Shown here piece by piece: positions 1 to 38,659 of a stretch of 38,659 nucleotides of DNA. The DNA comes from Lutibacter sp. GTDB taxonomy: Bacteria; Bacteroidota; Bacteroidia; Flavobacteriales; Flavobacteriaceae. Location of the stretch: assembly GCA_015662775.1 (NCBI GenBank), contig DQTL01000091.1:1-38659 (forward strand), in the 5' to 3' direction. The position numbers and the translations under genes are program-made. Numbering within the stretch: the stretch's first letter is position 1; each line of letters opens with the position of its first letter. Below the pieces are notes generated by a model. It made no database searches. It worked only from the letters and a program-made list of their open reading frames with translations, and was not told where the DNA came from.

Positions 1-390
1 CCTTCAACAATTTTGGTGTTTAGTGTGGCATTTGGAATTTCTGTTGATGATACTATTCATTTTTTAGCTAAATACAGGCAAGAATTAATAGCAACCAATT
101 GGAGTGTTAAAAAATCAATTTATAGAGCCATTCGTGAAACAGGTGTGAGTATGTTTTATACCTCAATCGTCTTATTCTTTGGCTTTTTAGTGTTTACAGT
201 ATCTAGTTTTGGTGGAACAATAGCTTTAGGCGGTTTGGTTTCAGGTACTTTATTAGTTGCTATGTTATCTAATTTACTGTTATTACCTTCATTGCTTCTA
301 TCATTAGAAAGTAAAATTAAAAACAAAAAAGTTTTCAAAGAACGAAGTGTAGATATTTTACCAAAAGAAGAGTTAAATCTTTTTGACTAA
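1..390 (+). CDS. RND/MMPL superfamily exporter, C-terminal part (5' truncated by the window edge)
   Basis: Open frame continues from the window edge; 'VAFGISVDDTIHFLAKYRQE' and the terminal TM segments match the C-terminal half of RND/MMPL-type exporters. Confidence 0.75.
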   Translation, partial: PSTILVFSVAFGISVDDTIHFLAKYRQELIATNWSVKKSIYRAIRETGVSMFYTSIVLFFGFLVFTVSSFGGTIALGGLVSGTLLVAMLSNLLLLPSLLLSLESKIKNKKVFKERSVDILPKEELNLFD

Positions 391-400
391 CTTTACAGGT

Positions 401-1888
401 ATGTTTAATCACCTGTTTAAATCAAAACTTTTTTTAATATTTTTAGCTATAACCTTAGCTTCTATTGTATTATTTTTAACACCTTCACAAGTATATCCCA
501 AAGCACCAGCTGTTGCTGCTATGATAGTTTTAATGGCATTTTTGTGGGTAACTGAGCTTTTGCCATTAGCGGTAACCTCGCTGATTCCCATTGTATTTTT
601 ACCTGCAGTTGGTGTTGGTAGTTTATCACAAGTGACTTCGTATTACGCAAGACCTATCATTTATCTATTTTTAGGAGGTTTTATTTTAGCAATTGGTATT
701 CAAAAAACAGGTTTACACAAACGATTAGCACTTTTTCTATTACACAAAATAGGGGATAAGCCACATCAATTAGTACTAGGTTTTATGTTAGCGAGTGCCA
801 TTTTAAGTATGTGGATATCCAATACAGCCACCGTAATGGTTATGATGCCAGTAGGTTTATCTATTTTAGAAACAGCAAAATCAAACGGTCTTACGGGAAA
901 AGCAATAACCAACTTAGGTCTGGGTATTATGTTAGGAATTGCCTATGCAGCCGATATTGGCGGTATGGCTACTGTTATTGGAACACCACCAAACTTAGTT
1001 TTTTTAGAAATGTACACTGAGTTGTTCCCTAACAAACCACCTATAGGTTTTGTGAGTTGGATGATTATGGTATTGCCTATAAGTATTATATTTTTGTTCT
1101 CAGGTTGGTTGGTTTTGACTAAGGTGGTTTTTAAACTACCCAAAATACGTTTAATGGGCGGACACGAAATAATAGAAAATGAATACAGAAAATTAGGAAA
1201 AATGACAGCTGATGAAAAACGTGCTGGCTTAATTTTTCTATTGGCTGCCTTTTTATGGTTGACAGGATCTAACATACAAATAGGAGAAAGTTTTGAAATA
1301 CAAGGATGGCGAAGCTTATTAAATTTACCCGAATTTAAAGATGCTTCGGTAGCAATTTTTGCAGCGATCTTACTTTTTATTGTGCCTTCTAAAAACACCA
1401 GTAGAGCGACTATATTAAAATGGTCAGATACCCAACGAGTTCCTTGGGGCATCTTGTTGCTATTTGGTGGTGGATTGGCTTTAGCGGGTGGTTTTCAATT
1501 ATCAGGATTGGGAAAAATAGTAGGCGATAGTTTTACAAATATGCAATTAGATTCTCCTGTTGTCGCTGTATTTTCGGTTTCTTTTATACTCACTTTTTTG
1601 ACAGAAATAACATCCAATACCGCTATTACCAATCTAATATTACCTGTGATTGCAGAGGCTTCAAAAGTGTTGCAAATAGACCCAAGAATATTGATGATCC
1701 CTGCTACTTTATCAGCAAGTTGTGCTTTTATGATGCCTGTTGCTTCACCGACTCAAGCCATCGTATTTGGTTCGGGTTATGTGAATATGAAAGATATGAT
1801 TAAAGGTGGACTTTGGTTTAATTTTATAGGAATTATCCTTGTGTCCGTTATCTTTTTAGTTTGGGGTCGATTTGTGTTGGGGATTTAA
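401..1888 (+). CDS. SLC13/DASS family sodium:anion (dicarboxylate/sulfate) symporter
   Basis: ORF with 'MWISNTATVMVMMPVGLSIL' and 'LTEITSNTAITNLILPVIAEAS' signatures; ATG at 401 preferred over the TTG at 383 in the ORF track. Confidence 0.9.
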   Translation: MFNHLFKSKLFLIFLAITLASIVLFLTPSQVYPKAPAVAAMIVLMAFLWVTELLPLAVTSLIPIVFLPAVGVGSLSQVTSYYARPIIYLFLGGFILAIGIQKTGLHKRLALFLLHKIGDKPHQLVLGFMLASAILSMWISNTATVMVMMPVGLSILETAKSNGLTGKAITNLGLGIMLGIAYAADIGGMATVIGTPPNLVFLEMYTELFPNKPPIGFVSWMIMVLPISIIFLFSGWLVLTKVVFKLPKIRLMGGHEIIENEYRKLGKMTADEKRAGLIFLLAAFLWLTGSNIQIGESFEIQGWRSLLNLPEFKDASVAIFAAILLFIVPSKNTSRATILKWSDTQRVPWGILLLFGGGLALAGGFQLSGLGKIVGDSFTNMQLDSPVVAVFSVSFILTFLTEITSNTAITNLILPVIAEASKVLQIDPRILMIPATLSASCAFMMPVASPTQAIVFGSGYVNMKDMIKGGLWFNFIGIILVSVIFLVWGRFVLGI

Positions 1889-1916
1889 TCCATGCGAGAC
1901 ATCGAGTAAACTTTTT

Positions 1917-2840
1917 CTACTCAACCACAATTTTAAAAGTCTTAACATACCCATCTACCATATCTGTAACTTTGAGTAAGTAGAAACCCTCAGTATAGTT
2001 TGACATATCAATACTGTATTTTTTCTTATTTTTATTTGAATAAATTTGTTTTCCTAAGATGTTAAATAATTCAAGTGAAGAACTGTTTTCAGATTCTACA
2101 AACAAGGTTTTTTGAACAGGATTTGGATAAATATTGAAGCTTTTTTCAATAAAATCATTTGTGCCTAAATAACCAGAACATTCATTTTGATTTTCTGCAT
2201 TTCCGTGGCAATAAAGCCAATCTGGTGCTTCAAAAATTTCTAAAACAGGAGAAATAATACCTGATGTGCCACCAACTCCTTCTGTATACTCGTAATAGTA
2301 ACCGCCTCCATCGCTTTCGAGCCATATCGTTTTTCGATTGTCAGCATCATAATAAACCTGCGTAACAACCATATCAGAACCGCTATAAAAATGGGAATAA
2401 GTATTTGCAGGTAGTATATCACCAATTTCTAATGTAAAATCATATAAAATAAATTCTTGATAAGAAGTGCCTCCGTTCCATGGTTCAACTGCCCAAACGT
2501 ACACTTTTTTTTCAATGATATCTTCTCGAATATATACATTTGAGTAGGTAAAAGTAGTTTCTACAAAAGTGTATTCACTACCAGGAGGACCAAAACAGTT
2601 TATAGCTCCACCTTCAGAATTTACAATTTGATGCTTTCGTAATTTGTAATAGGTGTTGCCATTAAATTCAATTTCTTCATCTAAATAAAACCTTCTAGGA
2701 TATTGATAACAACCTGTGTCATGATCCATAGAACAAACATCCCAAAACGAACCTTCTTGTAACATAGGTTCGTAATCTTGTGCTAAAGAATAAAGTGGAA
2801 GTAGTAATACAAAAAAGAATATGAAAGCAATATTTTTCAT
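1917..2840 (-). CDS. Secreted protein with C-terminal T9SS type A sorting domain
   Basis: N-terminal signal peptide; C-terminal 'FNIYPNPVQKTLFVES...GFYLLKVTD...KTFKIVVE' is typical of the Por secretion sorting domain. Confidence 0.88.
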   Translation of the reverse strand: MKNIAFIFFFVLLLPLYSLAQDYEPMLQEGSFWDVCSMDHDTGCYQYPRRFYLDEEIEFNGNTYYKLRKHQIVNSEGGAINCFGPPGSEYTFVETTFTYSNVYIREDIIEKKVYVWAVEPWNGGTSYQEFILYDFTLEIGDILPANTYSHFYSGSDMVVTQVYYDADNRKTIWLESDGGGYYYEYTEGVGGTSGIISPVLEIFEAPDWLYCHGNAENQNECSGYLGTNDFIEKSFNIYPNPVQKTLFVESENSSSLELFNILGKQIYSNKNKKKYSIDMSNYTEGFYLLKVTDMVDGYVKTFKIVVE

Positions 2841-2960
2841 GGCTAAAGGGTGGATTGTTTGAGCAAAGATATGAAAAAATCACAAATAGGTAAAATTCAG
2901 CTTCTTAAATAAATAGTCAAAACTTCAAAAAGCTTTCTAGTATTACACCACGTGTTGGTT

Positions 2961-3197
2961 TTAAATCATTTTATCTTTTTTATATAAACACTTTGAAAAA
3001 TCAGGCTGAAATTTTCTTTTTTTTACTAAACGACGTCTAAAAGCTAAATAAAAAGAATATCCAAAATGTGTAAATACAAAGACGATAAGAAACCAAATAT
3101 ACTTATCCTTTTTATGCTTAAACGGGGTTAAATACAATTCTTTAAAAAATAGAATTAGAAAAAGAATTTTTAAATAGAGAATAATTTGAATTTTCAT
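2961..3197 (-). CDS. Small hydrophobic protein, weakly PLDc_N-like
   Basis: 78 aa, hydrophobic N-terminus, 'DKYIWFLIVFVFTHFGYSFYLAFRRR' resembles the PLDc_N pattern; no stronger evidence. Confidence 0.35.
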   Translation of the reverse strand: MKIQIILYLKILFLILFFKELYLTPFKHKKDKYIWFLIVFVFTHFGYSFYLAFRRRLVKKRKFQPDFSKCLYKKDKMI

Positions 3198-3217
3198 TAT
3201 TTTTTTTACAGTCTTTT

Positions 3218-3288
3218 CATTTTCAAATTAGCTAATCAAGTCATTTTCAAATTATCAAATCAATTCATTATCAAATCAACTAATTACT
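3218..3288. repeat. Three ~24-bp AT-rich degenerate tandem units (CATTTTCAAATTAGCTAATCAAGT-like)
   Basis: Units at 3218-3241, 3242-3265 and 3266-3288; the last overlaps the penicillin acylase stop codon (3284-3286). Confidence 0.7.
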
Positions 3289-5698
3289 CAGCTTTTAAAA
3301 CTAATTTATTATCTAAAGCTTTTATGGTTTCCTCATTAATAAGCATGGGTATAAATTTTCCATCTAAATAAAGTTGTGCTTGATCTTTGTAATGCTTACT
3401 AAGGAAATTACCTGAATTACCAGTTGGTATAATAGCTTTTGCATTTTCTACATCAGCAAAATCTATAATTCTACGCGTAGAAGGACCGCCGTGAACTTCA
3501 AACTTTCCTTCTGCGTTTTTGGTGAAAATTTGGTTGTTTAGCACTTCATTTGTGCCACTTGTTGGAAAAGGGCCTACATTAAAGTATTTTCTAAGAGCTG
3601 ACACTTCACCTAAAGGATGTTTGTGTTCTACTGAAATAAGCTTATCCCATGTCCAATCACTTACCTGATTACCCAATCTCTTTTCTAATACAAGTACGGC
3701 TTTTTGAAAAGCTATGTATTGTATATCAGCATTGTTCTCTTTTATATCTTGAGTCGTTACATTATCTAACCAAATTGGGTATTTGTCTTTTATTAAAGGT
3801 TCAATCATTCTACCCATAAGATGTGTCCCTGTTAATTGATTGTAGAGGTCATCTTCTAATTCATCTTCAAAAACGGCTTTGATATATTCGTAAGAAAATT
3901 GTGTATAAATACCTGTTCCTATACTTTTCAAAGTAGCCTCCCCTTTCCAACTAACAAGTTGTTGTAGAGCTTCTTTTTCTATATTTGAAAGTTCTTTGTC
4001 TTTGATGTTTTTATTCACAATACTAATTAATTCTGGAGCTACAGAAGAGGTGATATCATTTACCATTTCTTGTGTTTCTTTTTGAGTCCAATTATTCTTG
4101 GCATTTAATAGTTGTACCACTCTTTTAGCCCGATCTTGTGTGATGTAATAACCAGGAATATAACGTTTACTCACTGTAGAATCGGGTTGATTGTTACAGG
4201 AATATACATAATTCCAATCTGGATTAACGGCTTGCGGGTTTTCAGAAAAAGGTCGGTAGTCTATTTGGTGATTTTCAGGATTGCTTCCATCTAAGAGTAA
4301 TTTTGTTGGGGCATTATTTCCCCTTTGGTATAAGTTTCCAGTTGCCCACCAAGCTACATTTCCTTCTATATCGCCATACATTACATTGAGTCCAGGTGCA
4401 TGAATCATAGCAGGTCCTTTTTGAAATTCTTTGATATTGGTCGCTCTCGACATGGTGTAAGAAGCTTCAAGCATTTTATTGGGACGTTGTGTATAAACCC
4501 AATACATAGAAACTGGTTTGTCGGTTTTTACTTGCGAAACTACATCATTTATCACAGGACCGTGAATGGTTTCTCGTATTGTATGTTCTATAGTTTTCTC
4601 ATCTTTAATTGGAATTTCTACCGTGTAGGTTTCATATTTTTTATACTGATTTCCAACTAAGTATTCATCAGGATTATCTGGGTTGTTTTTTTCGATATAT
4701 AAATCAATATCATCATTTTCAAACATGGTTAAACCATATGCCATTTTATGGTTATGACCTAATAATGGATAAGGTGTTAAGGCTAAATAAAACCCATATA
4801 TTTCTGTAGTTGGTGTAACAATATGAGCCTGATACCAAGTAGCAGGTTGTGAAAAACCAATATGAGGATCATTAGCAAAAAGGACTTTTCCGTTTTTGGT
4901 TTTTTTTGGACTTAAAACCCAAGAATTACTTCCAATAAACGGAGGAACAGGTGAGAAATCTCTTAATTCTGTAATGGTTTTTGAAAGAGCAACTGCTTCT
5001 GACTCAATGTTTTTTGAAATATTTGTTTTAATTAATGTGGTGTTTTTGTCAATGACAAGATCCAAGTCTTTTAGATAAGCGTCACCTAGCTTTTCTTGAA
5101 TGGCACTTAGCAAAGGGTCAGTTTGATTTCCCATAGCAAAACCATAACTCATATAGCCAAAAACATTGTAAATATCTACCAATGTAAAAGCCTCTTTTTT
5201 AACTTTGATGATTGAAAATTCTATAGGAGTGTCACCATTTTCAATATAGGCATTGACTCCTTTGAGGTATGCCATGGCTTCTTGATAATAAACTGTAGTT
5301 TTATCGATATTGGCAACAATTTCTTTGCTCTTTTTATCAATACCCAAGCTCAAATAGAATTTATCGGATTTTAAAGCAACTTTTCCAAAGATTTCGGATA
5401 AACGTCCTTCCGAAATACGACTGACTAATTCCATTTGCCAAAGTCTGTCTTGTGCATGGACATAGCCTAAGGCAGTCATTGCATCTAAATCATTTTCAGC
5501 ATAGATATGTGGTATTCCGTAGTCGTCATAATAAACACTAACATCTTTGTCAATTCCTTGAAGTGAAGCACTTCCTTTATAGGTGGGTTTTAATGAATTT
5601 AAGTAGAAAGCTCCACCAATTAGAATTATAAGAATAAGGGTTAAAAGTGATAATCCAATTTTTTTAAGCATGGTTTGGTTGTTTTGAAATGAAGTCAT
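3284..5698 (-). CDS. Penicillin acylase family protein (Ntn hydrolase)
   Basis: 'VYYDDYGIPHIYAENDLDAMTALGYVHAQDRLWQMEL' and 'PVPPFIGSNSWVLSPKKTKNGKVLFANDPHIGF' (Ser nucleophile after GSN). Confidence 0.95.
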   Translation of the reverse strand: MTSFQNNQTMLKKIGLSLLTLILIILIGGAFYLNSLKPTYKGSASLQGIDKDVSVYYDDYGIPHIYAENDLDAMTALGYVHAQDRLWQMELVSRISEGRLSEIFGKVALKSDKFYLSLGIDKKSKEIVANIDKTTVYYQEAMAYLKGVNAYIENGDTPIEFSIIKVKKEAFTLVDIYNVFGYMSYGFAMGNQTDPLLSAIQEKLGDAYLKDLDLVIDKNTTLIKTNISKNIESEAVALSKTITELRDFSPVPPFIGSNSWVLSPKKTKNGKVLFANDPHIGFSQPATWYQAHIVTPTTEIYGFYLALTPYPLLGHNHKMAYGLTMFENDDIDLYIEKNNPDNPDEYLVGNQYKKYETYTVEIPIKDEKTIEHTIRETIHGPVINDVVSQVKTDKPVSMYWVYTQRPNKMLEASYTMSRATNIKEFQKGPAMIHAPGLNVMYGDIEGNVAWWATGNLYQRGNNAPTKLLLDGSNPENHQIDYRPFSENPQAVNPDWNYVYSCNNQPDSTVSKRYIPGYYITQDRAKRVVQLLNAKNNWTQKETQEMVNDITSSVAPELISIVNKNIKDKELSNIEKEALQQLVSWKGEATLKSIGTGIYTQFSYEYIKAVFEDELEDDLYNQLTGTHLMGRMIEPLIKDKYPIWLDNVTTQDIKENNADIQYIAFQKAVLVLEKRLGNQVSDWTWDKLISVEHKHPLGEVSALRKYFNVGPFPTSGTNEVLNNQIFTKNAEGKFEVHGGPSTRRIIDFADVENAKAIIPTGNSGNFLSKHYKDQAQLYLDGKFIPMLINEETIKALDNKLVLKAE

Positions 5699-5766
5699 AG
5701 CATGGCTACGATTCTAATGGGTAAATGTACAAAAACCATGTGAAACGTATTTTTATCATGTTGTTA

Positions 5767-5810
5767 TTGTTCTTGTAGAGACGTTGCATGCAACGTCTCT
5801 ACAAGAACAA
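5767..5810. repeat. 44-bp perfect palindrome TTGTTCTTGTAGAGACGTTGCA/TGCAACGTCTCTACAAGAACAA
   Basis: The two 22-nt arms are exact reverse complements; the core GTAGAGACGTTGCATGCAACGTCTCTAC is shared with the array at 29641. Confidence 0.95.
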
Positions 5811-5835
5811 CGCAAGGTGTTTTCGACAATAACAA

Positions 5836-6183
5836 TTACATGCCTAACATTACCTTACCTGCTTCCGTTATCATCCCTGCATGCCATAAAGGCTCAAAGA
5901 CTAGTTTTACATTTACAACAAAGTCAGTATATTTTTGTTTGATACTTTCTTTTACGTTGGCTACAATTGCATCACTAAGTGGGCAAGCTGGTGTAGAAAG
6001 GGTCATTTCTATGTCGACTGTTGTTTTTCCGTCGTAATCTAACTCGTAGATTAAGCCTAGATTAACAATGTCAATTTCTATTTCTGGATCCATTACATGC
6101 GATAAGATATTTTCAATAATATCTATTTCTATTGCGACAATTTCTTCGTTTGTTTTCTTTGGTGTTTTTTCTAGTATTCCCAT
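5836..6183 (-). CDS. DUF59/MIP18 family metal-sulfur cluster biosynthesis protein (PaaD/SufT-like)
   Basis: 'MDPEIEIDIVNLGLIYEL...MTLSTPACPLSDAIVANVKESI' signature. Confidence 0.88.
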   Translation of the reverse strand: MGILEKTPKKTNEEIVAIEIDIIENILSHVMDPEIEIDIVNLGLIYELDYDGKTTVDIEMTLSTPACPLSDAIVANVKESIKQKYTDFVVNVKLVFEPLWHAGMITEAGKVMLGM

Positions 6184-6542
6184 TTTTATATAGTTTATAA
6201 TCTTTAGATTTCTTTATTTTTCCCACAAATTTTATTGATTGTTGCGGATTTTTCTGTGTTCTTCCTTTTTAGCTTTAAAAGGAATTGGCTTACTTCATCA
6301 GTTTGCCACATTGTGATTCTTCCTTTAGATTTACATTGTTATGTTTTTCTTATTTATAAAGTATTTAGCTTTGCAAAAAAGAATGGTATGAACTTTATTC
6401 ATATCTAGATTTATTAGATCTAATTTCATATTAGTCACCCTTCTTTTAATTGCCGATTACCTAAGGACTAAATAGAATTTCAGTTTTGATCTTCTAAAAA
6501 TTTTAGTTAACGTAATCTTTTTTCCTAATACAAAACAAAATT

Positions 6543-6692
6543 ATGGAAATTAAATAAACTATGGGTATTGATGTTAGTAAATTAACTTTTGATGATCGTA
6601 TATTTCATTTATGTGTTAAATCGGCCATCCAAAACAACTCAAAAATGAAAATTTATTATCACAAAATAGTAAAACAAGATAAAGAAACCTAA
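6543..6692 (+). pseudogene. Probable IS110-family transposase N-terminal remnant
   Basis: Reads MEIK*TMGIDVSKLTFDDRIFH...KQDKET*; 'GIDVSKLTFD' resembles the IS110 DEDD N-terminal motif; interrupted by stops and with no downstream transposase body found. Confidence 0.5.
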
Positions 6693-6980
6693 CGAATTGA
6701 TTGGTAAACGAACACAAAAAGAAATAATAAATAGGTGAGCTTAATTATCAAGTGTTTAGGAAGTTTAATTAGATTAGAAATAAATGGCAAGAGTTTTCGC
6801 GGCGGTTAATAGACAAACACCTTAAGTATGTTGCTTAAAACAACTAAATTTATATTTGGTAGATTCATAGAATACGCGATGGTAAGTATCAAAAGATACA
6901 TTGTATTCCCTAAAAATAAGCTTTACAAAAAATACTATTTTAATATATATATTTGTTTCAAATTTAAAAACTAACCAAGC

Positions 6981-7994
6981 ATGAAAACATTTTTAAGAAT
7001 ACTTGCCATTACAGCTCTTGTGATTATTGCTTTTTCCATATATATTGCAACTAGACCTAGTAATTACGAAGTGAAAAGAACAAAAATAATAAAAGCACCA
7101 TTATCCTTAATTTACAATACGGTAAACGAGTACAAAACTTGGAACAAATGGGGACCTTGGCGTGAAAATGATGACACATTTACTGCTGATTTTTCAAAAA
7201 CAACTACTGGTGAAAATAGTGGTTATTCTTGGAAGAGTAGATTTGAAGGAGACGGAAGTATTAAAACTCTTGCTTTAAAAGAAAATGAAGCTATAGAGCA
7301 ATTAATTATAACGGATAGACGTGGCGAAGCTTACTCTAATTGGCAATTTGAAAGTGTTGAAGATGGAACAAAAATAACATGGATTAAAAAAGGAAGCTTA
7401 GACTTTAATTCTAAAATGTTTTTTATGGTATTAGGTAATACTGAAGAAGTCTTTGGAGATATATTGGAAATATCATTAAAAGAACTAGATACTTATATAC
7501 ATTCTGAAATGGATAAATACAGTATTTCAAACAGTGGCGTTGTTGAATACAATGGTGGTTATTATATCCATTTAACTACCGAGTGTTCGTTTGAAGAAAT
7601 GGGAGCCAAACTTGATAAAATGTTACCTGAGGTTTTGATTTATTCCATGAAAAAAAGCTATCCAAGAGCTGGAGATATATTTACCTTATTTCATAAATAT
7701 GATGAAGAAAACAAAAGAGTAGCATTCTCTAGTTGTATTCCGGTAAAAGAACGTGTAAATCCAGAAGGAGAGATTGCACTCGCTTTTATGGAATCTGGTC
7801 GTTACCACAAAACTACTTTACAAGGAGCTTATAAATATTCTGAAGAAGCTTGGAAAAAAGCCTTTGTATTTGCTAAAGAAGATGGTCATACAATTCCTGA
7901 AAATGGAAAACCATTTGAAGTTTATAGAAAAGGACATACTGACTCTGCTAATCCTGCGGATTGGGTAACGGAAATATACTTACCAATAGACTAA
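6981..7994 (+). CDS. SRPBCC (polyketide cyclase-like) protein with C-terminal GyrI-like/effector-binding domain
   Basis: N-terminal TM helix; 'IKAPLSLIYNTVNEYKTWNKWGPW' SRPBCC start; C-terminus 'GRYHKTTLQGAYKYSEEAWKKAFVFAKEDGH...PFEVYRKGHTDSANPADWVTEIYLPI' is GyrI-like. Confidence 0.85.
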   Translation: MKTFLRILAITALVIIAFSIYIATRPSNYEVKRTKIIKAPLSLIYNTVNEYKTWNKWGPWRENDDTFTADFSKTTTGENSGYSWKSRFEGDGSIKTLALKENEAIEQLIITDRRGEAYSNWQFESVEDGTKITWIKKGSLDFNSKMFFMVLGNTEEVFGDILEISLKELDTYIHSEMDKYSISNSGVVEYNGGYYIHLTTECSFEEMGAKLDKMLPEVLIYSMKKSYPRAGDIFTLFHKYDEENKRVAFSSCIPVKERVNPEGEIALAFMESGRYHKTTLQGAYKYSEEAWKKAFVFAKEDGHTIPENGKPFEVYRKGHTDSANPADWVTEIYLPID

Positions 7995-8030
7995 TTTATC
8001 TGCTATCATTACTAACTAAAACTACTAATT

Positions 8031-8452
8031 ATGACACAATCAAACGGTTTATTTAAATGGCATAAAGCCCTATCTATTATAGCAATTATTTGGAATTTAA
8101 TGGGTGTAGCCGCTTATTTAATGCAAGCTTTTATGACTGATGAGGCTATCAATTTACTCCCAGAAACAGAAAGAGCTTTATACACAAACATACCTGCATG
8201 GTACACAGCTGCATTTGCTATTGCCGTTTTTGCTGGTCTTTTTGGAAGTATTTTTCTATTACTTAAGAAAAAATTAGCTACTTCACTTTTAATGCTTTCA
8301 CTTATTGGGGTTTTCGTACAAATGTATTACAACTTTTTTAGGAGTAAATCTATGGCCTAGGAAGCACTGTAATGCCTGTTCTGGTGATTTTAATTGCCAT
8401 TTTCTTAGTTTGGTATGCAAGGAATTTACAAACTAAAGGTATTTTAGCTTAG
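8031..8452 (+). pseudogene. Small membrane protein gene with a frameshift near its 3' end
   Basis: ORF 8031-8360 ends '...YYNFFRSKSMA*', but another frame continues 'GLGSTVMPVLVILIAIFLVWYARNLQTKGILA*' to 8452, a plausible final TM helix of the same protein. Confidence 0.65.
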
Positions 8453-8481
8453 ACTGTTCGCTAATAGACGTTGTATTTAAA

Positions 8482-8528
8482 TAAAAAATAAACTGACTTT
8501 GATTAATTTTAAAGTCAGTTTTTTATTT
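8482..8528. terminator. Bidirectional intrinsic terminator-like hairpin
   Basis: AAATAAACTGACTTT-gattaatttt-AAAGTCAGTTTTTTATTT, between convergent genes. Confidence 0.75.
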
Positions 8529-9456
8529 ACACTTTTTCAACAGAACCTAGAAGTTTTTCTTTCCAATTTTTCCAAGCGTATTTTTTGGAAAAAATGAACA
8601 ATAGAATTGGATAGATAACGAAAACGGGCACAAAAGTTTCCATCCCTAAACTGGGTTCTGATGTATCTATAAATAAAGCATCTGTTTGAAATACAGTCCA
8701 ATTGGTGGTGACAAATACAGCAGCTACTATGTTGTTAGCGGCATGTAAACCTAAGGATAATTCAAGACCTTCATCCATTAAAGTGGTGATTCCAAAAAGG
8801 AAACCTGTACCAATATAATAGACCATAATTAGATTACCTAGTTTTTCAACTTCTGGGTTGAAAGAATGTAATAAGCCAAAACCAATTGAGGTTATCAATA
8901 AAGGAATCCACTTGTTTTTCACTAAAATTCCAATACTTTGCATCAAATACCCTCTAAATAACACTTCTTCAAAGCTGGTTTGCAAGGGCAATAAAAAGAA
9001 TGATATGGCAACTAATATTAAAAATGGAACTAAATTAAAATTCCATTCATAATTTTCTGGAGCACTAAAATAATCTACTGAGAGAACTAACATGGAGATT
9101 GCAAACCAAATTCCAAATGCAAAAAACACACGTTTCCAATCTAATTCTTTTCTACTGGTTAACAAACTGGTAATGCTTCTTTTATGAATACTTTTAATAC
9201 CCAAAAAGATGAAAAACAACCCAATAGCAAACATCATAATCATACTAAAGAGATACAAGTTTGCATTAATTCCTAAATTCATAAAGGAATCTACAGCTGC
9301 ATTTTGAAAGGCAATCATATCACTAGAATGCATAATTGCAACGACAGAAATTGGTATTATACCAATAATTTGCCAACCAAAAAAGATCAATAAAATCATC
9401 AATAAATAACGCCACCATTCATTTTTTCCTTTGAAAGCTTGTTGTATATAGTTCAT
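8527..9456 (-). CDS. CPBP family intramembrane glutamic endopeptidase
   Basis: Multi-TM protein with 'FEEVLFRGYLMQ' and later 'GLLHSFN', 'LGLHAANN' motifs. Confidence 0.9.
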   Translation of the reverse strand: MNYIQQAFKGKNEWWRYLLMILLIFFGWQIIGIIPISVVAIMHSSDMIAFQNAAVDSFMNLGINANLYLFSMIMMFAIGLFFIFLGIKSIHKRSITSLLTSRKELDWKRVFFAFGIWFAISMLVLSVDYFSAPENYEWNFNLVPFLILVAISFFLLPLQTSFEEVLFRGYLMQSIGILVKNKWIPLLITSIGFGLLHSFNPEVEKLGNLIMVYYIGTGFLFGITTLMDEGLELSLGLHAANNIVAAVFVTTNWTVFQTDALFIDTSEPSLGMETFVPVFVIYPILLFIFSKKYAWKNWKEKLLGSVEKV

Positions 9457-9559
9457 GTAATAAAGTTGAAAGTTTGAATAGTTGAAAGTCTGTAAAGTTA
9501 GCTAATTTAAATTCGAATTTGTTTAAACGATTATTAAACATCAAGGTTAGGAGTGTGTC

Positions 9560-10708
9560 TTAAAATTCATCAGAATAATAAGCCTTAGCAATATTTCGTA
9601 AATTGTATTGGCTAGTCATCACTTGTCCGTAGGCTCCGACACTTTTTATTGCCAATAGATCACCACGTTTTGTTTTAGGGAGCTGCATATCTTTTCTAAA
9701 AACATCAGCAGACTCACAAATGGGTCCGACTACATCATAGGTTTGTTCTTTTAGTTCAGAGGATAGGTTTTTAATCTGATGTTTGGCTTCGTAAAGTGCA
9801 GGACGAATCAGTTCGGTTAAACCAGCATCGACAATGACAAACTCTTTTTGAGTTCCCTTTTTTAAATAGATTACTTTGGTAATTAAATTACCACATTGGG
9901 CAACTATTGATCTTCCTAATTCAAAATGTACTTGCTGATTAGGTTTTAATTTGAGGTTATCAGCAAAAATTTTAAAATATGTTTTAAAATCAGGAATTAA
10001 ATCTTCACAGGGAATATTATAATTAATACCTAAACCACCACCTAAGTTAATGTGTTGTAGTTTAATGTTTTTTTCAGTAAATAGTTCTTGAATTTTATTT
10101 ACCCGAATACAAAGATTTTTATACACATTCATATCGGTTATTTGTGAGCCAATATGAAAATGAATACCCGTTAACTCAATATTTGTGAGTTTTATTAAAA
10201 TTGAAAAAACAGCATCTAAATTTTCAATATTAATTCCAAATTTATTTTCATTTAAACCTGTAGTTATGTATTTATGGGTAAATGCTTCTACATTTGGGTT
10301 GAGTCGTAAAGCAATACGTGCCTTTATATTCTTCCTTTCTGCTAATTCATTAATAACCTCCATTTCTTGAATAGACTCCACGTTAAAAGCAAAAATGTCA
10401 TTTTCTAAACCTATATTTATTTCTTCATCTGTTTTTCCTACACCAGCAAATACAATGTCTTTAGGTGAAAAGCCAACTTCTAAAGAACGAAGCACTTCAT
10501 TACCACTGACACAATCGGCTCCTAAACCATATTGAATCATCTTATTGAGGATAGGTTTATTTGCATTTGCCTTTACTGCATAATGAATGTGATACCCATG
10601 CTTTCCAGATTCTTCTTTAACTATATCAAGTGTTTGTGTAAGTAACTCCATATCATACCAATAGAATGGGGTTTTTAACTTTCTAAAAGTGTTTTCTAGT
10701 TTCTTCAT
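9560..10708 (-). CDS. lysA: Diaminopimelate decarboxylase
   Basis: 'YAVKANANKPIL', 'GLGADCVSGNEVLRSLEVGF', 'HIGSQITDMNVY', 'GGGLGINY', 'GPICESADVFRKD', 'VGAYGQVMTSQYN'. Confidence 0.95.
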   Translation of the reverse strand: MKKLENTFRKLKTPFYWYDMELLTQTLDIVKEESGKHGYHIHYAVKANANKPILNKMIQYGLGADCVSGNEVLRSLEVGFSPKDIVFAGVGKTDEEINIGLENDIFAFNVESIQEMEVINELAERKNIKARIALRLNPNVEAFTHKYITTGLNENKFGINIENLDAVFSILIKLTNIELTGIHFHIGSQITDMNVYKNLCIRVNKIQELFTEKNIKLQHINLGGGLGINYNIPCEDLIPDFKTYFKIFADNLKLKPNQQVHFELGRSIVAQCGNLITKVIYLKKGTQKEFVIVDAGLTELIRPALYEAKHQIKNLSSELKEQTYDVVGPICESADVFRKDMQLPKTKRGDLLAIKSVGAYGQVMTSQYNLRNIAKAYYSDEF

Positions 10709-10719
10709 GAATTTATTGT

Positions 10720-10775
10720 CGTTTATCAGTTATCGGTTATCGGTTGTCGGTTGTCGGTTGTCAGTTGTCGGTCAT
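10720..10775. repeat. Degenerate 7-mer tandem array (consensus CGGTTRT, about 8 units)
   Basis: CGTTTAT CAGTTAT CGGTTAT CGGTTGT CGGTTGT CGGTTGT CAGTTGT CGGTCAT read consecutively. Confidence 0.85.
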
Positions 10776-10848
10776 CGAGCGGAGCCGAGATGAGCAGCTT
10801 CTGTTATTTTTCAGTTGTCAGTTCGGTCATCGAACGTAGCCGAGATGA
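10769..10848. repeat. Two copies of CGGTCATCGARCGKAGCCGAGATGA element
   Basis: Copies at 10769-10793 and 10824-10848, each preceded by CAGTTGTC-type sequence; TCATC/GATGA ends are inverted. Confidence 0.8.
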
Positions 10849-11031
10849 ATCGATTCCTCTAATAAATTTAATATCGTTTTTAAAACCGAAAGCGAATATA
10901 CAAAAAAGGATATAGTATGTAGCCAATGAAGTAAATAGTTAATTTACTAATGAGCCTATCTCAATAACAAAACAACAACTCCACAAATTAACTATTTTAC
11001 ACTAAGTTTGTATCAAACAAAAACCTTTCTT

Positions 11032-12510
11032 ATGGATTCTTATGGATTTTTATCAATTTTACCGCCTTTATTTGCAATCGTATTAGCATTACGAACCAAA
11101 CAAGTTTATATTTCTTTAGTTTTTGGAATTTGGTTGGGTTGGGTGATTATAAGTGATTGGAATTTTCTAACAGGAACTTTGGCTACTTTAGAAGGTTTTG
11201 TAGCCGTTTTTAAATCCGCTGGAAATACACGAACTATCATGTTTAGTGCATTGGTTGGAGCTTTATTGCTGTTTATTCAGTATTCTGGTGGTGTTCAGGG
11301 ATTTATGATGCAGTTAAATAAACTATTGACACATTATGAAAATAAAAAAACAGGAAGAAGTAGAGTAGTGGTACAACTTTTAGCCTTATCTACAGGAGTC
11401 TTACTTTTTATAGAAACCAGTATCAGTTCGCTAACTGTAGGAACACTTTTTAGACCCATATTTGACAAACTAAAAATACCAAGAGAGAAGCTGGCATATA
11501 TTGCCGATTCGAGTTCGGCACCATCATCTATATTAATTCCTTTTAATGCTTGGGGTGCTTTTATTATGGGTTTGTTACTCACACAAGGCATAGCATCTCC
11601 ATTATCTGTTTTGGCAGGTTCATTTTTTTATAATTTTTACCCAATACTTACGATTCTAATTGTTTTTTTGGTGATTATTTTCAAAAAGGATATTGGTGCT
11701 ATGGCTAAAGCCGAAAAAAGAACCAAAGAAACGGGGAAGCTTTTAAACGATGATGCAGTACCCATGATTTCGGATGAGATTACTTCTTACGAAATGAAAG
11801 AAGGTGTTAAACCAAAAGCCTATAACATGATAATTCCTTTGGTGACTATGGTCGTGATGATGTTAGTCAGTTTATCTTATACAGGTTGGAGTGAGATTAC
11901 AGAAAGCAGTTCCATTTGGAATCATTTTACACAATCCTTAGGAAAAGGTTCGGGTTCTTCGGCTGTTTTGTATGCGGTAGTGAGTTCTTTATTAGTCGCT
12001 ATGGTTTTGTATAGAGCACAAGGTATTATGAAATTAAACAAAATGGTCGAACTCATATTAAAAGGAGTAAGTGGTTTAATGCCTTTAGCTTTATTGATGG
12101 TTTTAGCCTTTGCAATTAGTGATGTTTGTAAAACTTTGGAAACAGGAATTTATGTAGCTCAATTATCAGAAGGCTGGTTGTCACCTGAATTTTTACCTTT
12201 TGTAATTTTTATATTGTCTTCATTTATTGCTTTTTCAACAGGTACTTCTTGGGGTACTTTTGCTATTATGATTGCTATTGCCGTACCTATGGCACAAACG
12301 CATGATGCAAATTTAAGTTTGGTAGTAGCCGCAACCATTGGTGGTGGAGTTTTTGGAGATCATTGTTCGCCAATATCTGATACCACGATTATTTCTTCCA
12401 TGGCATCTGCCTCCGATCATATTGACCATGTAAAGACACAACTACCTTATGCTTTGTTAGCGGGTGGAGTTACTGCTTTGCTGTATTTGGTGTTGGGGTT
12501 TTTGGTATAG
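11032..12510 (+). CDS. NhaC family Na+/H+ antiporter
   Basis: 'FSTGTSWGTFAIMIAIAVPMA...GGGVFGDHCSPISDTTIISSMASASDHIDHVKTQLPYA' is diagnostic; ATG at 11032 preferred over TTG 11008. Confidence 0.92.
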   Translation: MDSYGFLSILPPLFAIVLALRTKQVYISLVFGIWLGWVIISDWNFLTGTLATLEGFVAVFKSAGNTRTIMFSALVGALLLFIQYSGGVQGFMMQLNKLLTHYENKKTGRSRVVVQLLALSTGVLLFIETSISSLTVGTLFRPIFDKLKIPREKLAYIADSSSAPSSILIPFNAWGAFIMGLLLTQGIASPLSVLAGSFFYNFYPILTILIVFLVIIFKKDIGAMAKAEKRTKETGKLLNDDAVPMISDEITSYEMKEGVKPKAYNMIIPLVTMVVMMLVSLSYTGWSEITESSSIWNHFTQSLGKGSGSSAVLYAVVSSLLVAMVLYRAQGIMKLNKMVELILKGVSGLMPLALLMVLAFAISDVCKTLETGIYVAQLSEGWLSPEFLPFVIFILSSFIAFSTGTSWGTFAIMIAIAVPMAQTHDANLSLVVAATIGGGVFGDHCSPISDTTIISSMASASDHIDHVKTQLPYALLAGGVTALLYLVLGFLV

Positions 12511-12520
12511 TAATACAATA

Positions 12521-12556
12521 AAAAAAGAGCTACTAACCGAAGTTAGTAGCTCTTTT
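12521..12556. terminator. Bidirectional intrinsic terminator
   Basis: AAAAAAGAGCTACTAAC-CGAA-GTTAGTAGCTCTTTT between convergent NhaC and SusD-like genes. Confidence 0.9.
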
Positions 12557-12575
12557 ATAAATTATGTAAATTCTT

Positions 12576-14057
12576 TTATTGATCCCACCAAACTGGTGTA
12601 GTAGGAGCTTGTTTATGAGCATTTACACTCGTTGGGTTCCTGGACTCTTCAGAAGCAGGATAAATAGCTCTCAACATCCATTCATTTGGATATTCACTGT
12701 CTAAATGACTTACAGGTAAAGCTAAATCTCTGAAAACATCTGTAGAAAAATCATAACGTCTTAAATCAACATAAGTTTCTGGATTTAAGAAATTTGCAAT
12801 ATATTTTTCTTTCATAATGTGTTCTAGTTTTAAGCCAGCATCAGTTACCCCGATTGCAGAGTCTGCAATATAATCAGCACCTGACACACCCATTTTAGCC
12901 ATATTCGCAGCTATTCCATCTATATATGCATTGTAAGCATTTGCATTAGAACCTGTACTGGTCGTATTTCCACCATTTTTGATAAATTCTGCTTCTGCCT
13001 TAATAAATAAAGCTTCTGCATAAGAAATCATCACAATTGGAGCATCGAGAGTTGTGTAAAAACCGCCGTCTACAAAGTTTACATTTGCATCTTCGCCATC
13101 TGATGACTCACCTTCTCCACCACTAACAAATCCTCTCCAAGGATCTGTGATAGCTCCACCATTTTCACCGTATATAGGTAATCTTGGGTCAATAGTAACC
13201 AGACCATCAACAAAAGGATATGATGTTCCGTTCATATAACTAACCAATTGATCACCAATTTTGTCGTGGTCATTTGAAGTAGCTCTAGCTAAAATTTCAC
13301 GAGCAAACCAAGGATTCATATTCTTTTCTTCAAAATTCATTTGAAAATCATCAGAATTTGATGTGAAACCATTTGCAAGAAAAGAAAGTGCTGAATCAAA
13401 AGCCGCTGCACCATTTTTTTTGTTTAAATGAAGCGCATATCTAGCTCTTAAAGTGTATGCTGCTTTAATCCAATTGTCAATATTTCCACCATAAATAAGG
13501 TCTTCAATACCTACGCTAATTCCAGAATCATCAACACCTTGTAGTTCTATAATCGCTTGGGCTAACAAAGCATCTATCTCTGTATAAATAGCTTCTTGAG
13601 AATCGAAAGCAGGTTGTAAATTTTCTACACCCTGAGCTGCCTCTGTATAAGGCACCCATTCCCAACTATCAGTAGCTAAGCCTAAATTCATTGCCATTAA
13701 CACTTTAGCAACACCACTAAAGTGTTTTGCATTTTTTTCTTCTGCTTTTGCTAAAATCACTTTTAAATTAGGTATTGCATAAAGATATATTTGTGTCCAT
13801 GCTTCAGAGGCAGAACTACTACCAACTGCTCCACCACTTTGTCCAGTGATGTATTGTGAATAATTTCCTAAAGATCTTTCAGCATAATACTGAGCTTTTA
13901 CCGTATGGTAAATTGAAGGGCCTAAGATATCATTCATACGAAGATCCTCGAGGTTGACAGCGGTTGAAGGCTTGTCAACATCAAAATATTCATCGCTACA
14001 TCCAAATAGGGATACTATTAAAAAGATCCCTATAAATATTTTTATTATATTTTTCAT
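12576..14057 (-). CDS. SusD/RagB family nutrient-binding outer membrane lipoprotein
   Basis: Lipobox 'LIVSLFGCSDEYFDVDKP'; typical SusD C-terminus; directly downstream of a SusC-like gene. Confidence 0.93.
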   Translation of the reverse strand: MKNIIKIFIGIFLIVSLFGCSDEYFDVDKPSTAVNLEDLRMNDILGPSIYHTVKAQYYAERSLGNYSQYITGQSGGAVGSSSASEAWTQIYLYAIPNLKVILAKAEEKNAKHFSGVAKVLMAMNLGLATDSWEWVPYTEAAQGVENLQPAFDSQEAIYTEIDALLAQAIIELQGVDDSGISVGIEDLIYGGNIDNWIKAAYTLRARYALHLNKKNGAAAFDSALSFLANGFTSNSDDFQMNFEEKNMNPWFAREILARATSNDHDKIGDQLVSYMNGTSYPFVDGLVTIDPRLPIYGENGGAITDPWRGFVSGGEGESSDGEDANVNFVDGGFYTTLDAPIVMISYAEALFIKAEAEFIKNGGNTTSTGSNANAYNAYIDGIAANMAKMGVSGADYIADSAIGVTDAGLKLEHIMKEKYIANFLNPETYVDLRRYDFSTDVFRDLALPVSHLDSEYPNEWMLRAIYPASEESRNPTSVNAHKQAPTTPVWWDQ

Positions 14058-14069
14058 TTATATATTATA

Positions 14070-17000
14070 TTAAAATTCAACATTTAAACCTATAGAATAT
14101 CCTCTTGATAATGGAACACTTAAGCCGTTGTAACCATAAATGTTACTTCCCGCACTAAAGTAATTTCCTTCAGGATCATAGCCTTTAAAAGGTGTCCATA
14201 ATAGTAAATTATTGGCACTAGCAGAGACAGTAAATCTATCAATTTTTACAACTTTGCTTAATTGTTTACCAAAATCATAAGACAAACCAATACTTCTAAT
14301 CTTTAACCAAGAGCCATCTTGCAATAGCACTTCAGAAGCACTATTATAGTTTTTCTGATCTCTATAATACCCATCGGCGTTTATCATTAGTTCTTGTGTG
14401 TTAGTAATATAACCACCATTACCATCATCCATGACGCCTTCTAGAACTCTCAGTTTGTCACGGAATTCAGTTTCTTTTAGGTTTCCATTACGAATAGAAT
14501 TTCTCATCCCTTTGTCATAAATATCACCTCCTTTTTTGTATTCAAACAAGAAGTTAAAACTTAATCCTTTATAGGTTAGTCTGTTTCCTAAAGTGGCAAT
14601 ATAATCTGGAAAAGCATTTCCAACAATCACCATTTCATTTTCATTTTCATAGAAATAGCCATCATTTTTATCTCCAGTAATTACCCATTTACCATCACTA
14701 TTAACATATCGTTGTCCATCTATAGTTTGGAATTTCCAGCCATATAATGTTCCTATAGGATCACCCAATTTTGCTTTATTTGTAATACGATCGCTAAAAA
14801 ACACAACTTCGTCAATGTCATCTGGCAAACTTGTAATTTCACCTCCATTAGTAGAAAAATTTAAAGTAGATTCCCAAGAAAAATCATCGTTTTTAACAGC
14901 GAAAGCACTAAGGAGGAATTCATGCCCCCATGTTTCGTAATCACCAGCATTACGAGTATAGCCTGATAATCCTGATGATAGAGGTGCTGCTACTCTAAAA
15001 ATTTGATCTATTACTTTGGTTTTGTAGTATGAATAATCAAATCTAACTTTATTGTTAAAGAATCTTAAGTCTGTACCAATTTCAAATGATTTTGATCGTT
15101 CAGGCTTTAAATTAACATCTCCAGCAGAGGTTCCTGAGATATAACCTCCAGTTCCACCGAATGGAAATGAACTATCAGAGTAATAATAATGGCCTATAGC
15201 ACCTTGTCTTGGTCCTTTACCAACTTCAGCATACGAAGTTCTAAATTTACCAAAAGTGAACATATTATTTGCTTCAAATAGTTTGTGAAATAAATAGGAT
15301 AAACTATAAGAAGGGTAGAAAACTGAATTATTTTCTTTGGGAAGTGTTGATACCCAATCATTTCTACCTGTAACTGTAAGAAAGAGTTGGTCTTTATAAC
15401 CTAATCTAAAGTCTCCAAATAAACCTACATTTCTTCTCTGTGATACAGAAGTACCTGCAAATTTATTAGTTGTATTTCCAAATTCATTAATTCCAGGCAC
15501 ATTTAAACCTTCACCTCTTATATATGCATAATTGCGTTCTGTTTGCGAAACCTGATTACCAAGAGTTAGGGTAGCCTCAAGATCTTCAGTTATGTTTTTT
15601 GTAAAGGTAGATAGTAAAGTAGATTCAAATCCTGTAAAATTGATATTTTCATTAACGATAAATCCACCTACTTGTGTTCCAGTATCTAAGTCTGCAGGAA
15701 CAAAACGGTTTCTTCTATCTGAGTAGTTATCAATTTGTGCATTATAAGAAACATTTATCCAATCAGATGGGTCCCAAGTCAATTTAGCATTTGCCACCCA
15801 ACGATTAACGTCATCTTTTAAGTTACTTGTTTCTAAGAAATATCTGGGATTATCTATCCAAAACGGTGTGTAGTTTTTTTGAGAACCATCTTTGTTTAAA
15901 TAATCATTAATGGGAAAAGTAGCTGACCAATATGACAATGAACTAAATACTGATTTGTCACCACCATTGGCACGTGAGCCACCAGAGTTTGTAAAAGCCA
16001 TAGAAGAGCTAAGAGTCATTTTATCTGAAAACTTATAGCCTCCTTTTAAACGTAAACTTGTTTTATTATAACTTGTATTAGGTAAAATACCATTATCTCT
16101 ATTGTTTCCTAGAGAAAAGAAATAGTCAAATTTTTCATCAGCTCCACTAACATTAAAATTTACTTGATTATTCATTGCTGTTTGGAATAAATCATAAGGA
16201 TTATAAAATTTATCATTGCTTAAATCGGTAATTGTTCCATCTGATTGTACAAATTCATTATCCGTATAAGGAACTCCCCAAGAATAAAATGCCCAGCTAA
16301 AACGGTTATACCCATCATTATTAGTGGCTGAAGGGTCTATTGTTACACCTGGTCTTCTAGATGTTCTATGCCCTTCTCTGTATGTTGTTTGTAATTCAGG
16401 TGTTGTCACTACATTTCTGAAAGTAGAAGAAGTGGAAACTCTAAATTTAGGTTTTCCAAATTTACCTTTTTTGGTAGTGATAATGATAGCACCGTTTGCA
16501 GCTCTTACACCATATAATGCAGTTGCAGCAGCCCCTTTTAGAACACTGTAGCTTTCTATGTCGTCAGGGTTGATATCGCTTCCACGACTAGAGAATCCAA
16601 ATTGTTCCGATGAGTTTACCGCATTTGATCCTGCGCTTGGAAGTACATTTCCTGTGAATGTATCATTATTAATAGCAACACCATCTACAACAATTAATGG
16701 TTGATTAGATCTTCCTGGGTCAATTGATGATAGTCCGCGTATCATCATATCAACACCCCCACCAGCTGATCCTGAGGTTCTGTTAATACGTAATCCAGCT
16801 ACTCTACCTTGTAATGCCTCAATACCGCTATTTTGCCCAGACATATTAAGATCATCGGCGTTTACTTGTTGAACAGCAAAACCTAAGGTCTTTTCTTTCT
16901 TCTTAATTCCAAAAGCCGTAATTACCACTTCATCTAGTTGACTTGTATCTTCATTAAGGCTTACATTGTGCTTTGCTCCAGATACTGTAACTTCTTTAGC

Positions 17001-17228
17001 TTTAAAGCCTAAAAAAGAAAAAACCAATACATCTCCTTTAGAAGCATTAATAGCGTAATTTCCATCAAAATCTGATGATGTTCCGTTGTTTGTTCCTTTA
17101 ATAAGAATACTAACTCCTGGTAGTGGCTCTCCTGAAGAATCACTTACCGATCCGCTCACACTCATTTGAGCAAAAAGCATAGAAGTTGACATTACAAATA
17201 AGAAAAAAAATAAAATTGTTTTTTTCAT
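14070..17228 (-). CDS. SusC/RagA family TonB-linked outer membrane transporter
   Basis: Carboxypeptidase-like domain 'SVSGSVSDSSGEPLPGVSILIKGT...DFDGNYAI', plug domain 'IRGLSSIDPGRSNQPLIVVDGVAIN...ALYGVRAANGAIIITTKKGK'. Confidence 0.96.
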   Translation of the reverse strand: MKKTILFFFLFVMSTSMLFAQMSVSGSVSDSSGEPLPGVSILIKGTNNGTSSDFDGNYAINASKGDVLVFSFLGFKAKEVTVSGAKHNVSLNEDTSQLDEVVITAFGIKKKEKTLGFAVQQVNADDLNMSGQNSGIEALQGRVAGLRINRTSGSAGGGVDMMIRGLSSIDPGRSNQPLIVVDGVAINNDTFTGNVLPSAGSNAVNSSEQFGFSSRGSDINPDDIESYSVLKGAAATALYGVRAANGAIIITTKKGKFGKPKFRVSTSSTFRNVVTTPELQTTYREGHRTSRRPGVTIDPSATNNDGYNRFSWAFYSWGVPYTDNEFVQSDGTITDLSNDKFYNPYDLFQTAMNNQVNFNVSGADEKFDYFFSLGNNRDNGILPNTSYNKTSLRLKGGYKFSDKMTLSSSMAFTNSGGSRANGGDKSVFSSLSYWSATFPINDYLNKDGSQKNYTPFWIDNPRYFLETSNLKDDVNRWVANAKLTWDPSDWINVSYNAQIDNYSDRRNRFVPADLDTGTQVGGFIVNENINFTGFESTLLSTFTKNITEDLEATLTLGNQVSQTERNYAYIRGEGLNVPGINEFGNTTNKFAGTSVSQRRNVGLFGDFRLGYKDQLFLTVTGRNDWVSTLPKENNSVFYPSYSLSYLFHKLFEANNMFTFGKFRTSYAEVGKGPRQGAIGHYYYSDSSFPFGGTGGYISGTSAGDVNLKPERSKSFEIGTDLRFFNNKVRFDYSYYKTKVIDQIFRVAAPLSSGLSGYTRNAGDYETWGHEFLLSAFAVKNDDFSWESTLNFSTNGGEITSLPDDIDEVVFFSDRITNKAKLGDPIGTLYGWKFQTIDGQRYVNSDGKWVITGDKNDGYFYENENEMVIVGNAFPDYIATLGNRLTYKGLSFNFLFEYKKGGDIYDKGMRNSIRNGNLKETEFRDKLRVLEGVMDDGNGGYITNTQELMINADGYYRDQKNYNSASEVLLQDGSWLKIRSIGLSYDFGKQLSKVVKIDRFTVSASANNLLLWTPFKGYDPEGNYFSAGSNIYGYNGLSVPLSRGYSIGLNVEF

Positions 17229-17258
17229 TTGGTTGTGTTTTATGTTAAAATTTCAATG

Positions 17259-17266
17259 CAAATATA
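17259..17266 (-). promoter_or_regulatory. Possible Bacteroidota -7 element (TATATTTG on minus strand) for the minus-strand SusC
   Basis: TAnnTTTG match 31-38 nt upstream of the ATG; no well-spaced -33 TTG confirmed. Confidence 0.35.
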
Positions 17267-17474
17267 AAAAAATATTAACAAAATTTAAAGACTTGGATAA
17301 TAAAGTTAACATTTTTTAACAAAAAAGTAATTTATACAACAAGTGTTTTCTGTACGGCCCAACAACTTGTTTATAAGAATTTATTTTTAACAGAAATCAT
17401 AAAAATGACTCCACTTTTCCTTAAGAAAATTGTAACTTGCGTCCTAATATAATTTTTTAATTTAATATATATTT

Positions 17475-20459
17475 ATGAAACAATTTAACTTGCTGATTGT
17501 TGCCTTATTAATAGGTAGTATTTCAGTTTTTTCACAAGAAATTAATGTTTCAGGTATTGTAACAGACGATGGAGGGAATGCAATTCCTGGTGTTAATGTT
17601 GCTATAGTTGGAACTACTCAAGGAGCACTAACAGATTTTGATGGTAAATATTCCATTTCAACAGAAACAGGTTCAAAATTACTATTTTCATATGTAGGTA
17701 TGAAAACATTGATTAAGCTTGTTGATAGTAAAGTTTTAGATATCATTTTATTTGATGATATTTTAGGATTAGACGAAGTTATTATTACTGGAACTTCGGG
17801 TGTTACTAAGAGGAAGCAATTGGGAGCAGCTATTACATCTATTAGTTCCAAAAACTTGAGTAAGTCTAAGGCCAATGTTAGTATTGGTGAGGTTCTACAA
17901 GGTCAAGTAGCTGGTATTAAAGTTAACAGGAATTCTGGTGACCCTTCCGGTGGTATATCTATTTCTTTAAGGGGAAATAGTTCACTTGTTGGTTCTTCTG
18001 ATCCTCTTTACATAGTTGATGGTGTTATTATTAATAACAATTCTAGTTCACTGCTTAGCTTAGGTGGTAACACGCAAAATCGTTTAGTTGATATCAACCC
18101 TAATGATATTGAACGTATGGAAGTTTTAAATGGAGCCGCCGCCGCTGCAATATACGGCTCTAGAGCGAGTAATGGTGTTGTGCAAATTTTCACAAAACGA
18201 GGAAAAAAAGGAACACCTAGAATTACCTACAACTCGAGTGTTAATTTTAATAGTATAAGGGAAACAATGCCTTACAATGATTCAAAATTACAATGGATTA
18301 ATGTAGGCACTGAGGAAGATCCAGTATGGGAAACAGAGGAAGCTACACGTTTTAACTATCAAGATTATATTTTTGATGAAACTATGGGGTATGAAAACTC
18401 TCTTAGTATAAATGGAGGGGCTGATAAAACGGGATATTCTTTTTCTATCTCTCAGTACAAGAACGAAGGTATCGTAAGAAATACTGATTTTAATAGAAAA
18501 TCAGTAAAATTAAGATTAGATCAAGAAATCTATGACTGGATGGATGTAAGCGTAGGGACATATTACTCTAATAGTTTAAGTAATGACATGCCAAATGGTA
18601 CAAATTATGGACCTCTTACATCATTATTGTTTTTAGATAATATTAATGATCCTAATCCTGATCAAAATGGAGATTATACAAGTTTTGGAGGTTGGTTAGC
18701 TAACCCAAATGAGGCAGTTGATCGTATAGAAGCCACTCAAGAGTATTATCGTTCAATAAATGATTTTCAGGTAAAGATACGTCCTTTTCAAGGAGCAACA
18801 TTAAACTATGTTTTTGGAGTAGATTCATCAAATGGAGAGGGCTTATTGTATATCCCATATGGTTTTAGTAATAGAGCTGATGGAGTGACAGAGAAATCAA
18901 CCATAAAAACATTACTTTATAATAACGATTTAAATTTTTCATATCAATTTGATATTACAGACGATTTAAAATCAACAACTGGTTTAGGTTACAGTTATCA
19001 ATATGACCAAAATAAAATATTTTCAGTTAAAAATAATCAAGCAATACCTTTAGATGGGGTAATTGTTACTGATCCTGTAAATGCAAATGATGGAGGTGAT
19101 TATAGAACAGAACGGTCAATATGGGGTGGTTTTTTACAACAAAGTTTTGGGTATAAGAATCAATTGTTTTTAACATTAGCGGGGAGAATTGATGGTGCTT
19201 CTGTTTTTGGTAAAGAGGATAGACAGCAATTTTATCCAAAAGTAAGTGCATCTTATAGTATTTCTGATGCAAGTTTTTGGGATAGTTTAAGAACTATTAT
19301 AGGTAGTTTAAAATTAAGAACTGCATGGGGGCAAGCAGGAAGTTTAAATGCACTACCACCATATAGAATTTATACAAATTATAGTACGAGTAACTATGGA
19401 GGAAACGTTGGATTCTTTCCTGAAACAGTACAAGGAAATTCAAATTTAATACCAGAACGTCAAACTGAGTTAGAACTTGGTTTTGATATGTCCATGTTAA
19501 ATGATAGGGTTGGTATAACATTTTCTTATTACGAACAGAGCATTGAAAACCTTTTAATAAAACGTGATTTAAGCCCTTCTGCAGGTTTTATTAATAGATA
19601 TGATAATATTGGATCAATGACAAACAAAGGTGTGGAGTTGGCAATTAATGCGAAGCCTATTAAAGGAGAGGTTACTTGGGGAATTACAGGTGTGTTTAGT
19701 AATAATAAAAACAACCTAACTCATGTAGAAGGTGGTAAAGTAAGTCTAGGTTTCTGGGGATCTTCTGTTGCTATTACAGATCATCCAATAGGTGTGTTTT
19801 ATGGAACATTTTTTGCGCGTGACGAAAAAGGAGAGTTAGTGTTAGATGATGCTAAACAAGTGTTAAGAGCAAAAGGTCATTATGAAGATAGAGTATTAAG
19901 CGATGGTGAAACCTATAAGGTTGCTGTACAAGATTTTGATCCCGTAACAGGATTGCCTACAGGAACAACATTGAAAAAAGTTATTGGAGATCCAAATCCT
20001 GATTTTGTAGCTTCCCTTACAAATACACTTAATTATAAGAACATTGGGTTTAGAGTACAGCTTGATATGTCTCATGGAAATGATGCATTAAGTTGGGATA
20101 AACGAATGGGTTATTTGTTCCAAGGAGGCGCACCAATTGCAGACGAATTAAATAACAATGCAACTATCGATAGATATCATAACAAAGAAAACTTCTATAT
20201 TTATGAATCTTTCCTTGAAGATGCATCCTATATCAAACTTAGAGAAATAGCATTGACCTATGATTTAGAGGTAAATCAAAAATATTTCAAGAGTATTCTT
20301 TTCTCCGCAAGTGGAACTAATCTTATTTCATGGGATAATCATTGGGGGTTTGATCCAGAAACAAATACTGGTGGGCAACAAAACGGTGTAATGGGACAAC
20401 AAATGGCAACTGTTCCAATACCACGTGTATTTAAACTAGGAGCTAAATTTAACTTTTAA
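17475..20459 (+). CDS. SusC/RagA family TonB-linked outer membrane transporter
   Basis: 'VSGIVTDDGGNAIPGVNVAIVGTTQGALTDFDGKYSI', 'SLRGNSSLVGSSDPLYIVDGVIIN...AIYGSRASNGVVQIFTKRGK'. Confidence 0.96.
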   Translation: MKQFNLLIVALLIGSISVFSQEINVSGIVTDDGGNAIPGVNVAIVGTTQGALTDFDGKYSISTETGSKLLFSYVGMKTLIKLVDSKVLDIILFDDILGLDEVIITGTSGVTKRKQLGAAITSISSKNLSKSKANVSIGEVLQGQVAGIKVNRNSGDPSGGISISLRGNSSLVGSSDPLYIVDGVIINNNSSSLLSLGGNTQNRLVDINPNDIERMEVLNGAAAAAIYGSRASNGVVQIFTKRGKKGTPRITYNSSVNFNSIRETMPYNDSKLQWINVGTEEDPVWETEEATRFNYQDYIFDETMGYENSLSINGGADKTGYSFSISQYKNEGIVRNTDFNRKSVKLRLDQEIYDWMDVSVGTYYSNSLSNDMPNGTNYGPLTSLLFLDNINDPNPDQNGDYTSFGGWLANPNEAVDRIEATQEYYRSINDFQVKIRPFQGATLNYVFGVDSSNGEGLLYIPYGFSNRADGVTEKSTIKTLLYNNDLNFSYQFDITDDLKSTTGLGYSYQYDQNKIFSVKNNQAIPLDGVIVTDPVNANDGGDYRTERSIWGGFLQQSFGYKNQLFLTLAGRIDGASVFGKEDRQQFYPKVSASYSISDASFWDSLRTIIGSLKLRTAWGQAGSLNALPPYRIYTNYSTSNYGGNVGFFPETVQGNSNLIPERQTELELGFDMSMLNDRVGITFSYYEQSIENLLIKRDLSPSAGFINRYDNIGSMTNKGVELAINAKPIKGEVTWGITGVFSNNKNNLTHVEGGKVSLGFWGSSVAITDHPIGVFYGTFFARDEKGELVLDDAKQVLRAKGHYEDRVLSDGETYKVAVQDFDPVTGLPTGTTLKKVIGDPNPDFVASLTNTLNYKNIGFRVQLDMSHGNDALSWDKRMGYLFQGGAPIADELNNNATIDRYHNKENFYIYESFLEDASYIKLREIALTYDLEVNQKYFKSILFSASGTNLISWDNHWGFDPETNTGGQQNGVMGQQMATVPIPRVFKLGAKFNF

Positions 20460-20470
20460 AAACATATAAA

Positions 20471-21787
20471 ATGAAACTATTAAAATATAATTTAATCTTG
20501 GTAATAGCCATAGCAAGTCTATTTGTTGGCTGTGAGAAAGATTTTAACAATGTCAATAAACCAGCAGAAAACCAAGTTTTCTCAACAAGAGAAGGGATAA
20601 TTGGAGCTTCTGTAGGTATGACCCAAGATTTCACAAATTCAACGATGTCGCCTATTGTAGAAGTCTCTGCTCTTTCTACTAGAGAATTAGGTAATTTAAG
20701 TACTTATTTAACCCCTGAACAATTAGTAGCTGGGGGATTATCTTTACCCGATGATAATGCTGGTATAGTAAGACTTTGGAGTCGATTATTGCGTGATAAA
20801 GGTGTAGCGGAGTCTATTATAGCAAGTGTTGATGCTATCGAGTTACAAGCAGGAACAAAATCAGGTTTAAAAGCATATGCTAAGTTTTTTAAAGCAATGA
20901 CTTTAGGATATTTAATTCAAAACTTTGAGAAAGCGCCTATTAACAATGAGGTTGATGCAACCTTTAGTGACAGAGCGACAGTTCTTGCTGAGTGTATTAG
21001 TTTATTAGAAAGTGCAAAATCAGATATTTCAGCAACTCCAGTTTCTGACGAGTTTACAGGGATATTTCCTGATATTGATTTGCTAAATATGATTAATGCC
21101 TATGCTGCGAGATATAATCTATTTGCAGGGAACTATACTGCAGCAATAGCAGCAGCTGATGCAGTTGATTTAACATCAAAATCAGTTTGGATTTACGATG
21201 GATCAAATGAAAATCCAGTTTGGAAATTTGCAGTTTATAATGAGCCAGATACAAAACCACAAGATAATTTTGGTTTATTAGGGGATTATATTCCAGAAGC
21301 TGGTGATGGTCGAATTGCCTTTTATCTTGATCCATCTGATGAAGTTGAAGTTGATTTTGGTTACCACTCAGTTGAGAATGCTTTAGGTTTTTTCACCTCT
21401 GCAAGTGCTTCAATACCCGTTTATTTACCCAGTGAAATGCTTTTGATAAAAGCTGAGGCTTATGCACAAACTGATTTGCCAAGTGCAATTGCACCTTTAA
21501 ATGCAGTTCGTACTAAAACAGATGATATATTTGGGGTGAATGCTGGTTTACTTGATTGGACAGGAGATGTTACAGATAAAACAGCAGTTCTTAATGAAAT
21601 ATACAAAAATAGATGTATAGAATTATTTTTGACAGGAATGCGTTTAGAAGATTCTAGAAGAATGCACGGAAGTTTCACACCTTCAGACGATATAGACTAT
21701 ATCAACGAAAGAAATAGAAACTATTATCCTTATCCTTTTGCAGAAAAAGAGAATAATGTTAATTGCCCATCAGATCCGTCTATATAG
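20471..21787 (+). CDS. SusD/RagB family outer membrane lipoprotein
   Basis: Lipobox 'IASLFVGCEKDFNNVNKP', 'PSEMLLIKAEAYAQTDLPSAIAPLNAVRTKT', 'NEIYKNRCIELFLTGMRLEDSRR'; directly downstream of SusC. Confidence 0.92.
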   Translation: MKLLKYNLILVIAIASLFVGCEKDFNNVNKPAENQVFSTREGIIGASVGMTQDFTNSTMSPIVEVSALSTRELGNLSTYLTPEQLVAGGLSLPDDNAGIVRLWSRLLRDKGVAESIIASVDAIELQAGTKSGLKAYAKFFKAMTLGYLIQNFEKAPINNEVDATFSDRATVLAECISLLESAKSDISATPVSDEFTGIFPDIDLLNMINAYAARYNLFAGNYTAAIAAADAVDLTSKSVWIYDGSNENPVWKFAVYNEPDTKPQDNFGLLGDYIPEAGDGRIAFYLDPSDEVEVDFGYHSVENALGFFTSASASIPVYLPSEMLLIKAEAYAQTDLPSAIAPLNAVRTKTDDIFGVNAGLLDWTGDVTDKTAVLNEIYKNRCIELFLTGMRLEDSRRMHGSFTPSDDIDYINERNRNYYPYPFAEKENNVNCPSDPSI

Positions 21788-21805
21788 GACGAATTGAATT
21801 TATTT

Positions 21806-21845
21806 AAAAAGACCCTTGAAATTAAAATTTCAAGGGTCTTTTTTT
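21806..21845 (+). terminator. Intrinsic terminator downstream of plus-strand SusCD
   Basis: AAAAAGACCCTTGAAATT-aa-AATTTCAAGGGTCTTTTTTT strong hairpin followed by a T run. Confidence 0.92.
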
Positions 21846-22018
21846 ATGATTAACAAATCTAGACCTTTGAATAAGTTCTTTTTGTTAAAGAGCACAACAC
21901 TCGAAAAATCTTCATTCATCTATATTGTTATAATATCGCAAGGGTCTTAACTTTTTATTGTTTGCATTATTACACAAAATACCCTAGTTTCGCAGTAAAA
22001 TTTATTCTTATATTTCAG

Positions 22019-22528
22019 ATGAAAATACTTCTTACAACAATACTTTTGTTTATGTCTTTTTTGACCTTTTCACAAATACAATCAAAAGAATCAGAAAATC
22101 CATTTTGGAAAAATGTACGTTTTGGTGGAGGCATGCAATTGAGTATTGAGCAATCTTATACAACTATTGGTGTTTCACCTTCTGCTATTTATGAATTCTC
22201 TGATAAGTTTGCCTCAGGTATTGGGGTAAGTTATTTGTATTCTAAAGTTAGATCTCAAGATGTACGTTATAATATATATGGTGTCAGTGCTCTCATGTTG
22301 TATAATCCCATTAATGCTATTCAACTATCTACAGAATTTGAAGAATTAAATATTCATACAAATAACAATGGGTCTAAAAGTGATTATTGGAATCCTGCAT
22401 TATATATAGGTGCCGCTTATTCTATGAATAGAAATGTAGCAATGGGTGTACGATATGATGTGCTTTATATTGAAAATAAAAGTATTTATAACAATGCTTT
22501 TAACCCTTTTATTAGAATTTATTTTTGA
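22019..22528 (+). CDS. Secreted/outer membrane beta-barrel-like hypothetical protein
   Basis: Signal peptide 'MKILLTTILLFMSFLTFSQ'; beta-barrel-like pattern to a C-terminal Phe; ATG at 22019 preferred. Confidence 0.7.
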   Translation: MKILLTTILLFMSFLTFSQIQSKESENPFWKNVRFGGGMQLSIEQSYTTIGVSPSAIYEFSDKFASGIGVSYLYSKVRSQDVRYNIYGVSALMLYNPINAIQLSTEFEELNIHTNNNGSKSDYWNPALYIGAAYSMNRNVAMGVRYDVLYIENKSIYNNAFNPFIRIYF

Positions 22529-22708
22529 TTATTCTTTAACCTGAGTTCGACCTAAGCTTTGTTTACAGTTTGAACGAATTTTTAATCAATTCGAAGTTAT
22601 ATTTTTGAAGGACTAACTAGTTAATTGGATGAAATATAACAAGAATTGGGGAAAATTCATCAAATCCAAAGGAAGTGTTTCAATAGAAGCAATATTAATT
22701 TGAAACCT

Positions 22709-22743
22709 GTCATTGCGAATGAAATGAAGTGAAGCAATCTCTC
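22709..22743. repeat. Interspersed GTCATTGCGAA...GAAGCAATCTC element
   Basis: Ends match, in opposite orientation, the elements at 27517-27554. Confidence 0.65.
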
Positions 22744-22780
22744 GATACTCTCCTACCATGCTACTAAAACTGTACTAAAA

Positions 22781-23134
22781 TTACGAAAAAAACTCCCTAT
22801 AATAAACCTTTTCCCATTCTCTTTTTAGTATTAAAAAAGTAGCTTTTTTTGAAAAATCAATAGTATTTTGAATTTCACCTGATTGCATACTACTCTCAGG
22901 GACATCTACACGATATAAAAGTTGTAAGTAAGCTTCAAAATTATTTTTAACAAGATGCTGTATTTGATTGTATAGATACAGTAAAAATTGTTCTGAAGTA
23001 AGGTTTTTTTCGATTGAAAAGGTAAGACCAGACAACTCAAAATCTTTTTTAATTTGTTGCATTAATTTCTGAGATAAACCTTTTTTAGAAATTAACAATA
23101 ATAAGGAGTCACTATCAGTTGAAGTAGGTATCAT
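22781..23134 (-). CDS. Conserved hypothetical protein, translationally coupled to the polyprenyl synthetase
   Basis: 117-aa ORF; start overlaps the upstream stop by 4 bp (23131-23134). Confidence 0.7.
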   Translation of the reverse strand: MIPTSTDSDSLLLLISKKGLSQKLMQQIKKDFELSGLTFSIEKNLTSEQFLLYLYNQIQHLVKNNFEAYLQLLYRVDVPESSMQSGEIQNTIDFSKKATFLILKREWEKVYYREFFS

Positions 23135-24102
23135 GTATTTCTTTTTTCAAGACTATAGACTAAATCTTTTAAAATAGCCTTGGGTTTTTCTTTTAATTCC
23201 ATGCTTTCCAATTGTAAAAGTGCTTTGTTTGAGTAAGATTTTATCTCTTTTTTTATCAGTTTATCTATTTTATACTTTTTGAAAAGTTTTTTCACTTTTT
23301 CAATTTTATCAGATTCACTAACCGCTTTTTGATTGTAAATAGATTGTAAGATCACTTGGTCTGATTTGCTCGCAGTTTCTAAAGCTTTTATATACAACCA
23401 TGTTTTTTTGTTTTCCAGAATATCACCTCCAATTTTTTTTCCAAAAGTGGCTACATTACCAAAAGAATCTAGATAATCATCTTGTAATTGGAAAGCCAAG
23501 CCTAGTGAAATACCAAAATTATAGATTTCTTTTTGCTCTTTTTGAGCAGCTTTGGCAATGATAGCACCCATTTGTAGAGCAGCCGCAACTAAGACCGATG
23601 TTTTGTATTTGATCATTTTCATGTATTGAGAAAGATTGACATCATTTCTTGTCTCAAAATCCATGTCATATTGTTGTCCTTCGCAAACTTCAACAGCTGT
23701 TTGACTAAAAATAGCTGTCAATTTTTTATATGTTTTAGCTTTGTATTTTTCTAAGTATTGATACGAATTAATCAACATCACATCACCAGAGAGAATACCT
23801 GTATTGATATCCCATTTCTCATGAACTGTTGGTTTTCCACGTCTGATTGGGGCTTGATCCATAATATCATCATGAAGCAATGTAAAATTATGGAAAACTT
23901 CAACAGCCAATGCAGCATGTAATGCTTTTTTTGCTTCTGTCCCAAAAGCATCTGCACTTATCAAAGTCAATAGTGGTCGCAAACGTTTTCCTCCTAATTG
24001 TAAAATATAATCAACAGGTTTGTATAGGTTTTTAGGCTCTTTGTTGTTGCTGTTTTCTTGCAAAAAATCTAAAAATAAATGAGTGTAATCTTGTAAAGTC
24101 AC
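23131..24102 (-). CDS. Polyprenyl (isoprenyl) diphosphate synthase
   Basis: 'GGKRLRPLLTLI', 'LLHDDIMDQAPIRRGKPTVH', 'FQLQDDYLDSFG' aspartate-rich motifs. Confidence 0.95.
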   Translation of the reverse strand: MTLQDYTHLFLDFLQENSNNKEPKNLYKPVDYILQLGGKRLRPLLTLISADAFGTEAKKALHAALAVEVFHNFTLLHDDIMDQAPIRRGKPTVHEKWDINTGILSGDVMLINSYQYLEKYKAKTYKKLTAIFSQTAVEVCEGQQYDMDFETRNDVNLSQYMKMIKYKTSVLVAAALQMGAIIAKAAQKEQKEIYNFGISLGLAFQLQDDYLDSFGNVATFGKKIGGDILENKKTWLYIKALETASKSDQVILQSIYNQKAVSESDKIEKVKKLFKKYKIDKLIKKEIKSYSNKALLQLESMELKEKPKAILKDLVYSLEKRNT

Positions 24103-24207
24103 GGTGTTGTTTTTGGTAAAAATACAGCTATTTTTTATTTCAGGTCTAAAGTGTTAAAAAATTCTAAAAACGTTGGAAACTTTTTTAGTGTTAAAAGTTT
24201 ATTTGTC

Positions 24208-24215
24208 TATATTTG
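24208..24215 (+). promoter_or_regulatory. Possible -7 element TATATTTG upstream of the TetR gene
   Basis: Match to the Bacteroidota TAnnTTTG -7 consensus. Confidence 0.35.
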
Positions 24216-24376
24216 CAGTTGATTAATTAGCCAATTCGTTGATTAGCTAATCAGCAAATTAAAAAAGCCTCAATAGAAGTACTGACTTTGCCTTGCAAGC
24301 AGGTTTGCGAGGAAGTATTCCCGTAGTTATCTGGCGTGGCAAATTCATGAAATGAGTGCGATTTTCTAAAAACAAA

Positions 24377-24991
24377 ATGAAGAATAAAATATTACAAACC
24401 GCCAGTCAACTATTTTTAAGCCTAGGGTTTAAAAGTGTAACTATGGATGATATTGCCGAGAAAATGGCCATTTCAAAAAAGACAATTTATGAAAGTTTTC
24501 AGAGTAAAACAGCTTTAGTAAAAGCCTCAACTCATTTTATATTTGAACAAATTTCCCGTAAAATTGATTCAATTTGCTGTAAAGATTGTGATGTAAATCC
24601 GATACACACACTTTTTCATATCAATGATTTTTTGTTGATACAATTAAAAGTTAACAACGCACCCGAATTCCAATTATATAAGTATTATCCGAGTATTGCA
24701 GCCTCTTTAACAGAGAAAAAATTCAAATTAATTACAGAGGGAATCACAGAGAACTTAGAAAACGGAATAGAAAAAGGTCTGTATAGAAAAGATATTAATA
24801 TTGCTATTATAGCACGTTTGTATTACAGTACGATGAACGCGATTAAAACAACTGATATTTTCCCAATTGACACCTATAAAATGTCTGAAGTAATGCACAT
24901 TTTTTTATTGTACCATATACGAGCGATTGCAACTGAAAAAGGTTTGCAAGAATTAGAGAGTTATTTAAAAGAACAAAACAAAATAGCATAA
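24377..24991 (+). CDS. TetR/AcrR family transcriptional regulator
   Basis: 'KILQTASQLFLSLGFKSVTMDDIAEKMAISKKTIYESFQSKTALV' HTH; ATG 24377 preferred. Confidence 0.93.
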   Translation: MKNKILQTASQLFLSLGFKSVTMDDIAEKMAISKKTIYESFQSKTALVKASTHFIFEQISRKIDSICCKDCDVNPIHTLFHINDFLLIQLKVNNAPEFQLYKYYPSIAASLTEKKFKLITEGITENLENGIEKGLYRKDINIAIIARLYYSTMNAIKTTDIFPIDTYKMSEVMHIFLLYHIRAIATEKGLQELESYLKEQNKIA

Positions 24992-25046
24992 CAATTTTCA
25001 GTTTGTTAGGTCTAATACACATTGAAAAGAATTTAAAAAATATAGA

Positions 25047-26372
25047 ATGAAGATTAAATTTTTACTACTAATGCTGTTTCCAACTTTAATATGGTCTCAG
25101 GAGCCCACTAGTTTTAGCCTCCAAGAAGCAGTTGATTATGCAAAATTACATGCGTATGCCATACAAAATGCTGACGATGATATAGAAATAGCCAGTAGAA
25201 AAGTATGGGAAACTACCACAATGGGATTGCCACAGATTAATGCTAAAGTTGATTATCAAAACTTTTTAAAACAGCCAATATCTTTAATACCTGCCGAATT
25301 TTTTGGAGGACAACCAGGAGAATTTGCTGAAATTTCTTTTGGAACTAAACAAAATATCAATGCCTCTGCAACACTAACGCAATTGTTGTTTAACGGTTCG
25401 TATTTAGTTGGTTTACAATCAGCTATAGTCTATAAAGAAATAAGTGAAAGTATAAAAACCAAGACTATTGCTGGTGTAAAAGAAAGCGTCACCAATGCAT
25501 ATGCTGGTGTATTGATGACAGATGAAGGAATTAAAATTCTCAATAAAAATAAGGTGATTTTAGAAAAAAACCTCTCGGATACACGCTTAATTTATAAAAA
25601 TGGTTTTGCAGAAGAACAAGATGTGGAGCAATTACAATTAACTTTATCAAAAATAAACAAAGAGCTATCTAATATTAAACGATTACGTATTTATAATTTG
25701 AATATGCTCAAATATGCTATGGGAATCACAATAGATACACCTATCAATTTATCCCAAACTTTAGAAGATTTAGCCTTAGTGAATAGTGATTTAAACCTAA
25801 CCAATGAAGTATTTGATTATCAATTACATATAGATTATAAAATATCAGAGAATAGCATCAAGGCAAACCAACTTTTTGTGAAATTAGAAAAGAGTAAAGC
25901 CTTACCTTCTTTAAATGCTTTTCTAAATTATGGGCTTACGGCAAATAATGAAGAGTTTAAGTTTTTTAAATCGGAACAAAAATGGTTTGACAGTTCAGTT
26001 TTTGGTGTGCAATTAAATGTACCTATATTTAGTAGTTTCAAAAGACATTCAAGAATTCAACAAGCCAAAATCGGACTCACTAAATCAGAAAGAGCCTTAG
26101 ATGAAACCACGCAAAAATTAAAGCTCAAACATCAAACTGCCTTGTTGAGTTATCAAAATGCACTTGAAAGTTATCAAACGGCTAAAGAAAGTGTTGTCCT
26201 AGCAGAGCGAATTGAAAAAAAGGAAAACATTAAGTTTTTTGAAGGAGTTTCAACTAACTTTTCTTTAAGTATAGCTCAAAACCAACTGTATGCGCAACAA
26301 CAAGAATATTTACAATCAATTTTTAATTTAATCAGTAAAAAAGTTGCTTTAGAAACAGCTTTAGATAAATAG
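25047..26372 (+). CDS. TolC family outer membrane efflux protein
   Basis: Signal peptide, 'FSLQEAVDYAKLHAYAIQNADDDIEIASRKVWE', coiled-coil repeats typical of TolC. Confidence 0.92.
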   Translation: MKIKFLLLMLFPTLIWSQEPTSFSLQEAVDYAKLHAYAIQNADDDIEIASRKVWETTTMGLPQINAKVDYQNFLKQPISLIPAEFFGGQPGEFAEISFGTKQNINASATLTQLLFNGSYLVGLQSAIVYKEISESIKTKTIAGVKESVTNAYAGVLMTDEGIKILNKNKVILEKNLSDTRLIYKNGFAEEQDVEQLQLTLSKINKELSNIKRLRIYNLNMLKYAMGITIDTPINLSQTLEDLALVNSDLNLTNEVFDYQLHIDYKISENSIKANQLFVKLEKSKALPSLNAFLNYGLTANNEEFKFFKSEQKWFDSSVFGVQLNVPIFSSFKRHSRIQQAKIGLTKSERALDETTQKLKLKHQTALLSYQNALESYQTAKESVVLAERIEKKENIKFFEGVSTNFSLSIAQNQLYAQQQEYLQSIFNLISKKVALETALDK

Positions 26373-26408
26373 AAAACATCAAAACTAAGCCTGCAAGGCT
26401 TATAGAAA

Positions 26409-27464
26409 ATGAAAATACTAAAAAAAATAGGATTACTACTATTGGCACTTATAATTGCCAATAGTATCTATTATTACGTAAAACCAGAAGAAGTGAAACA
26501 ATTAGTAAAAAATAATAGTTTAGAGACTATTAATAAAGATTGGAAAGGAAACGTGAAAATTGGAAATGAATTTTCTAATGGAGAGGAAAAGGATGTGCAA
26601 ATAATGCCCTTGGATATTCTAAAATGGAAACTCTCTAAAAACCCACAAGCAACCGAAAAAAAAGAGGATACCTTTAGGCTCAATGTAGTAGAAAATCAAG
26701 CTTTTTTACATTCCAATAAAGATATGATCGTTTGGTTGGGTCATGCTACTTTTTTTATTCGTATCGCTGGAAAAACCATTTTAACAGATCCTGTTTTGGG
26801 CGATGTGTCTTTTATAAAACGTTTAACGGGAAATGCTTGTGCTACGGATAGTTTGAAAAACATTGATTATATTTTGCTTTCACATGGTCACAGAGATCAT
26901 TTTGATAAACCAACCTTAAAAACTATTTTTAAAAATAATGTAGATGTGGAGGCTTTAATTCCTTTAGAATTAAATGCTTATTTCGATAAAAACAACATCA
27001 AAAACCAACAAGCAGGATGGTATCAAAAATATAAAACAACAGCTGATTTAGAAATATATTTTATGCCGGCACGTCATTGGAATCGCAGAGGAGCACTCGA
27101 TTTTAATAAAAATCTTTGGGGAAGTTTTATTATTAAATCAAAAGATAAAACCATCTATTTTTCTGGTGATACAGCCTATGGTTCACATTTTAAAGAAATT
27201 AGCAACTATTTTGGAAAAATTGATTATTCACTCTTATCAATAGGTGCTTACAAACCAGAAAAGATAATGAAAAATACCCACATGACACCTTTAGAAGCAC
27301 TACAAGCTCATAATGATTTGAATGGAACAGTATTTATTCCCATGCACTTTGCAACCTATGATTTATCAGATGAACCCATTGGAGAACCTGTACGAATTTT
27401 GGAAAAAAAGATGGAAAATAATACAATAAAATTCTTAGATGTGGGTGAGGAATTGATGTTGTAA
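26409..27464 (+). CDS. MBL-fold metallo-hydrolase, NAPE-PLD/RomA-like, N-terminally anchored
   Basis: 'MIVWLGHATFFIRIAGKTILTDPVL', 'LLSHGHRDHFDKPTL', 'MPARHWNRRGALDFNKNLWGSFII', 'IYFSGDTAYGSHFKEI'. Confidence 0.9.
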   Translation: MKILKKIGLLLLALIIANSIYYYVKPEEVKQLVKNNSLETINKDWKGNVKIGNEFSNGEEKDVQIMPLDILKWKLSKNPQATEKKEDTFRLNVVENQAFLHSNKDMIVWLGHATFFIRIAGKTILTDPVLGDVSFIKRLTGNACATDSLKNIDYILLSHGHRDHFDKPTLKTIFKNNVDVEALIPLELNAYFDKNNIKNQQAGWYQKYKTTADLEIYFMPARHWNRRGALDFNKNLWGSFIIKSKDKTIYFSGDTAYGSHFKEISNYFGKIDYSLLSIGAYKPEKIMKNTHMTPLEALQAHNDLNGTVFIPMHFATYDLSDEPIGEPVRILEKKMENNTIKFLDVGEELML

Positions 27465-27516
27465 AAAGGAGCTAAAGAGTGAAAGGGTTTTTGAAACAAT
27501 AACCAACTATCTTTAA

Positions 27517-27598
27517 GAGATTGCTTCACTCCATTGCATTTTGTTCGCAATGACTGACCTCAAATCAACATTACCCCTATTGAGATCAGTCATTGCGG
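27517..27598. repeat. Inverted pair of GTCATTGCG-type interspersed elements
   Basis: GAGATTGCTTC...TTCGCAATGACTGAcctcaa facing ttgagaTCAGTCATTGCG. Confidence 0.7.
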
Positions 27599-27708
27599 AC
27601 GTAAGATTTCAAAAGAAGTACCGTCTTTGCGAGCGAGGTACGAGCAAAGCAAACTCTTGAAGTAAGACAAATCTTATTTCAAGGTAACAAAACTAAAAAA
27701 CTAATAAA

Positions 27709-28470
27709 ATGAAAACAGTATTAATAACAGGAGCATCAAGCGGTATCGGAAAAGAAACCGCTTTTGAATATGCAAAAAACAATTACAATTTGGTATTGGT
27801 AGCTCGTCGTCAAGACCGATTAGAAGCTATAAAATTTGAAATTGAAAATAAATATAATGTTACAGTTATTGTCGTAGCAATGGATTTGTCAAATAGCAAT
27901 AGTGCAAATGAATTATTTAAATCCATTTCAAAACAGAATCTCAAAATTGATGTTTTAATTAACAATGCTGGTTTTGGACAATACGGTGATTTTTTAAATA
28001 TTGACGCACATAAAGACGAAGAAATGTTACTTTTAAATATGCTGACATTAACCAAACTTTCGAGATTTTTTGGGAGTGAAATGGTAAAAAATGGAGGAGG
28101 TAATATTATCAATATTGCATCAACTGCAGCTTTTCAGCCTGTTCCTGGATTGGCTACTTATTCGGCATCAAAAGCTTATGTAATGAGTTTCTCTGAAGCT
28201 ATTGCATATGAACTAAAAGATAAGAATGTTATTGTTACAAGTATTTGTCCTGGGGCAACCCAAAGTGAATTTGGTAACAAAGCAGACATCAATAAAAATG
28301 TATTTAGAAACAAACCAACTAGTACTGACCTAGCTAAGTTTATTTATACATCCATGAAAAAGAAAAGAACAAATGCAATCCACGGATTTATGAATGTAAT
28401 TCTTGCATTCTCAAACAGATTTGCACCTAGAAAATTAACAACAATTATCGCAGCTAAAATGATGAAGTAA
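27709..28470 (+). CDS. SDR family NAD(P)-dependent oxidoreductase
   Basis: 'VLITGASSGIGKETA', 'LINNAGFG', 'YSASKAYV' motifs. Confidence 0.94.
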   Translation: MKTVLITGASSGIGKETAFEYAKNNYNLVLVARRQDRLEAIKFEIENKYNVTVIVVAMDLSNSNSANELFKSISKQNLKIDVLINNAGFGQYGDFLNIDAHKDEEMLLLNMLTLTKLSRFFGSEMVKNGGGNIINIASTAAFQPVPGLATYSASKAYVMSFSEAIAYELKDKNVIVTSICPGATQSEFGNKADINKNVFRNKPTSTDLAKFIYTSMKKKRTNAIHGFMNVILAFSNRFAPRKLTTIIAAKMMK

Positions 28471-28508
28471 AAGCACAAATAAAGTGTTTTAACATAAATA
28501 GAAATACA

Positions 28509-29645
28509 ATGAAAAATACAATCTTACTAATTACATTAGTACTCATACTCTTTTCTTGTAACACCAAGACAGAAGCACCAAAAAGCAATTTGGAAAAACT
28601 ACAAGCAGATCAGCTAAAAATACAAACAACAGTTGATAGTTTGCAAGTCGAATTAAAAAACATTGAAAAAGCCATAAAACAGCTAGATACGGTCAAAAAA
28701 TTGCAAAAAGTTACCTTTTTCACAACAAAAGACACACTGTTTAAGCATTATATCACTTTACAAGGTATGGTTGCTTCTGACCAGAATGTAATACTCAGAC
28801 CAGAAATGGCTGGTACCATACAGCGTATTTTTGTAAAAGAAGGACAACGGGTTTCAAGAGGACAAACATTGGTGCAAATTAATGCTGATGTTTTAAATGA
28901 TAAAGTAGTAGAACTTAAAACCCAATTAAGTTTAGCAACTACGACATTCCAACGTCAAGAACGCCTTTGGAATCAAAAAATTGGTTCTGAAATGCAATAT
29001 TTAGGGGCAAAAACGCAAAAAGAAGCATTAGAAAACTCCTTAAAATCGCTTCATACACAAATTGCTAAAATGAAAATAAAAGCACCTTTTACTGGTGTAA
29101 TTGATGCGATTATACCAAAAGTTGGTGAGTTGATTGGACCACAAACTTCTGTTATAAGACTAATTAATTTAAATAACGTATATATAGAAGCTGAAGTGCC
29201 AGAAACCTATTTATCAGTTGTTAAAAAAGGAACAGAAGTATTGGTTGATTTTCCATCTATCAATAAACAATTAATAGCTAGGATTAATAAAATTGGGAAT
29301 TATATAAACCCTGATAATAGGAGTTTTAAAATCCGTATTGCTATTCCAAATAAAAAGAATTTGATAAAGCCCAATTTGTTAGCCGATTTAAAAATTAATG
29401 ATTTTAAAGCTACAGGTGTGGTTTTACCATCTAATTTGATACAGATGAATCAAAAAGCTGAGAAATTTGTCTATACTGTTTTAAATGACAGTGCAAAAAC
29501 TACTGTGGTAAAAAGGATTTTAGAAGTAGGTCAAGAATACAATAACCAAGTAATTATTTTAAAAGGCGTAGAAGCTCAAGAACAAATAGTACTTGATGGT
29601 AGTAAGTTTGTTAAAGATGGTGACGAAGTAGAAATAACACAGTAA
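28509..29645 (+). CDS. RND efflux periplasmic adaptor subunit (MFP/HlyD-like lipoprotein)
   Basis: Lipobox 'LILFSCNTK'; coiled coil; 'GMVASDQNVILRPEMAGTIQRIFVKEGQRVSRGQTLVQIN'; directly upstream of the RND pump. Confidence 0.93.
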   Translation: MKNTILLITLVLILFSCNTKTEAPKSNLEKLQADQLKIQTTVDSLQVELKNIEKAIKQLDTVKKLQKVTFFTTKDTLFKHYITLQGMVASDQNVILRPEMAGTIQRIFVKEGQRVSRGQTLVQINADVLNDKVVELKTQLSLATTTFQRQERLWNQKIGSEMQYLGAKTQKEALENSLKSLHTQIAKMKIKAPFTGVIDAIIPKVGELIGPQTSVIRLINLNNVYIEAEVPETYLSVVKKGTEVLVDFPSINKQLIARINKIGNYINPDNRSFKIRIAIPNKKNLIKPNLLADLKINDFKATGVVLPSNLIQMNQKAEKFVYTVLNDSAKTTVVKRILEVGQEYNNQVIILKGVEAQEQIVLDGSKFVKDGDEVEITQ

Positions 29646-29727
29646 AGACGTTGCATGCAACGTCTCAACAGTAAAGACGTTTCAGAGCAACGCCTCAACG
29701 GTAAAGGCGTTGTACTCAACGCTCAAC
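29641..29727. repeat. Three tandem palindromic units of the RTAAAGRCGTTG...CAACG(Y)CTCAAC family
   Basis: 29641-29669, 29670-29699 and 29700-29727; the first shares GACGTTGCATGCAACGTCTC with the palindrome at 5767 and contains the adaptor stop codon (29643-29645). Confidence 0.88.
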
Positions 29728-29749
29728 AATTCGCAGTAAAACTAGATAA

Positions 29750-32700
29750 ATGAAAGAAAATATAAATAAAGAGTTTAAATTATCGAGTTGGTCGATTAAT
29801 AATAAAATGACGGTTTTTGTCATTATTTTTATCATTCTTATTGGTGGATATCAGTCCTATAAAGCCATGCCAAGGGAAGCTTTTCCAGAGGTAGTCATAC
29901 CGCAGATTTTTATCACGACTATTCACCCAGGAAACTCGGCAATTGATATTGAAAAGCTAATTACTAAACCTTTAGAACAAGAGATTAATACCATATCGGG
30001 TATTGAAAAAATCACTTCTACTTCTTCGCAAGATTTTTCCATGATTGTGGCTGAGTTTGATTTTAGTGTGACTCCAGAAGAAGCACTTCGTAAAGTAAAA
30101 GACAAGGTAGATGTTGCTATGTCAGATTCCGATTTTCCTAAAGATTTACCTTCAGACCCAGCGATTCAAGAGTTGAATATTTCGGAAATGATGCCGATTA
30201 TGAACATTAATCTTTCGGGTGAATTTTCAATAGATCAACTCAAAGAATATGGTGAATATTTAGAAGATAAAATAGAAAGTTTACCCGAAATATCAGGTGT
30301 TGATATACGAGGTGTACAGGATAAAGAAGTAGAAATTGCAATCGATTTGTATAAAATGCAAGCTTCTGAAATTAGTTTTTATGATATAGCAGGTGTCATA
30401 CAAAATGAAAACATGACTATTTCTGGTGGTGAGTTACAAGAAAATGGAATTAAAAGAAATGTACGTGTACTGGGCGAATTTAAACGCCCTGACGAAATCG
30501 AGGATATTATTATCAAGCAAGAGTTTGGTAATATTGTGTATCTAAGAGATATTGCAGAAGTTAATTTTCAAGGCGAAGAACGAGTCAGTTACGCAAGAGA
30601 GTTTATGAAACCCGTTGTAATGCTAGATGTAAAGAAAAAAGGAGGAAAAAACTTAATTGAAGCCTCTGAAAAAATCAATGAAATTTTAAAGAAAGCAAAA
30701 GCAACTGTTTTTCCAAATAATTTAGAAATATCGGTCACCAATGACATGTCTAATCAAACAAAAAAACAAGTTTTAAACTTAGAGAATAGTATTATTATAG
30801 GAGTAATCTTGGTGGTGCTAGTACTGTTATTTTTCTTAGGTTTACGAAATGCCTTATTTGTAGGTATTGCCATACCGCTTTCTATGTTAATGTCGTTTAT
30901 GTTGCTAAATATGATGGGTGTTACCCTTAATATGATGGTGTTGTTTGGCTTAATATTGGCACTGGGAATGCTGGTGGATAATGGAATCGTAGTAGTCGAA
31001 AATATTTATAGGCTGTATGATGAAGGACATACATTAATCAAAGCAGCCAAACTAGGTGTAGGCGAAGTAGCCATGCCTATTATAGCTTCAACTGCAACAA
31101 CTTTAGCCGCTTTTTTACCTCTGGCTTTTTGGCCTGGTATGATGGGTCAGTTTATGAAATTTTTACCGATTACGATAATTATTGTTTTGGGTTCGTCTTT
31201 GTTTGTTGGTCTTGTCGTTAACCCTATGTTAACCTCGGTGTACATGAAGTTAAAAGAAAAAAAATTACCGTTAATTAAACTATCAATTTATAATGGAATT
31301 TTACTTTTAATTGGTTTTTTGTTAATCTTTATAGGATTTGAAGGAAATAAAGGAACTTCAAATGCAATTGGGCTGGTCTTAGTTCTTTTTAGTCTATTAT
31401 GGCTTTTAAATTATTTTGCTTTCACACCTGCCACCCAATGGTTTCAAGATAAACTTTTGCCTTGGCTAGAAGGTCTATATGAAAGAGGTTTAGAATTTGC
31501 ACTAAAAGGATGGCGACCTTATGCGTTTTTAGTTGGTACTTTTGTTTTGTTGATTTTTTCTATGCTATTGATGAAAATGAATCCACCAAAAACCCTATTC
31601 TTTCCAGAAACACCACCTAAACAAGTTTTTGTATTTGTAGAGTTCCCGATAGGAACTGATATAGAGGTCACTAATAATTTGACTTTGACTATGGAATCAG
31701 ACATCATCGATTTTATAAAAAAATATGAAAAAAACGGAAAGAATTTTTTAATTACTTCTGTGATTGGGCAAGTAGGTGAAGGAACCGCAGATCCAAATCA
31801 AGATATGGGAAGTGGAAACACACCAAACAAATCACGTATTACCATAGATTTTGTAGATTATGAATTTAGACAAGGAATTGACACTCAAGATGTTTTAGAT
31901 GATATTCGAAAGTTGGTTCAAAAATACCCTGGCGTTATCATTTCCGTTGATAAACCCAAAGATGGGCCACCAGCAGGTGCACCAGTTAATATTGAGGTAG
32001 CAGGTGATGATTATTATCTGATTATGCACGAAGCAGAGAAGATTAAAAATTATATTGAGGAATCAAGTGTCGTAGGTTACGAAGAATTAAAACTAGATGT
32101 AGAACAAGGAAAACCAGAATTATCGGTTATCATTGATCGTCAAAAAGCAAGACGCTTGGCACTTTCAACAGGACAAATAGGTGATGCTTTACGAACTTCA
32201 ATTTATGGGAAAGAAATTTCAACCTATAAAGATGGCGAAGATGACTATCCTATTAATATGCGTTTGCATGAGAAATACAGGTATAATAAAGATGCCTTGA
32301 TGAATCAATTGATTACTTTTAGAAATCAAAGCAATGGTAAGATTGTACAAGTCCCTATTTCAGCTGTAGCAAAAACAGAAAACACAACTACTTTTAGTGC
32401 GGTAAAACGTAAGGATTTAAAACGATTAATCACAATTACATCTAATGTGTTGAATAATTACAATGCTACGGAAGTCAATGATAATCTAAAAAAATTATTG
32501 GCAAATTACCCACTTGCCAAAGGTATTAATATCACTTTTACAGGCGAACAAGAAGAACAAGCTAAAATGATGGCATTTCTTTCTAATGCTTTGTTGATAG
32601 CCTTAGCCCTGATTTTTTTAATCATAGTGGGACAGTTTAATTCAATCAGTACACCTGTGATTATATCGGTTTCTGTTTTATTGAGTTTAATAGGTGTTTT

Positions 32701-33175
32701 ATTAGGTTTGGTCATGTTTAAAATGGATTTTGTCGTATTAATGACCATGATTGGAATCATTTCTTTAGCAGGAATTGTGGTAAACAATGCCATCGTTCTT
32801 CTCGATTATACGAGTTTAGTTATGAAACGAAAAGTACTAGAAAATGGCTTTGATGAGTTAGAGAAGATTGGAAACAAAAAAATACTTTTTGAAAGTATCG
32901 TAGAAGGTGGAAAAGTACGTTTACGACCTGTATTATTAACAGCCATCACTACAATACTAGGATTGTTGCCACTTGCAATAGGTGTCAATTTCAACTTTGC
33001 AACACTCTTTACTGAGTTTAATCCACAGTTTTATTTAGGAGGTGATAATACCGCGTTTTGGGGACCTATGTCATGGACAGTAATCTTTGGTTTGAGCTTT
33101 GCTACTTTCTTGACCTTGATTATTGTACCGATTATGTATTATTTATTGAATCGATTTAAACTTTGGCGGAAATAG
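29750..33175 (+). CDS. Efflux RND transporter permease (AcrB/HAE-like)
   Basis: 1141 aa; 'MPREAFPEVVIPQIFITTIHPGNSAIDIEKLITKPLEQEI', 'GMLVDNGIVVVENIYR', 'GIVVNNAIVLLDY', 'RLRPVLLTAITTILGLLPLA'. Confidence 0.96.
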   Translation: MKENINKEFKLSSWSINNKMTVFVIIFIILIGGYQSYKAMPREAFPEVVIPQIFITTIHPGNSAIDIEKLITKPLEQEINTISGIEKITSTSSQDFSMIVAEFDFSVTPEEALRKVKDKVDVAMSDSDFPKDLPSDPAIQELNISEMMPIMNINLSGEFSIDQLKEYGEYLEDKIESLPEISGVDIRGVQDKEVEIAIDLYKMQASEISFYDIAGVIQNENMTISGGELQENGIKRNVRVLGEFKRPDEIEDIIIKQEFGNIVYLRDIAEVNFQGEERVSYAREFMKPVVMLDVKKKGGKNLIEASEKINEILKKAKATVFPNNLEISVTNDMSNQTKKQVLNLENSIIIGVILVVLVLLFFLGLRNALFVGIAIPLSMLMSFMLLNMMGVTLNMMVLFGLILALGMLVDNGIVVVENIYRLYDEGHTLIKAAKLGVGEVAMPIIASTATTLAAFLPLAFWPGMMGQFMKFLPITIIIVLGSSLFVGLVVNPMLTSVYMKLKEKKLPLIKLSIYNGILLLIGFLLIFIGFEGNKGTSNAIGLVLVLFSLLWLLNYFAFTPATQWFQDKLLPWLEGLYERGLEFALKGWRPYAFLVGTFVLLIFSMLLMKMNPPKTLFFPETPPKQVFVFVEFPIGTDIEVTNNLTLTMESDIIDFIKKYEKNGKNFLITSVIGQVGEGTADPNQDMGSGNTPNKSRITIDFVDYEFRQGIDTQDVLDDIRKLVQKYPGVIISVDKPKDGPPAGAPVNIEVAGDDYYLIMHEAEKIKNYIEESSVVGYEELKLDVEQGKPELSVIIDRQKARRLALSTGQIGDALRTSIYGKEISTYKDGEDDYPINMRLHEKYRYNKDALMNQLITFRNQSNGKIVQVPISAVAKTENTTTFSAVKRKDLKRLITITSNVLNNYNATEVNDNLKKLLANYPLAKGINITFTGEQEEQAKMMAFLSNALLIALALIFLIIVGQFNSISTPVIISVSVLLSLIGVLLGLVMFKMDFVVLMTMIGIISLAGIVVNNAIVLLDYTSLVMKRKVLENGFDELEKIGNKKILFESIVEGGKVRLRPVLLTAITTILGLLPLAIGVNFNFATLFTEFNPQFYLGGDNTAFWGPMSWTVIFGLSFATFLTLIIVPIMYYLLNRFKLWRK

Positions 33176-33259
33176 GAACACAGTGATATGATGACTTTAA
33201 GTCATCTTATCACTAAATAGGAACACAGTGATACGATGACTTCAAGTCATCGTATCACT
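33170..33259. repeat. Two tandem 45-bp REP-like units, each with a 33-nt palindrome
   Basis: AAATAGGAACAC+AGTGATATGATGACTTTAAGTCATCTTATCACT (33170-33214) and AAATAGGAACAC+AGTGATACGATGACTTCAAGTCATCGTATCACT (33215-33259). Confidence 0.95.
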
Positions 33260-33270
33260 AAAAAATCATC

Positions 33271-33909
33271 ATGCAATTAGAAAAAGGACAACTATATCAT
33301 ATCTACAACCAAGGAAATAATCATAGAAAGATATTCTTTAAACGAGATAACTATTTGTTCTTTTTAAAAAAAGTAAAAACCTATATTTCTCCTTATGCAG
33401 ATATTGTTGCTTGGTGTTTAATGCCTAACCATTTCCATTTTATGGTTTATATAAGAGAGGTGGAAATTTCAGTTGAAAGTGATAAGTTGACTCAACAGAG
33501 TGATAAGATGACTCCAAGTGATCTTATCACTACTAACAAAAAACGAACTTTTAATAATTCTATAGCAATTATGCTTCGCTCTTATACTAGAGCAATCAAC
33601 AAACAAGAAAACGCATCAGGTTCATTATTTAAGGCTCATACCAAAGCCGAATGCATCAATTGCCACAAAGGAATTACTCCTTCCTTTATAATGCAAGACG
33701 CAGTTACAAAAATCAATTATCAAAATTCTGAAAAACAATATCCTCAGGTTTGTTTTAACTATATTCATAATAACCCAGTAAAAGCGGGTTTAGTTAGAAA
33801 TGCAATTGATTGGGAGTTTTCTTCTGCAAAAGATTATGCAGGTATTAGAAATGGAAAATTAATCAACAAAGATGTGGCTTTAGAATATATTGACAAGTTA
33901 TCAGAGTGA
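33271..33909 (+). CDS. REP-associated tyrosine transposase (Y1/IS200-like, RAYT-type)
   Basis: 'YHIYNQGNNHRKIFFKRDNYLFFLKKV', HUH-like 'CLMPNHFHFMVYI', 'IMLRSYTRAINKQENASGSLFKAHTKAECI', 'VCFNYIHNNPVKAGLV'; surrounded by palindromes. Confidence 0.92.
   Translation: MQLEKGQLYHIYNQGNNHRKIFFKRDNYLFFLKKVKTYISPYADIVAWCLMPNHFHFMVYIREVEISVESDKLTQQSDKMTPSDLITTNKKRTFNNSIAIMLRSYTRAINKQENASGSLFKAHTKAECINCHKGITPSFIMQDAVTKINYQNSEKQYPQVCFNYIHNNPVKAGLVRNAIDWEFSSAKDYAGIRNGKLINKDVALEYIDKLSE
33478..33531. repeat. Intragenic half copy plus full 33-nt copy of the flanking palindrome inside the transposase CDS
   Basis: AGTGATAAGTTGACT (from 33478) and AGTGATAAGATGACTCCAAGTGATCTTATCACT (33499-33531), in frame as SDKLTQQ-SDKMTPSDLIT. 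Confidence 0.9.
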
Positions 33910-33987
33910 TAAGATGAATTCGAGAAGCCACTTCAATGAGCGATTTGCTGAGTGAGTAATTAGATGACTTCGAGTCATCTAATTACT
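33904..33987. repeat. Downstream half copy (33904-33923) and full 33-nt palindrome (33955-33987)
   Basis: AGTGATAAGATGAATTCGAG supplies the TGA stop; AGTAATTAGATGACTTCGAGTCATCTAATTACT is a near-perfect palindrome with compensated stem changes. Confidence 0.9.
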
Positions 33988-34020
33988 AGACTAGATTAAC
34001 AAGAACAAACAAATATTTCA

Positions 34021-34028
34021 TACATTTG
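34021..34028 (+). promoter_or_regulatory. Possible -7 element TACATTTG upstream of the PorP/SprF-like gene
   Basis: TAnnTTTG match 19 nt upstream of the ATG at 34047. Confidence 0.35.
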
Positions 34029-34046
34029 TATTATAGTTTTATAAGT

Positions 34047-34923
34047 ATGAAAAAGTATTTACTTACACCACTATTCCTGTTTTTTATAATGTTAGTCAGC
34101 TATTCCCAAGTACAAAATATTCATGTTTTAAGCTTATACAATACAAATGTTATCAATCCTGCTTATGCAGGTAATAATGGAAGTCTAAATATTAGTGCAG
34201 TATATGGAACACAATGGATTGGAGTTATAGGAGCACCTAAGAATTTTCTATTTAATGTACACGCTCCAATTTTCGATGGATTTGGAGCTGGTATTTCCTA
34301 CGAAAGAGGAACAATAGGTCCATTAACTGAAAATGGAATTAATATTGATTTTTCTTATAAATATGATTTAACAGAAAAGAATCATCTTGCAGTTGGGGTA
34401 AAATACCTGCATAAACAAGTTCGTGGTTTTCGGATTTGGTGAAAGAGAAAGAGAGAATTTTTCATTTGGGTTCTTTTATAATTCAGAAAGATTTTTTGCT
34501 GACATAGCATTTATTGAATTGTTTAATAAGGTTTCTTATGGCTTAGGAGATAGAAAAATAGAGTTATCCCAAAAAAAGTTTTTTGCCCGAGTTGGGTATA
34601 TTGTTTATGCATCTGACTTAATAAAGATAAAGCCCTACTTACTTCTTGATGCTTATAAAGGGAGTCCAATTTCCCCTGATATTGGAGTAAGCACAATCTT
34701 CGATAATATCCTAGAAGTGGGAATTAACTATGATCTTTATGATGAGTTGGGGTTGATTTTATATAGCCCTAAATTTTTCAAAGTTTTTCAGATTGGCGTG
34801 TCAACAGTAATCTATACTAAGAATCAATTGTTGACAAGTGCAGGTGAATCAAAGTCTTTTTCTGTTTTCACCAATTTAAATATTAATGCATTCGGTAAGA
34901 AAAGCGAAAAAAGATATTTCTAA
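34047..34923 (+). pseudogene. PorP/SprF family T9SS membrane protein, frameshifted and internally shortened
   Basis: N-terminal part 'VQNIHVLSLYNTNVINPAYAGNNGSLNISAVYGTQWIGVIGAPKNFLFNVHAPI...GAGISYERGTIGPLTENGINIDFSYKYDL' stops at 34442; overlapping ORF 34423-34923 resumes with 'NFSFGFFYNSERFFADIAFIELF'. Confidence 0.75.
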
Positions 34924-34997
34924 TAATTAATATCATCTTATTTCTTTTCCTTTCAGCGAACCTGTCTGCCTTTTTGGTGGTAGAGCGGTCTTAGGTT

Positions 34998-35681
34998 TTA
35001 AAAATACTTCTTAGTTGATTTAATAGCAATAAAATCTTTTAAGTAATACGGTTCAAAATAGGCAACATCTTCAAAGTTCTTTTGTAGGAATTTTTCATAA
35101 GATAGTCTTACCATTTCTCTTGCAGAAGGAAAAGCATCATCAATAAAAATAGCATTTTTGTGTTGAATTATTTCTTTTATCTTAAGAACAGCATCACCTA
35201 AAAAAACAACTTTTTTAGTGTTTAAATAGTTGTCATAGGTTTCTGCGTCAACTACCATGGCTTTTGTGTTTTCGATTCTTTTATGAGTTAAATCAAACAC
35301 CGTTTGATAGACTTCCATACGTCTAGCATCAAGTATAGGAATAATTACATCAGTTTCTATTTTAACTTGATGTGCCAATGCTTGTAAAGTATCAATTGAA
35401 ATTAAAGGGATATCCAAAGCAAAGCAAAAACCTTTAGCGGCCGAAACTCCGATCCGTAAACCGGTATAAGAACCAGGCCCTTTACTTACTGCAACGGCTG
35501 ATAAGTCTGAGAATTGATGTTGGGTTTCAGCTAAAATTGTTTCAATAAAAGGATGCAAGTTTTCTGCATGCGAATAACCGCCATCATTGATTTCTTTTAA
35601 AGCAATTTCTTTTCCGTCTTTAGACAAACTAACTGAACAATTTTTTGTGGTGGTTTCTATATTTAAAATAAGTATTGACAT
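34998..35681 (-). CDS. tsaB: tRNA threonylcarbamoyladenosine biosynthesis protein TsaB
   Basis: 'ILNIETTTKNCSVSL', 'AVSKGPGSYTGLRIGVSAAKGFCFALDIPLISIDTLQALA'. Confidence 0.95.
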   Translation of the reverse strand: MSILILNIETTTKNCSVSLSKDGKEIALKEINDGGYSHAENLHPFIETILAETQHQFSDLSAVAVSKGPGSYTGLRIGVSAAKGFCFALDIPLISIDTLQALAHQVKIETDVIIPILDARRMEVYQTVFDLTHKRIENTKAMVVDAETYDNYLNTKKVVFLGDAVLKIKEIIQHKNAIFIDDAFPSAREMVRLSYEKFLQKNFEDVAYFEPYYLKDFIAIKSTKKYF

Positions 35682-35683
35682 CT

Positions 35684-36607
35684 TTATTTTTCTTTAAGCT
35701 TTGCGTTAAGTCCTGCCCTAATAATGGCAAATATCATAACAGCTGCACTGACCCATTGTAAGCTTGACAAACTGTTGTTATTGATAAAATAGTCAAATAA
35801 TATTGCCGATATTGGAAAAAATAATTCCAGCAAAGTAGCATTACTTGCCTTTACATGCTGTAAGCCATAATAATAAATGAAAACGGCAACACTTCCAGAA
35901 GTCAAAGCAATAACGACAAAAATCATCCAATTTAACGAGGTGATATTTTGAATCTCTGTATGTTTTCCTAAAAAAACTACAACAGGCAACAATAACAAAA
36001 AGGTCAGCCCATATCTAAAAAAGGTAGCCGATAAAAAATCTATTTTTTCTAATAATCGTTTACCGAAAACAGTTGAACTTCCAAAAGAAAAAGAAGCCAA
36101 CAAAGAAAGCAAAGCAGCTTTTAAAGTAACAGCGTCTGTATGTAAGTTCGGAAGGTTCCAACCAAAAGTTAAAAAATAACCAGCGATTATAGCAACGATT
36201 GACCATTTTACAAAATTTGCAGATAATTTTTCACCTAAAAAGATGGAAGCAAGTAGAATAGCAAATACAGGTTGAAATTTTTGCAATAAAACAACAACTG
36301 ATAACTCTTGAAAATTGACAATAAACAAAGCGTATACTATTGATATGGTTCCAACTGCTCCACCAAACACACTGACAAAAGCTAGCGAATACAAGGCTTT
36401 TTTATCCAGTTTTTTTAAGTCTTTATACCTTTTAAACAGAAAAGTATTCATCACTAAAAAAGGCAATGCATGTAATAAAAACACTACCAAAACTACATTT
36501 ATGTTTGATAAGCGAGGAGTCAAAACAACACCATCTAAGCCCCATAAGGTGGCTGCCAACCCAATCATAAATAGGTAGATAAGATTTTTGTTTTTTAGTT
36601 TACTCAT
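35684..36607 (-). CDS. EamA/DMT family transporter
   Basis: Ten-TM pattern; 'LQKFQPVFAILLASIFLGEKLSANFVKWSIVAIIAGYFL' and second EamA repeat. Confidence 0.9.
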   Translation of the reverse strand: MSKLKNKNLIYLFMIGLAATLWGLDGVVLTPRLSNINVVLVVFLLHALPFLVMNTFLFKRYKDLKKLDKKALYSLAFVSVFGGAVGTISIVYALFIVNFQELSVVVLLQKFQPVFAILLASIFLGEKLSANFVKWSIVAIIAGYFLTFGWNLPNLHTDAVTLKAALLSLLASFSFGSSTVFGKRLLEKIDFLSATFFRYGLTFLLLLPVVVFLGKHTEIQNITSLNWMIFVVIALTSGSVAVFIYYYGLQHVKASNATLLELFFPISAILFDYFINNNSLSSLQWVSAAVMIFAIIRAGLNAKLKEK

Positions 36608-36822
36608 ATGGTAGTAAGTAGTTTTTTTGTAAGCGACAAAAGTAGTCTAAATTGTTTATTTGTTTAGTCGTTTATTTGCGGAATTGTTTAATTCTTTTTA
36701 AGAAATAGGCTATTGACGATTAGCAAATTAACTCAATAACACATCGACTCATTAGCTAATTAATAAAACTTGCCAAAGATAATTTTAATTTCTAACTCAT
36801 CTAACTATTAACAGGAATACCT

Positions 36823-36830
36823 TATATTTG
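36823..36830 (+). promoter_or_regulatory. Possible -7 element TATATTTG upstream of the TM2 gene
   Basis: TAnnTTTG match 28 nt upstream of the ATG. Confidence 0.4.
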
Positions 36831-36858
36831 CTTTTTAATTATATAAAACTATTCAATC

Positions 36859-37140
36859 ATGGAAGTAATGGACGAAAACAACAACGCAACACCAGTAAAC
36901 ACAACTCCTCAAGAAAATAAGAAACTAATTGCAGGGATACTTGCCATAGTCTTAGGGTCTTTAGGTATTCATAAATTTATCTTAGGCTATACCAAAGAAG
37001 GAATTATTCAATTAGTCGTTTCTGTTTTTACCTGTGGTATTGGTGGTATTATTGGCTTAATTGAAGGAATTATTTACCTAACAAAAACAGATGAAGAATT
37101 TTATCAAACCTATCAAGTAGGTCAAAAAGGTTGGTTCTAA
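36859..37140 (+). CDS. TM2 domain-containing protein
   Basis: 'KKLIAGILAIVLGSLGIHKFILGYTKEGIIQLVVSVFTCGIGGIIGLIEGIIYL' is a canonical TM2 domain. Confidence 0.93.
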   Translation: MEVMDENNNATPVNTTPQENKKLIAGILAIVLGSLGIHKFILGYTKEGIIQLVVSVFTCGIGGIIGLIEGIIYLTKTDEEFYQTYQVGQKGWF

Positions 37141-37338
37141 ATATTCTATATTTTTTTCAAAATAGGTTTTATAACGATTATTGACCGTGTATAATATTAT
37201 GATAGTTGTTTTTGTATTTTAATACAATTACTGTGTTATGAAGAATTTTAATACAAACATATTGTGAGTTTAAATTGTTAGCAAACAAGGGTTTAATATC
37301 TGTTATCTCACTTCTCACATCTCAAATCTAATTAAGTA

Positions 37339-37719
37339 TTGAGACACACATTTAAAAAAGGAGAAAAGCTTAAAAGCAAAAAACTTATTGAGCAATTATT
37401 TGAACGTGGGAAACGACTCAAATCTCTTCCTATTCAGTTGGTTTATTTAGAAATAGATCACAAGACTGCTTATTTAATTCAAGCAGGTTTTTCAGTTCCC
37501 AAAAAACGTTTTAAACGTGCCGTTGATAGAAACAGAATTAAACGTTTGATGCGTGAAGCCTACCGACTGCATAAATACACACTTCCTAAAATTACAGATG
37601 CAGATACGAAAAAGCATGTTTTTATGTTTATCTATATAGGTAAGCATATAGAAACCTATGCTACTATAGAAACTCAATTTTTAAAATTGTTAAAGGAAGT
37701 TGAGCAAAAACTAATTTAG
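37339..37719 (+). CDS. rnpA: Ribonuclease P protein component (TTG start)
   Basis: 'GFSVPKKRFKRAVDRNRIKRLMREAYRLHK' RnpA signature; in-frame TAA at 37333 just upstream of the TTG. Confidence 0.94.
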   Translation: MRHTFKKGEKLKSKKLIEQLFERGKRLKSLPIQLVYLEIDHKTAYLIQAGFSVPKKRFKRAVDRNRIKRLMREAYRLHKYTLPKITDADTKKHVFMFIYIGKHIETYATIETQFLKLLKEVEQKLI

Positions 37720-37730
37720 CAACAAATCTT

Positions 37731-38564
37731 ATGAAAAAAATTCTTTTTTTATTCAGTTTACTAGTCATGTCTTTTAGCTGTCAGGATATGAGAAAAGAAA
37801 ATATGCCAAATTTTGAAGGAAGTCCAGCTGTTTATGATGATATGGAAGAAATTGTGATGGAAGAGGCAAGAGAAGTTTCTTACAAAAATACGACTTCATC
37901 ACAACAAGTTCAAAAGATTATTAAAACAGGGTATTTTACTTTTGAGACCCAATCGGTAGATCAATCTTATGCTAGTATTTCAACATGGGTACGTACTCAT
38001 AAAGGCATGATTCAAAGTGATCGTACCAACAAAGAATACGACCGCATTCATAGAACACTTTTAGTTCGTATTCCATCTGAGAGTTTTCAACCCATGGTGG
38101 ATAGTATTATCAAATCAGCTAAAACACTCGACCGTAGAGATGTTTCTAAAAAAGATGTTACCGAAGAATTTGTCGATTTACAAGCTAGGTTAAAAGCCAA
38201 AAGAAAGTTAGAGGAACGTTATCTGCAACTTTTATCTAAGGCAAGAAATGTAAAAGATATGCTAGAGATAGAACGTCAATTAGCCAACATCAGAGAAGAA
38301 ATAGAAGCCAAACAAGGACGATTAAAATATTTACAAAGTCAAGTTTCTATGAGTACCATACATCTCGATTTTTATGAAATGATAGCCACTGTCAAAGCTC
38401 CATCGCAAACTTATTTAAGTAGATTATGGCGTGCTGCAAAAGGAGGCTTTACAGGAATAGGAAACTTTTTAATAGGTGTTGTTTATCTTTGGCCTTTTAT
38501 ACTAATTGGTATATTTGTTGTTTTCTTCATTAAAAGAACAATAAGAAAGAGAAAAAACAAGTAG
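37731..38564 (+). CDS. DUF4349 domain lipoprotein
   Basis: Lipobox 'LLVMSFSCQDM'; 'KIIKTGYFTFETQSVDQSYASISTWVRTHKGMIQSD', 'RRDVSKKDVTEEFVDLQARLKAKRKLEERYLQLL', C-terminal TM helix. Confidence 0.9.
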   Translation: MKKILFLFSLLVMSFSCQDMRKENMPNFEGSPAVYDDMEEIVMEEAREVSYKNTTSSQQVQKIIKTGYFTFETQSVDQSYASISTWVRTHKGMIQSDRTNKEYDRIHRTLLVRIPSESFQPMVDSIIKSAKTLDRRDVSKKDVTEEFVDLQARLKAKRKLEERYLQLLSKARNVKDMLEIERQLANIREEIEAKQGRLKYLQSQVSMSTIHLDFYEMIATVKAPSQTYLSRLWRAAKGGFTGIGNFLIGVVYLWPFILIGIFVVFFIKRTIRKRKNK

Positions 38565-38659
38565 AGACACAATTTATTGCGTCTCTTAATAATAGCAGAC
38601 ACAATTTATTGCGTCTCTTAATAATAGCAGACACAATTTATTGCGTCTCTTAATAATAG
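38561..38659. repeat. Tandem array, 32-bp period, of GAGACACAATTTATTGCGTCTCTTAATAATAGCA units, truncated by the window edge
   Basis: Three exact copies of AGACACAATTTATTGCGTCTCTTAATAATAG starting at 38565, 38597 and 38629; first overlaps the DUF4349 stop codon. Confidence 0.95.

Follow-up and report, generated by a model that had tools for sequence, protein, structure and literature searches.

RAYTs of the Bacteroidota have been described together with their REPs by Quentin et al. (2018; PMC6006769), who report in-frame intragenic REPs for subclass 2.4. The coevolution of RAYTs and REPs in general was treated by Nunvar et al. (2010). For the TnpAREPs known so far, the substrate that is bound and cleaved is the folded, single-stranded REP; in the E. 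coli protein, K82 of helix α3 contacts a mid-stem base, and residues around strand β4 contact the GTAG foot (PMC8266576). How RAYTs recognize their REPs, and how enzyme and repeat stay matched amid fast evolution, is an open question for which there are three experimental models (PMC8266576). Below, we describe a RAYT locus in a stretch of 38,659 nucleotides of DNA from Lutibacter sp. (contig DQTL01000091.1), referred to throughout as the window, and the family of 82 Bacteroidota loci to which it belongs.

The nearest described relatives are two subclasses of Quentin et al. (PMC6006769). Subclass 2.4 (Bertels group 4) encodes, like the present family, an HUH Y1 protein, and its REPs both flank the gene and lie within it, in frame between the HUH strand and helix C; it is likewise common in Bacteroidetes and has the NHFH motif, the window protein having YIHNNP. 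Since in-frame REPs are already reported in that subclass, the layout is not new. The family differs in lacking the single or double GT[AG]G foot, in having F-K/R in place of the W-Q motif of strand β4 (the alignment gives L-F-K/R at residues 119–121), in that most members have YIHQNP, in its locus-specific arms and in a covariation of residues and arms that was not found reported there. With subclass 2.6 (Bertels group 5) the family shares its occurrence in Bacteroidetes, the YIH[QN]NP motif, unusual secondary structures at the flanks (here atypical hairpins) and a longer distance from HUH to Tyr. The genes of that subclass have no internal REP, and intragenic REPs are called unique to 2.4, whereas they are the rule here; W-Q is absent in this comparison too.

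More distant systems share single features. The E. coli TnpAREP/REP pair (group 2; 4er8) has the same fold, a DNA-binding helix past the HUH strand and a mid-stem mismatch of the kind seen in part of the family, but E. coli REPs depend on GTAG and on a fixed bulge, number in the hundreds, and are not found inside the gene. IS200/IS605 elements (IS608, ISDra2) share the HUH/Y1 fold and presumably hairpin recognition; the present locus differs in showing no sign of recent whole-unit transposition and in having hairpin copies that lack the gene. Short palindromes that lie in frame in protein genes are also known from Rickettsia palindromic elements and other intragenic REPs (PMC3733652); here the main host is the gene for the transposase that goes with the palindrome, and site and frame are fixed. 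The apparent novelty, from sequence comparison, is a code linking residues to base pairs that lies not in the loop encoded by the palindrome but in helix 94–112 and the 118–123 turn; in a search of mainly open-access literature, no earlier report of such a code was found.

The locus and its palindromes

The original prediction was of a RAYT locus bracketed by palindromes, with two tandem 45-bp units on the left and a half and a full copy on the right, and all of these pieces are in the sequence. The tandem units, recognized by repeat comparison and unassigned to a strand, each consist of AAATAGGAACAC followed by a palindrome (33170..33259; 33170–33214 and 33215–33259), and the first holds the last codon and the stop of an RND transporter gene (ORF 29750–33175). 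The palindrome of the first unit (33182..33214; fold z −6.5) has a T-T mismatch at pair 8; that of the second (33227..33259; z −9.0) is perfect, being paired at this position as had been claimed, and its arms are those of three solo copies elsewhere in the genome. On the right, a half copy spans the RAYT stop codon (33905..33924, + strand; repeat comparison) and is followed by a perfect palindrome (33955..33987; z −10.2); like those upstream, this palindrome is given no strand. The two compensated stem differences predicted for this last copy are found in comparison with unit 1, where there is also one single-sided change, but compared with unit 2 three stem pairs differ, and all three are compensated. 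The predicted inventory was correct for the flanks but missed two copies within the gene, both read on the + strand: a full, in-frame copy with one stem mismatch, found by repeat comparison and folding (33499..33531, codons 77–87, SDKMTPSDLIT), and a half copy found by arm-motif search (33478..33492).

The palindromes are 33 nt long with the architecture 15-3-15; a pattern with a 4-nt spacer gave zero matches, the actual spacer being 3. Each full copy in the window folds at z −6.5 to −10.2 relative to 200 shuffles, the window contains 15 occurrences of the arm motif where 3.8 are expected, and over the 82 loci there are 2.46 such 33-mer palindromes per locus against 0.04 in shuffled loci. The palindromes in the window are therefore not due to chance.

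The RAYT gene and its product

The gene (33271..33909, + strand) encodes a single-tyrosine HUH nuclease of 212 aa, named from NCBIfam NF047646 and the fold match of an AF2 model. Both the NHFH and YIHNNP motifs of RAYT/TnpAREP proteins are present. The two histidines of the HUH motif H54-F-H56 (33430..33438, + strand), the presumed catalytic Tyr164 within YIHNNP (33760..33762, + strand), N168 and P169 are invariant in 65 homologous sequences. NF047646 (REP_Tyr_transpos) matches the window protein with E 2e-13 and 50.3 bits, under its curated cut-off of 80 bits; the cut-off is a threshold for naming and not a defining trait, and the low score is that of a divergent member. The same model matches 65/65 family members at E < 0.001; Pfam Y1_Tnp gave no match in the window protein. 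The AF2 model (pLDDT 88) has as its best PDB fold match 4er8, the E. coli RAYT bound to a REP (E 5e-8; 13% identity in the structural alignment), followed by IS608 and ISDra2, and so has the TnpAREP fold in this comparison of model with PDB. In the model the codons of the internal palindrome correspond to a loop, predicted with low confidence, that lies after the HUH strand and before helix 94–112. As judged from its motifs and modelled fold, the window product is a divergent RAYT/TnpAREP, and with the cognate palindromes it makes up a pair of the predicted REP/RAYT type.

A family of loci with an internal palindrome

The 82 loci analysed comprise 80 from a genome scan (47–74% identity), locus L022 and the window; most are short MAG contigs. 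Palindromes lie 5' of the gene in 54 loci, within it in 69 and 3' of it in 58. The internal copies are at the same protein loop in each of those 69, in frame between HUH and Tyr as in subclass 2.4. They occupy frame 0 in 71/75 cases, and also in 46 of the 49 for which frame 0 and one or more of the other frames are open, so avoidance of stop codons fails to explain the frame; the explanation is either that one ancestral internal copy has turned over in place or that the peptide is under selection. In some loci, L181, L022 and L119 among them, the loop is short and holds no internal copy, and the insert is thus dispensable.

The 15-3-15 architecture is constant throughout, but each locus has arms of its own, and these turn over. 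An internal copy resembles the flanking copies of its own locus with a best identity of 0.859, against 0.607 when loci are shuffled (sd 0.015, max 0.659). This is above the identity of 0.78 between the internal copies of nearest protein relatives (p 0.009) and the 0.74 between an internal copy and a relative's flank (p 0.0004); a partial Mantel test of palindrome matching with protein distance controlled gives 0.57 (p 0.001). The suggestion that the locus represents a Bacteroidota version of REP/RAYT with its own palindrome type needs to be modified accordingly: it is such a system, but there is no single type, and Bacteroidota RAYT–REPs were already in PMC6006769. No conserved target or guide was found outside the palindromes of the family, just a weak T before and A-rich sequence after them, and GT[AG]G is near the 5' foot in 12/202 palindromes, which is about chance. 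As no guide of the GTAG type was found, the cleavage-site rule of the known TnpAREPs is not transferable. More distant Bacteroidota RAYTs (L171, L177, L188 and L191) also have perfect palindromes, with other cores and in some cases intragenic in another frame; distant RAYTs whose palindromes have other architectures were left out of the analysis of the code.

Compensated changes and the pair-9 mismatch

Paired changes in the stem had been noted at the locus, and comparison of copies within loci over the 82 loci shows them in large excess, with 109 compensated double changes against about 6 expected, alongside 147 single-sided changes. The further claim, that paired changes argue for a maintained hairpin, is only partly sustained. 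Compensation is beyond chance, but hairpin-templated mutation could by itself cause the same pattern; compensation is for this reason a weaker argument for recognition than the covariation of protein residues and stem pairs described below. One alternative to be weighed is that mutation is the whole cause, replication over the hairpin copying arm onto arm (quasi-palindrome correction) with neither selection nor recognition. Template switching is known to occur at hairpins of such stability, and with compensated doubles so far above chance the process may well contribute. It leaves unexplained that separate copies of a locus have one arm type in common, that particular base pairs vary with protein residues lying outside the loop and that a mismatch at pair 9 is kept, and as a full account we regard it as unlikely. 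This mismatch, C-A or T-G, is found in 72/202 palindromes of the 82 loci and occurs in an internal copy only with Gly99. It is possibly the counterpart of the bulge of E. coli REPs; considered as a strand marker, it has no consistent orientation relative to the gene.

It is also conceivable that the palindromes serve expression of the RAYT gene, as a 5' leader hairpin, an in-message hairpin and a terminator, perhaps acting as RNA operators to which the protein binds. Their placement is consistent with this: 5' copies have a median position 40 nt ahead of the start codon and 3' copies 9 nt past the stop, and solo copies elsewhere also come after stop codons. The sequence after the copies is A-rich, not T-rich, however, so they are not standard terminators; recognition of DNA suits the protein family, and an expression role alone does not predict dispersed copies. 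We consider this explanation, too, to be unlikely.

Copies elsewhere in the genome and in related genomes

The window belongs to a genome assembly of 2.83 Mb in 340 contigs (98% complete), in which copies were counted by pattern searches with a reversed control. The exact core GATGACTNNNAGTCATC has six occurrences, of which three belong to the locus and three lie elsewhere, and the original expectation of further copies in the genome was thus borne out; when three mismatches are allowed, core matches are about as frequent as in the reversed control. Two solo copies sit 7–8 nt past the stops of TolC-like and SPFH-type genes, and in the first of these (L007, around 1493–1525; G000:C103) the end of the TolC-like gene seems to be partly duplicated beyond the palindrome. 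The third solo copy (L009:1493–1525; G000:C239:6427–6459) lies in frame within a type IX secretion tail protein gene; these gene names come from reading the translations. Three solo copies in 2.83 Mb imply a low-copy REP. Classical REPs number tens to hundreds, which is not the case here, and lie mostly after genes, which the placement after stop codons fits.

Amongst 199 related genomes the palindrome core was found in five, and four of these are among the five genomes with a close RAYT; the fifth has a RAYT remnant containing a stop. As in other RAYT/TnpAREP systems, then, cognate palindromes flank the gene and are dispersed, and are not found where the gene is absent, at low copy number in this case. 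In two genomes, G121 and G002, core palindromes occur without an intact gene or distant from a gene of matching type. G121 has three palindrome copies and only a RAYT remnant. In G002, G136 and G121, dispersed copies (L148, L150, L151, L154 and L157) are near the ends of housekeeping genes (sigma factor, dnaK, clpX region and rpiB), mostly 3–23 nt beyond stop codons. A search of viral contigs yielded a single relative.

The locus might instead be an ordinary active insertion sequence of the IS200/IS605 group, with the palindromes as its left and right ends. The HUH/Y1 fold and the hairpins at both ends agree with this, as does a position that is not common to congeners. Four congeners have a patatin gene and then tsaB after the RND gene, and in the window the RAYT unit and a frameshifted PorP gene replace patatin. 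The multi-copy transposition of IS200/IS605 elements is not seen, there being one close RAYT copy in the window genome and no identical ones. Two more RAYT-like genes (L002, G000:C10:4208–4774; L003, G000:C44:10421–10954) have 31–34% identity, and the palindrome type of the window was not found near either. Identity to the copies in related genomes is merely 55–77%, some palindromes are solo and gene-free, and the gene has an internal copy of the same palindrome; together these observations make an active insertion sequence improbable. Comparison with related strains did not provide the empty site that had been sought: the congeners keep RND and tsaB with patatin between them, so that a scar-free site is not demonstrable. 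Patatin was not found in the window genome by a search that had no positive control. The PorP/SprF gene 3' of the RAYT (33988–34997) consists of overlapping frames, 34026–34442 and 34423–34923, and is likely frameshifted.

Protein residues that covary with the stem

The code was derived and mostly tested on the same 73 loci, the internal copy being used where present. Outside the palindrome-encoded loop, residues 99, 118, 121, 122 and 123 stand out in mutual information with palindrome type, and mutual information with single palindrome positions adds residues 103 and 107. Residues 99, 103 and 107, on one face of helix 94–112 (33550..33606, + strand), covary in that order with pairs 9, 11 and 13; residues 118, 121, 122 and 123 of the following turn (118–123, S-L-F-K-A-H; 33622..33639, + strand) covary with pairs 6, 7 and 10. 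Residue 99 and pair 9 are concordant in 73/73 loci (A/S99 with G9 19/19, other residues without G9 54/54) and residue 107 and pair 13 in 71/73 (R107 with A13 52/53; N, Q, S or K without A13 19/20). Residue 103 and pair 11 agree in 67/73, R103 being found in 61 of 66 loci with T11 and one of seven without, and residue 122 and pair 10 in 65/73, E122 being found in 27 of 35 loci with G10 and none of 38 without. The window protein fits its own hairpin, with A99/G9, R103/T11, R107/A13 and K121-A122-H123 alongside arms of the GATGACT type. A trivial cause, that the codons of the code residues resemble the arm DNA, was considered and rejected, no 8-mer being shared in the 73 loci.

Phylogenetically independent contrasts, on a tree built leaving out residues 99, 118 and 121–123, give concordant to discordant counts of 13:0 for residue 99, 11:0 for 107, 15:0 for 122 and 6:0 for 103, against a median |c−d| of 2 in a background of 1098 residue–base pairs. 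Five code residues predict arm identity at 0.73 and base 10 at 0.69, the whole remaining protein reaching 0.63 and 0.39, and 300 random sets of five columns at most 0.66 and 0.49, respectively. Proteins of core identity ≥0.8 with different arms share 1.75 of five code residues, and same-arm pairs 5.0. That shared ancestry alone is responsible, related proteins carrying related palindromes with no contact between them, accords with the relatedness of many loci and a protein–palindrome distance correlation of 0.32, but is highly improbable in view of the contrasts, the same-core pairs, the poorer prediction by whole-protein similarity, the location of the code positions on one helix face and one turn, and RAYT–helicase fusion loci at the same site that differ in motif and palindrome together.

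Two sets of loci were held out. In the first, of 12 later-found loci, 107–13 was concordant in 12/12 (p 0.015), 103–11 in 11/12 (p 0.018) and 122–10 in 11/12 (p 0.010; Fisher tests), and 99–9 was not supported. In the second, of 10 loci, the counts were 8/10, 6/10 and 5/10 in the same order and 6/10 for 99–9, none significant alone; about half of these loci have palindromes out of register, as judged only post hoc. Combined, the hold-outs give 20/22 for 107–13 (p 0.002), 17/22 for 103–11 (p 0.02) and 16/22 for 122–10 (p 0.017). At the level of sequence association, 107–13 is robust and 103–11 and 122–10 are supported; the 99–9 association is confined to the close family, the rule failing outside it (13/22 in the combined hold-outs, p 0.12). 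That a few protein positions change with the base pairs of the hairpin suggests a readable DNA-recognition code.

Proposed mode of recognition and turnover

The hairpin type is matched to the enzyme, and we think it probable that the locus is a low-copy REP/RAYT system with recognition, cleavage and spread as in the following scheme. By order of structural elements, the covarying residues lie in the equivalent helix, and just ahead of the equivalent strand, of those through which E. coli TnpAREP contacts its REP, and direct reading of the stem with no GTAG guide would best explain this. The enzyme would read the folded single-stranded hairpin through contacts from helix 94–112 and the following turn, and would cut close to the feet of the hairpin, as is known for E. 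coli TnpAREP, thereby spreading or renewing copies; spread to gene ends and renewal may proceed by cleavage and strand transfer, or by conversion. As the recognition residues drift, palindromes of fitting type would take the place of the copies flanking the gene and within it, or convert them, and non-cognate copies would be left behind and then decay. The internal copy, in a dispensable surface loop and almost always in the same frame, would move with the gene.

A more specific and tentative form of this proposal, which we hold to be possible though it has less than an even chance, is a modular code in which successive turns of the helix (99, 103, 107) read pairs 9, 11 and 13 and the next turn (118, 121–123) reads 6, 7 and 10. 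The internal palindrome would then be a functional, gene-linked record of the current target, and a change of code would be followed by replacement of the internal and flanking palindromes in a joint switch of specificity. About 70 natural pairs of enzyme and hairpin differing in step, including sister pairs with swapped specificity (L048 and L050), make the question of enzyme–repeat matching directly testable. They also provide a code, found in nature, by which a small single-strand nuclease might be re-targeted, and an instance of a gene that carries within its coding sequence the presumed target of the enzyme it encodes.

Mosaic loci and helicase fusions

In mosaic loci the code residues match the internal copy over the discordant flank in 14/15 cases. 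The core proteins of L048 and L050 are 81% alike. The motif of L050 is K-REK (G99, K118, R121-E122-K123), and the locus carries three ACACCGTGACT palindromes; L048 has S-KAH (A99, S118, K121-A122-H123) with TACGATGACT inside and downstream of the gene, and ACACCGTGACT still upstream. At seven Flavobacteriaceae loci (L065, L069, L073, L075, L078, L093 and L104) the RAYT gene is fused in frame, at one site, to the same PIF1-type helicase gene. Four of these have K-REK with ACACCGTGACT, and three have S-RKE/RKK with TTTCACT. Non-cognate copies have decayed in L078 (at the junction) and L093 (at codon 126); in L073 decay of the non-cognate 5' copy is not yet seen.

The fusion partner is a PIF1-like helicase of roughly 800 aa (PIF1, HRDC, HTH_40), and the 3' palindrome forms an in-frame linker (e.g. 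THTVTQSHGVS). Helitrons share with these loci a chain of HUH nuclease and PIF1 helicase. In a further locus (L090:123–3155) the RAYT ORF continues in frame into a Mur ligase/alanine racemase gene.

Follow-up and report, generated by a model that had tools for sequence, protein, structure and literature searches.

A RAYT gene with a palindrome inside its coding sequence

The window, that is, the whole stretch of 38,659 nucleotides of a Lutibacter sp. contig (DQTL01000091.1) that was analysed, carries near its end a RAYT gene that is flanked by short palindromes and also contains one in frame. The features of the locus are the following:

33182-33214, plus strand: 5' flanking REP copy 1, found by repeat family and consensus search
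33227-33259, plus strand: 5' flanking REP copy 2, with a perfect 15-bp stem, ending 11 nt before the start codon
33271-33909, plus strand: RAYT/TnpA_REP gene (class-2 Y1 HUH endonuclease), an ORF of 212 aa
33430-33438, plus strand: HuH motif His54-Phe-His56, within the RAYT ORF
33478-33492, plus strand: half REP, a single 15-nt arm (AGTGATAAGTTGACT) read SDKLT, 21 nt upstream of the internal REP
33499-33531, plus strand: internal REP palindrome, 33 nt or 11 codons (77-87, SDKMTPSDLIT), phase 0, beta3-alphaC loop
33760-33777, plus strand: catalytic-type Tyr164 in YIHNNP, within the RAYT ORF
33905-33919, plus strand: half REP (AGTGATAAGATGAAT) of repeat family D2, whose TGA at 33907-33909 is the RAYT stop codon
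33955-33987, plus strand: 3' flanking REP copy, with a perfect 15-bp stem

When the window protein was searched as a single sequence, no strong match was obtained with Pfam or with phmmer against the PDB sequences (Pfam Y1_Tnp, 15.2 bits, cut-off 23), and the NCBIfam model NF047646 (REP_Tyr_transpos) was matched with an E value of 2.2e-13 and 50.3 bits (cut-off 80). The HUH/Y1 transposase fold is present in the AlphaFold model (mean pLDDT 86.8), for which the best match in a fold search over solved structures was 4ER8 (E 1.7e-7), the E. coli RAYT with a REP hairpin. The ORF can be aligned end to end with 78 homologues, and H54, H56, Y164, N168, and P169 are invariant in the alignment of 79 homologues. 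Also as in a RAYT, REP hairpins that recur in the genome stand on both sides of the gene, with three flanking copies and three more on other contigs. On its sequence and predicted fold, the window protein is a RAYT, a putative single-strand HUH endonuclease that recognises REP hairpins, an activity that we infer.

Several cysteines of this protein are conserved as well: Cys49 in all of the 79 homologues, Cys128 and Cys161 in nearly all of them, and Cys131 in all of the six closest ones. A metal site or a structural role is possible for these residues.

The internal REP (AGTGATAAGATGACTCCAAGTGATCTTATCACT) had been described in an earlier note made from the letters of the window, and its position, sequence, and frame were confirmed here, together with the half copy that begins at 33478 and the three flanking palindromes, which belong to the same family as the internal one. 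With a 3-nt loop, 14 of the 15 arm pairs are formed, and the 14 of 16 pairs given in that note are obtained when the loop is taken as 1 nt. The gene uses the only plus-strand frame that is free of stops across the palindrome, as both others run into TGA. The folding energy of the internal REP as RNA is -16.3 kcal/mol against a mean of -4.1 for shuffled sequences (z = -6.4, equalled by 0 of 200 shuffles), and folding as DNA gave z = -7.1. The palindrome is not a product of chance.

In the AlphaFold model, residues 70-90 form a loop that connects the HuH strand (54-67) to the helix at 94-112, and with a pLDDT of about 50-60 they are the least certain internal segment; the loop with the insert is thus predicted to be disordered. 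The arrangement of a half and a full REP in the window gene is also found in one homologue, L049. The second half REP forms the C-terminus of the window RAYT, and both upstream REPs lie within a 45-nt tandem unit (33170-33259); this half REP and the tandem unit had been overlooked in the earlier note.

The family consensus was searched in the whole 2.83-Mb genome with up to 3 mismatches. Of its seven sites, four are at the window locus and the others are single copies on contigs C103, C185, and C239; the reversed pattern, used as a control, had 0 matches in the genome. Two of the three copies away from the locus are intergenic, and the one on C239 lies in frame in a protein. No other copy of the exact in-gene variant was present in the genome at up to 3 mismatches.

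Distribution of the internal REP

The first relatives compared, from the same genus and order, already differed in their in-gene palindromes, which are of the GCGAAGGCTTCGC type in L009 and of the GTGTCGGCGTCGC type in L011, and in both cases the in-gene palindrome resembled the intergenic ones of its own locus. A scan of the collection added 80 loci from Flavobacteriales and Bacteroidales. In 60 of the 81 distinct Bacteroidota homologues, the segment from HuH to Tyr contains a 33-nt palindrome, for which the beta3-alphaC loop is the usual place, as would be expected of the lineage-wide feature suspected in the earlier note. The remaining homologues have half copies or none: the gene of L010 carries AGTAACACCGTAACT beside the flanking AGTGACACCGTGACT, that of L012 carries AGTCACCTGATGACT beside AGTCATCGGATGACT, and L107, L109, and L118 have flanking REPs and no recognisable internal REP. 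Many homologues come from metagenome-assembled genomes. The internal REP is not a metagenome artefact, because it is also carried by isolate genomes, namely Alkaliflexus imshenetskii (L115), Sunxiuqinia dokdonensis (L079 and L094), and Plebeiobacterium (L113).

A wider survey combined an independent sample of Bacteroidota genomes with a family-level search. In a distant second RAYT subfamily, with YIHFNP, YIHYNP, or YIHLNP as the Tyr motif and a different REP consensus, internal palindromes were found in the same loop; in L204/L199 and L206 the internal copies are like their own flanks, and L201 is a further example. No internal palindrome was found in the RAYTs of the Bacteroidota sample that have no flanking palindromes (L175, L176, and L179-L185), and a paralogue in the window genome, on C44 (L218), has flanking REPs and no internal one. 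Among mobile elements, the plasmid collection gave one weak homologue match (27% identity), the phage collection gave none, and the viral contigs gave one homologue, the L118 already mentioned, which is without the insert. The internal REP is lineage-wide and present in two or more RAYT subfamilies of Bacteroidota.

Turnover of the internal REP with the local REP family

Across the 81 homologues, the internal sequence varies by lineage yet fits the flanking palindromes of its own locus. The insert matched its own flanks at a mean of 12.43 of 15 arm positions and those of other loci at 9.80 of 15 (n = 60). In a permutation test, the summed match to the own flanks was 746, against a mean of 591 and a maximum of 641 in 20,000 permutations (z = 14.3, n = 60), and the co-variation of insert and local REPs that the earlier note had predicted thus holds strongly.

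Relatedness was controlled for by comparing each internal REP with its own flanks and with its nearest relative, which was taken from a tree that excluded the insert. The internal REPs differ on average at 5.3 of 33 positions from their own flanks and at 11.5 from the internal copy of that relative. The own flanks were closer than the internal REP of the relative in 40 loci, with 9 loci showing the opposite (p = 4e-6), and closer than the flanks of the relative in 38 loci, with 11 opposite (p = 8e-6). The same is seen between the paralogues L042 and L056, on contigs of one metagenome-assembled genome, whose internal REPs have 0 and 2 differences in 33 to their own flanks and 16 and 16 to the flanks of each other. 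In L051, L062, and L070 the unit starts at nt 210 of the gene in all three and the REP sequence of L062 is different, which would represent an in-register swap between relatives. These comparisons demonstrate a concerted turnover of the internal REP with the local REP family. Internal copies from another family than the flanks were found in L041, L077, and L113.

Two further variants were noted. In L041 (gene nt 208-250), L093 (199-253), and L105 (201-247), the palindromes extend symmetrically past the 33-nt unit to stems of 20-26 bp, which suggests quasi-palindrome correction by template switching. L106 has a REP variant with a loop of about 17 nt, and the loop sequence TATAAGCATCTTGC is common to the gene and the flank.

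Reading frame and protein-level constraint

Phase 0 is used by 61 of the 67 internal units, an excess that stops in the other frames partly force, but among the units with a choice of open phases, phase 0 still prevails by 42 to 4. This preference could also come from a single ancestral descent or from peptide tolerance. Units in other phases (for example, in L055, L060, L075, L091, and L105) point to some independent insertions. As a unit of 33 nt equals 11 codons, its exchange preserves the frame.

The differences between internal REPs and their own flanks were synonymous in 25.7% of cases against 22.9% expected, and hence the peptide shows no sign of constraint. The stems inside the genes are as intact as the flanking ones, with 13.98 and 13.90 of 15 pairs, respectively. 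The S-x-x-(M/V)-T peptides that the earlier note remembered from related transposases correspond to one REP family read in phase 0, but the peptides of other lineages differ, as in TEGSASSEAFG and SVGVAQSDTDA. Taken at the level of sequence, these observations are evidence for a change of the insert driven at the DNA rather than the protein level. In other words, a stretch of coding DNA appears to evolve under DNA-level dynamics.

REPs outside the usual RAYT loop

Copies of the REPs elsewhere are mostly intergenic. In 334 kb of non-RAYT ORFs from the same loci, about 9 REP-like palindromes were found, compared with 60 in 81 RAYT genes; this comparison set consists of the other ORFs of at least 200 aa, and some of the palindrome-bearing ones are doubtful or are themselves RAYTs. 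Second REP units of L062, L070, and L084 lie at residues ~117-137, in another variable region. The C239 copy of the window genome (L007, 1501-1533) is a same-family REP read in frame as SDTMTQSHRIT, and its host ORF looks like an unrelated, T9SS sorting-domain-like protein hit by a REP insertion. A further REP, in L155 (~664-696), is in frame (IHTMTQSHRMN) in a 422-aa histidine-kinase-like ORF, beside a DDGIGR motif. Short ORFs overlapping REPs in L143, L145, L153, L162, L168, and L173 were discarded as probably spurious.

Among the origins considered in the earlier note, a REP that was inserted and tolerated as a linker fits best with the disordered loop, the unconstrained peptide, and the in-frame REPs in a few other proteins. 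A birth of the palindrome family from the gene found no support, as REPs are mostly intergenic and many homologues are without the insert.

Explanations for the internal REP

The explanation that we favour, and hold to be probable, is self-targeting: a REP came to lie in a permissive loop of the RAYT and was later replaced in register by the current local REP family. The REP, a 33-nt palindrome of two 15-nt arms and a 3-nt loop, would be recognised by the RAYT, and copies of it would have been inserted in frame into the permissive, disordered beta3-alphaC surface loop of the RAYT's own gene. Repeated in-register replacement, either by RAYT-mediated REP-to-REP strand exchange or by replicative template switching between neighbouring hairpins, would then maintain the similarity of internal and flanking copies, and the swap of an 11-codon unit would let the insert track the local REP family while the enzyme is not destroyed. 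We treat as observed the position and frame of the insert, its match to its own flanks, its turnover between lineages, the unconstrained peptide, the predicted disorder of the loop, and the mostly intergenic location of REPs elsewhere, and infer that seeding and replacing are due to the activity of the RAYT itself. The internal copies of non-flank families in L041, L077, and L113 count against in-register replacement.

The self-targeting explanation also has to face internal palindromes that are perfectly paired and have no second copy in their genomes at up to 3 mismatches (G101, G107, G697, and G028), in assemblies which may be incomplete. Constant re-seeding from neighbours does not explain them, and they would reflect either selection on the hairpin, template switching within the hairpin, or recent loss of the donor. 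Because such perfect palindromes lack second genome copies, the main rival stays alive. According to this possible but distinctly less probable alternative, the hairpin inside the gene has a function in cis: the RAYT binds to it in its own gene or mRNA, limiting expression or marking the locus for processing, and selection forces the hairpin to track each change in REP specificity. The prevalence in 60 of 81 homologues, the recurrence in the second RAYT subfamily, and the equal integrity of internal and flanking stems all agree with such a function, but it sits poorly with the loci that have flanking REPs and no recognisable internal one (L107, L109, and L118), with the mere half copies of L010 and L012, and with the copy from another family in L041. 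Moreover, the perfect stems could equally be preserved by intra-hairpin template switching. The narrower proposal that Bacteroidota RAYTs bind the hairpin of their own gene, as single-stranded DNA at replication or as mRNA, and so limit their own dose is slightly more doubtful still. If this self-recognition were true, each shift in REP specificity would drag a stretch of coding sequence along.

Selection on the encoded peptide, for instance as a DNA-recognition loop, with the REP match as a by-product, is improbable. The loop does follow the HuH strand of the HUH fold, but a different REP family means an entirely different peptide, the loop is predicted to be disordered, and some homologues are without the insert; the explanation was rejected on the missing excess of synonymous differences. 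Even less likely is a single ancestral insertion followed by vertical inheritance and neutral drift, with no continuing exchange with the flanks. It would account for the loop that most homologues share and for their largely common codon phase, but we rejected it because the internal copies are far nearer to their own flanks than to the internal copy of the nearest relative, and because the paralogues L042 and L056 of one genome have unrelated internal REPs that each fit their own flanks. A chance palindrome, a gene-calling error, or an assembly artefact, which the many metagenome-assembled genomes might have suggested, was dismissed as next to impossible given the hairpin z of -6.4, the three isolate taxa, and the end-to-end alignment of the ORF with 78 homologues.

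Even over deep divergence, and also among paralogues of the same genome, the inner copy tracks the REP family of its locus, and it forms a built-in record tying the enzyme to its past and present targets. The spread of RAYTs and REPs is still poorly understood, and the inner copy offers a natural assay for it, with a turnover that is traceable between strains. Its role is accessible by synonymous recoding.

Relation to described TnpA_REP subclasses

In-gene REPs have been described in TnpA_REP subclass 2.4, where they are in frame and generally lie between HuH and Tyr (PMC6006769). This subclass corresponds to RAYT group 4 of Bertels and occurs in Bacteroidetes among others, and its in-gene REPs were considered unique to it and unlikely to affect the protein much (Quentin et al. 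2018; PMC6006769), in effect a curiosity of one subclass. The window clade is like subclass 2.4 in that REPs flank the gene and an in-frame REP lies in the variable beta3-alphaC segment, between HuH and Tyr (PMC6006769). The HuH and Tyr motifs of the subclass, NH[IFV]H and YIxNNP, are present in the window gene as NHFH and YIHNNP, and many of its relatives have YIHQNP instead. However, the WQ motif at beta4 is absent in the window clade, which has SLFK (window) or SLFR (consensus), F120 being followed by K or R. Subclass 2.4 has no conserved proximal tail (SS), whereas the window clade has WEFSS with S184 and S185 invariant. The REPs of subclass 2.4 have a GT[AG]G foot that those of the window clade are without: 164 flanking palindromes gave a consensus beginning with A-[GTC]-T-[CG]-A, and no conserved tetranucleotide of the GTAG guide type was found outside the stem of these palindromes. 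The 8-aa insertion of subclass 2.4 at the end of alphaB has no obvious counterpart in the window model, where beta1 is followed by one helix (25-38) and then by beta2, as judged by eye against the E. coli sequence. An assignment to subclass 2.4 was not made, given the lack of WQ and of the GT[AG]G foot and the presence of the double-serine tail.

Subclass 2.6 is Bertels group 5, of Bacteroidetes (PMC6006769), and shares with the window clade this distribution, the YIH[QN]NP motif, the SS tail, and REP-like structures without GT[AG]G (PMC6006769). It differs in that 21 aa are inserted between alphaC and beta4, its flanking structures are weak and atypical, and no REP has been reported inside its genes (PMC6006769), while the window clade has strong palindromes and its variable insert at beta3-alphaC. 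About 12 residues separate the helix at 94-112 from the strand at 125-128 in the window model, a comparison in which subclass 2.6 is represented by its description only.

The E. coli TnpA_REP (RAYT; PDB 4ER8) is similar to the window RAYT in fold, in the layout of HuH and Tyr, and in its flanking REPs, and we know of no internal REP in it. Its REPs are imperfect, GTAG-tagged hairpins (PMC8266576). Short palindromes in frame in unrelated protein genes are known from the Rickettsia palindromic elements and from intragenic REPs (PMC3733652); unlike the window REP, these lie outside their own cognate transposase gene and were not shown to follow a flanking family (PMC3733652). The literature searched contained no quantification of how internal and flanking REPs co-vary. 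The in-gene REP is real and known in kind, and it is wider and more concerted than published; added here are the concerted turnover, the extent across Bacteroidota RAYTs, and the evidence for a drive at the DNA level.

Other repeats in the window

A second repeated palindrome (GTAGAGACGTTGCATGCAACGTCTCTAC) is found at 5767-5810 and 29642-29670 of the window. With GTAG at its start and CTAC at its end, it resembles the REPs of TnpA_REP subclass 2.4 described as "double foot", so another REP system may be present in the genome. A dispersed repeat of the GCGAATGAAATGAAGTGAAGCAATCTCT type forms an inverted pair at 22680-22742 and 27516-27583, about 4.8 kb apart. Finally, three exact tandem copies of a 32-nt unit, each with an imperfect palindrome (AGACACAATTTATTGCGTCT), occupy 38565-38659 and run past the end of the window.
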